A stretch of DNA of 42,992 nt from Bacteroidetes bacterium GWA2_32_17 (GTDB lineage Bacteria; Bacteroidota; Bacteroidia; Bacteroidales; GWA2-32-17): contig MENF01000198.1 in the NCBI GenBank assembly GCA_001769035.1, positions 1 through 42,992 on the forward strand, given 5' to 3'. A program made the translations under genes and the position numbers. This document shows, one piece after another, positions 1-42,992 of this stretch. A model generated the notes under the pieces. It saw nothing but the letters and a program-made list of their open reading frames with translations. It ran no database searches and was not told the DNA's origin. The stretch's first letter is position 1; each line of letters starts with the position of its first letter.

Positions 1-227
1 AAATTTAAAAAATGGGTTTTTAGACGGACTGCCGTTGTTTGCATGCTTTGCCACAAAATGTTATAAGGAGGAGTTCCTCCTGTAATTTGTACCATTGCTG
101 AACCATTGCAAGGTGCGGTACAAATTGAAGCATTGTTAATAATTATAATACTAACAGTTAATTGAGCAGAAATATTTCCTGCACAAAAAAGACCAATGAA
201 CGAAAGAAAAAGTAACGATTTTTTCAT
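1..227 (-). CDS. Secreted SprB-repeat-like protein, N-terminal part (cut by window edge)
   Basis: Reading the minus strand from the ATG at 225-227 gives an open frame of about 75 codons that runs off the left edge. It starts with a signal peptide (Lys-Lys, a hydrophobic stretch, then a likely cleavage after ...NISAQ). A stretch then resembles the SprB-type repeat of Bacteroidota: two cysteines in a TAPCNGSA context, then GGTPPYNILW. SprB-like repeats occur in large adhesins and T9SS-exported gliding or surface proteins, so a cell-surface protein is likely. Only the first repeat is visible, so the total length and any C-terminal sorting domain are unknown. The residues after the Trp fit the repeat less well, and a frameshift near the edge cannot be excluded. 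Confidence 0.6.
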   Translation of the reverse strand, partial: MKKSLLFLSFIGLFCAGNISAQLTVSIIIINNASICTAPCNGSAMVQITGGTPPYNILWQSMQTTAVRLKTHFLN

Positions 228-364
228 AATGTATGTTTTTTAATATGTTAATAAACTAAAATATTTTGTTAAAAATACAATAAAAAAGACGATATCCAAA
301 ATATATTAATTGTTAATTTATTTTAAATTTATAATAATCTGAATGTCAGAAATAAATTTTTCGA

Positions 365-964
365 CTATTCCTTCTCCCCTTTTATTCTGTTTGCATGAAT
401 TTTATTCGCCAACCTTTTAATATAATCTTCAATTGTTTCTCCTTCCTGTAATTCAATTGTTTGCAAACCTAAACTAAAGTCATCTATAAGAGCATTATAC
501 AATTTAAACTGCTTTTTTAATACTTCATAGTCTCCTGTTTCCCAATAATTACCTTCGTCGGTAAGTTTAAAATTAATAAAATATTTGTTACTTAAATATT
601 TTAAAAGCTGAATAACAATTACATGAATTTTTATTCCTGCATATTGAGTTTTAACTGAAACCATGTAAATGTACTTTTTGTAATCATAACGTTTCGAAAA
701 ACCAAAGCATTTTAAATTTACAATACTACTCATTCTTCCATTCGAAAGAAATTCTAACGAAATAGTTTCACAACCGGGCGGAGTAAAGCAAATTCCATAA
801 ATATTGTCATTATATGTTTTTGTAAAACCGGATTTTGGAAATTCTGTTTCAAAAATAAAATACTTCCATTTATAAACCTCACAAATATCCTTAACTTCGT
901 TAATCATTTCATTTAACGAAGCATTACGATTAAATTTACCTTTGTAGTGAAAGCTTAAGCCCAT
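365..964 (-). CDS. Conserved hypothetical protein, 199 aa
   Basis: This is a soluble-looking 199-residue protein with no signal peptide or membrane segment. It opens with GLSFHYKGKFN and has the stretches YKWKYFIFETEFP and YGICFTPPGCE. It reads like a family of small Bacteroidota proteins of unknown function, but I cannot assign a domain. The C-terminal third is charged and helical. It is followed on the same strand by the partial SprB-like gene after 137 bp, and it is separated from truA upstream by a 355-bp spacer with a large inverted repeat. It is therefore probably transcribed alone. No catalytic motif was recognised. Confidence 0.75.
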   Translation of the reverse strand: MGLSFHYKGKFNRNASLNEMINEVKDICEVYKWKYFIFETEFPKSGFTKTYNDNIYGICFTPPGCETISLEFLSNGRMSSIVNLKCFGFSKRYDYKKYIYMVSVKTQYAGIKIHVIVIQLLKYLSNKYFINFKLTDEGNYWETGDYEVLKKQFKLYNALIDDFSLGLQTIELQEGETIEDYIKRLANKIHANRIKGEKE

Positions 965-1319
965 TTAATTTTTTATTTTTTTTATTTTGTTATAATTCAA
1001 CTCTTTTTATTTTGCTACAGACTTCACAATAAGCAATAGAAATAAAAATCTTTATAGACCTCACCCTAAATCCCTCTCCAAAGGAAAGGGACTTTTAACA
1101 CATCAAGTAATAGGGATTCTTCCCCCCTCTCCTTTGGAGAAGGTCTGGGGGTGAGGTTTCTGTGATTTTTATTTCGATATAACATAATATTGACTGAAAA
1201 TTAGACCATGCCTAACATCTTTACTAATTTTTAATTAATTTCCCGCTTCCAATAATTTTCTCGCTTTTACATTTTTTTTTAAGACATAAAATTATTTAAA
1301 AGGTTGCCTTTATAATGTA
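965..1319. other. 355-bp intergenic region with a long inverted repeat
   Basis: No gene was seen here. The region lies between truA and the 199-aa hypothetical gene, both on the minus strand, so it should hold the hypothetical gene's promoter. Its main content is the inverted repeat at 1039-1175. The rest is AT-rich without recognisable structure. Confidence 0.6.
1039..1175. repeat. Imperfect inverted repeat of the CTCACCC / GGGTGAG type
   Basis: The arms start with GAAATAAAAATC (1039-1050) and its complement GATTTTTATTTC (1164-1175). Inside, CCTCACCCT...CCCTCTCCAAAGG pairs with CCTTTGGAGAAGG...GGGGGTGAGG. Related motifs occur at 19745-19797 and 29425-29487, so this is a dispersed hairpin family. 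It could form a long stem in RNA read from either strand. A terminator role is possible but unproven. Confidence 0.7.
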
Positions 1320-2066
1320 TTATTTATAAATAGTTTTATGGTATTCAATCCCTGTTAAAAACAAACCCTTTGCTGGTGCTGATGTAGAAGCCATGCATCT
1401 GTTTTTTGTTTCAATAATTTTCTCAAAATCTTTGAGCGAAATTTCTCCTTTACCAACTTCTAACAACGTGCCTACAATTGCTCTTACCATATTACGTAAA
1501 AAACGATTTGCAGTAATTGTAAAAACAATTAAATCATCATGTTGCGTCCATTCAGCTTTTAAAACTTTGCAAATATTGGTTTTGCTGTTTCCGTGCAATT
1601 TGCTAAAACTTGTAAAATCAGATGTGATAATTAATATTGAAGCAGCATTATTCATGCTTTCAATATTTAATTTACCAAAATAATAATACGTATAGTTTAA
1701 TAAAAAGGGATTCTTTTTTGTCAATATTCTATATTGATATGTCCTGTTAACAGCCGAAAAACGTGCATTAACATCTGATTTTACTTTCTTAATACTTTTA
1801 AACATTATATCATTTGGCAGAAACTTATTCATCTCTTGAATAAAATCCTCATTTATTTCAACATCAGTATCAAAATGTGCAACAAAATATTCAGCATGAA
1901 CACCTGCATCTGTTCGCCCTGCACCAACAACTTCGATACTTTCATTTAGCTTTAAACTTAATTTTTCGTTAATAACTTGTTGAACAGAAATTCCGTTTTT
2001 TTGCTTTTGCCACCCGCAATAGTTTGTGCCATCAAAAGCTATCTCTATAAAATATTTATTTTTCAA
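1320..2066 (-). CDS. truA: tRNA pseudouridine synthase A
   Basis: TruA isomerises uridines 38-40 in the anticodon arm of many tRNAs to pseudouridine. The 248-residue length is normal for the family. The N-terminus has the FDGTNYCGWQ motif (11-20), and the catalytic motif GAGRTDAGVHA covers residues 48-58, with Asp53 as the nucleophile. The C-terminal half has FLRNMVRAIVGTLLEVG, typical of TruA. It stands alone on the minus strand, divergent from the moxR operon across a 273-bp spacer. All key residues are present. Confidence 0.97.
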   Translation of the reverse strand: MKNKYFIEIAFDGTNYCGWQKQKNGISVQQVINEKLSLKLNESIEVVGAGRTDAGVHAEYFVAHFDTDVEINEDFIQEMNKFLPNDIMFKSIKKVKSDVNARFSAVNRTYQYRILTKKNPFLLNYTYYYFGKLNIESMNNAASILIITSDFTSFSKLHGNSKTNICKVLKAEWTQHDDLIVFTITANRFLRNMVRAIVGTLLEVGKGEISLKDFEKIIETKNRCMASTSAPAKGLFLTGIEYHKTIYK

Positions 2067-2097
2067 ATTATAAATTCTTTAATTAAACATTAAAAAG

Positions 2098-2214
2098 TTG
2101 CCACGAATTTACTCATATTTTATGTTTATTTTCAAATGTATTCGTGAGATTGCTTCGCTAAGTTCACTAATTGTATATTGTTTTTCTTAGTTTAATTCGT
2201 GCAATTCGTGGCAA
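2098..2214. repeat. Inverted repeat TTGCCACGAATT / AATTCGTGGCAA
   Basis: A perfect 12-bp pair at 2098-2109 and 2203-2214 flanks about 93 bp holding further ATTCGTG copies. It lies in the divergent spacer between truA and moxR. A similar TTGCCACGA...CGTGGCAA pair flanks the hairpins near 28729-28857, so this looks like another dispersed intergenic repeat. No gene was seen inside. Confidence 0.6.
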
Positions 2215-2283
2215 AAAGATTTGTTGTTTTTTATCATTAACTAAATTTAACAAAATTATAATTTTATTAATAATTAGCTACCA

Positions 2284-2291
2284 TACTTTTG
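2284..2291 (+). promoter_or_regulatory. Possible Bacteroidota -7 box upstream of moxR
   Basis: TACTTTTG fits the Bacteroidota -7 consensus TAnnTTTG and lies 48 bp before the moxR start. No clear -33 TTG element is visible at the usual spacing, so the call rests on one short box and its position. Confidence 0.35.
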
Positions 2292-2339
2292 ACAAATATT
2301 ATTTTCATCAAAATTCTGAAAAAATTAATTTAATAAATT

Positions 2340-3335
2340 ATGAGTATAACTGTTGACATTAAAGAACTTAACGAAAGAATCCAGAGAGAAAGTGCTTTCG
2401 TTGATTTAATAAGTATGGAAATGAACAAAGTGATTGTTGGGCAGAAACATTTAATTGAAAGCTTGATGATATCTTTACTTTCTAATGGGCATATTTTGCT
2501 TGAAGGAGTTCCCGGATTAGCTAAAACTCTTGCAATTACTACACTTGCCAATACAATTGATGCAAAATTCAGCAGAATTCAGTTTACACCCGACCTATTA
2601 CCAGCCGATTTAATTGGAACAATGATTTACAGTCAAAAAAAAGAAAGCTTTATTGTTAAAAAAGGTCCGATTTTTAGTAATTTTATTTTAGCCGATGAAA
2701 TTAACCGTTCACCTGCAAAAGTACAAAGTGCATTATTAGAAGCCATGCAGGAACGACAGGTTACAATTGGTGAACAATCATACAAACTTGATGACCCTTT
2801 TATGGTACTTGCTACCCAAAATCCAATTGAACAGGAAGGAACATATCCACTTCCCGAAGCTCAGCTCGACCGTTTCATGCTTAAAGTTATAATAACATAT
2901 CCTAAAAAAGAAGAAGAACAATTAATTGTACGTCAGAATCTTTCAAAAATATTCCCCTTTGCATGTTCTGTATTAAAAACAACCGACATTATAAAAGCAC
3001 GTGATGTTGTTAAAGATGTTTATATTGACGAAAAAATTGAACGTTATATTTTGGACATTGTTTTTGCAACAAGATTTCCACAAGATTATAACCTTGCAAA
3101 ATTCACGTCAATGATAAATTACGGTGGTTCGCCACGTGCAAGTATTTATTTGGCAATGGCTGCAAAAGCTTTCGCATTTATTAAACGCCGTGGTTATGTT
3201 ATTCCCGAAGATGTTAGAGCCATTTGCCACGATGTACTCCGCCACAGAATTGGACTTACTTATGAAGCCGAAGCCGAAAACATTACAACAACAGATATTG
3301 TAAACGAAATATTAAATACTGTCGAAGTACCTTAA
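2340..3335 (+). CDS. moxR: MoxR-family AAA+ ATPase of the Bat operon
   Basis: This MoxR-type AAA+ ATPase is thought to act as a chaperone-like partner of VWA-domain proteins. The 331-residue protein has Walker A GVPGLAKT (56-63), Walker B ILADE (116-120) continuing into INRSPAKVQSALLEAMQE, and a sensor-1-like ATQNP (158-162). The C-terminal lid contains the GGSPRAS motif typical of MoxR. It is the first gene of a plus-strand run leading through DUF58 to batA-batE, the standard Bacteroidota arrangement, in which MoxR is expected to work with the DUF58 and VWA proteins. There is no strong Shine-Dalgarno sequence, as is usual in this phylum. Confidence 0.95.
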   Translation: MSITVDIKELNERIQRESAFVDLISMEMNKVIVGQKHLIESLMISLLSNGHILLEGVPGLAKTLAITTLANTIDAKFSRIQFTPDLLPADLIGTMIYSQKKESFIVKKGPIFSNFILADEINRSPAKVQSALLEAMQERQVTIGEQSYKLDDPFMVLATQNPIEQEGTYPLPEAQLDRFMLKVIITYPKKEEEQLIVRQNLSKIFPFACSVLKTTDIIKARDVVKDVYIDEKIERYILDIVFATRFPQDYNLAKFTSMINYGGSPRASIYLAMAAKAFAFIKRRGYVIPEDVRAICHDVLRHRIGLTYEAEAENITTTDIVNEILNTVEVP

Positions 3336-3346
3336 ATCAATTTATT

Positions 3347-3760
3347 ATGAAAAACAAACTAAACATAACTTTACTTTGCTTAAGCTTTTTAATTTTAATT
3401 GTTGATGCAAATTCGCAAAATATGGTTGGATTTTCAAAAGCTGACGTACAAAAACAAATGACAAGTAATTTTTCAAAATTCTCACCAAGTTCATTTGGAA
3501 TAAGCACAAATATGAATACCTTAAAATATATTGATTCAAAAAACGACCGTACTTTAATTTTTTATTTCGATAAAAGTGAAAAATGCGAATATTCTAAAAT
3601 GATTGAAGATATGGAATCTTTTGATGCAAGAATTAAAGAATTTAACGGCAAATACAAAACAAATGGAAATTTAAAGTGGATTGACGTGAAAAATGGTAAA
3701 AATTATAATGTTAGAATTGAAAAAGAAGAATATATTTTTAATGTTATTACTTCAAATTAA
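3347..3760 (+). CDS. Small secreted protein of unknown function within the Bat operon
   Basis: This 137-residue protein has an N-terminal hydrophobic signal peptide (NKLNITLLCLSFLILIVDA, cleavage near ANSQ). The mature part is about 110 charged residues with no domain I recognise. It is probably periplasmic, or secreted by another route. It starts 11 bp after the moxR stop, so it is probably co-transcribed with it. Most Bat operons go directly from moxR to the DUF58 gene, so this is an extra. A single cysteine and no lipobox argue against a lipoprotein. Confidence 0.7.
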   Translation: MKNKLNITLLCLSFLILIVDANSQNMVGFSKADVQKQMTSNFSKFSPSSFGISTNMNTLKYIDSKNDRTLIFYFDKSEKCEYSKMIEDMESFDARIKEFNGKYKTNGNLKWIDVKNGKNYNVRIEKEEYIFNVITSN

Positions 3761-3791
3761 ATAACTCATGTTACGCATAATTTGGGGTAAT

Positions 3792-3861
3792 AGTTATTAA
3801 GTTATTTAAAAATTAATTAATTGTTAATAACATAATTAAATAACAAAGTAACTTAATAACT
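3792..3861. repeat. Nested inverted repeats in the moxR-DUF58 spacer
   Basis: AGTTATTAAGTTA at 3792-3804 pairs perfectly with TAACTTAATAACT at 3849-3861. GTTATTTA (3801-3808) and TAAATAAC (3837-3844) also pair. The 190-bp spacer holds no gene. Similar GTTATTAAGTTATT runs occur at 8537-8570 between batC and batD. Confidence 0.6.
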
Positions 3862-3950
3862 AAATGACTTAATAAAAATTCATGTTTTACAAAAATATCA
3901 ACAGCAATATTGTTTATGCATAACATCTTAAATAATTTGATAATTAAAAA

Positions 3951-4823
3951 GTGGAAGCAACTGAGTTATTAAAAAAAGTTAGAAAAATAGAGATTAAGAC
4001 AAAAATGTTGTCTAATCAAATATTTGCAGGAGAATACCACAGCGCATTCAAGGGTAAAGGAATGACCTTTAGCGAAGTGCGCGAATATCAGTTTGGCGAT
4101 GATATTAGAAATATTGACTGGAACGTAACCGCCCGATTTAATCACCCTTACATTAAAATATACGAAGAAGAAAGAGAATTAACAGTTATGCTTATTGTTG
4201 ATGTTAGCGGCTCAAAAGATTTTGGAACTAAAGGTCAGCTTAAAAAGAATTTAATAGCCGAACTTTGTGCAGTGCTTTCATTTTCGGCAATTATTAATAA
4301 CGATAAAATTGGAATAATTTTCTTTTCAGATAAAGTCGAAAAATTTATACCTCCCCAAAAAGGCAAAAAACATATTTTAAGGATTATTAGCGAATTATTG
4401 AATTTTAAAGCCGAAAATAAAGGAACAAATATTGGCGAAGCTGTACGATTTTTTACTAATGTTACAAAAAAACGAAGCACCGCTTTTATTATTTCCGATT
4501 TTATTGACGATGGTTTTGAAGAATCAATAAAAATTTCGAGCCGTAAACACGATTTAATTGCACTTCGTATTTACGATGAGCGGGAAACTTCGATGCCTAA
4601 TGTTGGATTAGCTTGTTTTAAAGATTCTGAAACCAATGCTATAAGGTGGATTGACACTTCCAATTCAAATTTCAGAAACAATTATGCTAATTTCTGGCTT
4701 CAGAAAGAAAAAAACTTAAATGAAATATTTTTGAAATACGGAGTTGATAATCTAAAACTTAGAACCGACTTTGATTATGTAAAACCACTTATGAATCTTT
4801 TTAAAAGAAGGATAAATAAATGA
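3951..4823 (+). CDS. DUF58-domain protein of the Bat operon
   Basis: The 290-residue protein has the DUF58 signature: GEYHSAFKGKG...FSEVREYQFGDD...RNIDWNVTAR in residues 27-62. A VWA-like metal-site motif DVSGS (84-88) follows. DUF58 proteins are encoded beside MoxR ATPases and are thought to be their partners. The start is GTG at 3951, read as EATELLKKVRKIEIKT, which matches the usual N-terminus of the family; no ATG lies nearby in frame. The stop overlaps the next start as ATGA, so translation is coupled. No membrane segment is seen. Confidence 0.93.
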   Translation: MEATELLKKVRKIEIKTKMLSNQIFAGEYHSAFKGKGMTFSEVREYQFGDDIRNIDWNVTARFNHPYIKIYEEERELTVMLIVDVSGSKDFGTKGQLKKNLIAELCAVLSFSAIINNDKIGIIFFSDKVEKFIPPQKGKKHILRIISELLNFKAENKGTNIGEAVRFFTNVTKKRSTAFIISDFIDDGFEESIKISSRKHDLIALRIYDERETSMPNVGLACFKDSETNAIRWIDTSNSNFRNNYANFWLQKEKNLNEIFLKYGVDNLKLRTDFDYVKPLMNLFKRRINK

Positions 4824-5818
4824 TAGATATGAGAAAGATTCTTTTATTTTGCATTGTATTTTTTGCATTGAAATCAATAGTATTTTGCCAAATATTAACA
4901 ATTGAGGCAAAACTCGATTCAAATAAATTTTTAATTGGCGACCATGTCAAATTAAACCTTTTTGTAACAAAATCAAAATCAGCAAAAATAAATTTCCCTA
5001 TACTACCAGATAGTTTAGCACAAGGCGTAGAAATTGTACAAAGAAATAAACCTGACACAATTTCAAAAAATGGAGATATTATTAAACTTAAACAATCTTA
5101 TTTAATCACATCATTTGATAGTGGCAATCATACTATTCCCCCTCTCCCATTTGAATTTTTGCACGATACTATAACAGACACTGTTTTTACTGATTCAATT
5201 TTGTTTTATGTTAATACACTAAAAGTTGATACAGCAAGTAAAAAAATTTATGATATTAAAGCTCCCTTCGATGAGCCTTTTAGTTTAATGGAAATTTTAG
5301 GATACGTTATATGGGGATTGGCTGGATTAATATTAATTATTTTAGGAATTTATATTTATCGTAAATTCAAGAAAAAAGAGCCATTAATAAAAATCCCTCA
5401 AAAATTAGCCGACCCACCGCATATTATTGCATTACGCGAACTCGATGCTTTAAAAGAAAAAAAATTGTGGCAAAATAATCACATTAAAAAATATCATACC
5501 GAACTAACAGATATTATTAGAAAATATATTGAAGCACGCTTTAATATTCAAGCATTGGAAATGACCAGCTACGAAATTATTCAAGCACTTTCAAACGAAA
5601 AATATATATCTGATAAAAATATTTCTGAATTACGGCAAACGCTTATTATTGCTGATTTTGTTAAATTTGCTAAAGCACAACCACTACCCGACGAAAACGA
5701 TTTAAGTATTCGACACGCGTATCAATTTGTGAATGAAACTAAACCAACCGAACAAATTGTTTTAACAACTAATAATAATTCATTAGAAGGTGAACAGAAA
5801 GGAGGTACAAATGCCTAA
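4820..5818 (+). CDS. Membrane-anchored BatD/DUF4381-like protein
   Basis: The 332-residue protein has an N-terminal signal peptide (about 1-25) and an extracytoplasmic beta-rich domain up to about 150, resembling the N-terminal region of BatD-type proteins. One membrane segment follows (about 155-180), then a cytoplasmic, charged helical domain with ELTDIIRKYIEARF. This is the layout of the protein found between DUF58 and batA in Bacteroidota Bat operons. Its start overlaps the DUF58 stop by 4 bp, and its end overlaps batA by 8 bp. Function in the family is inferred only from context: an envelope complex linked to stress or oxygen tolerance. Confidence 0.8.
   Translation: MIDMRKILLFCIVFFALKSIVFCQILTIEAKLDSNKFLIGDHVKLNLFVTKSKSAKINFPILPDSLAQGVEIVQRNKPDTISKNGDIIKLKQSYLITSFDSGNHTIPPLPFEFLHDTITDTVFTDSILFYVNTLKVDTASKKIYDIKAPFDEPFSLMEILGYVIWGLAGLILIILGIYIYRKFKKKEPLIKIPQKLADPPHIIALRELDALKEKKLWQNNHIKKYHTELTDIIRKYIEARFNIQALEMTSYEIIQALSNEKYISDKNISELRQTLIIADFVKFAKAQPLPDENDLSIRHAYQFVNETKPTEQIVLTTNNNSLEGEQKGGTNA
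5798..5805 (+). promoter_or_regulatory. Strong Shine-Dalgarno that fixes the batA start
   Basis: AAAGGAGG lies 5 bp before the ATG at 5811, an unusually good ribosome-binding site for this window. It supports starting batA at 5811 rather than at an in-frame ATG at 5790, which would lie inside the preceding gene without such a site. Confidence 0.75.
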
Positions 5819-6803
5819 TTACGTATTTGCATCACCTGAATATTTGGTTTTATTAGCTTTAATTATTCCATTAATAATATTTTATATTTTAAAACAAAAA
5901 AAATCAGTATCTACAATACAAATTTCTACACTTCAAGCTTTTGGTAAACAAAGGCTTACTTTTAAAAACATTTTGAAACATATTTTATTTGCCTTTAGAA
6001 TTTTATCCTTAATGTTTCTAATTGTTGCATTAGCCCGTCCACAATCTACTAATAGCTGGCAAAATATTTCTACTGAAGGAATTGATATTATTATTTCGAT
6101 GGATATTTCGGGAAGTATGCTTGCCGAAGATTTTCACCCAAACCGCTTGGAAGCAGGAAAAAATATTGCTGCCGAATTTATAAACAGCCGTCCAAACGAC
6201 AGAATGGGTTTAGTAGTTTTTAGCGGTAAAAGTTTTACACAATGCCCGTTAACTACCGACCATGCTGTTTTAATAAATCTTTTTAAAAGTATAAAATTTG
6301 GGATGATAGATGACGGAACAGCAATGGGCGAAGGAATTGCAACTGCAATAAACAGGATTAAAAACAGTAATGCAAAAAGTAAAACAATGATTTTACTTAC
6401 CGACGGGGTTAATAATACCGGTTCAATTGCACCTGTTACTGCTGCCGAAATTGCAAAAACTTATGGAATTAGAATTTATACTATTGGAGTAGGCACAATG
6501 GGACAAGCTCCCTATCCCTTTCAAACACAATTTGGAACTCAAATGCAAATGATAAATGTAGAGATTGACGAACCTGTATTGAAACAAATTGCACAAATGA
6601 CAGATGGAAAATATTTTAGAGCAACAAATAACGAAAAATTAAGAGAAATATATAAAGAAATTGATAAACTCGAAAAAACAAAAATTTCTGTAAAAGAATA
6701 TAGAAAACATAAAGAAGAATTTTTTCCTTTTGTTTTAATAGCTGCAATACTGTTCTTTAGCGAATTATTTTTCAAATATTTAATATTAAAAAAAATACCT
6801 TAA
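5811..6803 (+). CDS. batA: BatA, VWA-domain membrane protein
   Basis: The start at 5811 gives 330 residues beginning MPNYVFASPEYL, the normal BatA N-terminus. Two membrane segments lie near residues 10-28 and 55-76. A von Willebrand A domain follows, with the MIDAS motif DISGS (98-102), the downstream DGTAMGEG and the LLTDGVNN strand. A third membrane helix sits at the C-terminus. BatA and BatB are inner-membrane VWA proteins needed for aerotolerance in Bacteroides fragilis; the molecular role is unsettled. The gene overlaps its upstream neighbour by 8 bp and is followed by batB after 3 bp. Confidence 0.95.
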   Translation: MPNYVFASPEYLVLLALIIPLIIFYILKQKKSVSTIQISTLQAFGKQRLTFKNILKHILFAFRILSLMFLIVALARPQSTNSWQNISTEGIDIIISMDISGSMLAEDFHPNRLEAGKNIAAEFINSRPNDRMGLVVFSGKSFTQCPLTTDHAVLINLFKSIKFGMIDDGTAMGEGIATAINRIKNSNAKSKTMILLTDGVNNTGSIAPVTAAEIAKTYGIRIYTIGVGTMGQAPYPFQTQFGTQMQMINVEIDEPVLKQIAQMTDGKYFRATNNEKLREIYKEIDKLEKTKISVKEYRKHKEEFFPFVLIAAILFFSELFFKYLILKKIP

Positions 6804-6806
6804 TAT

Positions 6807-7847
6807 ATGTTTAAGTTCGGACACCCTGAATATTTATACTTATTAATTGCAATATTGCTGTTTGCAGGGTTATATATATTGAATATTTTTATTCGCAATA
6901 ACAATTTAAAAAAGTTTGGTCAGCATGAAATAATTTCTGTGCTTATGCCCGATGTTGCAAGATGGCGGACAAATGTAAAATTCATTTTGTTAATGTTAGC
7001 TTATGCTTCATTAATAATAGGTTTAAGCGACCTTGAAGTTGGCAGTAAAATTGATAATATAAAACGTAAGGGCATTGAACTTGTTATAGCAGTTGATGTT
7101 TCAAATAGCATGCTCGCTGAAGATGTTTACCCAAACCGTTTAGAAGCTGCAAAAATGGCAATTGAAAAATTAGTTGACAAACTTAATAATGATAAAATTG
7201 GTTTAATTGTTTTTGCCGGTGACGCATTTACACAATTGCCAATAACTGCCGACTATGTTTCTGCAAAAATGTTTCTAGAAAGTATATCACCTCAAATTGT
7301 TCCAATTCAAGGAACTGATATTGGTAAAGCAATTGAATTAGCAATGAGGTCTTTTTCAAGCGAAGGTGAAAAAAACAAAGTGCTTATAATTATTTCAGAT
7401 GGCGAAAATCACGAAGAAGGTGTAAACGAAATGGCAGCAGAAGCTGCAAAAAAAGGAATAATAATTCATACAATTGGCATGGGACAGCCACAAGGTGCTC
7501 CTATTCCAGTTTATAGTAAATTCGGAAAAAAAGATTTTAAAACTGATAATAATGGAACCGTTATTATAACAAAGACTAACGATGCTTTATTACAACAAAT
7601 TGCATCGGCAGGCGGCGGTGTATATGTTCGTGCAACTAATTCATTAACTGTTCTTAATGAAATATTCGACAGAATTAATAAAATGAACCAGAAAGAAATT
7701 GAATCACAAATATTTTCCGATTACGAACATCAGTATCAATATTTTATTGGCTTTACAATTTTTTTATTACTTTTTGAATTTATATTAATTGAAAGAAAAA
7801 ATAAATTTTTTAAAAATATTAATCTTTTTAATAAACCATTACTATGA
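6807..7847 (+). CDS. batB: BatB, VWA-domain membrane protein
   Basis: The 346-residue protein is a paralogue of BatA with the same layout: two N-terminal membrane segments (about 8-30 and 56-74), a VWA domain with MIDAS DVSNS (97-101) followed by MLAEDVYPNRLEAAK, the GTDIGKAI threonine motif, the SDGENHEEG strand, and a C-terminal helix. Asn replaces Gly in the MIDAS motif, which still keeps D-x-S-x-S. Its stop overlaps the batC start as ATGA, so the two are translationally coupled. Confidence 0.95.
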   Translation: MFKFGHPEYLYLLIAILLFAGLYILNIFIRNNNLKKFGQHEIISVLMPDVARWRTNVKFILLMLAYASLIIGLSDLEVGSKIDNIKRKGIELVIAVDVSNSMLAEDVYPNRLEAAKMAIEKLVDKLNNDKIGLIVFAGDAFTQLPITADYVSAKMFLESISPQIVPIQGTDIGKAIELAMRSFSSEGEKNKVLIIISDGENHEEGVNEMAAEAAKKGIIIHTIGMGQPQGAPIPVYSKFGKKDFKTDNNGTVIITKTNDALLQQIASAGGGVYVRATNSLTVLNEIFDRINKMNQKEIESQIFSDYEHQYQYFIGFTIFLLLFEFILIERKNKFFKNINLFNKPLL

Positions 7848-8521
7848 TAACAAAGTTCAATATATTATTTTGTTTACTTATTATAACAATATACTCATTT
7901 TCACAGGTTGATAAAAAACAAATCCGCGAGGGAAATAAATATTACAATAATAAAAAATTTCGCGAATCGGAAGTTGCTTATCAAAAGGCATTAAAAAAAG
8001 ACCCAAAATCGTATAAAGCAATTTTTAATTTAGGCGACGCATTATACAAACAAGATAAATTTGATGATGCAACAAAACAGTTTACCGAAATGACTTCAAA
8101 AGTTAACGACAAAGAAAACTCTTCAAAAGTTTACCATAATTTAGGTAATTCATATTTGCTTCAAAACAAGTTAGATGAAAGTATTAATGCTTATAAAAAT
8201 GCTTTAAGAAATAACCCTAAAGATATGGAAACCAAATATAATCTGGCTTATGCACAATCTATGAAAAAGAAACAAGAGCAACAGCAAAAACAAGATAATA
8301 AAAACCAACAACAAAACCAGCAACAGCAGCAACAAAAACAACAAGATAAACAAGAAAAAAAAGATAATAAGGAACAACAGCAACAACCTAAAGACCAAAT
8401 GTCGAAAGACGATGCCGACCGTATGTTGCAGGCATTACAGGATGAAGAAAAAAACACTCAGGATAAAGTTAAAAAAATACAAGCTCAACAAGGAAATAAA
8501 AAAGTAGAAAAAGATTGGTAA
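7844..8521 (+). CDS. batC: BatC, TPR protein with a Gln/Lys-rich tail
   Basis: The 225-residue protein has a signal peptide (1-20), three TPR-like repeats (about 24-132, with NLGDALYKQDKFDDA and NLGNSYLLQNKLDES), then a low-complexity Gln/Lys/Asp tract (about 138-185) and a charged end. This matches BatC, a periplasmic TPR protein between BatB and BatD in the aerotolerance operon. The Gln-rich tract creates long spurious antisense frames, which I left out. It overlaps batB by 4 bp. A 72-bp AT-rich spacer with GTTATTAA repeats separates it from batD. Confidence 0.9.
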   Translation: MITKFNILFCLLIITIYSFSQVDKKQIREGNKYYNNKKFRESEVAYQKALKKDPKSYKAIFNLGDALYKQDKFDDATKQFTEMTSKVNDKENSSKVYHNLGNSYLLQNKLDESINAYKNALRNNPKDMETKYNLAYAQSMKKKQEQQQKQDNKNQQQNQQQQQQKQQDKQEKKDNKEQQQQPKDQMSKDDADRMLQALQDEEKNTQDKVKKIQAQQGNKKVEKDW

Positions 8522-8593
8522 TTTATTTAGTTTAAAGTTATTAAGTTATTAAGTTATTAGGTTATTAAATTAATTATTTAGTTAACAAAAAAA

Positions 8594-10411
8594 ATGCAAA
8601 ATTGCAAAACACATATTATTACATTATTCACGTTATTTCTTTTCATTACAATTCATTTTAGTTATGCTCAGGATGTACAATTTACTGCATCTTCAAAAAA
8701 TATAGTTTCGGTTGGAGAGCAATTCAGACTTGTATTTTCTCTTAACAATAAACCATCATCTTTTAAAGCACCTTCATTAAATGGCTTTGATATTTTAATG
8801 GGTCCAAGCACATCAAGCAGTAGCAGTGTTCAAATTATTAACGGACAAGTTACACAAAATGTAAGCTATTCATATACATATATTTTATACGCATCAAAAG
8901 AAGGAAAATTTAATATTGAACCTGCTGAAGCTACTGTTAATGGAAAAACTTATAAATCAAACTCATTATCAATTGAAGTTGCTAAAGGAGATAATTCTAA
9001 CATGCAGCAAAACCAAAATCAAACAAGTAATTCCAACGATGTATCGGGAGATGATGTTTTTGTTAGAGTTTTCTTAAATAAAACAGATGTTATTCAGGGA
9101 GAACAAATTATAGCAACTATTGCAATTTATACAAAGTTAAGTATAGTAGGTTTTGAAGAAATGAAATTTCCCGCATATAAAGGATTCTGGAGCGATGATT
9201 TAGAAAACCCAACACAAATAAATTTAAAACAAGAAAAATATAATGGTTCTGTATATCAGGTTGGTGTATTAAAAAAGACACTTCTAACTCCACAACATTC
9301 AGGCAATATTACAATTGAACCTTTAGAATTAACTTGTTTAGTTCAACAACGTGTGAATAAGACTCATCGCAATATTTTTGACGATTTTTTTGGAAACTAT
9401 CAAAATGTCAGAAAAAAACTTGTAAGTCCTGCTATTACAGTTCATGTTAAACCATTACCAAACAACAAACCTGCCGATTATAGCGGAGCTGTTGGTAACT
9501 TTGAGTTAGAAGCAACACTTGATAATAAAAACCCAAAAACAAATGAAGCTATTTCATATACATTAAAATTAAAAGGAACAGGTAATTTAAGACTTGCCGA
9601 GCTTCCTAAAATTAACTTCCCATCTGATTTTGAACAATACGACCCAAAAACAAATAACAACATAAATGTATCTGCAAATGGAACATCCGGTTCAAAAATT
9701 ATTAACTATTTATTAATACCCCGTCATCCGGGCGAATTTACAATACCTGCATCCAATTTTAGTTATTACGATTTATCAAGTAAAATCTTTAAAACTCTTT
9801 TAACCCCCGAATTTAAAATTAATGTTGATAAAGATACTGCAAGCAACTCAACTGCAATTGTTTCAGAATTTTCAAAAGAAGATGTAAGGTTTTTAGGTTC
9901 AGATATTCATTACATTAAAACAAACAAGGAAAAATTAAATGAAAAAAATAAATATTTAATCTCTGAACCTTTATTCTATTTAGCATATCCATTCTCATTT
10001 GTGTTGTTTTTATTTTTAATTATTTGGCGCAGAAAACAAATAAAACAATATGCAGATGTTGCTGCTATGAAGAATAAAAAAGCTAATAAAGTTGCACAAA
10101 AAAGATTACAACTCGCTAATAACTACTTAAAAGAAAATCAGCATGAAAAATATTATGAAGAAATGACAAGGGCAATTTGGGGTTATTTAAGCGATAAACT
10201 AACTATTCCGGTTGCCGACCTTTCTAAAGAAAAAGCAAACGAAAATCTTAAATTGAAAAACATCTCTGACGGAACTATTTCAGAATTAAATAAAATTATT
10301 GAAAACTGCGAGTTTGCCAGATACTCTCCTAATTCCGATAATTCTGCAATGCAAGAAACTTATAACAAATCAACTGAACTTATTGGTAAACTTGAGCAAA
10401 ACATTAAGTAA
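8594..10411 (+). CDS. batD: BatD, oxygen-tolerance envelope protein
   Basis: At 605 residues the length is normal for BatD. A signal peptide (about 1-25, cleaved near SYAQ) is followed by a long extracytoplasmic region of beta-sandwich-like repeats opening with VQFTASSKNIVSVGEQF, typical of the BatD family. One membrane segment lies at about 458-478. A cytoplasmic helical domain follows, with ANNYLKENQHEKYYEEMTRA and DKLTIPVADLS. BatD probably joins BatA, BatB and BatC in an inner-membrane/periplasmic assembly. Confidence 0.93.
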   Translation: MQNCKTHIITLFTLFLFITIHFSYAQDVQFTASSKNIVSVGEQFRLVFSLNNKPSSFKAPSLNGFDILMGPSTSSSSSVQIINGQVTQNVSYSYTYILYASKEGKFNIEPAEATVNGKTYKSNSLSIEVAKGDNSNMQQNQNQTSNSNDVSGDDVFVRVFLNKTDVIQGEQIIATIAIYTKLSIVGFEEMKFPAYKGFWSDDLENPTQINLKQEKYNGSVYQVGVLKKTLLTPQHSGNITIEPLELTCLVQQRVNKTHRNIFDDFFGNYQNVRKKLVSPAITVHVKPLPNNKPADYSGAVGNFELEATLDNKNPKTNEAISYTLKLKGTGNLRLAELPKINFPSDFEQYDPKTNNNINVSANGTSGSKIINYLLIPRHPGEFTIPASNFSYYDLSSKIFKTLLTPEFKINVDKDTASNSTAIVSEFSKEDVRFLGSDIHYIKTNKEKLNEKNKYLISEPLFYLAYPFSFVLFLFLIIWRRKQIKQYADVAAMKNKKANKVAQKRLQLANNYLKENQHEKYYEEMTRAIWGYLSDKLTIPVADLSKEKANENLKLKNISDGTISELNKIIENCEFARYSPNSDNSAMQETYNKSTELIGKLEQNIK

Positions 10412-10714
10412 AAAGTGAGAAGTTAGAAGGATAAAGTTGAAATAAATAGAAATAAGTCTAAATAAAGTACAAAGTATGAAGTATTAAGTACCAAGAACAG
10501 TGAACAACAAAAACAATAGTCACACAATTGTCAAACAATGGTCATACAATAGCAATAAAAACAACTGAATGACAAAGTATGACTACTGAATGACAATGTA
10601 TGACTATATTAACAATGAACGTAAAACAATGAACATTTTTGAACTTTTTTTAACAATGAACGTAGAACATTTTTAAACAATAAACTAAAAACTCTAAACT
10701 AAAAACCAATAAAT
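10412..10714. other. 303-bp repeat-rich spacer between batD and batE
   Basis: No gene was found. The spacer is low-complexity, built from short degenerate words such as ACAATG, GAACATTTTT and GTCATACAAT. TTAACAATGAACGTA occurs at 10609-10623 and again at 10650-10664. A 21-bp tandem duplication lies at 10564-10605. Such a long gap inside an operon suggests accumulated slippage rather than a second promoter, though batE could have its own. Confidence 0.6.
10564..10605. repeat. Tandem duplication of a 21-bp unit
   Basis: ACTGAATGACAAAGTATGAC T (10564-10584) is followed directly by the same unit with one change, A to T (10585-10605). Confidence 0.75.
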
Positions 10715-11494
10715 ATGAACACAATATCAAAACATAAACACATGATAATAATAATCATAATATATGTTTTTTTTACATCGCTTGGTAGTTTTGCTATAAA
10801 CTCAGAATTAGCTAACGATTCGGCTAACTCCAATTACAAAAATGGCAATTACGAAAATGCTATAAAATATTACGAATCAGTTTTATCACAAGGCCAAGAA
10901 TCGGCTACTATATATTACAATTTAGGAAATGCATATTTTCGTATTAAAGATATTCCAAAATCAATATTAAACTTTGAACGAGCAAAGCTTTTATCACCTA
11001 AAGATGATGATATAAATTTTAATTTGAATTTAACATCTGGTTTAATAGTTGATAAAGTAAATAACATTCCGGAATTTATAGTAACTGCTTGGTTTAAAAA
11101 TATTTTAAACATGTTTAGCGCAAACATTTGGGCTGCTATAAGTTTAGTGTTATTTGTTTTATCATTATTAATAATATTGTTCTTTTTATTTTCAAAAAGA
11201 GCGTATTTGCGAAAATTATTTTTCTGGACTGGCAGTTTAATTTTTATTATTTCTTTAATATGCTTATTTATTGCAGTTGAAAGCAGAGTAACAATTATTG
11301 ATAATCATTCTGCTATTGTAATGCAGGCAGTAACTACAGCAAAAAGTTCACCAAGCAATTCGAGTACCGACCTTTTTATTATTCATGAAGGAACAAAAGT
11401 TACAATAAACGAAAAACTTGACGATTGGACCGAAATAAAACTTTCCGATGGAAATGTTGGATGGATAAAATCGAAAGATATTGAGGAAATCTAA
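10715..11494 (+). CDS. batE: BatE, TPR and SH3-like membrane protein
   Basis: The 259-residue protein has a signal or membrane segment (about 9-27), TPR-like repeats (about 30-105; NYKNGNYENAIKYYE and YYNLGNAYFRIKDIPKS), two membrane helices (about 138-160 and 166-189) and a C-terminal bacterial SH3-like domain ending in WTEIKLSDGNVGWIKSKDIE. This is the usual BatE architecture and closes the operon. Its stop lies 1 bp from the stop of the convergent IDDTDS gene, so no room exists for a separate terminator. Confidence 0.92.
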   Translation: MNTISKHKHMIIIIIIYVFFTSLGSFAINSELANDSANSNYKNGNYENAIKYYESVLSQGQESATIYYNLGNAYFRIKDIPKSILNFERAKLLSPKDDDINFNLNLTSGLIVDKVNNIPEFIVTAWFKNILNMFSANIWAAISLVLFVLSLLIILFFLFSKRAYLRKLFFWTGSLIFIISLICLFIAVESRVTIIDNHSAIVMQAVTTAKSSPSNSSTDLFIIHEGTKVTINEKLDDWTEIKLSDGNVGWIKSKDIEEI

Positions 11495-11495
11495 A

Positions 11496-12257
11496 TTAAT
11501 TTACCAAAATCTTAAAATTACTACTAAAAGCTCCCATTATTTCATTACTGTTAATTCTTTTTTCTTTTATTTCTTCAACTAAAAGTGTTACGACATTGTT
11601 TTCGAGAGTTGGTTTCGAGAATTTGTTTTCATAAATAATGGTTGCATCAGTTGGGATTTTGTAACCATTTAAAGTTTTAATAGTATCAACATGAGTTTGA
11701 TAATAAACCTCACCTGCAATATAAGTTCCTCTCATTTGAGGAACTTCAAAACCATTTGCCCATATAACTCTGCCATCATTATTTGTAGAACGTAAACCAA
11801 TTGCAGCTAAAGCCCCAATAATACCTTTCTTTTTGTTATTATTTAAAAATTTAACATTCAAATTATTGTTTTTAATTAACATAACTGCCTCTTTAATAGA
11901 TACAATTTCTTTTTTTGATTTCAACGAAAATTCAACAATATCGTTCGAAATGTTATTAGAATCGGAAAAGACAATAGCTGTATTTGAACATTTCTGACAA
12001 TTCTCAGTAATAAATTCCTTGCAAAATGAAATCAATTTTTCAAAATCACAAGATGTAACTTCTAAACATGCAGAATTATTAATATTTGTATATTTTATCT
12101 TTTTTGATAAAAAAAGCTGATGTCTGGTAATGTTAACAACTTTTCCAAGATTATTACTTTCTATTTGCTTTGCTAAACTTTTAGTAATCTCTCCAGTTCC
12201 TTTGGAAGTTAAACTATCAGTGTCATCAATCCCAATGAATAAACGATTTTGCGGCAT
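11496..12257 (-). CDS. Stand-alone TiaS-like protein with IDDTDS motif
   Basis: The 253-residue protein starts with IGIDDTDS (8-15), then GTGEI, TRHQL (44-48) and NNSACL (60-65). The IDDTDS motif is the hallmark of the N-terminal kinase-like domain of archaeal TiaS, which attaches agmatine to tRNA-Ile2. The next ~150 residues could correspond to the TiaS ferredoxin-like region. The OB-fold and zinc ribbon that complete TiaS are absent. Bacteria normally modify this tRNA with TilS, so the substrate is unknown. A CxxC pair (ENCQKC) lies mid-protein. It converges with batE at 1 bp spacing and appears to be a single-gene unit. Confidence 0.65.
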   Translation of the reverse strand: MPQNRLFIGIDDTDSLTSKGTGEITKSLAKQIESNNLGKVVNITRHQLFLSKKIKYTNINNSACLEVTSCDFEKLISFCKEFITENCQKCSNTAIVFSDSNNISNDIVEFSLKSKKEIVSIKEAVMLIKNNNLNVKFLNNNKKKGIIGALAAIGLRSTNNDGRVIWANGFEVPQMRGTYIAGEVYYQTHVDTIKTLNGYKIPTDATIIYENKFSKPTLENNVVTLLVEEIKEKRINSNEIMGAFSSNFKILVN

Positions 12258-12386
12258 TTTAAGGATAATTTGGTTAACGCAAAGATATATTTCTTAAAAT
12301 AAGAAAAAAATATTTTTTGATAAAAATTATCAACTTTTTGATTAACAAATTTTATTTATCCTTTATAAACTCCTTAAATTCAATAA

Positions 12387-12510
12387 TTAGCGTTTGTTAA
12401 TAAAGTTAATATATAGCTAGGAATTACAAAATTTTTCTTTTTAATGCGTGAAATTAGCGACAAATATTTTTTTATAATTTTATTTAACACGACATTATGG
12501 ACAAACACTA
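12387..12510. mobile_element. Small TIR-bounded element A (MITE-like)
   Basis: The left end TTAGCGTTTGTTAATAAAGT (12387-12406) matches the complement of the right end, TAGTGTTTGTCCATAATGTC (12510 back to 12491), in most positions. The interior is about 85 bp, AT-rich and non-coding. It directly abuts the left end of element B. The same terminal sequence is found at six other ends in this window. Confidence 0.55.
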
Positions 12511-12731
12511 TTAGTGTTTGTTTGTAAAGTCAACATTTTTAATTTATAGGGTATAGAGGTATAGGGAACTTTCCGAAAGTTAACGGCGCCATGGTCTTTG
12601 CAAACTTTCGGAAAATTACAATGACGGCTAATTGCTTATACCATATACCTTTATACCTTATACCCATAAGTTCTGAATTATAAATATGATATACATTTAC
12701 ATATTTTTTCGACTTTACAGACAAGTTCTAA
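12511..12731. mobile_element. TIR-bounded element B carrying core repeat copy 1
   Basis: The left end TTAGTGTTTGTTTGTAAAGT (12511-12530) matches the complement of the right end, TTAGAACTTGTCTGTAAAGT (12731 back to 12712). Inside, AT-rich arms surround the 130-bp core at 12549-12678. Its layout is the same as the element at 29916-30135. It encodes nothing convincing, so if mobile it needs a transposase from elsewhere. Confidence 0.65.
12549..12678. repeat. 130-bp structured core repeat, copy 1
   Basis: The core runs from GGGTATAGAGGTATAGGG to CCCATAAGTTCTGAAT. Its ends pair imperfectly through GGTATA-type words. Its centre holds two self-complementary boxes, AACTTTCCGAAAGTT and AACTTTCGGAAAATT, on either side of GGCGCCATGG. 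It differs from copies 2 and 3 at two positions each by direct comparison. Confidence 0.9.
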
Positions 12732-12768
12732 TTATTTTTGCTTATCCCGAGATATTATGAAAAACAAT

Positions 12769-12776
12769 TACTTTTG
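12769..12776 (+). promoter_or_regulatory. Possible -7 box for the TPR gene
   Basis: TACTTTTG fits TAnnTTTG and lies 26 bp before the ATG at 12803, just outside element B. No -33 box at good spacing is evident. Confidence 0.35.
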
Positions 12777-12802
12777 TTAAAAATAATCAGTTTACAAAGA
12801 GC

Positions 12803-15574
12803 ATGGACATATCACCTGATGGAAATAAATTCGGTACGAAAATCCAGGATTTAGTACAATGGTGTGAAACTGCATTTCAGCATTACCGGAACGGTTATTA
12901 TGCCGATTCCCTCACGAATATGAGAAAAGGCGGAGAAGCTGCCTGTAAGCTCATTATCATTTTCAATTTTCCTGAAAAGGTCGCTGAAAATAAAATCGGG
13001 CAGAAGAATTATAAAGAACTTATTGAAACTATAATAAGAGATTATCTTGCACCCCGCAAAACTATCAACTGGCTCGAAACACTGCAGATACACGGCAATA
13101 TCGCCACACATGATAATTATGTAATTAAGGAGCAGGCAAACTACAGCATTGTTGCCTTACGTTTGCTTATTTACTGGATTTTTGATGAAATGCTGAAAGC
13201 ATCACTTCCTTCCCGTTTGGAAAAAGTTATGACTGAAACAGGAAGAGAACCGGGCAGGGTAGATCAAGAAAAAAAAATAGAAGATGAGTTGCTCAAGGTA
13301 AAAAAGGAAAAATCCAATCTTGAAGAACGATTACACTCACTTCATGGTAAAGAAGAGCAGGAAAAAGAAAAAACAGAACAATACAGGAAGTCCCTGGAAA
13401 ATGCGGCGGCAAAGATTAGAGAACTTGAGCAGGACAAACAGAAAATAACAGCACTGGAAAGCGAACTTTTTAAAACAAGACAGGAGGCTGATGCGTTAAA
13501 GCAGAAACAGAAGGGTGCTTTTTTCAGTTCATGGAAAAAAATAAATATTTTTATAAGAGTAGGTATTTTATCTGTCCTTGTCATTCTGATTATTGTGTCA
13601 GGCTGGTTCATCTTTAAAAGCGTTGGTCTTACTGATTCTGAAAAGAAAAACAGAACTGTTACATCAATACATCAGCAAACCGACAGTCTGAAGATACTCA
13701 TACTTCCGTTCATTATCTTACAGAATAACCCCAACCTTGAAATAAAATTTGAAGAAGCCCTGATAAACCGTATCCGGCAGAAAGCCCAGAATATGAAACT
13801 TAACCTTGATATTTTATACAAATCTTCCTTTCATAAATCATTTCTGTCTGATGAAGATGCAATAAAAGAGGGAATAAAGGTAAAGGCAGATCTGGTCGTC
13901 TTCGGAGAACTGTACGACCCTTCCAGCCCGGAAGACAGTATGCAGGTCAATGTCAGGTATTCCCTGACACGCCCGAATAATCGCAATACAGGTGAGACGG
14001 GGATAAAATCTTTTAAGAAACTTACCGACAGTTCAGCGGTCAGAATTATGCAGGAAATTGAATGTATGGTTGATTTTGCCCTTGCTGACCGTTATTTCTC
14101 AAGAAACAAATATTCTGATGCACTGGCATTACTTTATACGACTATTCCTATCAATAAATATCAGAAGATATCACTTTGTGATTTTCGTGCAACTTGTCAC
14201 CAGGCGCTGAAGAATTATGCTGCTGCTGTTATAGAGCTGGAAAATTACATTAAGCTTGATTCTCACGAAGGTTACCCTTTTTCATTTTTGGGAAGCATCC
14301 TGAAACAGAAAGGTGATTATGAAAAAGCCGATGAGTATTATCAGAAAGCACTTCAGATTGAACCCGGCAACGTTGTTACGCTTCAGGGTTATTCAGACCT
14401 TTTGGTAACGGTAAAAAATTATGCAAAAGCATTGCAACTAATAAAGGAAGCTGTAACACTTGACACAATGAACGCTACTTCCTGGTACTATATCGCTTAC
14501 ATCGAAAATATGCTGAAAGATTATAGTGCTGCAAGAGAATATTATATTAAATCTCTTAAAATTGATTCAGCAAACACCAATGCCATGAAGGAACTGGCAG
14601 AACTTCTTGCCTTTAATTTCAATGAACCGGAAAAAGCAGTCGAATACTTAAATATGGCTATACGCAGAGACAGTACTGACGGAAGAGCAATGTTTCAGCT
14701 CGCTAATATTTATTCCTCTACAAGTCTAAGAAACTCCGATAAAGCGGAGTTGCTTTTTAAAAAGAGCAAGAAGTTCCTGGGGCATGAGAATGCCGCGGCT
14801 ACAAACTTTGGATTAGGCATAGCAGCCTATAACAAGGGCAATTTAAAAACAGCAGTGGATTATTTTTTAAAAGCTTACCCTTCCGACAGTACAAATGTGG
14901 AACTATGCAAAAGTATTGCCCAGGCGTACCTCCAATTATATGACTACGGTAATGCCCAAAAATATCTTCTGCGTACTTATACTATTGATAGCATGGATTA
15001 CCTTATAAATTATAACCTGGGCAATTATTATTTCTGTTCACCCGGAAAATATAATAACATGGGGAAAGCGGTATTTCATTTTGAACGGGTGCTAAAGACC
15101 TATCCTTACGATACGCTTGCCCTGGAAAATCTTGGTAAAATTTATCTGCAACTGAAAAAAATTGATAAAGCTAAAGAGATATTTACAAAACTTTATTCCT
15201 TAAATGCCAATAGTCTCATTGCTAATAAAGGATTCGGATATCTTGCCAAATTGAATGACGACTTTAAGAAATCATTGCAATATTTTCAAAAGGCTGTTGA
15301 TGTATATCCGAATGATTGGGAAGCTAATGCTCAGGTTGCCTATTCAATGACACGGACAGAACCTGAAAAACATCTTGTTAAAGCCCTACATTATGCCCAG
15401 CGTGCTGCAGAACTGAATCCACAGAATGGAACAAATCTGTACATATACTCCCAGGTATTATTAATGACAAACGACTTTGCCAAGAGTGCCGAATATTATT
15501 ACCGGGCTATCGAATTAGACCCGTCCTGTAAAGATGACCTGTTAGAAAAGGGACTGAAAGAAAAGGGGTTTTGA
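12803..15574 (+). CDS. HEPN/DUF4145-like, coiled-coil, membrane-anchored TPR protein
   Basis: The 923-residue protein is modular. Residues 1-135 look like a DUF4145/HEPN-type helical domain (NMRKGGEAACKLIII, then HGNIATHD at 97-104). Residues about 155-235 are a Lys/Glu/Gln coiled coil. One membrane helix lies at about 250-271. Residues about 295-385 resemble a CsgG/FlgO/TolB-N-like domain (KILILPFI, then ADLVVFGELYDP). From about 430 to the end there are many TPR repeats. The sequence is visibly richer in CTG, CAG, GGC and CCG codons than its AT-rich neighbours. It sits between two copies of the 130-bp repeat, which suggests acquisition. The function is unknown; scaffold, sensor or defence-like roles are all possible. 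The canonical HEPN R-x4-6-H is not obvious. Confidence 0.8.
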   Translation: MDISPDGNKFGTKIQDLVQWCETAFQHYRNGYYADSLTNMRKGGEAACKLIIIFNFPEKVAENKIGQKNYKELIETIIRDYLAPRKTINWLETLQIHGNIATHDNYVIKEQANYSIVALRLLIYWIFDEMLKASLPSRLEKVMTETGREPGRVDQEKKIEDELLKVKKEKSNLEERLHSLHGKEEQEKEKTEQYRKSLENAAAKIRELEQDKQKITALESELFKTRQEADALKQKQKGAFFSSWKKINIFIRVGILSVLVILIIVSGWFIFKSVGLTDSEKKNRTVTSIHQQTDSLKILILPFIILQNNPNLEIKFEEALINRIRQKAQNMKLNLDILYKSSFHKSFLSDEDAIKEGIKVKADLVVFGELYDPSSPEDSMQVNVRYSLTRPNNRNTGETGIKSFKKLTDSSAVRIMQEIECMVDFALADRYFSRNKYSDALALLYTTIPINKYQKISLCDFRATCHQALKNYAAAVIELENYIKLDSHEGYPFSFLGSILKQKGDYEKADEYYQKALQIEPGNVVTLQGYSDLLVTVKNYAKALQLIKEAVTLDTMNATSWYYIAYIENMLKDYSAAREYYIKSLKIDSANTNAMKELAELLAFNFNEPEKAVEYLNMAIRRDSTDGRAMFQLANIYSSTSLRNSDKAELLFKKSKKFLGHENAAATNFGLGIAAYNKGNLKTAVDYFLKAYPSDSTNVELCKSIAQAYLQLYDYGNAQKYLLRTYTIDSMDYLINYNLGNYYFCSPGKYNNMGKAVFHFERVLKTYPYDTLALENLGKIYLQLKKIDKAKEIFTKLYSLNANSLIANKGFGYLAKLNDDFKKSLQYFQKAVDVYPNDWEANAQVAYSMTRTEPEKHLVKALHYAQRAAELNPQNGTNLYIYSQVLLMTNDFAKSAEYYYRAIELDPSCKDDLLEKGLKEKGF

Positions 15575-15624
15575 TAGTTTTGGATGGCTTGGATTTATAC
15601 ATTATAAATTGGTATAGAGGAATA

Positions 15625-15754
15625 GGGTATAGAGGTATAGGGAATTTTCCGAAAGTTAACGGCGCCATGGTCTTTGCAAACTTTCGGAAAGTTACAATGA
15701 CGGCTAATTGCTTATACCATATACCTTTATACCTTATACCCATAAGTTCTGAAT
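15625..15754. repeat. 130-bp structured core repeat, copy 2
   Basis: Same sequence and orientation as copy 1, with two differences, starting 50 bp after the stop of the TPR gene. One extra GGTATAGAGGAATA unit precedes it at 15611-15624. The outer 21-bp terminal repeats found around copies 1 and 3 are missing here. Open frames through it on either strand are repeat translations, not genes. Confidence 0.9.
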
Positions 15755-15767
15755 CCGATATCGGATT
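15752..15767. repeat. 16-bp perfect palindrome AATCCGATATCGGATT
   Basis: A perfect palindrome at the junction of core copy 2 and the 3' end of the BtuG-like gene, where the TPR and B12 transcription units converge. The identical 16 bp recur at 29502-29517. There is no T-run after it, so a classic terminator is unlikely. Confidence 0.7.
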
Positions 15768-15775
15768 TAGAAACG

Positions 15776-16819
15776 TTAATTTCCCATTATTTCAATCCAA
15801 CCCGGATTTACACCAGCGGTATAAGACTTTATTAAATTCCCATTCAAATCAAATATTAGAGTTTCTCCATTTGCTACATAGTTTTTTGCATCGGTAACAA
15901 TTATTTCATTTGTTAAAGAATTAATTGCCAATCCATAAAAGTTTTTTGAATGAGCAGTAATTAAAGGAATATTTGGTAATAAATTGTCGGTTATTGACAT
16001 TCTGTATATATTGTTATTTATATAATAGAGAGTATCTCCTGCCCTATTTGCACATAAACGTACTGGCGACATTGAAATATCACTAAATGTAAAATGCTTA
16101 ATTTCAGTCAAATCGGAGCTATTCAAACACCATAGCGAAGCATTTTCCTGTCCATAAGAACTGCCTGTAAAGCCACCATCGCAAAGCACCCAAATATTGT
16201 TATTCTTATCATTTACAATGCTATTTGGTTGTTTACCAACAATTGCAGAATCTAATTTATTATCTGTAAGTATATCAATTGAATAAACCATATTTCCATA
16301 CGACCATGTTGTTACATATACTTTACCATTTAACAAAATCATTTTTTCAGAGGTATGTCCAATATTAACAAAGCCAACTATTGAATTATTTTGCAAATTA
16401 ATTTTAGTAATTCTTGTATCATATAAATCTGATACATAAGCAAGTGTATCGTTAATAATTAACATCTGACGGGGTGAACCTAAGCCAGTTATTTTTCCGG
16501 AATATTTCATATCGCTTAAATTAACAATATAAATAATACCCGAATTATTTACAACAATATATCCTTTGTTATTATGGATAGTCATTGAATAAGCTACATC
16601 GCCAAGAGGAACAGCATTTGCTTCATAAAATATATCCTGATGGAATTTATTATTTGTTTCATCAAAAAATGAAAGCGAAGAGTTTCCCCACGTATAATTA
16701 CCTTCGTTTACAACAAAAAAACCTGAATTATTTGTATTAACAGAAATTGGTTCGTCGGTTTTTTTCTTACACGAAAAAACAATTATAAATAACAATGTAT
16801 ATAATAAATATTTTCTCAT
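15776..16819 (-). CDS. BtuG-like YncE-type beta-propeller surface lipoprotein
   Basis: The 347-residue protein has a lipoprotein signal with the acylated Cys at 17 (FIIVFSCKKK). The rest looks like a seven-bladed YncE/DUF5074-type beta-propeller: repeated GYIVVNNSG, AYVSDLYDTRITKIN, VGKQPNSIVNDKNNNIWVLCDGG and similar blades. In Bacteroides, BtuG proteins of this fold bind cobalamin on the outer surface and pair with the BtuB channel. Here the gene overlaps the TonB-receptor stop by 4 bp and is the last gene of a riboswitch-controlled operon, which supports the same role. Lineage-specific YncE proteins for other ligands remain possible. Confidence 0.82.
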   Translation of the reverse strand: MRKYLLYTLLFIIVFSCKKKTDEPISVNTNNSGFFVVNEGNYTWGNSSLSFFDETNNKFHQDIFYEANAVPLGDVAYSMTIHNNKGYIVVNNSGIIYIVNLSDMKYSGKITGLGSPRQMLIINDTLAYVSDLYDTRITKINLQNNSIVGFVNIGHTSEKMILLNGKVYVTTWSYGNMVYSIDILTDNKLDSAIVGKQPNSIVNDKNNNIWVLCDGGFTGSSYGQENASLWCLNSSDLTEIKHFTFSDISMSPVRLCANRAGDTLYYINNNIYRMSITDNLLPNIPLITAHSKNFYGLAINSLTNEIIVTDAKNYVANGETLIFDLNGNLIKSYTAGVNPGWIEIMGN

Positions 16820-18735
16820 ATTTTAAACGATAAAACAATTGAAGCATTTCGCATAGGCATTGGTCGCCAAAGTATCAACTGGTAATTAGTATTAAATAAA
16901 TTATTTAATTTAAACTCAACCGATAATTTTGATTTTATAATTTTAACAAAGCTCATAATAGACAAATTTGTAAGCCACAATGGTTCTAACAAATGTGAAT
17001 AACTTCCATAATTCGAGGTTAAGCGAGTACCGTAAATCAACTCATCGAAACAAAACTCATAGTTTAAATACCTTATTCTTAATGAAGCAGTTCCATCATG
17101 AATTGGCAAATACGGAAGTTGTTCGCTTACAAATTCTTTATCTTTTGCTTTAGCAATATTAAAAGTATATGCACCATGTAAATTAAAAATAAATTTATTG
17201 ACTTTTAAGTTACACATTGTTTTTATTTGCAAACCTTTAGAAATAACATTTCGAACATTATTGGGCGACCAATATCCAAATTGAGTTGGTTGCCATAATA
17301 TCCAGTTAGTTACATTATTGTAAAAAAATTCTAATTCAGTTTCATTGTTTATCTTTTGATATTTTACACTTAAATCGCTTTGCCATGCATTTTCGGGTTT
17401 TAAATAAATATTTCCACCAGGAATATAATACAAAGCGTTTAAATTAGGGAAATTTGTATTATGCGATAACGAAGTTTTTATTACAATATCGTGCATTGGC
17501 AACAGTTTAAAAAAGACAGATGGAATTATTGCTGGTTCAAAATTTTGATTTTTAACAAATCTTGACAATAACGTAACATTATACCAATTACCTTTATTAA
17601 AATCTAAATTAACCATTGCATCAATAACATTATTTTTTACATTATACCCAACTTCCGACTTCTGTTCGTAAATATTAACATTCCGAAAATCATATTTTAT
17701 TGAAGAGTTTAAATGAACGTTATTTGTTACACAAAAATTTGTGGACACAGAAGAGAAATACGATTTTTCGTTGCTTTTTGAATTAATATAAGTTACTAAG
17801 TTTGTTCCGGAGTAATGTTCCAAATTATAATAAAGTTCACTTACAGATACTCCTTCACTTAAAGTTAAATCAAAGCATTTTCTTTGATAATTCCACGTCC
17901 CGGAAATTCGTGAAGATTTATCGCCTTGTTTTTCTATATGCTGAGACGAAAAAACATTAGTCATTATTTGAGGAATTTGACGTTCAGCATTGGCTTGCCA
18001 ATAATGTAGCGAAAATTCGTTTTTGTTTTTTTTATAAATTAAATCCTGAAATATATTTATTCTTTTGAAATCTGCACTTTGTTGAGTCATTTCCTGAGTA
18101 GGCAAAACAGCATTATTAAAATATTTAAAATCGTTATTTGACTTATGGTAAGATAATTGAGTAATTGATTTTAAATACTTTTTGCCAATAGATACTCCCA
18201 AATATGAATTATACAAACCAAAACTGCCTACTTCTTGTTTAATTTCGATAAAAGGCGATAACTTATTAAAATTGGGCGAATTGAAACTAACCTGTCCGCC
18301 AAATGCACCGCTTGAAGTAATTAAACTATTTGCCCCATAAAACAGATTCAAATTGTTATAAGGTAATGCAGGGATAAGTGAAAAATCAATCTGACCGTTC
18401 ATTGCAGAATTAATTTGCATTCCATTCCAATCAACTTTTGTATGCGAAGCGTCAGTTCCACGAAATGAAACAGTTGTTAAACTTCCATCACCAAAAGTTT
18501 TAACATTTAACCCAGATTCAAATCTTAATATTTCTCCAGTATTTGCGCTAACACTATGCATTAATCGAAAACTATCAATTTGGTGTTTATTAATATTTGG
18601 AGAATTTGAATAAAGCTCTTTAACTTCCACTTCCTTTAAATGAATAGTATCTATTTGCGATTTTAAAAATAAAGGGAAAGTCAACAATATACATTGTAAA
18701 ATAAATATTTTTAGTATGTTATTAATGTAAATCAT
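16816..18735 (-). CDS. btuB: BtuB-like TonB-dependent outer-membrane receptor
   Basis: The 639-residue protein has a signal peptide (about 1-27), a plug domain with ILRFESGLNVKTFGDGSLTTVSFRG and GGQVSF, and a long beta-barrel rich in alternating aromatic strands, ending in Ile after Phe-Lys. The size matches BtuB-type corrinoid receptors rather than the ~1000-residue SusC type. There is no N-terminal carboxypeptidase-like domain. It starts at TAATG, overlapping the stop of the upstream T9SS protein, and its own stop overlaps the BtuG-like start. The cobalamin assignment comes from the riboswitch at the operon head and the BtuG-like partner. Confidence 0.85.
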   Translation of the reverse strand: MIYINNILKIFILQCILLTFPLFLKSQIDTIHLKEVEVKELYSNSPNINKHQIDSFRLMHSVSANTGEILRFESGLNVKTFGDGSLTTVSFRGTDASHTKVDWNGMQINSAMNGQIDFSLIPALPYNNLNLFYGANSLITSSGAFGGQVSFNSPNFNKLSPFIEIKQEVGSFGLYNSYLGVSIGKKYLKSITQLSYHKSNNDFKYFNNAVLPTQEMTQQSADFKRINIFQDLIYKKNKNEFSLHYWQANAERQIPQIMTNVFSSQHIEKQGDKSSRISGTWNYQRKCFDLTLSEGVSVSELYYNLEHYSGTNLVTYINSKSNEKSYFSSVSTNFCVTNNVHLNSSIKYDFRNVNIYEQKSEVGYNVKNNVIDAMVNLDFNKGNWYNVTLLSRFVKNQNFEPAIIPSVFFKLLPMHDIVIKTSLSHNTNFPNLNALYYIPGGNIYLKPENAWQSDLSVKYQKINNETELEFFYNNVTNWILWQPTQFGYWSPNNVRNVISKGLQIKTMCNLKVNKFIFNLHGAYTFNIAKAKDKEFVSEQLPYLPIHDGTASLRIRYLNYEFCFDELIYGTRLTSNYGSYSHLLEPLWLTNLSIMSFVKIIKSKLSVEFKLNNLFNTNYQLILWRPMPMRNASIVLSFKI

Positions 18736-19694
18736 TAATATTTAATAATATTGGAAGTGAAATATTTATTTTCAAAATAAACTTTTAAAACATATACGCC
18801 CGGTTGCCATTCGTTTGTAAAAATATTAATATGATTGAAAAAACTTCCAGTTACTAATTTTTTACCATAAATATCAATTATTTCAAAATTACAAAATCCA
18901 TTAAAATAAATATTTACAAAATCTTTAACAGGATTCGGATAAATACTTACATTGTTCAATTTGTTATTGTAAATGTTTTGTGTTTTTTCATTTATTACTC
19001 CTATTGCATCTAAATCGAAGCCGCTTGTAAAAAATGGAGTTGGAAACGGGTCATTTATTTTATTCCCGTCAGAATCGTAAGTTGTATAATTATCTGATAT
19101 ACAACCAACAACATCAACAACTCTAACAAAAGTTACAGAGTCAATATTTAAAAATGGTTTTCCATTGAGTTCCTGCAAATCGAATGGTGTTCCAAATAAA
19201 GCTTTATATTTTCCTGCAAGGTTATTAATTTTAGCAGGTTCTAAAATGCCAAAAGTTGTAATTTGCGAATCAGTTTGTGTAAGCGATACAGAAGCGAAAC
19301 GTTCCCAATGAATACTATCGCTGCTAACTTCAACAAAAGCCAATTCGATGAAATTTCCATCAAAAGAATTTTCAAAAACAGCTAAATCGAATCCGTTTCC
19401 ATTTGAAATTGGCGGATTAAAAGTAAGCACTGCACTTCCGGCATCACCTATACTGACTGTAATATTATCAGCTTTGCCGATTGCATCATTTTCAAAACCG
19501 TTGGAAACAAGACTATCGCTATTTGATGAAATATCAACAAAACCGCGTTGCACTTTACACGATTTTGCCCAGTTTACAATTATACTACTATCGGCAAATA
19601 TTGCTGTGCTGCCAAGCAAACCAGCAGCAGGCGGATATTGTGCAAAGCCAAATGTTTTAATAAAAAAGAAAAATATGATTATAAAATATTTCAT
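18735..19694 (-). CDS. T9SS-sorted surface protein of the cobalamin operon
   Basis: The 319-residue protein has a signal peptide (1-18, cleaved near FAQ) and a beta-rich domain with FDLAVFENSFDGNFIELAFV and DSVTFVRVVDVVG, found in surface proteins near btuB in Bacteroidota. It ends in a T9SS type A sorting domain (about 245-319: VSIYPNPVKDFVNI, FEIIDIYGKK, PGVYVLKVYF). It should therefore be exported across the outer membrane and attached to the cell surface. It lies downstream of the riboswitch and is coupled to btuB through TAATG. A corrinoid-capture or processing role is inferred from context only. Confidence 0.82.
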   Translation of the reverse strand: MKYFIIIFFFFIKTFGFAQYPPAAGLLGSTAIFADSSIIVNWAKSCKVQRGFVDISSNSDSLVSNGFENDAIGKADNITVSIGDAGSAVLTFNPPISNGNGFDLAVFENSFDGNFIELAFVEVSSDSIHWERFASVSLTQTDSQITTFGILEPAKINNLAGKYKALFGTPFDLQELNGKPFLNIDSVTFVRVVDVVGCISDNYTTYDSDGNKINDPFPTPFFTSGFDLDAIGVINEKTQNIYNNKLNNVSIYPNPVKDFVNIYFNGFCNFEIIDIYGKKLVTGSFFNHINIFTNEWQPGVYVLKVYFENKYFTSNIIKY

Positions 19695-19849
19695 TAATTT
19701 TTATTATAAGTGAATGGTTAAAATATTAAATTTTATTTTTTTATGACCTCACCCCCAGCCCCTCTCCACTTGGAGAGGGGATTAAGGGGAGAGGTGGTCG
19801 TGGCTATTAAATAGTAAAAATATGGCTTCAGCCAAAATTCAATATTTTA
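19695..19849. repeat. Hairpin-bearing spacer inside the cobalamin operon
   Basis: CCCCTCTCCA (19759-19768) pairs perfectly with TGGAGAGGGG (19771-19780), and CCTCACCCCC / GAGGTGG lie outside, as in the 1039-1175 family. TGGCT/AGCCA forms a second small hairpin at 19823-19834. It lies between two operon genes, so it may lower expression of the downstream genes or mark a processing site. Confidence 0.6.
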
Positions 19850-20827
19850 TTAATTTTTAATGATTTTTTTATTAATCTCAACACCATCAACATTCATTTT
19901 AATAAAATAAATTCCTGAATTAAAATCAGTTAAATCTATTGAACTAACTTTCCCATGCTTCGAATAAATAACTTCTCCCGATAAATTATAGATTTTTAAA
20001 TTATTAACCACTTTATTAAAATAAACTTGAGCGGTTGTTGGATTGGGATAAAAATCAAGTAAGTCGTTTACATTTTCAGTAACATTTGTTATAAAATTGC
20101 AGTTTAAGTTATCAAAACAAAAAAATGCGGGCGTATTCATTCCATAAGCACCTGTATCTGAAGATGATAAAACGAAGTCTAATTTTGTAATCTGCCCCAA
20201 AGTTGTTAAATTAACTTCTGTCCAATCTTTAATTATATAATCCATTAAACTATCGGTATAACTGTAATCGGCTAAATAAAAATGCACAGTATCGGTAACT
20301 AAAGTATCGTTATATCCGATAATGTCGAGTTTAAACCAATCGGGGTCATTTCCGCTAATTCCGCCAAATTTTTTTGAAAAAGAATCGCCATTTCTTATTG
20401 TTAAAGCAGTATAAGCCGAATTATTTATAAAAATTGATTGAGGAATAGCAGGAACTGTAAATGAAACTTCGGTAGGAATAACTGCATTAGTGTTCCAATC
20501 AATTGAATTAAATGAAACTCCAAAAACTGTAGAATTAATTAACTGAAGTCCTGCAAAACAACTATACATATTGTTAAAATCCTGTAAACTGTCATTTAAT
20601 TTATTTGAATACGAAAAACCATTCCAGGCAGTAATCCCACCGCCATAATCAATAAAGTTGTTGGGGAAATGAGCATAAATTCCCGAATTAAACCCACCCG
20701 AAAAATCGGAGCCATTCCAGAACGAATCGGGTGGTAGCGATAAATCTTCAAAATTAATAACTTGTGATTTAGATGAGTAAATCAAGCCTAACGAAAGGCT
20801 AACGCATAAGAACATTTTTTTTAACAT
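19850..20827 (-). CDS. DUF4465-type T9SS-sorted protein, first gene of the cobalamin operon
   Basis: The 325-residue protein has a signal peptide (about 1-21). A DUF4465-like domain follows: INFEDLSLPPDSFWNGSDFSG, then FPNNFIDYGGGITAWNGFSYSN and the late TDTVHFYLADYSYTDS. The last ~75 residues are a T9SS type A sorting domain (LLDFYPNPTTAQVYFN, LKIYNLSGEVIY, SGIYFIKM). It is the first gene after the B12 riboswitch, so its translation is probably the directly controlled step. Secreted proteins linked to B12 loci bind corrinoids in some Bacteroidota; whether this one does is inferred, not seen. Confidence 0.85.
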   Translation of the reverse strand: MLKKMFLCVSLSLGLIYSSKSQVINFEDLSLPPDSFWNGSDFSGGFNSGIYAHFPNNFIDYGGGITAWNGFSYSNKLNDSLQDFNNMYSCFAGLQLINSTVFGVSFNSIDWNTNAVIPTEVSFTVPAIPQSIFINNSAYTALTIRNGDSFSKKFGGISGNDPDWFKLDIIGYNDTLVTDTVHFYLADYSYTDSLMDYIIKDWTEVNLTTLGQITKLDFVLSSSDTGAYGMNTPAFFCFDNLNCNFITNVTENVNDLLDFYPNPTTAQVYFNKVVNNLKIYNLSGEVIYSKHGKVSSIDLTDFNSGIYFIKMNVDGVEINKKIIKN

Positions 20828-20884
20828 AATAAAAAGTTTTAATAAATTAAATAAATTAACATTAAAACTTTCGTAAAAAATGAT

Positions 20885-21111
20885 TTGGTAAGAAACCGGT
20901 AATTCCCACCAAGCCTTTATCCCGAAAGCTTTGAAAAATTTAGTTTTAGGCAGGTCTTCTGGCTTGTTCTATTTTCGGTGAGCCTTCCCATTCAATTAAA
21001 ATGAACAGTGGCGTGGTATTCCGAAAAAAATAAGAACTCACAGCAGCGGGTACTGCTCACGATTTTAACGTGATTCCCTTGCAATTTTTTCTATCGAAAA
21101 AATTTACCTTT
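20885..21111 (-). ncRNA. Cobalamin (AdoCbl-type) riboswitch
   Basis: Reading the minus strand from about 21111, the conserved B12-riboswitch blocks appear in order: CAAGGGAATCACG, then GTGAGCAGTACCCGCTGCTGTGA, then CCACGCCACTG, then GGGAAGGCTCACC, then GCCAGAAGACCTGCC (about 20948-20963). Downstream, TTGGT (near 20912-20908) can pair with ACCAA (20889-20885) around GGGAATTACCGG, a plausible expression platform before the start codon at 20827. The RNA lies in the leader of the T9SS/BtuB/BtuG-like operon, so B12 should repress it. Block boundaries are read by eye. Confidence 0.93.
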
Positions 21112-21119
21112 AACTGGGA

Positions 21120-21127
21120 CAAAAATA
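21120..21127 (-). promoter_or_regulatory. -7 promoter box of the cobalamin operon
   Basis: On the minus strand TATTTTTG fits TAnnTTTG and ends 8 bp before the first riboswitch block, which places the transcription start at the riboswitch 5' end. A -33 box is not clear in the T-rich upstream sequence. Confidence 0.5.
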
Positions 21128-21208
21128 TAAAAAAAATTGTTCTGAAAAAATTATATTTCACTAATTTATAAACAAATTGTGTTAATTAAAATTTTATACA
21201 TTAATTTA

Positions 21209-21952
21209 TTAATAATTACCGCATAATTTATAGTTTCCAGTTTTGTAATCGAGTAAATATAAAACTTTCAGATTTTTTCCACTATTAGCCATTATTGCTG
21301 CGCCTACTAATCCACCAAGAAAAGCACCGGCTATAACAGCATCTTGATTTTTATTTTTAATGTTTTTTTTGTCGCTTTTTATTGGTAATGAATAAAAAAA
21401 AGCTCTGTCTTTTTCTCTTGTTAAAAAAGAATAATCTGTATGTTTATTAAAGTTATAGCAGTTTATGTAACAATCTGTACCGTCACATACACCCCAAAAT
21501 TCCTTATTAATACTTTTTTGTTTTACTTTGTTATCTTTAGAAATTATCTTAAATTTTTTTCCACCCCAAAGTGCTATTCGATTATCCGACCTTGTAACTA
21601 CTTTAAAATCAAATATAATAGAAGGGCTATTATTTAAATATTCTTGAAATGTTAGATATGCCCCCTTTTTAAGAGCTTGAATATTAATTTTATAATTTAC
21701 CTCATTTAATTCTTCAGCGTTTTTTTGTTTTGTAAAAAATTCATATTCGTCTAAAAGAATTTTATAAGTAACAGTATCGTTTGAATTAAATAGTTTGTAA
21801 GAAATATATGAAGCTTTAACATTAATTATATTGCAAACAATAGAATCGTTAGTTTTTTTATAAATAATGTCTTGGGCAAAAGACATTGATTGAAAAAGAA
21901 TTACAAAAATAAATATTAATTTAATATTTCTTATAAAAATAAATTTAGTCAT
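21209..21952 (-). CDS. Secreted hypothetical protein with glycine-zipper segment
   Basis: The 247-residue protein has a signal peptide (about 1-26, cleaved near SFAQ) and a domain beginning IIYKKTNDSIVCNIINVKASYISYKLF, seen in many Bacteroidota secreted proteins of unknown function. AYLTFQEYLNNSPS lies mid-protein. Near the C-terminus a glycine-rich hydrophobic stretch (GAFLGGLVGAAIMANSG) looks like a glycine zipper and could insert into a membrane. It begins 9 bp after the yfcH-like gene on the same strand, so it is probably the last gene of the folP-cdaA unit. No specific function was recognised. Confidence 0.75.
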   Translation of the reverse strand: MTKFIFIRNIKLIFIFVILFQSMSFAQDIIYKKTNDSIVCNIINVKASYISYKLFNSNDTVTYKILLDEYEFFTKQKNAEELNEVNYKINIQALKKGAYLTFQEYLNNSPSIIFDFKVVTRSDNRIALWGGKKFKIISKDNKVKQKSINKEFWGVCDGTDCYINCYNFNKHTDYSFLTREKDRAFFYSLPIKSDKKNIKNKNQDAVIAGAFLGGLVGAAIMANSGKNLKVLYLLDYKTGNYKLCGNY

Positions 21953-21961
21953 ATTTCAAAA

Positions 21962-22819
21962 TTATTTTAACTCATATTTTAATGCCTCTTCTAATTTTTC
22001 GTATTCAAATTTATATCCATTTTCTATAAGTTTTGCAGGTATAGCTGCTTGTCCGCCAATTAATATTCTTGCTCCTTCGCCATATAAAATTTTAAGAATA
22101 AATTTTGGTATTTTTAAAAAAGCTGATTTATGTAACGATTGTGCAAGTTGTTTTGTAAATTCAGAATTAGTTAATACTTCAGGAGCAACCAAATTATATA
22201 CCCCAATAGGAAAAGAATTGTTTAATGTTTGTTCAATTATTTTTAACAAATCTGTAATATGAATAAAACTAAAATATTGCTTTCCGTTTCCAATTTTTCC
22301 ACCGAGTCCTAATTTAAAAATTGGCATTACTTTTTTCAACATTCCTCCATCTTTTGATATTACAATTCCTAATCGAAAAACATAAACCTGCGTTCCGTAC
22401 TCAAAAGCACTGTTTGCTGCATGTTCCCAATCGCGAATAACCTTTGCAAGATAATTATATGATAGATATTTGCTGTGTTCATCATGGAAATGTATATCAT
22501 CGTATATGCCAATAGCAGAAGCATTTATTAATATTTTGGGCTTTGTTTTGCAAATACTTATAGCATCAATAATTTTGCGAGTTGTTAATATCCGGCTTGT
22601 ATAAATTTCACGCTTATATTTACGAGTCCATCTTTTACCAATTGATGCACCTGCAAGGTTTATTATTGCATCAGAATTTTCAATTTTCAAAGCAAATTCT
22701 TCATTTGAAAAAAAATAATCATTTCGGTTAATTTTAATTATAGAATGTTCTTTTGAAGTAAGCTCATTAACTAATGCTTTTCCTATAAATCCGGAAGCAC
22801 CTGTTATAACAATTTTCAT
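21962..22819 (-). CDS. TIGR01777/YfcH-like NAD(P)-binding epimerase-family protein
   Basis: The 285-residue protein has the Rossmann motif GASGFIG (7-13), AIINLAGASIGKRW (which marks the YfcH/SDR39U1 group) and a C-terminal DUF1731-like segment (LKIPKFILKILYGEGARILIGGQ...). Members are atypical extended SDRs of unknown substrate. Its start overlaps the cdaA stop by 1 bp (TAATG), so the two are co-translated. No link of this family to c-di-AMP is known to me, so the coupling may only reflect shared expression. Confidence 0.88.
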   Translation of the reverse strand: MKIVITGASGFIGKALVNELTSKEHSIIKINRNDYFFSNEEFALKIENSDAIINLAGASIGKRWTRKYKREIYTSRILTTRKIIDAISICKTKPKILINASAIGIYDDIHFHDEHSKYLSYNYLAKVIRDWEHAANSAFEYGTQVYVFRLGIVISKDGGMLKKVMPIFKLGLGGKIGNGKQYFSFIHITDLLKIIEQTLNNSFPIGVYNLVAPEVLTNSEFTKQLAQSLHKSAFLKIPKFILKILYGEGARILIGGQAAIPAKLIENGYKFEYEKLEEALKYELK

Positions 22820-23604
22820 TATGAGTTAAATTCTTTTTCGAGAACAGATGAAAGCTGTTTAATATCAACATCATAAATCAGTTCGCCATTTACAGCATAA
22901 GAAATGCTACCTGTTTCTTCCGAAACAACAATAATAAATGAATCGGTAGCTTCGGTCATTCCAAGGGCAGCACGATGACGGGTTCCGTAAAGCGGTGGTA
23001 AATCAATTCTATCAGAAACAGGTAATATACAACGAGCAGATTTAATTTTATTATTAATAATTATTACAGCACCATCGTGCAAAGGGCTTTCTTTTGAAAA
23101 AATTGATTCAAGCATTCGGCTCGAAATATTTGCATCAAGTTCATCACCAATATGCGAGTAATTATCAAGACTCATTTTTTTTGTAATTACAATTAAAGCA
23201 CCGATTTTTTTCTTAGCCATATCGTCAACAGCAATAGCTATAGATTTAATATTTAATAACGGTTCGGCTTTAAATTTTAAACTAAAAAAACGCGAAAATT
23301 TTATTTTATAATTTTGAGAAAAATATTTTGAGCCAATTAATAATAAAAAACGCCTTACTTCCTGCTGAAAAACAATTACAAGAGCAATTGCCCCAACTCC
23401 AATAACTTGCCCTAAAATAGAGCTGATCATTTGCATTTTAAGAGCTTTAACAACAACCCACAAAACATAAATTATTGCGATGCCAACAAAAATATTTATT
23501 GCCACCGAACCTTTAATCAGCATATATACTTTATATAAAAAAAATGCTACAAGCAAAATGTCTAAAATGTCGAAAAAGGTAATATTTATAAATGCTGTAA
23601 TCAA
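22819..23604 (-). CDS. cdaA: Diadenylate cyclase CdaA/DacA
   Basis: CdaA makes cyclic di-AMP from two ATP. The 261-residue protein has three N-terminal membrane segments (about 9-30, 34-52, 62-80) and a DisA_N cyclase domain with the catalytic DGA (177-179, in SPLHDGAVI) and RHR (209-211, in GTRHRAALG). Both essential motifs are intact. It follows folP by 38 bp on the same strand; a folP-cdaA pair is common in Bacteroidota. c-di-AMP typically controls osmolyte and wall homeostasis. Confidence 0.96.
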   Translation of the reverse strand: MITAFINITFFDILDILLVAFFLYKVYMLIKGSVAINIFVGIAIIYVLWVVVKALKMQMISSILGQVIGVGAIALVIVFQQEVRRFLLLIGSKYFSQNYKIKFSRFFSLKFKAEPLLNIKSIAIAVDDMAKKKIGALIVITKKMSLDNYSHIGDELDANISSRMLESIFSKESPLHDGAVIIINNKIKSARCILPVSDRIDLPPLYGTRHRAALGMTEATDSFIIVVSEETGSISYAVNGELIYDVDIKQLSSVLEKEFNS

Positions 23605-23642
23605 TTAATTAAATTATAATTTGGGTATAAAAGTATTAAAAA

Positions 23643-24509
23643 TTAAGATTGCAAATACATTTTAACAATTTTTATAGCTTCAAATGCAGCTTTAACATCG
23701 TGCACTCTTATAACATCAGCACCATTTATAAGTGCAATAGTATTTACTGAAGTTGTTCCGTTTAAAGCTTGTTCAGGCGTAGTTTCGAGTAATTTGTAAA
23801 TCATTGATTTTCGCGAAATTCCTACAACAATTGGCAATTCTAACATTTCCAATGCTTTAAGTTCTTTCAGTAATGTATAGTTATTCTCTATTGTTTTACC
23901 AAAACCAAATCCTGGGTCAATTAAAATATCTTTTATTCCAATTTGTTTGAGGAAATTTATTTTTGAAGAAAAAAAACTTATAATATCTTGTGTAACATTA
24001 TTATATGTGGGATTTATTTGCATATTTAATGGAGTTCCGTGAATATGCATAATAATATAAGGTATATTTAACTGGGCTATTTCAGAAAACATTTTTTCAT
24101 CAAAACTTCCTGCCGAAATATCGTTTACCATTCCAAAACCAAACTCTTCGACTGCCATTTTTGCGATTTCGGAACGATAAGTATCAATTGAAAACCATGT
24201 GTCTGCAAAATGTTTATTTAAAGTTGACAAAACTGGTTTTAAACGATTTTTTTCATCTTCAAAATTAATAGGGTGTGAATTTGGACGAGTTGAAACAGCT
24301 CCAACATCAATAATTGTTGCGCCCTCGCACAACATTTTTTCTGCTTGCTCAATTATTTCCTTTTCTGTTTTGTATTTTCCACCATCATAAAATGAATCGG
24401 GAGTTACATTTAAAATTCCCATTACTATTGGCGATTTTAATTCGAAAATTTTTTGCCTGAAACATAAAGTTGTTTTTTTACGAAAAAATGTATCTTTACG
24501 CATAATCAT
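23643..24509 (-). CDS. folP: Dihydropteroate synthase
   Basis: FolP condenses p-aminobenzoate with dihydropterin pyrophosphate in folate synthesis. The 288-residue protein has the N-terminal signature MGILNVTPDSFYDGGKY (30-46), GATIIDVGAVSTRPNS, the IDTYR strand, NDISAG, DPGFGFGKT and a C-terminal IRVHDV, all typical of DHPS. The start may be the ATG at 24509 or at 24503 (MRKDTFF). It is divergent from tmk with only 40 bp between them. Confidence 0.96.
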   Translation of the reverse strand: MIMRKDTFFRKKTTLCFRQKIFELKSPIVMGILNVTPDSFYDGGKYKTEKEIIEQAEKMLCEGATIIDVGAVSTRPNSHPINFEDEKNRLKPVLSTLNKHFADTWFSIDTYRSEIAKMAVEEFGFGMVNDISAGSFDEKMFSEIAQLNIPYIIMHIHGTPLNMQINPTYNNVTQDIISFFSSKINFLKQIGIKDILIDPGFGFGKTIENNYTLLKELKALEMLELPIVVGISRKSMIYKLLETTPEQALNGTTSVNTIALINGADVIRVHDVKAAFEAIKIVKMYLQS

Positions 24510-24522
24510 TTTATAATTTGTC

Positions 24523-24530
24523 CAAAGGTA
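24523..24530 (-). promoter_or_regulatory. Possible -7 box for folP
   Basis: On the minus strand TACCTTTG fits TAnnTTTG, 13 bp before the first folP start. In that case the second ATG at 24503 may be the real start. A -33 element would have to lie within tmk. Confidence 0.35.
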
Positions 24531-24549
24531 ATAATTTTCAAAATTTTAT

Positions 24550-25251
24550 ATGAAATTTATAGTTTTAGAAGGATTAGATGGTGCGGGAAAATCAACTCAG
24601 GCTTCGCTTTTAACAGAATATTTAAACCAACAAAATATTAAAACAAAATTTTTGCACTTTCCCAGAACAGATTCAAAATATTTTGGTGATATGGTTGCAC
24701 GCTTCTTACGTGGAGAATTTGGAGATAACGATAAAGTAAACCCATATTTAGTTGCAATGTTATACGCCGGCGACCAAAAAGAGGCTTCTGAAACTATAAA
24801 CAATTGGATAAGAGACAATTATACGATAATTGCAGATAGATATGTTTATTCTAATATTGCTTATCAATGTGCAAAACTAAATTCTGAAACAGAAAAAGAA
24901 AAATTAAAAAAATGGATATTAGATTTTGAATTTAATTATTATAAAATTCCAAAACCCGATTTGAATATTTTTTTAGATGTTCCTTTTGTTTTCACAAAAA
25001 ATAAACTAACCGAAACACGTACCGGACAAGAAAGAGATTATTTAAATGGGAATAACGATATTCATGAAAAAAGTTTATATTTTCAGGAACAGGTCAGAAA
25101 AGAATATATTAATTTATGCGAAACTGATTTGAATATAAAAAAAATTGATTGTTTTAACGAAAACAATGAAATGTTATCCCCCTTAGAAATTTTTAACAAA
25201 GTGAAGAATTTGATATTTAATATGATTAATGCAAATCAAGAGTTAAAATAA
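24550..25251 (+). CDS. tmk: Thymidylate kinase
   Basis: This enzyme phosphorylates dTMP to dTDP. The 233-residue protein has the P-loop EGLDGAGKST (7-16), the HFPRTDS motif, the DRYVYSNIAYQCAK motif and a LID-like ETRTGQERDY. It is slightly longer than the ~210 residues common in the family, with a divergent C-terminus that is usual in some Bacteroidota. It is transcribed away from folP. Confidence 0.93.
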   Translation: MKFIVLEGLDGAGKSTQASLLTEYLNQQNIKTKFLHFPRTDSKYFGDMVARFLRGEFGDNDKVNPYLVAMLYAGDQKEASETINNWIRDNYTIIADRYVYSNIAYQCAKLNSETEKEKLKKWILDFEFNYYKIPKPDLNIFLDVPFVFTKNKLTETRTGQERDYLNGNNDIHEKSLYFQEQVRKEYINLCETDLNIKKIDCFNENNEMLSPLEIFNKVKNLIFNMINANQELK

Positions 25252-25474
25252 TTGTCTGAAAATCAATTGCCATAAAAGCACAAAAACACAAAAGTTCAAA
25301 AAATAAAATTTATTATTTAATAAACTTTGTGATTCTTATTGACTTAATATTTTAGTGGCAAAAAGGAATAGTTCAACACTTAATTGGCATAATTAATAAA
25401 ATTTAAGATTTAAAAAATTTTCATTTCAACAAAACATCTTATTTTTAAAGTTAAATAAATGAAATTTCAACAGC

Positions 25475-26629
25475 ATGATTATAAGAATTTTAATTTTCAT
25501 TAGCAGAATATTTGCAGGAGCAGTTTTCATGTTTTCGGGTTTTACAAAAGCCGTTGACCCATGGGGCTCTGCATATAAATTTAAAGAATATTTTGAAGCA
25601 CTCGGAATGGAAGCATTTATTCCTTATGCACTTACATTTTCAATAATACTGATTGGAGTAGAATTTATTGTTGGGTTTTGCTTATTTTTCGGTTTAAAAT
25701 TCCAGCTTGCAACATGGGGAGCATTATTGTTTATGCTTTTATTTTTACCATTAACTTTATGGCTAGCAATATCTAACAAAGTTTCGGATTGTGGCTGTTT
25801 TGGCGATTTTATTAAACTCACAAACTGGCAAACATTTTATAAGAATGTTATAATAATTGTTCCAACACTTGTTCTTTTTATTTTTCAAAAAAGAGGTAAA
25901 CCTTATTGTTCTTGCCTTAAACAATGGTTATTATCGGGTATTGGCGTAATAATAATTGTAATTACAATGTGGTATTCTTATGCTCACCTTCCATTAATTG
26001 ATTTTTTACCTTATAAAATTGGGAATAATATTTCAGAAATGATGAAAACACTTGATGGAATGTCAAAAGATGAATATGAGCAATTTATTACTTTAAAAGA
26101 TACATCAACTAACAAAACAATTGAAATTTCAGTTAATAAATATTCTGGCGATTCAACTTATTGGGGTGCTGGAACAAAATACAAATACATTAGCATTTCT
26201 GAAGCTAAATTAGTAAGAGAAGGGTACAAATCACCGATTCACGACCTTACAATTAATACCGCAAGCGGTGAAAATATTTTAGATTCAGTTTTAGCAATTG
26301 ATAATTATACTTTTATAATTATTTCTACAAAACTCGAAAAATCAAATGTTTCAAAAACTAAAGAAATTAATGAACTTGCAAGATGGGCTTCGTCAAAAAA
26401 TTTATTGTTTATAGGTCTAACTTCATCGCTGAAAGAAGATATAAATAAATTTATAACTAATACTCAAGCATCGTTTATGATTTATAGTTGCGATGAAACA
26501 ACTTTAGAAACAATAATCAGAGCAAATCCTGGAATAGTGTTATTAAAAAAGGGAACTATTATAGCAAAATGGCACTATAACGATATTCCAACACCTAAAG
26601 AATTTGAAAAAGAATATTTAACAAAATAA
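25475..26629 (+). CDS. DoxX/MauE-like membrane protein with thioredoxin-like C-terminus (BT_3928 type)
   Basis: The 384-residue protein begins with four membrane segments in about 1-135 and the DoxX-like FSGFTKAVDPWGSAYKF, followed by the Cys motif SDCGCFGDFIKLTNWQTFYKNV found in MauE/DoxX relatives. Another membrane helix lies near 152-172. The C-terminal ~150 residues (LAIDNYTFIIISTKLEKS, then FIGLTSSLKEDINKF) resemble a thioredoxin fold without a CxxC. Bacteroidota often encode this protein directly before tpiA, as here (3-bp gap). A role in redox or electron transfer is suggested by family only. A 223-bp AT-rich spacer without recognisable features precedes it. Confidence 0.83.
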   Translation: MIIRILIFISRIFAGAVFMFSGFTKAVDPWGSAYKFKEYFEALGMEAFIPYALTFSIILIGVEFIVGFCLFFGLKFQLATWGALLFMLLFLPLTLWLAISNKVSDCGCFGDFIKLTNWQTFYKNVIIIVPTLVLFIFQKRGKPYCSCLKQWLLSGIGVIIIVITMWYSYAHLPLIDFLPYKIGNNISEMMKTLDGMSKDEYEQFITLKDTSTNKTIEISVNKYSGDSTYWGAGTKYKYISISEAKLVREGYKSPIHDLTINTASGENILDSVLAIDNYTFIIISTKLEKSNVSKTKEINELARWASSKNLLFIGLTSSLKEDINKFITNTQASFMIYSCDETTLETIIRANPGIVLLKKGTIIAKWHYNDIPTPKEFEKEYLTK

Positions 26630-26632
26630 AAA

Positions 26633-27391
26633 ATGAGACAAAAAATTGCAGCAGGAAATTGGAAAATGAATACTAACATACAAGATGGTATTACATTAGC
26701 AAAAACATTAAATGATTTTGCTAAAAATTTTAATAACAACGGGAAAGGAATTATAATAGCACCACCTTTCACACATTTATATTCAATTCTACAACAAGTT
26801 GACACAAATAAAATTTTTGTATCAGCCCAAAACTGTGGAGCATGGGAAAAAGGTGCCTACACCGGCGAAGTATCTGCCGAAATGTTAAATTCAATTGGTA
26901 TAAAATACTCAATAATTGGACATTCCGAACGTCGCCAGTATTTTAATGAAACCAATGAAACATTATACACAAAAGTTAAACTTTGTTTAAAAAATTCAAT
27001 AACTCCAATTTTTTGTATTGGCGAAAAACTTTCGGAACGTGAATCGAATGTACATTTTGAAGTTATAAAAAAACAATTAAACCAAGGGTTATTTGAATTA
27101 AGTCCCGAAGATTTCTCAAAAATAATTATTGCCTACGAACCAATATGGGCAATAGGTACAGGAAAAACTGCAAGTCCGCAACAAGCTCAGGAAATTCATA
27201 ATTTTATTCGTAAATTAATTTCAGATAAATACGGCGTAACAATATCCAACGAAACAACAATTCTTTATGGTGGTAGCTGCAATGCTGCAAATGCAAAAGA
27301 ATTATTCTCTCAACCCGATGTTGATGGCGGTCTTGTAGGTGGTGCTTCACTTAAAGCAAATGAGTTTATTGAAATTATTAAGGCGTTGTAA
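26633..27391 (+). CDS. tpiA: Triosephosphate isomerase
   Basis: TpiA interconverts dihydroxyacetone phosphate and glyceraldehyde 3-phosphate in glycolysis. At 252 residues it has normal length. Catalytic residues are visible: Lys11 in GNWKMN, His97 in [11 protein letters not shown], and Glu169 in [15 protein letters not shown]. The phosphate loop GGSCNAAN and GGLVGGASL are intact. It begins 3 bp after the DoxX-like gene. The following 221 bp hold no gene; a weak palindrome (GTAAC...GTTAC near 27448-27461) lies between it and the convergent lipoprotein gene. Confidence 0.97.
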
Positions 27392-27612
27392 CTCGTTTCT
27401 ATATGTTATAATACCACATAAAGCTTAACATTTTTGGATGGCTTTGTGTAACTAATGTTACATTTATTTTTACAAAAATACGATTTTTTAATCTAAAATA
27501 AATTATCAAAAGGCGAAATTATCTTTTGTTAATATTCGAGGTTTAAAAAAATATTTCTGGCAATTCATTTACCAATATCTAATAACCTTTCCCTTTGTTG
27601 TAAACCTGAATA

Positions 27613-28128
27613 TTATTGTTTAGGCACATCTGTAAAAGTACCTTCAGTTACAACTTTAGTATTTGCACTATTATTTTCATCTGCACAGGTAAAGTTAAAA
27701 GTTCCTGAAATTTTTTTGTTAACGGTATCAATTTTAGTAACAATCACACTGCCATTTATCGCATCAAAATGTACAACAGTTCCTGTTGGTCCAGTAGAGT
27801 AACTGGCTTTGGCAACACCCGGTGTTGGAAAATTTGTTGTAAACTGAAATGTGCCAATAGTATCGCTAAAAAACTGCAAACTCCAGTTTTTCCAAATATC
27901 GTTTACATCAGAAGTATTTATGGTAATAGAGTAACTGTTACTTGGATTTGTAAGATACATATATGACACATTTGCATTAAACAATTCGCCATCAACCTTT
28001 GCAGAAAAATTATATGTCGGATTATTTGGAGTAGTATTAGTATTTTTATCGTCTTTTTTACACGAATTAATACTAATAATCATTGAAACGGTAATAAGAA
28101 CAACAAATAAGAATCGTAATCTTTTCAT
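27613..28128 (-). CDS. Small lipoprotein, DUF6252-like
   Basis: The 171-residue protein has a lipoprotein signal with Cys at 23 (IISINSCKKDDK). A beta-rich domain follows, opening FSAKVDGELFNANVS and closing KISGTFNFTCAD...VVTEGTFTDVP. This pattern is common in Bacteroidota lipoproteins of the DUF6252 kind, of unknown function. It stands alone, convergent with tpiA. It is likely anchored to the inner or outer membrane after export. Confidence 0.82.
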   Translation of the reverse strand: MKRLRFLFVVLITVSMIISINSCKKDDKNTNTTPNNPTYNFSAKVDGELFNANVSYMYLTNPSNSYSITINTSDVNDIWKNWSLQFFSDTIGTFQFTTNFPTPGVAKASYSTGPTGTVVHFDAINGSVIVTKIDTVNKKISGTFNFTCADENNSANTKVVTEGTFTDVPKQ

Positions 28129-28265
28129 AATTATATGATTTTAATAATTTATAATAAATACTCACAATTTAACAATGAACAAATATACAAAAGAATACAA
28201 GTTTTACAAATTATTAAAATCTTATAAAAAATTACTAATTGAACGTAATTGTTAAGAAAAGAAAT

Positions 28266-28273
28266 TATCTTTG
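28266..28273 (+). promoter_or_regulatory. Possible -7 box upstream of the 112-aa hypothetical
   Basis: TATCTTTG fits TAnnTTTG, 88 bp before the ATG at 28362. A 20-codon open frame (28288-28350) lies in the leader. Candidate -33 TTG triplets are present upstream but not at ideal spacing. Confidence 0.35.
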
Positions 28274-28361
28274 TGGTCATATTACTTATGTGTTGCAAAA
28301 ACACTAAACAAGTAACGGATTTGAATAATAGACAAAATGTACAAAAATAAATAATTTCAAT

Positions 28362-28700
28362 ATGATGATAGATGAGGGTAAATATGTGCACCTATGGCTA
28401 AAGTATTCGGCTGTAATTCGCGTGCTTTTAAAAAACACTGAGAATAAAAATCAAAAGATTCAACTTTACAAACATGAATTTGAACATACCGGACACAAAA
28501 AAAACGCTGATTTTTCGTTTAGCTTCGATTTATTAAATGGGAAAGCGGTAAATGTTGTGAGCTCTACAAGTATTGCTCACGACCTTTGGCAGGTTTTAGA
28601 TAATAATCCAGCTACAAGAATTTGGATGAAAGACCATAAAATTAAAATAAGTATAGGAAAATCGTTTGAATTGCAGTTTGAAAAGATATTAAAAGAATAA
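28362..28700 (+). CDS. Conserved small hypothetical protein, 112 aa
   Basis: This cytoplasmic-looking protein begins IDEGKYVHLWLKYSAVIRVLL and has YKHEFEHTGHKKNADFSFSFDLLNGKAVN and AHDLWQVL. It looks like a small Bacteroidota family of unknown function. No signal peptide or membrane segment is present. Translation may start at either of two adjacent ATG codons (28362 or 28365). The 214-bp spacer to rnhA is filled with hairpin repeats, so it may be a single-gene unit. Confidence 0.7.
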   Translation: MMIDEGKYVHLWLKYSAVIRVLLKNTENKNQKIQLYKHEFEHTGHKKNADFSFSFDLLNGKAVNVVSSTSIAHDLWQVLDNNPATRIWMKDHKIKISIGKSFELQFEKILKE

Positions 28701-28728
28701 AAAGAATTTATTATTGTTCGGTAATGAT

Positions 28729-28857
28729 TGCCACGAGCTTTAGCACGTGGAAAACAAAGCAAATACAAAACGGCTTTAGCCGAAACAATAAAACAACTAA
28801 CTGTAGCTAAAGCCAAATCAAAATCTTCATTAATCCTCACCCTAAATGTCGTGGCAA
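28729..28857. repeat. Cluster of short hairpins (GCTTTAGC / CACGTGG type)
   Basis: CCACG...CGTGG pairs at 28731-28750, CGGCTTTAGCCG is a near-perfect palindrome at 28771-28782, and GTAGCTAAAGCC follows at 28803. The outer TTGCCACGA (28729) pairs with TCGTGGCAA (ends 28857). A 68-codon frame through this stretch is a repeat translation, not a gene. Confidence 0.6.
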
Positions 28858-28914
28858 ATATAATAAATTCAAACCCGAACTTAACGAGTATTTTAAAAAC
28901 ATTAAATTTATATT

Positions 28915-29385
28915 TTGAATCAAAATGTAATTGAAATATATACCGATGGAAGTTGCCACAACAATTATAACATTGGGGCATGGGCATCAATATTGTTAGT
29001 TGCTAATAAAAAAACAATTTTTAAAGGTACCGCTCAAAACACAACACACAACAGAATGGAATTATTGGCGGTAATTAAAGCCATAGAGTTCTCAAATGAA
29101 AATTACAAGCATTCATTGTTAAAAATATATACCGATAGCCAGTATGTATTTCGAATTCCTGAAAGAATGGAAAAATTAAAAAAAAATAATTTTCATACAA
29201 AAAAAGGAATTCCTTTACACAATAACGATTTAGTGCAAATTTTAATTCGTCAAATTGAAGAAAATACAATTGAATTTATTAAAGTAAAAGCACATCAGAA
29301 AACAGAATCTGATAACATAAATTATAATACTGAAGTGGATAAAATAGCACGCCAAGCGGTTAGAGATGTCGTTAAAAATGCCTAA
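28915..29385 (+). CDS. rnhA: Ribonuclease HI
   Basis: RNase HI cleaves RNA in RNA-DNA hybrids. The 156-residue protein has all four acidic active-site residues: Asp11 (IYTDGSC), Glu49 (THNRMELLAV), Asp74 (IYTDSQYV) and Asp142 (EVDKIAR), plus the loop His127 (VKAHQK). The start must be the TTG at 28915: an in-frame stop lies 10 bp upstream, and no in-frame ATG precedes the catalytic DGS. It follows a repeat-rich spacer and is followed by another. Confidence 0.93.
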   Translation: MNQNVIEIYTDGSCHNNYNIGAWASILLVANKKTIFKGTAQNTTHNRMELLAVIKAIEFSNENYKHSLLKIYTDSQYVFRIPERMEKLKKNNFHTKKGIPLHNNDLVQILIRQIEENTIEFIKVKAHQKTESDNINYNTEVDKIARQAVRDVVKNA

Positions 29386-29424
29386 TAACTATAATCAAAA
29401 GGGAATAATGTTTTTTACCTTTAT

Positions 29425-29487
29425 AACTCCCCTCTCCTGTTTGTCATGAGTTTGTCGAAGGATGGAGTTGGGAGTGAGGTCATAAAG
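29425..29487. repeat. Imperfect inverted repeat, CTCCCCTCTCC / GGGAGTGAGG family
   Basis: CTCCCCTCTCC (from 29427) pairs imperfectly with GGAGTTGGGAGTGAGG (29465-29480), and CTTTATAA outside pairs with TCATAAAG. GTTTGTCATGAGTTTGTCGAAGG fills the loop. This is the third member of the CTCACCC family in the window. The surrounding 29386-29643 holds no other gene. Confidence 0.55.
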
Positions 29488-29501
29488 AAATAAAAAACTC
29501 A

Positions 29502-29517
29502 ATCCGATATCGGATTC
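29502..29517. repeat. Second copy of palindrome AATCCGATATCGGATT
   Basis: Identical over all 16 bp to 15752-15767, here between rnhA and the tail-anchored protein gene. Confidence 0.7.
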
Positions 29518-29643
29518 ATTTTGCAAACCTGCCTACATTCAGTATAAAAAATTCACAATCTGTTTTTTAACATTTGGGATTAATATAATTTCAATTAATT
29601 TTATGGTTTGAAATTTATAAAAAAATCACTAAAATATAAAAAC

Positions 29644-29919
29644 ATGACACACCAAAATGATGATAATGAAAGCTTAAGTCCACAGGAAATTAAATTTAAC
29701 GATTTAATTAAACGCGGCGACGATTTATTTAGCATTAGCATTTATCGTTATGCAAAAGACTGGTATGCAAGAGCATTAGAACTTCATGTAAACGACGAAT
29801 TAGCTGAACAAAAATTAAACGAATTGTCTGTAAAACAGAAATTTGAACAAAAAACAATACTTACAATTTTAGCTGTTGCAGTTGTAGTTATTGGAGTTGT
29901 TTGGATTATGAATATTTAG
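29644..29919 (+). CDS. Small tail-anchored TPR-like protein, 91 aa
   Basis: I start it at the ATG at 29644 (MTHQNDDNESL) rather than an upstream TTG. One TPR-like unit (about 17-55: FNDLIKRGDDLFSISIYRYAKDWYARALEL) is followed by a linker and a single C-terminal membrane helix (TILTILAVAVVVIGVVWIM), so it is probably tail-anchored with the TPR part in the cytoplasm. The stop codon TAG falls inside the left terminal repeat of the element at 29916-30135, so the original C-terminus may have been altered by that insertion. Its partner is unknown. Confidence 0.7.
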   Translation: MTHQNDDNESLSPQEIKFNDLIKRGDDLFSISIYRYAKDWYARALELHVNDELAEQKLNELSVKQKFEQKTILTILAVAVVVIGVVWIMNI

Positions 29920-30135
29920 AGTTTGTCCATAATATCAATATTTTTAATTTATAGGGTATAGAGGTATAGGGAACTTTCCGAAAGTTAACGGCGCCATGGT
30001 CTTTGCAAACTTTCGGAAAGTTACAATGACGGCTAATTGCTTATACCATATACCTTTATACCTTATACCCATAAGTTCAGAATTATAAATATGACATAAA
30101 TTTACATTTTTCTCGAATTTATAGACAGACTCTAG
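29916..30135. mobile_element. TIR-bounded element carrying core repeat copy 3
   Basis: The left end TTAGAGTTTGTCCATAATAT (29916-29935) matches the complement of the right end, CTAGAGTCTGTCTATAAATT (30135 back to 30116). It has the same plan and nearly the same length as 12511-12731, including AT-rich arms (TTTTTAATTTATA / GAATTATAAATATGA) beside the core. Confidence 0.65.
29954..30083. repeat. 130-bp structured core repeat, copy 3
   Basis: Same orientation as copies 1 and 2; two differences from each, for example TTCAGAAT for TTCTGAAT at the right end. Confidence 0.9.
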
Positions 30136-30284
30136 TTAGTGTTTGTCTATAAAGTCAGTGTCTGATTCATAATGTTCGAGTTCAAGGCATTCGAAGTATT
30201 AAAAAATCAGGAGTTTACTGTAGTAAATGACTGTTTTTTAATACGAGAATAACGCAAAAATCGGACATTATGGACAGACACTAG
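30136..30284. mobile_element. TIR-bounded palindromic element C
   Basis: It starts directly after the preceding element. The left end TTAGTGTTTGTCTATAAAGT (30136-30155) matches the complement of the right end, CTAGTGTCTGTCCATAATGT (30284 back to 30265). The interior is one long imperfect palindrome: GTATTAAAAAATCAG and CTGTTTTTTAATAC surround a GAGTTTACTGTAGTAAATGA centre, and CATAATGTTCGA pairs with TCGGACATTATG. It encodes nothing convincing. The region 29920-30294 is otherwise empty. Confidence 0.6.
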
Positions 30285-30294
30285 TTAATACTGC

Positions 30295-31083
30295 TTATCC
30301 CCTTTTCACAATAAAATACGGATTTAATAAATTTTCTTTATTATATTTTATCGGAGTTTGTTCATCTGCATGAGTAAACGAACATCCCGACCCAATTGCA
30401 ATTGCATGTCCGGCAGCAATATCCCATTCCATAGTTGGTCCAAACCTCGGATAAATGTCGGCTTTGCCCTCGGCAACCATACATATTTTTAATGAGCTAC
30501 CCCGCGAAAGCAACTCTACTTTTTCTTTGTTTTGCTCTATGTTGGAAATATATTCTTTAGTCTCATCATTCAAATGCGAACGGCTTGCAACAACAACATA
30601 ATTGTCTCTTCTAATATTAATTGGAAGTTTAATTGCTGAATTATAATTAAAATGAACTTCTGATGTTAATTTTGCTATAAATGCACCTTTACCTTTTGTT
30701 GCGAAATATATCTCATTTGTTACAGGAACATAAATTACACCTAATACAGGTTCGTTATCTTCTATTAAAGCAATATTTACAGTAAAATCGCCATTTTTTT
30801 TAATAAACTCTTTAGTGCCATCAAGAGGGTCAATTAACCAAAACCTTTTCCAATTTTTTCTCTCTTCAAAAGGAATGTTTTTTCCTTCTTCACTTAATAC
30901 TGGGATATCAGTTGTTTTCAATATTTTCACTATTTCATTGTGCGAATTTTTATCGGCTAAAGTTAAGGGCGATAAATCTGATTTTAATTCAGAATCAATT
31001 TTATCGTTTTTATAAACTTTAAGAATAGATTTTCCGGCAATTAAAGATGCATTTATTGCAATGTCAAGATATTTATCAAACAT
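30295..31083 (-). CDS. cysQ: 3'(2'),5'-bisphosphate nucleotidase (inositol monophosphatase family)
   Basis: CysQ removes 3'-phosphoadenosine 5'-phosphate formed during sulfate assimilation. The 262-residue protein has the metal-binding motifs LSEEG (63-67), WLIDPLDGTKEF (82-93; Asp85 and Asp88) and the C-terminal GPTMEWDIAAGHAI with its Asp. The IMPase-family fold could also act on inositol phosphates, but the length and the DGTKEF context favour CysQ. Element C lies 10 bp beyond its 3' end. The 197 bp upstream are AT-rich and shared with the divergent etfB. Confidence 0.9.
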   Translation of the reverse strand: MFDKYLDIAINASLIAGKSILKVYKNDKIDSELKSDLSPLTLADKNSHNEIVKILKTTDIPVLSEEGKNIPFEERKNWKRFWLIDPLDGTKEFIKKNGDFTVNIALIEDNEPVLGVIYVPVTNEIYFATKGKGAFIAKLTSEVHFNYNSAIKLPINIRRDNYVVVASRSHLNDETKEYISNIEQNKEKVELLSRGSSLKICMVAEGKADIYPRFGPTMEWDIAAGHAIAIGSGCSFTHADEQTPIKYNKENLLNPYFIVKRG

Positions 31084-31236
31084 AAATTTATTTTTTTTGC
31101 AAATATAAAAAATATAATTTATTAACTATTTTAGTTTATAAATCATAATGAACTCTATTTGTGAACATTACAAATATTATTTGATTATTTTTTTTTGGCT
31201 TCAAAAAATCAAATTTTAATATTAATTTTTATAGTT

Positions 31237-31244
31237 TATATTTG
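31237..31244 (+). promoter_or_regulatory. Possible -7 box for the etfBA operon
   Basis: TATATTTG matches TAnnTTTG, 36 bp before the etfB ATG. The same box with similar flanks precedes the fabL-like gene. No clear -33 box. Confidence 0.45.
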
Positions 31245-31280
31245 CACACTTTAAATAAAATTATATAAATAATCAGATAA

Positions 31281-32156
31281 ATGAGAGGACTGAAAATCAT
31301 TGTATTAGCAAAACAAGTTCCCGACACTCACAATGTTGGAAAAGATGCGATGAAAGCCGACGGAACTGTAAACCGAGCTGCTTTACCTGCAATTTTTAAT
31401 CCCGAAGACTTAAATGCTCTCGAGCAAGCTTTAAAATTAAAAGAAAAATACGAAGGAACAACTATTACAATTTTAACAATGGGTCCGCCAAGAGCAGCAG
31501 AAATTATTCGCGAAGCTATGTACCGTGGAGCCGATAATGGTTATTTAATAACTGACCGTAAATTTGCTGGTTCCGATACTTTAGCAACATCTTACGCACT
31601 TTCACTTGCAGTAAAAAAACTTAAACCTTTTGATATTGTAATTTGTGGACGACAAGCAATTGATGGCGACACCGCTCAAGTTGGACCTCAGGTTGGTGAA
31701 AAAGTCAATATTCCACAGATTACTTATGCCGAAGAAATATTATCATTCGAAAATGAAGAGCTTATTGTAAAGCGTCGTTTAGAAAGAGGAATAGAAATAG
31801 TAGCTGGAAAATTGCCATTACTTATAACTGTTAATAGTTCAGCACCAGCTTGCAGAAATAGGAATGCGAAACTTTTAATGAAATATAAACACGCTAAAAC
31901 AGTCAGCGAATTACAGGAAACTACCGAAGATTATATTCAGTTAACAAAGGACAGACCTTATCTTAAAATTGAAGAATGGAGTGTTGCCGATTTAAATGCA
32001 AAAGACGAATGGCTTGGATTAAGCGGCTCTCCAACAAAAGTAAAAAAAATCGAAAATGTAGTTTTTAAAACAAAAGAATCAAAAATTCTTTCTACTTCCG
32101 ATAACGAAATTGAAAGTTTAATGAAAGAATTAATTGAAAATCATACCATTGGTTAA
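31281..32156 (+). CDS. etfB: Electron transfer flavoprotein, beta subunit
   Basis: ETF carries electrons from acyl-CoA dehydrogenases to the respiratory chain or, in bifurcating systems, to other acceptors. The 291-residue protein has KIIVLAKQVPDT, NPEDLNALEQALKLKE, MGPPRAAEIIREAMYRGADNGYLITD and CGRQAIDGDTAQVGPQVGE, all diagnostic of EtfB. It is followed by etfA after 15 bp and by an acyl-CoA dehydrogenase, so the three form a functional unit. Confidence 0.96.
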   Translation: MRGLKIIVLAKQVPDTHNVGKDAMKADGTVNRAALPAIFNPEDLNALEQALKLKEKYEGTTITILTMGPPRAAEIIREAMYRGADNGYLITDRKFAGSDTLATSYALSLAVKKLKPFDIVICGRQAIDGDTAQVGPQVGEKVNIPQITYAEEILSFENEELIVKRRLERGIEIVAGKLPLLITVNSSAPACRNRNAKLLMKYKHAKTVSELQETTEDYIQLTKDRPYLKIEEWSVADLNAKDEWLGLSGSPTKVKKIENVVFKTKESKILSTSDNEIESLMKELIENHTIG

Positions 32157-32171
32157 TAAAAAAATAATAAA

Positions 32172-33194
32172 GTGAATAATATATTTGTATTTTGCGAAAT
32201 AGAAGACAATAACATTGTTGCAGATGTAAGTCTTGAATTATTAACAAAGGGTAAAACACTTGCAAACGAATTAAATTGCAAGCTCGAAGCTGTTGTTTTG
32301 GGAAATAATTTGAATGGTATTGAAAAACAAATATTCCCTTATGGTGTTGATGTTTTGCACGTTGCTGACGAACCAAGACTTTTTCCATATTTAACTCTAC
32401 CTTTTGCATCAATTATCACAAGTTTATTTGAGCAAGAAAAGCCTCAGATAGTTATTTTTGGTGCATCAACAATTGGTCGCGATCTTGCCCCAAGAATTGC
32501 ATCATATATGCGTTGCGGTCTAACTGCCGATTGTACAAGTTTGGTAGTTGGTAATCATACTGAAAACCGTACTGGTAAAGAATATAAAAATTTACTTTAT
32601 CAAATTCGACCAGCTTTTGGTGGAAATATTTTAGCAACAATTATCAATCCTGAAACTCGTCCTCAAATAGCTACAGTTCGCGAAGGAGTGATGAAAAAAG
32701 AAATTTTTGCATTAGATTATAAAGGAATAATTAAAAATATTGATGTAACAAAATACATAAAAGACGAGGACTTTTTAGTTAGAATTATTGAACGCCATAT
32801 TGAACCGAAGAAAGTGAATATAAAAAATGCAAATATAATTGTATCAGGTGGGTACGGCGTTGGTTCAAAAGAAAATTTTAAATTATTATACGAATTAGCC
32901 GAAATATTAGGAGCCGAAGTTGGTGGCTCACGTGCAGCAGTTGACGCAGGATATATAGAGCATGAACGTCAAATTGGACAAACAGGAGTTACAGTTCGCC
33001 CAAAACTGTATATTGCCTGTGGAATTTCAGGGCAAATTCAACATCGTGCAGGAATGTTCGAATCGTCATTGATTATTTCAATTAATTCTGATAAAAACGC
33101 ACCTATAAATAATATTGCCGATTATGCAATTATTGGCGACATTAACGAAGTTATTCCAAAAATTATTAAATATTACAAACAAAATTCAAAGTAA
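32172..33194 (+). CDS. etfA: Electron transfer flavoprotein, alpha subunit
   Basis: The 340-residue protein has the C-terminal FAD-binding signature of EtfA: IIVSGGYGVGSKENF, GAEVGGSRAAVDAGYIEHERQIGQTG, LYIACGISGQIQHRAGM and FESSLIISINSDKNAPINNIADYAIIGD. The start is GTG at 32172 (NNIFVFCEIEDNN), matching the family N-terminus. It is paired with etfB upstream and followed by the acyl-CoA dehydrogenase after 8 bp. Confidence 0.96.
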   Translation: MNNIFVFCEIEDNNIVADVSLELLTKGKTLANELNCKLEAVVLGNNLNGIEKQIFPYGVDVLHVADEPRLFPYLTLPFASIITSLFEQEKPQIVIFGASTIGRDLAPRIASYMRCGLTADCTSLVVGNHTENRTGKEYKNLLYQIRPAFGGNILATIINPETRPQIATVREGVMKKEIFALDYKGIIKNIDVTKYIKDEDFLVRIIERHIEPKKVNIKNANIIVSGGYGVGSKENFKLLYELAEILGAEVGGSRAAVDAGYIEHERQIGQTGVTVRPKLYIACGISGQIQHRAGMFESSLIISINSDKNAPINNIADYAIIGDINEVIPKIIKYYKQNSK

Positions 33195-33202
33195 AAAATA
33201 TT

Positions 33203-34915
33203 ATGGCTAATTTTTATTCCGATAATAAGGACCTTAAATTTCACCTTACACACCCATTAATGAAAAAAATAGTTGCGTTAAAAGAACGCAACTTTGCCGA
33301 TAAATGTAAATACGATTACGCTCCACTCGATTTTGAAGATGCCATGGATAGTTACGATAAAGTCCTCGAAACCATTGGCGATATTTGTGCAAACATAATT
33401 GCTCCAAATGCTGATTCGGTTGACCAAGAAGGTCCACAATTAATTAATAATGAAGTACATTATGCTCGTGGCACTCAAGAAAACTATGAAGCAGTGAAAA
33501 AAGCAGGACTTATTGGTATTTCTTTACCAAGAGAATATGGAGGATTAAATTTCCCATTCGTACCTTATGTTATGTCAGCTGAAATTGTTTCTCGAGCAGA
33601 TGGCGGATTCTCCAATATATGGGGATTACAGGATTGTGCTGAAACATTAAACGAATTTGCATCAAAAGAAATTAAAGATTTATTTCTACCTCGATTTAAT
33701 AAAGGGGCAACTGCCTCAATGAACTTAACTGAACCTGATGCAGGTTCCGATTTACAGGCAGTTCAGTTAAAAGCTACTTACGACGAGAAAACTCAAAAAT
33801 GGCTTTTGAACGGTGTTAAACGTTTTATTACAAACGGCGATGCCGATATTTCTTTAGTATTAGCAAGAAGTGAAGAAGGAACTACTGACGGTCGTGGTTT
33901 ATCATTATTTGTATATGATAGAACTGAAAAAGCCGTTACAGTTAGAAGAATTGAAAATAAATTGGGAATTAAAGGCTCTCCTACTTGCGAACTTGTTTTT
34001 AAAAATGCACCATCACTTTTAGTTGGCGACCGCAAACTCGGACTAATAAAATATGTGATGTCCCTAATGAACTCTGCTAGATTAGGCATTGGCGCACAAT
34101 CAGTTGGAATTTCAGAATCGGCATATCGTGAAGCATTAAAATATGCAAATGAACGCACTCAATTTGGAAAAGCTATTATCCAGTTTCCCGCTGTTTATGA
34201 AATGCTTTCAGTAATGGAAACCAAACTTAAAGCTATTCGCTCTCTTTTATATGAAACATCGCGTTTAGTTGATTTTTACAAACTATATTCAAAAATATCA
34301 GACCAAAGAAAATTAGAAAACGAAGAACGTAACGAATTAAAAAAATATCAAAAATATGCCGATGCTTTTACCCCACTCCTTAAATTAACAGCAAGTGAAT
34401 ATTGCAATCAGATTGCTTATGACGCTTTACAAATTCATGGTGGAGCCGGCTTTATGAAAGACTTTTCAATTGAACGTTTGTATCGCGATGCAAGAATCAC
34501 TTCGATTTACGAAGGTACATCTCAACTACAAGTTGTTGCTGCTATCCGTTCAGTTACAACCGGAATTTATTTAAGCTGGATTAAAGAAAATGAAGCAGCA
34601 AATCACGGACATGAACTTGATTTTATTAAAAAAATATTAATTGATATGACTACTGAATACGAAAAATGTGTTTCAGTTGTTATTGCTGTAAACGATTTGG
34701 AATTTATTGATTTTCATGCCCGAAGAATGGTCGAAATGGCAGGAAATATTGTAATGGGCTATTTGTTATTAAATGATTCTGCCCGTGATTTAGAATATAA
34801 AAAAATTGCTGAAATGTTTATTAAACGCTCATTATCACAAAACAAAGAAAAAGCATCATTCATTTTAGCAACAGAATTAAAAGATATAGCAGCTTATAAA
34901 ATAGCTAAATTATAA
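33203..34915 (+). CDS. Acyl-CoA dehydrogenase, long form
   Basis: This FAD enzyme oxidises an acyl-CoA to the enoyl-CoA and passes electrons to ETF. At 570 residues it belongs to the long form with a helical C-terminal extension rather than the ~380-residue form. Motifs: SMNLTEPDAGSDLQAVQLKA (FAD/substrate loop), TFGKA-like NERTQFGKAIIQFP, LQIHGGAGFMKDFSIER and IYEGTSQLQV, where Glu437 is at the usual catalytic base position. The gene sits with etfBA and is followed by a radical SAM gene 8 bp on. The substrate cannot be read from sequence. Confidence 0.93.
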   Translation: MANFYSDNKDLKFHLTHPLMKKIVALKERNFADKCKYDYAPLDFEDAMDSYDKVLETIGDICANIIAPNADSVDQEGPQLINNEVHYARGTQENYEAVKKAGLIGISLPREYGGLNFPFVPYVMSAEIVSRADGGFSNIWGLQDCAETLNEFASKEIKDLFLPRFNKGATASMNLTEPDAGSDLQAVQLKATYDEKTQKWLLNGVKRFITNGDADISLVLARSEEGTTDGRGLSLFVYDRTEKAVTVRRIENKLGIKGSPTCELVFKNAPSLLVGDRKLGLIKYVMSLMNSARLGIGAQSVGISESAYREALKYANERTQFGKAIIQFPAVYEMLSVMETKLKAIRSLLYETSRLVDFYKLYSKISDQRKLENEERNELKKYQKYADAFTPLLKLTASEYCNQIAYDALQIHGGAGFMKDFSIERLYRDARITSIYEGTSQLQVVAAIRSVTTGIYLSWIKENEAANHGHELDFIKKILIDMTTEYEKCVSVVIAVNDLEFIDFHARRMVEMAGNIVMGYLLLNDSARDLEYKKIAEMFIKRSLSQNKEKASFILATELKDIAAYKIAKL

Positions 34916-34923
34916 ATATATAA

Positions 34924-36243
34924 ATGTCTCTTTTCTCCATTCTGAATTATACAAAACACTTATTTTCCGAAAAACATCTTTGTAATGCACCTTTTAGTAG
35001 TATTTATATAAGTGGTGACGGAAGTATAACTCCATGTTGTTTTAACAGAAGTTACGTTTATGGTAACATATATGATACACCACTTAATGAAATTTTAAAA
35101 AATTCTAAATTTTCAGAATTTAAAGATTTAATAAAAAGCCACAAATTCCCTATTGGCTGTGATATTTGCAAAAAACATGTTCAGGAAAACAATAAATCTA
35201 ATTCAGGAATAGCAACTTACGAGAATTTCCCAATACAAAAAAATCATTTATCAGTTATTGAGTTTGAATTAAGCTATAAGTGTAATTTAAGATGTACTAT
35301 GTGCCGCTTAAATGAAGCTCATTTGTTTGTTAATGATGTTAGAACAAATAACATTAAATTTACTATAAAAGAACAAATTGCACAAGTAGTTAAAAACATT
35401 AAACTTATGCGATTTTATGGAGGCGAACCTTTTTTTATTGAAGAATATTATTCAATCTGGGAGCAAACTATAAATATAAAACCTAATTGCAATTTCTTTG
35501 TTCAAACAAATGGCACAATATACAATCAGCGAATTGAAAGTATAATCAAAAAAGGGAATTTTAATTTTAATATGTCACTAGATTCTGTTGACAAAGATAT
35601 TTATGAATCAATTCGTATGGGAGCTCATTTTGAAAATTCGTTCCAAAATCTTTTTAAATTTAAACAAATTGCAGAATTCAAGGGAAAAACTATGAGCATC
35701 TCTGTTTGTCCTATGAGAATTAATAGTAAAAACATTCCTGATATTTTAGAATTTTGCAACAAAAATAATTTATTTATATTTTTTAATACTGTATTTTCTC
35801 CATGGAATATGGCAATTTGGAGCATGTCGCAAAACGAATTAACAGAAATTTTTAATTATTATAAATCATTCAAATTTTCAGCAAACTCAAAAGTAAAAAT
35901 AATTAATACACAGAGATGGAAATCGTTTTTAAATCAAGTATCTAATTGGATTGAAAATGCAAAAAGACGCCCTCACCTATCCGAAAACGAGATTGAAAAT
36001 GCAAAAAATCAGATTTATTGCTTAATTAAAAATAAAACCGATAATTTTCTTATTCAACAAAATATAATTATTAATTTCAACCAACTTAAAATTAAAGTAA
36101 CCAATTCGTTAGATGAAATATTGAAATTTGTACCTGTTAAAACATTAATCGAAAAAATAAATAATGCCGATGCCAAAACAATATACATTAAAGTGATTGA
36201 CAAAGACGAAAACGCAATAAATGAAAATATTATTATTCCATAG
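34924..36243 (+). CDS. Radical SAM protein with N-terminal SPASM/twitch-like cysteines
   Basis: The 439-residue protein carries the radical SAM cluster motif C120-x3-C124-x2-C127 (YKCNLRCTMC), followed by GGEPFF and VQTNGT, as in the AdoMet-binding core. Unusually, a SPASM/twitch-like cysteine set comes first: C20 (LCNAPFSSIYISGDGSITPCC, C38-C39) and GCDIC (C79, C82), with YGNIYDTPLNEI between. In most SPASM proteins this set follows the barrel. It starts 8 bp after the acyl-CoA dehydrogenase, so it is probably in the etfBA transcript, and precedes amino-sugar genes. The substrate is unknown; twitch-type enzymes modify sugars, peptides or cofactors. Confidence 0.87.
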   Translation: MSLFSILNYTKHLFSEKHLCNAPFSSIYISGDGSITPCCFNRSYVYGNIYDTPLNEILKNSKFSEFKDLIKSHKFPIGCDICKKHVQENNKSNSGIATYENFPIQKNHLSVIEFELSYKCNLRCTMCRLNEAHLFVNDVRTNNIKFTIKEQIAQVVKNIKLMRFYGGEPFFIEEYYSIWEQTINIKPNCNFFVQTNGTIYNQRIESIIKKGNFNFNMSLDSVDKDIYESIRMGAHFENSFQNLFKFKQIAEFKGKTMSISVCPMRINSKNIPDILEFCNKNNLFIFFNTVFSPWNMAIWSMSQNELTEIFNYYKSFKFSANSKVKIINTQRWKSFLNQVSNWIENAKRRPHLSENEIENAKNQIYCLIKNKTDNFLIQQNIIINFNQLKIKVTNSLDEILKFVPVKTLIEKINNADAKTIYIKVIDKDENAINENIIIP

Positions 36244-36280
36244 TGTTTTTCAAAATAATCAATCTTTCATTTAAAATTTT

Positions 36281-36288
36281 TAGATTTG
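36281..36288 (+). promoter_or_regulatory. Possible -7 box before the epimerase gene
   Basis: TAGATTTG fits TAnnTTTG in the 136-bp gap between the radical SAM and epimerase genes, 91 bp before the ATG. This suggests the sugar genes may start a new transcript. Confidence 0.3.
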
Positions 36289-36379
36289 CATTTATTTTAT
36301 TTATGATTACAATTATTAATTCATCTAAAAAAATTAGATTTTAATTCATATTTAATAAGTATTTGAAAATTGTAAAATA

Positions 36380-37396
36380 ATGAAAAATATACTTATTACC
36401 GGTGGATTAGGTTTTATTGGCTCACACCTTGCAAATAACATTGCACAAAATCCTAATTATTCTGTTTCAATTATTGATGCCAATAAATATTACTTTAAAA
36501 AAGGGAAACATAATTATAACTATTACAATAAATTAAAAGTAGATTTATTAAGTTATAACAAAGTAAATATTTACGATGTTGATTTGCTGAACTTTTCTAA
36601 ACTTACTGGTTTAATTAAAATAATTAAACCCGATATTATCATTCATTTAGCATCTGTTTCGGTTGCCGGAATTGCCGATTATTTTCCAGATAAAGCAAAG
36701 GAAAATATTTTCGATATTACTTTTAATTTATTACAAATTATAGTAAATAAATTTCCTGTCGAGAGATTTATTTATATTTCATCATCAATGGTTTACGGAC
36801 ATTTTCTAAAAGATGTAAATGGAAAAATAATTCCTCCAAATGAAGAAGCTCCATGTAATCCAATTGACATTTATGGTTCCTTTAAACTTTGTTGCGAAAA
36901 TTTAATTAAAACTTTTCATTATAGTAAAAATATTTCCTACACAATTATTCGCCCTACTGCAATTTACGGTCAATTTGATTGTAATTTTAGAGTTACAGAG
37001 TTATTTGTTACAAACGCATTGCTTAATCGTCCAATATTATTGGATAATGGCGGATTGCACCTTTTAGATTTCACTTTTGTTGAGGATGTTGTTAACGGAA
37101 TAGCATCAACAATTAAAAACCCAAATGCTATTAATCAAACATTTAATTTAAGTTTTGGCAAAGGTCGTACTATTAAGGAATTAGCCGAATTAATAAAAAA
37201 AATTATTCCATCAACAGAAATTAAAATAAGCAATTGCAAACCTTTTAGACCAAACAGAGGTGCTTTAGATATTTCTAAAGCTAAACATCTATTACAATAT
37301 TCTCCTCAATTTCCGTTAGAAAAAGGCATTAAAACATATATAGAACAAGTAAAAGAACATATTTCAAATTTAAAATATCCGAAAAAATATTTCTGA
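36380..37396 (+). CDS. NAD-dependent nucleotide-sugar epimerase/dehydratase
   Basis: The 338-residue extended SDR has the Rossmann motif GGLGFIGSH (8-16), the SSS...YG strand (SSSMVYGHF) and the catalytic Tyr165-x3-Lys169 (DIYGSFKLCCE), and LLDFTFVEDVV, all typical of NDP-sugar epimerases and dehydratases. It is followed after 2 bp by a DegT-type aminotransferase, so it probably makes a keto- or epimerised sugar for amination. The exact reaction (4-epimerase, 4,6-dehydratase or reductase) cannot be told. Confidence 0.9.
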   Translation: MKNILITGGLGFIGSHLANNIAQNPNYSVSIIDANKYYFKKGKHNYNYYNKLKVDLLSYNKVNIYDVDLLNFSKLTGLIKIIKPDIIIHLASVSVAGIADYFPDKAKENIFDITFNLLQIIVNKFPVERFIYISSSMVYGHFLKDVNGKIIPPNEEAPCNPIDIYGSFKLCCENLIKTFHYSKNISYTIIRPTAIYGQFDCNFRVTELFVTNALLNRPILLDNGGLHLLDFTFVEDVVNGIASTIKNPNAINQTFNLSFGKGRTIKELAELIKKIIPSTEIKISNCKPFRPNRGALDISKAKHLLQYSPQFPLEKGIKTYIEQVKEHISNLKYPKKYF

Positions 37397-37398
37397 TA

Positions 37399-38511
37399 AT
37401 GAACAAAATTAAATTCTATAATGTTGCTCGCTTTTATAAAAATTATAAAAATGAAATACTCGAATTAACAAATCAAGTATTCTCAACAGGGCAAGTGCTT
37501 AATGGAGAACCAATAATAGAAGCAGAAAAAAAAATAGCATGTTTAACAAATCGCAAATATGCTGTAACAGTTGGTAGCTGTACAGATGCTTTATTTTTTT
37601 CACTTATTGCCTCCGGAATTAAAAAAGGTGATGAAGTTTTAGTCCCTGCATTTTCATTTATAGCTTCTGCGTCTGCAATTTCAAGAGCCGGAGCTACTCC
37701 TGTTTTTGTTGATGTAAATAATGATGGCTCAATAAATTTTGAATTAGCTGAAAAAAAAATTACAAAAAAAACAAAAGCAATAATGCTCGTACAGTTATAT
37801 GGTAAAATGATTAAACCACAAAATATAACAAATTTCACAAATAAATATAATCTAATTGTAATTGAAGATGCTGCACAAGCATTAGGAAGCTCTAATTCAA
37901 ATATTCCTGCCGGTAAAATTGGTTTGGCAAGCTGTTTTAGTTTCGACCCTTCTAAAATTATAAACGCTTTTGGGACTGGTGGAGTTGTAGTTACTGATAA
38001 CGAAAAAATTGCAAAGTCAATTCAAATATTAAGAGTTCAAGGCAAATTAGCAAATTCAGAACCAACTAAATTAGTTAGTTGTAACAGTAGAATTTCTAGT
38101 CAGCAAGCTGCCATTGTATATTTTCAGTTAAATAAAATCGATGAAATTATTTCAAAAAGAAATTTAATTGCAAATTATTATAATACTCAATTAACTAAAA
38201 TCGAATCAATAAGAATTTTAAAAACTTCTGATAACGAAACATGGAACTATCACAAATATCCAATATTCACTAACTTTAGAGACGAATTAAAAAATTATTT
38301 AACCGAAAATAATATTGAAACTAATATTCATTTTAAGAAAATACTTCCCGAATATTCCGTTTTCAATAAATCAGAATCTAACTTCCCAATTTCAAAACAA
38401 CTTACAGAAACTGAACTATCACTACCAATTTATCCTGAACTTACTGATAATGAAATTTCATTTATTTGCGATAAAATCATTAACTTCTTTAAATCAAAGA
38501 AATTATGCTAA
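37399..38511 (+). CDS. DegT/DnrJ/EryC1/StrS-type sugar aminotransferase
   Basis: This PLP enzyme transfers an amino group to a keto-sugar nucleotide. The 370-residue protein has VGSCTDALFFSLIASGIKKGDEV, VPAFSFIASASAI, the cofactor Asp157 (VIEDAAQALG) and the PLP lysine Lys186 (SFDPSKIINAFGTGG). Family members usually have GDGG in the last motif; here it is GTGG. It lies 2 bp after the epimerase and overlaps the acyltransferase by 7 bp, giving a three-gene amino-sugar module. Confidence 0.93.
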   Translation: MNKIKFYNVARFYKNYKNEILELTNQVFSTGQVLNGEPIIEAEKKIACLTNRKYAVTVGSCTDALFFSLIASGIKKGDEVLVPAFSFIASASAISRAGATPVFVDVNNDGSINFELAEKKITKKTKAIMLVQLYGKMIKPQNITNFTNKYNLIVIEDAAQALGSSNSNIPAGKIGLASCFSFDPSKIINAFGTGGVVVTDNEKIAKSIQILRVQGKLANSEPTKLVSCNSRISSQQAAIVYFQLNKIDEIISKRNLIANYYNTQLTKIESIRILKTSDNETWNYHKYPIFTNFRDELKNYLTENNIETNIHFKKILPEYSVFNKSESNFPISKQLTETELSLPIYPELTDNEISFICDKIINFFKSKKLC

Positions 38512-39104
38512 TTGTTGGAACTGGCGGTCTTGCTAAAGAAATTTTAGCAATGATTATTAAATACAAATTATCTGAATCTGTAACATTTTACGATGAAAAC
38601 AATAATGTTCCTTCAATGCTATATAACAAATTTAAAGTAATAAAAGAAGAAGGTGAAATCAGGAAATATTTAAAATCCGATTCGCCCGAATTTATTGTTG
38701 GTATTGGAAACCCACGAGTAAGAGAAAAACTTACTAACAAATTAAAAAATTACGGTGGAAAAAATTCTAAAATAATTTCTAAAGATTCTGCACTTTTTCA
38801 ATTTAATAATTATCCCGAAGGCACTATAATTGAGCCTTTTGTGGGCATTTCTCATAGTTTGCAAATTGGCGAAGGTTGTGCAATACACATACATGCAAGT
38901 ATTGGTCATGCTGCTATAATTGGCAAATATGTAAATATTGGTCCTTCTGCTACTATTATCGGTCCAACTGAAATTGGCGATTATTCTTATATTGGTGCAA
39001 AATCGTTAATTATGCCTAATTTAAAAGTTGGCAAACAAGTAATTGTATCGGCTGGTGTTACAGTCAACAGAGATTTGAATGATTTTGAAACTTATTATGG
39101 ATAA
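38505..39104 (+). CDS. NeuD/PglD-type sugar O/N-acyltransferase
   Basis: The 199-residue protein has the N-terminal nucleotide-sugar-binding half (LIVGTGGLAKEIL...VGIGNPRVREKL) and a C-terminal left-handed beta-helix of hexapeptide repeats (EPFVGISHSLQIGEGCAI, HASIGHAAIIGKYVNIG, SATIIGPTEIGDYSYIGAKS), with the His in SIGHAAIIG as likely catalytic base. NeuD/PglD enzymes acetylate amino sugars such as bacillosamine or sialic acids. Following an epimerase and an aminotransferase, it should acylate the new amino group. No glycosyltransferase is next to it. Confidence 0.9.
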   Translation: MLIVGTGGLAKEILAMIIKYKLSESVTFYDENNNVPSMLYNKFKVIKEEGEIRKYLKSDSPEFIVGIGNPRVREKLTNKLKNYGGKNSKIISKDSALFQFNNYPEGTIIEPFVGISHSLQIGEGCAIHIHASIGHAAIIGKYVNIGPSATIIGPTEIGDYSYIGAKSLIMPNLKVGKQVIVSAGVTVNRDLNDFETYYG

Positions 39105-39170
39105 TGTTATACTAAAAACGGGATAAAAACAATTATTTTAAAGGGCGGGAATTATACTAAAAACAGCTTG

Positions 39171-39186
39171 TTCCGCTTATGCGGAA
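39171..39186. terminator. Hairpin between convergent acyltransferase and radical SAM genes
   Basis: TTCCGC-TTAT-GCGGAA is a perfect 6-bp stem in the 109-bp gap between two convergent genes, so it could stop transcripts from either side. No T-run follows. A 13-bp direct repeat TTATACTAAAAAC occurs at 39107-39119 and 39152-39164 in the same gap. Confidence 0.4.
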
Positions 39187-39213
39187 GGATAAATTTGTAC
39201 TCGCACTTATAAT

Positions 39214-40338
39214 TTAATCTTTATTCTTTGTTTTTCCAAAATGCACCATCCTGCAATAATTTTTAAAATTTTTAGCAGTTTTAATCTCAAGTTCTTTTAA
39301 TTCGTTGGTTGATAAATCATCTATAAAACAAGTTGGGTCGCTTGCAAAAATATTTCCGGTTAAATAATACGAATAAACCCTGCAACCACCACAAGTAAAA
39401 CGGAATTTACATTTACCACATTTTCCTTCTAAATTTGAACGCTCAACTATCTTTGTAAACAATTCCGATTTATATAAAATATCATAAAGCTCTTCAGTTA
39501 AAACATTTCCACCCGACACATGGTCCGAAACTAATGGACATGGAGCAACATCGCCTTTTGGATTAATAGCATAAAACGAACCAACCCAGCATCCAACCGA
39601 AGGGTTTGTTGGAACTTTTAACATTTCTGAAACTTGCACACTATATTTAATATAATCTTTAGTATTTAAAAAAAACGGAACGTAACTAACAAAACCTTTA
39701 TAATATTCACGTAATGCAGGATGTAAATATTTTTTCATTATTTCTTTGTTAAACATCCACTTGCGGTTACTGCTATTTCTTGGAGAATACGGAACTCTGT
39801 TAAAAGGCAAATGCAAATTGTTAATATTTTTTAATGTTTGATGAAAAGTTTCACAATTAAAACTGCCCATCGTTACCGAAACATTTACAGTAAAATGATG
39901 CCTTTCAAGACGATTTAGTACTTTTAAAAAATATTCTTTACTACTTTGACGCGATTCAATATTTTCGTTGTCAAATGAATTTATCCCAAGCGAAATAATA
40001 ACATTTCTTCCTAAAATTTTTTCAATTTTATTTAAAGTTTGTTCATCTAAAGTACTTCCATTTGATAAAATTCCAATCGAAAAACCTAATTCATTGGCTT
40101 TTGCTAGAATATCAAAAGAATCTTTACGTAACAAAAATTCACCACCCGAAAAATCAATATTATTTGTTCCTAATTCTTTTGCGGGTTTTAAAATCCTTTC
40201 AACAATAACCGAAAAAGATAAATCTTCTTCAATTTCATCTTTCTTATTAGAGCCACTCGAGCAATTTGGACAAGCAAAATTACAATTACGTGTTGATTCT
40301 AAGTATAATGTATGAAACAAAGGATTCATATAATACAA
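39214..40338 (-). CDS. Radical SAM/SPASM protein
   Basis: The 374-residue protein has the radical SAM motif C19-x3-C23-x2-C26 (TRNCNFACPNC), FSGGEFLLR and ILSNGST. A full seven-cysteine SPASM domain follows: C250, C267, C307, C310, C316, C319 and C337 (GCWVGSFYAINPKGDVAPC, then KCGKCKFRFTCGGC). SPASM enzymes with two auxiliary clusters typically modify peptides (sactipeptide, PQQ or mycofactocin type), and some act on other substrates. No convincing precursor peptide gene was found beside it. It is transcribed against its neighbours. Met1 or Met4 (MNPLFHTLYLE) may be the start. Confidence 0.9.
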   Translation of the reverse strand: MYYMNPLFHTLYLESTRNCNFACPNCSSGSNKKDEIEEDLSFSVIVERILKPAKELGTNNIDFSGGEFLLRKDSFDILAKANELGFSIGILSNGSTLDEQTLNKIEKILGRNVIISLGINSFDNENIESRQSSKEYFLKVLNRLERHHFTVNVSVTMGSFNCETFHQTLKNINNLHLPFNRVPYSPRNSSNRKWMFNKEIMKKYLHPALREYYKGFVSYVPFFLNTKDYIKYSVQVSEMLKVPTNPSVGCWVGSFYAINPKGDVAPCPLVSDHVSGGNVLTEELYDILYKSELFTKIVERSNLEGKCGKCKFRFTCGGCRVYSYYLTGNIFASDPTCFIDDLSTNELKELEIKTAKNFKNYCRMVHFGKTKNKD

Positions 40339-40371
40339 TAAAAATAATTTTTGAAGATAATTATTTTATTT

Positions 40372-40379
40372 TATATTTG
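40372..40379 (+). promoter_or_regulatory. -7 box of a possible non-coding transcript
   Basis: TATATTTG inside the first copy of the 22-bp repeat, with no gene downstream before the hairpin at 40491-40514. Confidence 0.35.
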
Positions 40380-40490
40380 TATAAAAATATTTGTAACTAT
40401 TCAGTATCCATAAAAATTATCACGCAAAAATCAGTTAAATGTAGTGAACGATTATTTCTTTTAGGTTTTTTCTGCTGGTAGCACGCAATA

Positions 40491-40514
40491 AAAAAAATCA
40501 TTTATGATTTTTTT
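40491..40514 (+). terminator. Terminator-like hairpin with T-run
   Basis: AAAAAAATCA-TTTA-TGATTTTTTT is a perfect 10-bp stem with a 7-T tail on the plus strand. It is weak in GC but symmetric, so it could act on either strand. Confidence 0.35.
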
Positions 40515-40635
40515 AACTCTGCGAGCTTAAAACTTTGCGGACTTTGCGCCTTTGCGTGACATAATATTTGCGAGACATAAGACAAAATGAGTTTAACAAA
40601 AAACATTAACTTTAACAAGATTAGTTAATTTATTT

Positions 40636-40643
40636 TATATTTG
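40636..40643 (+). promoter_or_regulatory. -7 box of the fabL-like gene
   Basis: TATATTTG lies 15 bp before the ATG at 40659. It supports starting the gene there and not at an upstream TTG at 40641, which would overlap the box. Confidence 0.5.
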
Positions 40644-40658
40644 TATAAAATTATTTTA

Positions 40659-41435
40659 ATGAAAAAAACAGCTTTAATTTTAGGTGGCTCAAGTGGAATT
40701 GGATTAGCAACAGCTAAAATTTTAGCAAAAAACAATTGGAATTTAATAATTGTTCATCGCGATAGGCGAGCAAATATGCCCGAAATAGAAAAGCATTTTG
40801 ATGAAATAAGAGCTTATGGTGCAAAATTATTAACAATTAACAATAATGCTTGTGATAACAAAGGGCAAAATGAAATTATTTCTGAAATCAAGTCTAATAA
40901 TTTAAATTCTATAAATGCCTTAGTTCATTCAATTGCTGATGGTAATATTGGTAGTTTCACATTAAACACCGAAAGAAAAACTGATGAATATGGGCTCGCA
41001 AGAACAATAAATGCAATGGGTTCATCATTTGTTGTTTGGACTCAACTATTAATTGAGAATAAACTTCTATCAGAAAATGGGCGTATTCTTGGCTTTACAA
41101 GCGAAGGAAGTTCAAAAGTATTAAATCAGTACGGTGCAGTTGGAATGGCAAAAGCCACTTTAGAAGCCGCTTGTCGTTATTTAGCAGTAGAATTAGCTCC
41201 AAAAAAAATAACTGTAAATCTTTTAAATCCTGGTGTAATGCTTACAAATGCAATAAAAGTTTTTCCTAATGTTACTAAATTTGTAAATAAAGCAATAGAA
41301 CGTAATCCTTCAGGCAGACTCACTACTCCTGAAGATATTGCAAAAGTTGCTGAATTTATTTTATCGGATAATGCTGCATGGATAACAGGTGAAATTATTC
41401 GTGTAGATGGTGGCGAACAACTAATTTCAATATAA
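40659..41435 (+). CDS. FabL-like enoyl-ACP reductase (SDR)
   Basis: With the start at 40659 it has 258 residues. The SDR motif GGSSGIG (9-15) is followed by the catalytic Tyr158-x6-Lys165 (NQYGAVGMAKATLEA). This Y-x6-K spacing is that of enoyl-ACP reductases (FabI/FabL) and not the Y-x3-K of ketoacyl reductases. The run RYLAVELAPKKITVNLLNPG, later VFPN, matches FabL (enoyl reductase III). C-terminal AWITGEIIRVDGG is typical. A fabZ-like gene lies downstream, beyond an inserted transposase, so both probably act on an ACP-bound chain. It may be a secondary-pathway paralogue of the housekeeping enzyme. Confidence 0.85.
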   Translation: MKKTALILGGSSGIGLATAKILAKNNWNLIIVHRDRRANMPEIEKHFDEIRAYGAKLLTINNNACDNKGQNEIISEIKSNNLNSINALVHSIADGNIGSFTLNTERKTDEYGLARTINAMGSSFVVWTQLLIENKLLSENGRILGFTSEGSSKVLNQYGAVGMAKATLEAACRYLAVELAPKKITVNLLNPGVMLTNAIKVFPNVTKFVNKAIERNPSGRLTTPEDIAKVAEFILSDNAAWITGEIIRVDGGEQLISI

Positions 41436-41819
41436 GTATGAGTGTATAACAAAGAAGGATGAATAAACCCAGAACAAACGCATGAAAATTTTCACAAACT
41501 GTCAGAACGCTCCGATGGAGCTAATATTTAGGTGATTTCATTATTTCTATAAACAGTTAAATCCTAACGGATTTTTTGTATATTTACAGTTCCGATTGGA
41601 ATGTTCTGTTTATAGAAATTACAACATTCTTGACAAATTAAGCCTCATAAAGACGACCTGTGAAAGAGAAATATTTATTTTATGCGTTTACTCTGATGAA
41701 TAAACAACATTATTTTGCTGATAAAAAAAATAATACGTATTTTTGCTACAGCGTAGCAAACTGTTTATAGAACGAAATATTTAAATTAATAAATAAGCTC
41801 CATAGGAGCGACCTGTAAT
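41436..41819. repeat. Upstream REP-like hairpin cluster of the RAYT gene
   Basis: No gene. Hairpins seen: GCTCC-gat-GGAGC (41509-41521), AAATCC-taac-GGATTT (41559-41574), TTCC-gatt-GGAA (41590-41601), TTTGCTAC-agc-GTAGCAAA (41742-41760) and GCTCC-ata-GGAGC (41797-41809). A conserved 10-mer CTATAAACAG, or its complement, lies beside three of them (41547-41556, 41606-41615, 41761-41770). CGACCTGT follows two degenerate units (about 41654 and 41809). Confidence 0.75.
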
Positions 41820-42281
41820 ATGGCAAATACCTATTCTCAAATGTATGCACAAATTGTTTTTGCGGTGAAAGGTCGTGAAAATATTATTCCGCAAAAAAAC
41901 AAAGAAGAACTCCATAAATATATAACGGGTATTATTAAAAACCATGAACAAAAATTATTGGCTGTAAATTGTATGCCAAACCATTCGCATATTTTTATCG
42001 GATTCAAACCCAACATTTGCATTTCCGATTTGGTTCGGGATATCAAAACCGCAACATCATCGCTTATTAAAGAAAAAAGATGGGTTAAGGGTATGTTTTA
42101 TTGGCAAGAAGGATTTGGTTCTTTTACTTATTCCCATTCGCAATTAACCAATGTGATAAATTATATAAAAAACCAGGAAGAACATCACAAAAAGAAATCA
42201 TTTAAAGAAGAATACTTGAAATTATTGAAGAAGTTTGATATTGAATACAATGAACAATATTTATTTGAATGGTATGAATAA
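41820..42281 (+). CDS. tnpA: IS200-like / REP-associated tyrosine transposase
   Basis: The 153-residue Y1 HUH transposase has the metal-binding H-x-H (PNHSHIFIGF, His55 and His57) and a likely catalytic Tyr115 (NVINYIKNQEEHH). The typical WQEGFGSFTYS loop is also present. Enzymes of this class transpose single-stranded DNA guided by hairpins; those beside REP sequences (RAYTs) are usually domesticated single copies. The gene is surrounded by such hairpins on both sides and has no tnpB. It lies between the fabL-like and fabZ-like genes, splitting what may have been one operon. It is intact. Confidence 0.92.
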   Translation: MANTYSQMYAQIVFAVKGRENIIPQKNKEELHKYITGIIKNHEQKLLAVNCMPNHSHIFIGFKPNICISDLVRDIKTATSSLIKEKRWVKGMFYWQEGFGSFTYSHSQLTNVINYIKNQEEHHKKKSFKEEYLKLLKKFDIEYNEQYLFEWYE

Positions 42282-42291
42282 TTATCAGGAC

Positions 42292-42354
42292 ACTCCGCTG
42301 GAGTTTTGGTATTTTTGATAAATTTTTGCTATAAACAGAAAGCCCCTCTGGGGC
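42292..42354. repeat. Downstream REP-like hairpins of the RAYT gene
   Basis: ACTCC-gct-GGAGT (42292-42304) and GCCCC-tct-GGGGC (42342-42354). CTATAAACAG (42329-42338) stands 3 bp before the second, the same arrangement as upstream. Confidence 0.75.
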
Positions 42355-42453
42355 ATATAAAGCAATTGACAAAAAATAATTTAACCTAACATTTATAGAA
42401 CTTAAGCGGAAAAATGGAACTCCCAAGAATTATTACACACTCATATAATATTA

Positions 42454-42894
42454 ATGGATAAAATAATCTTAAAATATATTTTAAAAAACCTGCCTTACAA
42501 AAAGCCATTTTTATTTGTTGATGAAATTACTGAGATTTCAGAAAATCAGATAATTGGAAATTACACGTTCAAAGAAAATGAATCTTTTTATAAAGGTCAC
42601 TTCAAAAATAATCCTATAACCCCTGGTGTAATTATTATTGAAACAATGGGACAAATTGGTTTGGTTTGTTTTGCATTATACATGTCTTATCCTCACCCAA
42701 TTGTATATAAACCAATTTTATCAGTTGTAGAAGCTGAATTTTACAACCCGGTTTATCCAAAAGATAAAGTAATTGTAGTATCAAAAAAAATATACTTTAG
42801 AAATGATACTTTAAAGTGCAAAATCGAAATGTTTGATGTTAATAACAAAGAACTTGCAAAAGCAACTGAAATTTTAAAATTAGTAAAAAAATGA
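42454..42894 (+). CDS. FabZ-like 3-hydroxyacyl-ACP dehydratase
   Basis: The 146-residue hotdog protein has FLFVDEI, KGHFKNNPITPGVIIIETMGQIG with the catalytic His49 and Glu63, and a C-terminal half typical of FabZ. It dehydrates 3-hydroxyacyl-ACP to enoyl-ACP, the step before an enoyl reductase such as the FabL-like protein upstream. It differs from housekeeping FabZ in the longer hydrophobic GLVCFALYMSYPHP helix region, which resembles FabZ-like enzymes of secondary lipid or polyene clusters. No gene is visible in the last 98 bp. Confidence 0.88.
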   Translation: MDKIILKYILKNLPYKKPFLFVDEITEISENQIIGNYTFKENESFYKGHFKNNPITPGVIIIETMGQIGLVCFALYMSYPHPIVYKPILSVVEAEFYNPVYPKDKVIVVSKKIYFRNDTLKCKIEMFDVNNKELAKATEILKLVKK

Positions 42895-42992
42895 ATAGTT
42901 TATAATAACTAAGTAAGATTTTCAAAATAACTTCCCCCAAAAGCACTTTATTAATTGAGGCATAATGAGGCAATTTTATTAACATCACAATA

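Follow-up and report, generated by a model that had tools for sequence, protein, structure and literature searches.

The operon described here is probably a B12-repressed corrinoid-scavenging operon in which two capture proteins, exported by the type IX secretion system (T9SS), feed a BtuG/BtuB pair. It lies on contig MENF01000198.1 of Bacteroidetes bacterium GWA2_32_17, and the whole stretch that was analysed (42,992 nucleotides) is referred to as the window. The initial annotation had read these genes as a B12-uptake operon with both accessory proteins as candidate corrinoid binders. That reading is supported, as far as sequence comparison goes, by the published DUF4465 family, by the homology of the second accessory protein to BtuH and by the B12 loci in which its relatives occur. 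B12 binding by DUF4465 proteins is already known; what appears to be new is the BtuH-like relation of the second protein and the T9SS sorting.

Arrangement of the operon

The operon runs on the minus strand in the order riboswitch, DUF4465 gene, P319 gene, BtuB-like receptor gene and DUF5074 lipoprotein gene. The cobalamin riboswitch aptamer (RF00174, 20932..21126) scores 97.5 bits with the covariance model (E 2.8e-23; the gathering score is 31.5), and it is the only copy in the 4.77-Mb genome. A promoter-like box, TATTTTTG (21120..21127, minus strand), is located right where the riboswitch starts and matches the Bacteroidota TAnnTTTG -7 type. Because the minus strand of the window has 52 occurrences of this motif, the box by itself counts for little as evidence. 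The riboswitch passage of a flavobacterial transcriptome paper names a TonB receptor only (PMC9723704).

The first gene (19850..20827) encodes a DUF4465 (BtuJ-type) protein of 325 aa and the second (18735..19694) a protein of 319 aa, P319, which we place in the BtuH superfamily. They are followed by a gene for a BtuB-like TonB-dependent receptor of 639 aa with a TonB plug and barrel (16816..18735) and a gene for a BtuG-like DUF5074/YncE-type beta-propeller lipoprotein of 347 aa (15776..16819). The best NCBIfam match of the receptor is TIGR01779 (TonB-B12, E 1.2e-20) at 73.7 bits, which is below the cut-off of 599.7. The lipoprotein has a DUF5074 domain (E 5.8e-23) and, by inspection, the lipobox VFSC. 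The last three reading frames overlap, at 18735 (TAATG) and by 4 nt at 16816-16819. The covariance model, the domain search and the ORF coordinates confirm the layout first proposed, that is, a box, a riboswitch and four genes on one strand with the last three overlapping.

We compared the gene order with that of a Bacteroides thetaiotaomicron-like locus, in which BtuH lies directly 3' of BtuJ; P319 occupies the same position in the window. Locus 2 of B. thetaiotaomicron (BtuJ2-BtuH2-BtuL-BtuG2-BtuB2) is alike in that a riboswitch leads, a BtuJ (DUF4465) and next a BtuH-type protein follow, and BtuG (DUF5074) and BtuB come after these. However, BtuJ and BtuH are lipid-anchored there, which agrees with the earlier statement that the accessory B12 binders of gut Bacteroides are lipoproteins, whereas their counterparts in the window have T9SS tails. 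Additionally, there is no BtuL, BtuF, BtuC or BtuD in the window operon. A single FecCD permease gene was found in the genome, on a contig other than that of the operon, and many proteins with B12-binding domains are encoded.

Predicted sorting by type IX secretion

The DUF4465 protein and P319 both end in type A T9SS sorting domains (residues 260-323 and 251-317, respectively) that score above the cut-off with TIGR04183/PF18962. Type A tails are present on 59 of 61 full-length P319 proteins and on 31 of the 35 DUF4465 proteins that neighbour P319, and a simple lipobox pattern was found in 1/77. The genome of the window has genes for SprA, PorV and the PorU sortase. The tails on both proteins and these three genes suggest that, as the initial annotation claimed, two accessory proteins are routed through type IX secretion.

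The cargo of the type A pathway can be cell-bound or released. It is possible, if somewhat unlikely, that both proteins are released as a secreted corrinoid trap (siderophore-like or as vesicle cargo) that is shared between cells, which would be a variant in location of our best explanation. BtuJ of B. thetaiotaomicron acts on vesicles (PMC12751083), which is consistent with such a trap. However, the PorU sortase gene argues for attachment, and no sequence feature separating release from surface attachment was found in either protein.

Relation of P319 to BtuH

Searches of Pfam, NCBIfam and PDB sequences with P319 gave its sorting tail (Por_Secre_tail, the sole domain match) or weak noise only. 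The AlphaFold model of the protein, the core of which is residues 21-238, has a pLDDT of 85.9 and a pTM of 0.88. The top fold match of this model is the B12-binding domain of BtuH2 (7biz_A, residues 318-592; Z 12.0, rmsd 3.8, 162 aligned) and the second is the BtuH domain of BtuG1/BtuGH (8blw_B, Z 10.4). CBM32 and discoidin domains come next (Z no higher than 9.8), with AlyQ as the best CBM32, and the BtuH B12-binding domain ranks above every CBM32 in both aligners. Foldseek with the same model gave no match passing E 0.001.

Profile searches connect the P319 and BtuH families in both directions, although the sequence alignment spans only about 50-85 columns. P319 matches the BtuH profile in hhalign with a probability of 94% (E 1.4e-7 over 50 columns, with controls reaching no more than 1.1%), and a BtuH HMM run against all ORFs of about 105 loci finds only P319 proteins at E <1e-5. 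A distant branch of the family matches 8blw_B at E 7.5e-5 and P319 at 99.7-99.9%. In BtuH2, Asn399 contacts the B12 phosphate and Phe401 the lower ligand (PMC8941943). These nucleotide-loop residues align with the N and F of a conserved P319 motif, FENSF, in which the Asn is invariant across 24 + 18 sequences and the Phe is nearly invariant in P319. The motif order VSLG-GG ... DF-x-x-NxF ... V-x-D is also common to P319 and the C-terminal domain of BtuH2 (PDB 7BIZ). In contrast, the identity between the two is about 12%, and the corrin-contact loops are not alignable: His476, Tyr510, Trp511 and Trp577, which contact the corrin side, lie within BtuH motifs (YHTQDYYYP, GYW and GWLGE) that are unaligned with P319. 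P319 also differs from BtuH2 in that it has no PKD domains and its T9SS tail replaces the lipid anchor.

Taken together, sequence and model support P319 as a remote homologue of the B12-binding domain of BtuH. Because it has a T9SS tail and no lipobox, we class it as a separate T9SS-sorted branch and not as BtuH proper. By this homology P319 would be predicted to bind corrinoids. It is unlikely that P319 instead binds carbohydrate (as a CBM32/discoidin-like protein) or anchors to a matrix, as an accessory that helps to keep the uptake complex or vesicles in position without binding corrinoid itself. The beta-sandwich of P319 does resemble CBM32 and discoidin domains, and BtuL of B. thetaiotaomicron is found in such an operon yet does not bind B12 (PMC12751083). 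However, BtuH scores higher than CBM32 in the fold comparison, so a plain CBM32 was rejected, and the nucleotide-loop motif is conserved. BtuH itself, described as a gut-Bacteroidetes protein without known structural homologues, has a reported modest likeness to AlyQ (PMC8941943), the same protein that is the best CBM32 for P319. P319 was also rejected as a BtuL, because the protein at the BtuL position (locus L212), a lipoprotein of 728 aa, gives no match to the P319 HMM. Eleven of 24 P319 cores give hits to NF033170 (best E 1.5e-7), the model of the LIC_13355 family of Leptospira; unlike P319, this is a spirochaete lipoprotein family.

One genome scan gave about 580 candidate stretches for the P319 family, mostly in environmental Bacteroidota, and the distant branch occurs in other classes of the phylum. 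Co-occurrence with B12 riboswitches across Bacteroidota had been proposed as a check, and a riboswitch adjoins P319 homologues in 62 of 80 loci of other genomes. A riboswitch or a BtuB/DUF5074 neighbour is present in 72 of these loci (BtuB in 63/80, DUF5074 in 57/80 and DUF4465 in 24/80). The flanks read at eight of the 80, and also at locus L044, hold neither. In the distant branch, BtuB, DUF5074 or both are neighbours at 21 of 22 loci, and P319 is fused to DUF4465 at loci L048, L049 and L067. In genome statistics that ignore phylogeny, P319 and BtuH occur together in only 4 of 198 genomes (odds ratio 0.18); DUF4465 co-occurs with either family.

The DUF4465 protein and a model for corrinoid capture

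The DUF4465 protein of the window, the core of which is residues 19-245, has a PF14717 domain (E 4e-41, 141.6 bits against a cut-off of 25), a signal peptide by inspection and, in a PDB search, the relatives 9hmu and 9i2l. DUF4465/BtuJ is a demonstrated B12-binding family (PMC13398666, PMC12751083), with binding published for eight divergent members (PMC13398666), so this half of the system is known biology with another anchor. In comparison with the family (PDB 9FCT, 9I2L and 9HMU), the window protein retains the HI loop GMNTPA but has a T9SS tail and Phe for Tyr (NTPAF, not NTPAY); this Tyr contacts B12 and is 97% conserved in the family (PMC13398666).

The gap between the DUF4465 and P319 genes is 155 nt long and contains a palindromic repeat (19740..19814, unstranded) with 19 matches genome-wide. 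In congeners the two genes abut or overlap and the gap is absent. The repeat was rejected as an operon terminator, because, read along the operon, it is not followed by a T-run. It is very improbable that the genes are relics or the result of a recent rearrangement, with the repeat uncoupling the two genes and the Phe marking lost DUF4465 binding, because each of the four ORFs is intact and is also conserved in congeners, the repeat lacks such a T-run, and the Phe is shared with two congeners and with at least four more loci, the operons of which are otherwise normal.

We therefore return to scavenging with two exported capture proteins. At low intracellular B12 the riboswitch would permit expression of the BtuJ (DUF4465) and BtuH-superfamily proteins, and both would cross the outer membrane by type IX secretion. 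The PorU sortase would attach (or release) them, presumably for surface display. Corrinoid would then be passed on, probably first to BtuG, the lipoprotein at the surface, and next to BtuB, the TonB receptor that would import it. Gut Bacteroides have a riboswitch-BtuJ-BtuH-(BtuL)-BtuG-BtuB operon, of which such a system would be the T9SS counterpart.

Some P319 loci without DUF4465 have instead a T9SS-sorted domain that, by fold comparison, resembles the beta domain of intrinsic factor; a PDB sequence search with it gave a sorting-tail match only. One example of this domain is a tandem protein at locus L086 (4718-5932). On balance, we lean towards the view that Bacteroidota with a T9SS place a B12-catching coat before BtuB/BtuG, made from at least three often-fused folds (BtuJ/DUF4465, the BtuH-superfamily sandwich and the intrinsic factor/transcobalamin beta domain), and that the BtuH superfamily extends far beyond gut Bacteroides.

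The T9SS is known mostly for enzymes and adhesins. A literature search for the T9SS with cobalamin, BtuH or these proteins returned no paper that joins them, and there may be papers outside its scope. The present data suggest that the T9SS delivers vitamin-capture proteins too. They also place near BtuH a large family that has had no name and is found mostly in environmental Bacteroidota, together with its distant branch, and give it a testable function. Finally, the family has culturable carriers (Aequorivita, Winogradskyella and Brumimicrobium), and lipid-anchored and T9SS-sorted B12 capture can be compared directly in culturable hosts.

The cobalamin riboswitch operon

The cobalamin riboswitch (RF00174; 20932-21126, minus strand; 97.5 bits) is the sole copy found in the 4.77-Mb genome, and 3' of it, in order, are genes for a 325-aa DUF4465 protein (19850-20827), a 319-aa protein (P319; 18735-19694), a 639-aa TonB receptor and a 347-aa DUF5074 propeller, which has a lipobox. 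The DUF4465 protein and P319 each carry a C-terminal T9SS type A sorting domain. The initial annotation had described a riboswitch operon with two T9SS-tailed proteins and BtuB/BtuG-like genes, and the riboswitch, tails and domains were all found, as were the overlaps it described among the last three genes. There is a gap of 155 nt between the DUF4465 and P319 genes, in which lies a palindromic repeat (19740-19814) with 19 matches in the genome; in four congeners the two genes abut or overlap and the gap is absent. Near-palindromic short repeats (e.g. AACTTTCGGAAAGTT) are also present at 15600-15760, in the gap that separates the end of the operon from the upstream TPR-like gene on the plus strand.

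B12 binding by DUF4465 (BtuJ) proteins has been demonstrated for B. theta (PMC12751083) and for six other divergent bacteria (PMC13398666), and their genes often adjoin BtuB and PF16819 propellers. The DUF4465 half of the observation is therefore already known biology, and the B12 operon and DUF4465 are the ordinary part of the finding. The window protein has the domain (E 4e-41) and can be aligned with 9HMU and 9I2L, but in its HI loop (GMNTPAFF) Phe replaces the B12-contacting Tyr of the family, so that B12 binding is likely but not certain. Two congeners have the same Phe, as do four or more other loci.

P319 and the BtuH superfamily

Pfam shows only the sorting tail in P319, and a PDB sequence search found no relative. 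A search of 60 relatives gave approximately 25 true homologues and a scan of GTDB genomes approximately 580 candidate stretches, from which 80 loci were kept; the core columns are strongly conserved (mean identity 58%, 24 sequences). The best of five AlphaFold models (pLDDT 85.9, range 73.9-85.9; pTM 0.88) has as its top PDB fold match the C-terminal B12-binding domain of BtuH2 (7biz_A; Z 12.0, rmsd 3.8, 162 aligned), followed by the BtuH domain of BtuG1 (8blw_B; Z 10.4) and then CBM32 and discoidin domains (Z ≤9.8). Foldseek gave no match at E 0.001 (best 1.3e-3).

Profile comparisons also link P319 to BtuH. In other classes of the phylum the family has a distant branch that matches P319 (hhalign 99.7%) and the 8blw_B BtuH domain (E 7.5e-5). 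A profile of BtuH homologues gathered from Bacteroidales matches P319 at 94% (hhalign; E 1.4e-7, 50 columns) and the distant branch at 97% (E 6e-11), in comparison with ≤1.1% for unrelated operon families. When the BtuH HMM was run against the ORFs of approximately 105 P319 loci, the only matches at E <1e-5 were P319 proteins. BtuH2 Asn399 and Phe401, which contact the B12 phosphate and lower ligand (PMC8941943), align with Asn and Phe in FENSF, a P319 motif whose Asn is invariant; the corrin-side contacts of BtuH2 are in loops that cannot be aligned with P319. The most fitting description of P319 is therefore a branch of a BtuH superfamily that is sorted by T9SS, and not BtuH itself, which is a lipoprotein.

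Some true Bacteroidales BtuH-domain proteins from other genomes have T9SS-like tails (among them L190:646-1854, above the Pfam cut-off, and L182:676-1833, just under it), so BtuH proteins with T9SS sorting exist apart from P319. The Leptospira LIC_13355 lipoprotein family (NF033170) is a remote relative of the P319 core: its model is matched by 11 of 24 P319 cores (best E 1.5e-7). A role related to corrinoids could therefore be asked about there.

Genomic context of the P319 family

Among 198 Bacteroidales genomes, P319 is present in 55 (core matches, E ≤2e-50), DUF4465 in 85 and BtuH in 47 (one match was omitted because it was a P319 gene). Ignoring phylogeny, P319 and DUF4465 occur together in 40 genomes (odds ratio 5.8), in 32 of them within 4 kb, and P319 and BtuH in only four (odds ratio 0.18, p 6e-4). 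The B. theta-like locus runs riboswitch, BtuJ, BtuH, a 728-aa lipoprotein (BtuL position), BtuG and BtuB; by comparison, P319 occupies the place of BtuH.

The 80 loci were chosen by P319 similarity and not by gene context; some contigs are incomplete and the set overlaps the earlier relatives by at least one locus (L057). Neighbours include BtuB (63/80), DUF5074 (57/80) and DUF4465 (24/80). Co-occurrence with B12 riboswitches, raised in the initial annotation, was borne out by a same-strand match in 62/80 loci (nhmmer, model built from 22 such riboswitches). A riboswitch or BtuB/DUF5074 is found in 72/80; the other eight are without B12 neighbours in the flanks read. Similarly, the P319 homologue L044:8278-9276 is beside a cytochrome-c-assembly-like ORF and lacks a riboswitch, BtuB and DUF4465 in its vicinity. 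Of the distant-branch loci, 21 of 22 adjoin BtuB, DUF5074 or both. Por_Secre_tail is present on 59/61 full-length P319 proteins and 31/35 DUF4465 proteins from these loci. P319 is fused to DUF4465 in L048, L049 and L067.

In nine of the 80 loci an upstream ORF encodes a further domain, sometimes in tandem or fused to a propeller or to P319. The proteins that contain it have T9SS tails and belong to B12 riboswitch operons (examples of the domain are L086:4853-5653, L050:8485-9315, L041:2041-2469 and L105:5182-5979). None of these nine is among the 24 DUF4465 loci (chance approximately 0.03, our own calculation). The model of this domain (pLDDT 95.5) resembles the beta domains of human intrinsic factor, haptocorrin and transcobalamin (Z 11.4-12.7) and RUMGNA_00854 (Z 10.8), with unrelated folds at Z ≤7.1; one of 13 members matches Pfam DUF4430 (E 9.7e-7). 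The domain is absent from the window.

A proposed model for corrinoid capture

The genome encodes SprA, a PorV gene adjoining that of the PorU sortase, many B12-binding-domain proteins and, on a contig other than the window's, a single FecCD permease. The most likely mechanism as a whole is one in which low B12 would open the riboswitch, BtuJ and the BtuH-like P319 would cross via the SprA-type T9SS translocon, and PorU would remove their tails. Both proteins would then be surface-located or released, and the corrinoid that they are predicted to bind would pass to BtuG and then through BtuB. The genes, riboswitch, sorting tails, T9SS machinery and remote homology to BtuH are shown by sequence, and corrinoid binding, location and hand-over are inferred. 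What is new is the identification of the 319-aa family, together with its consistent T9SS routing.
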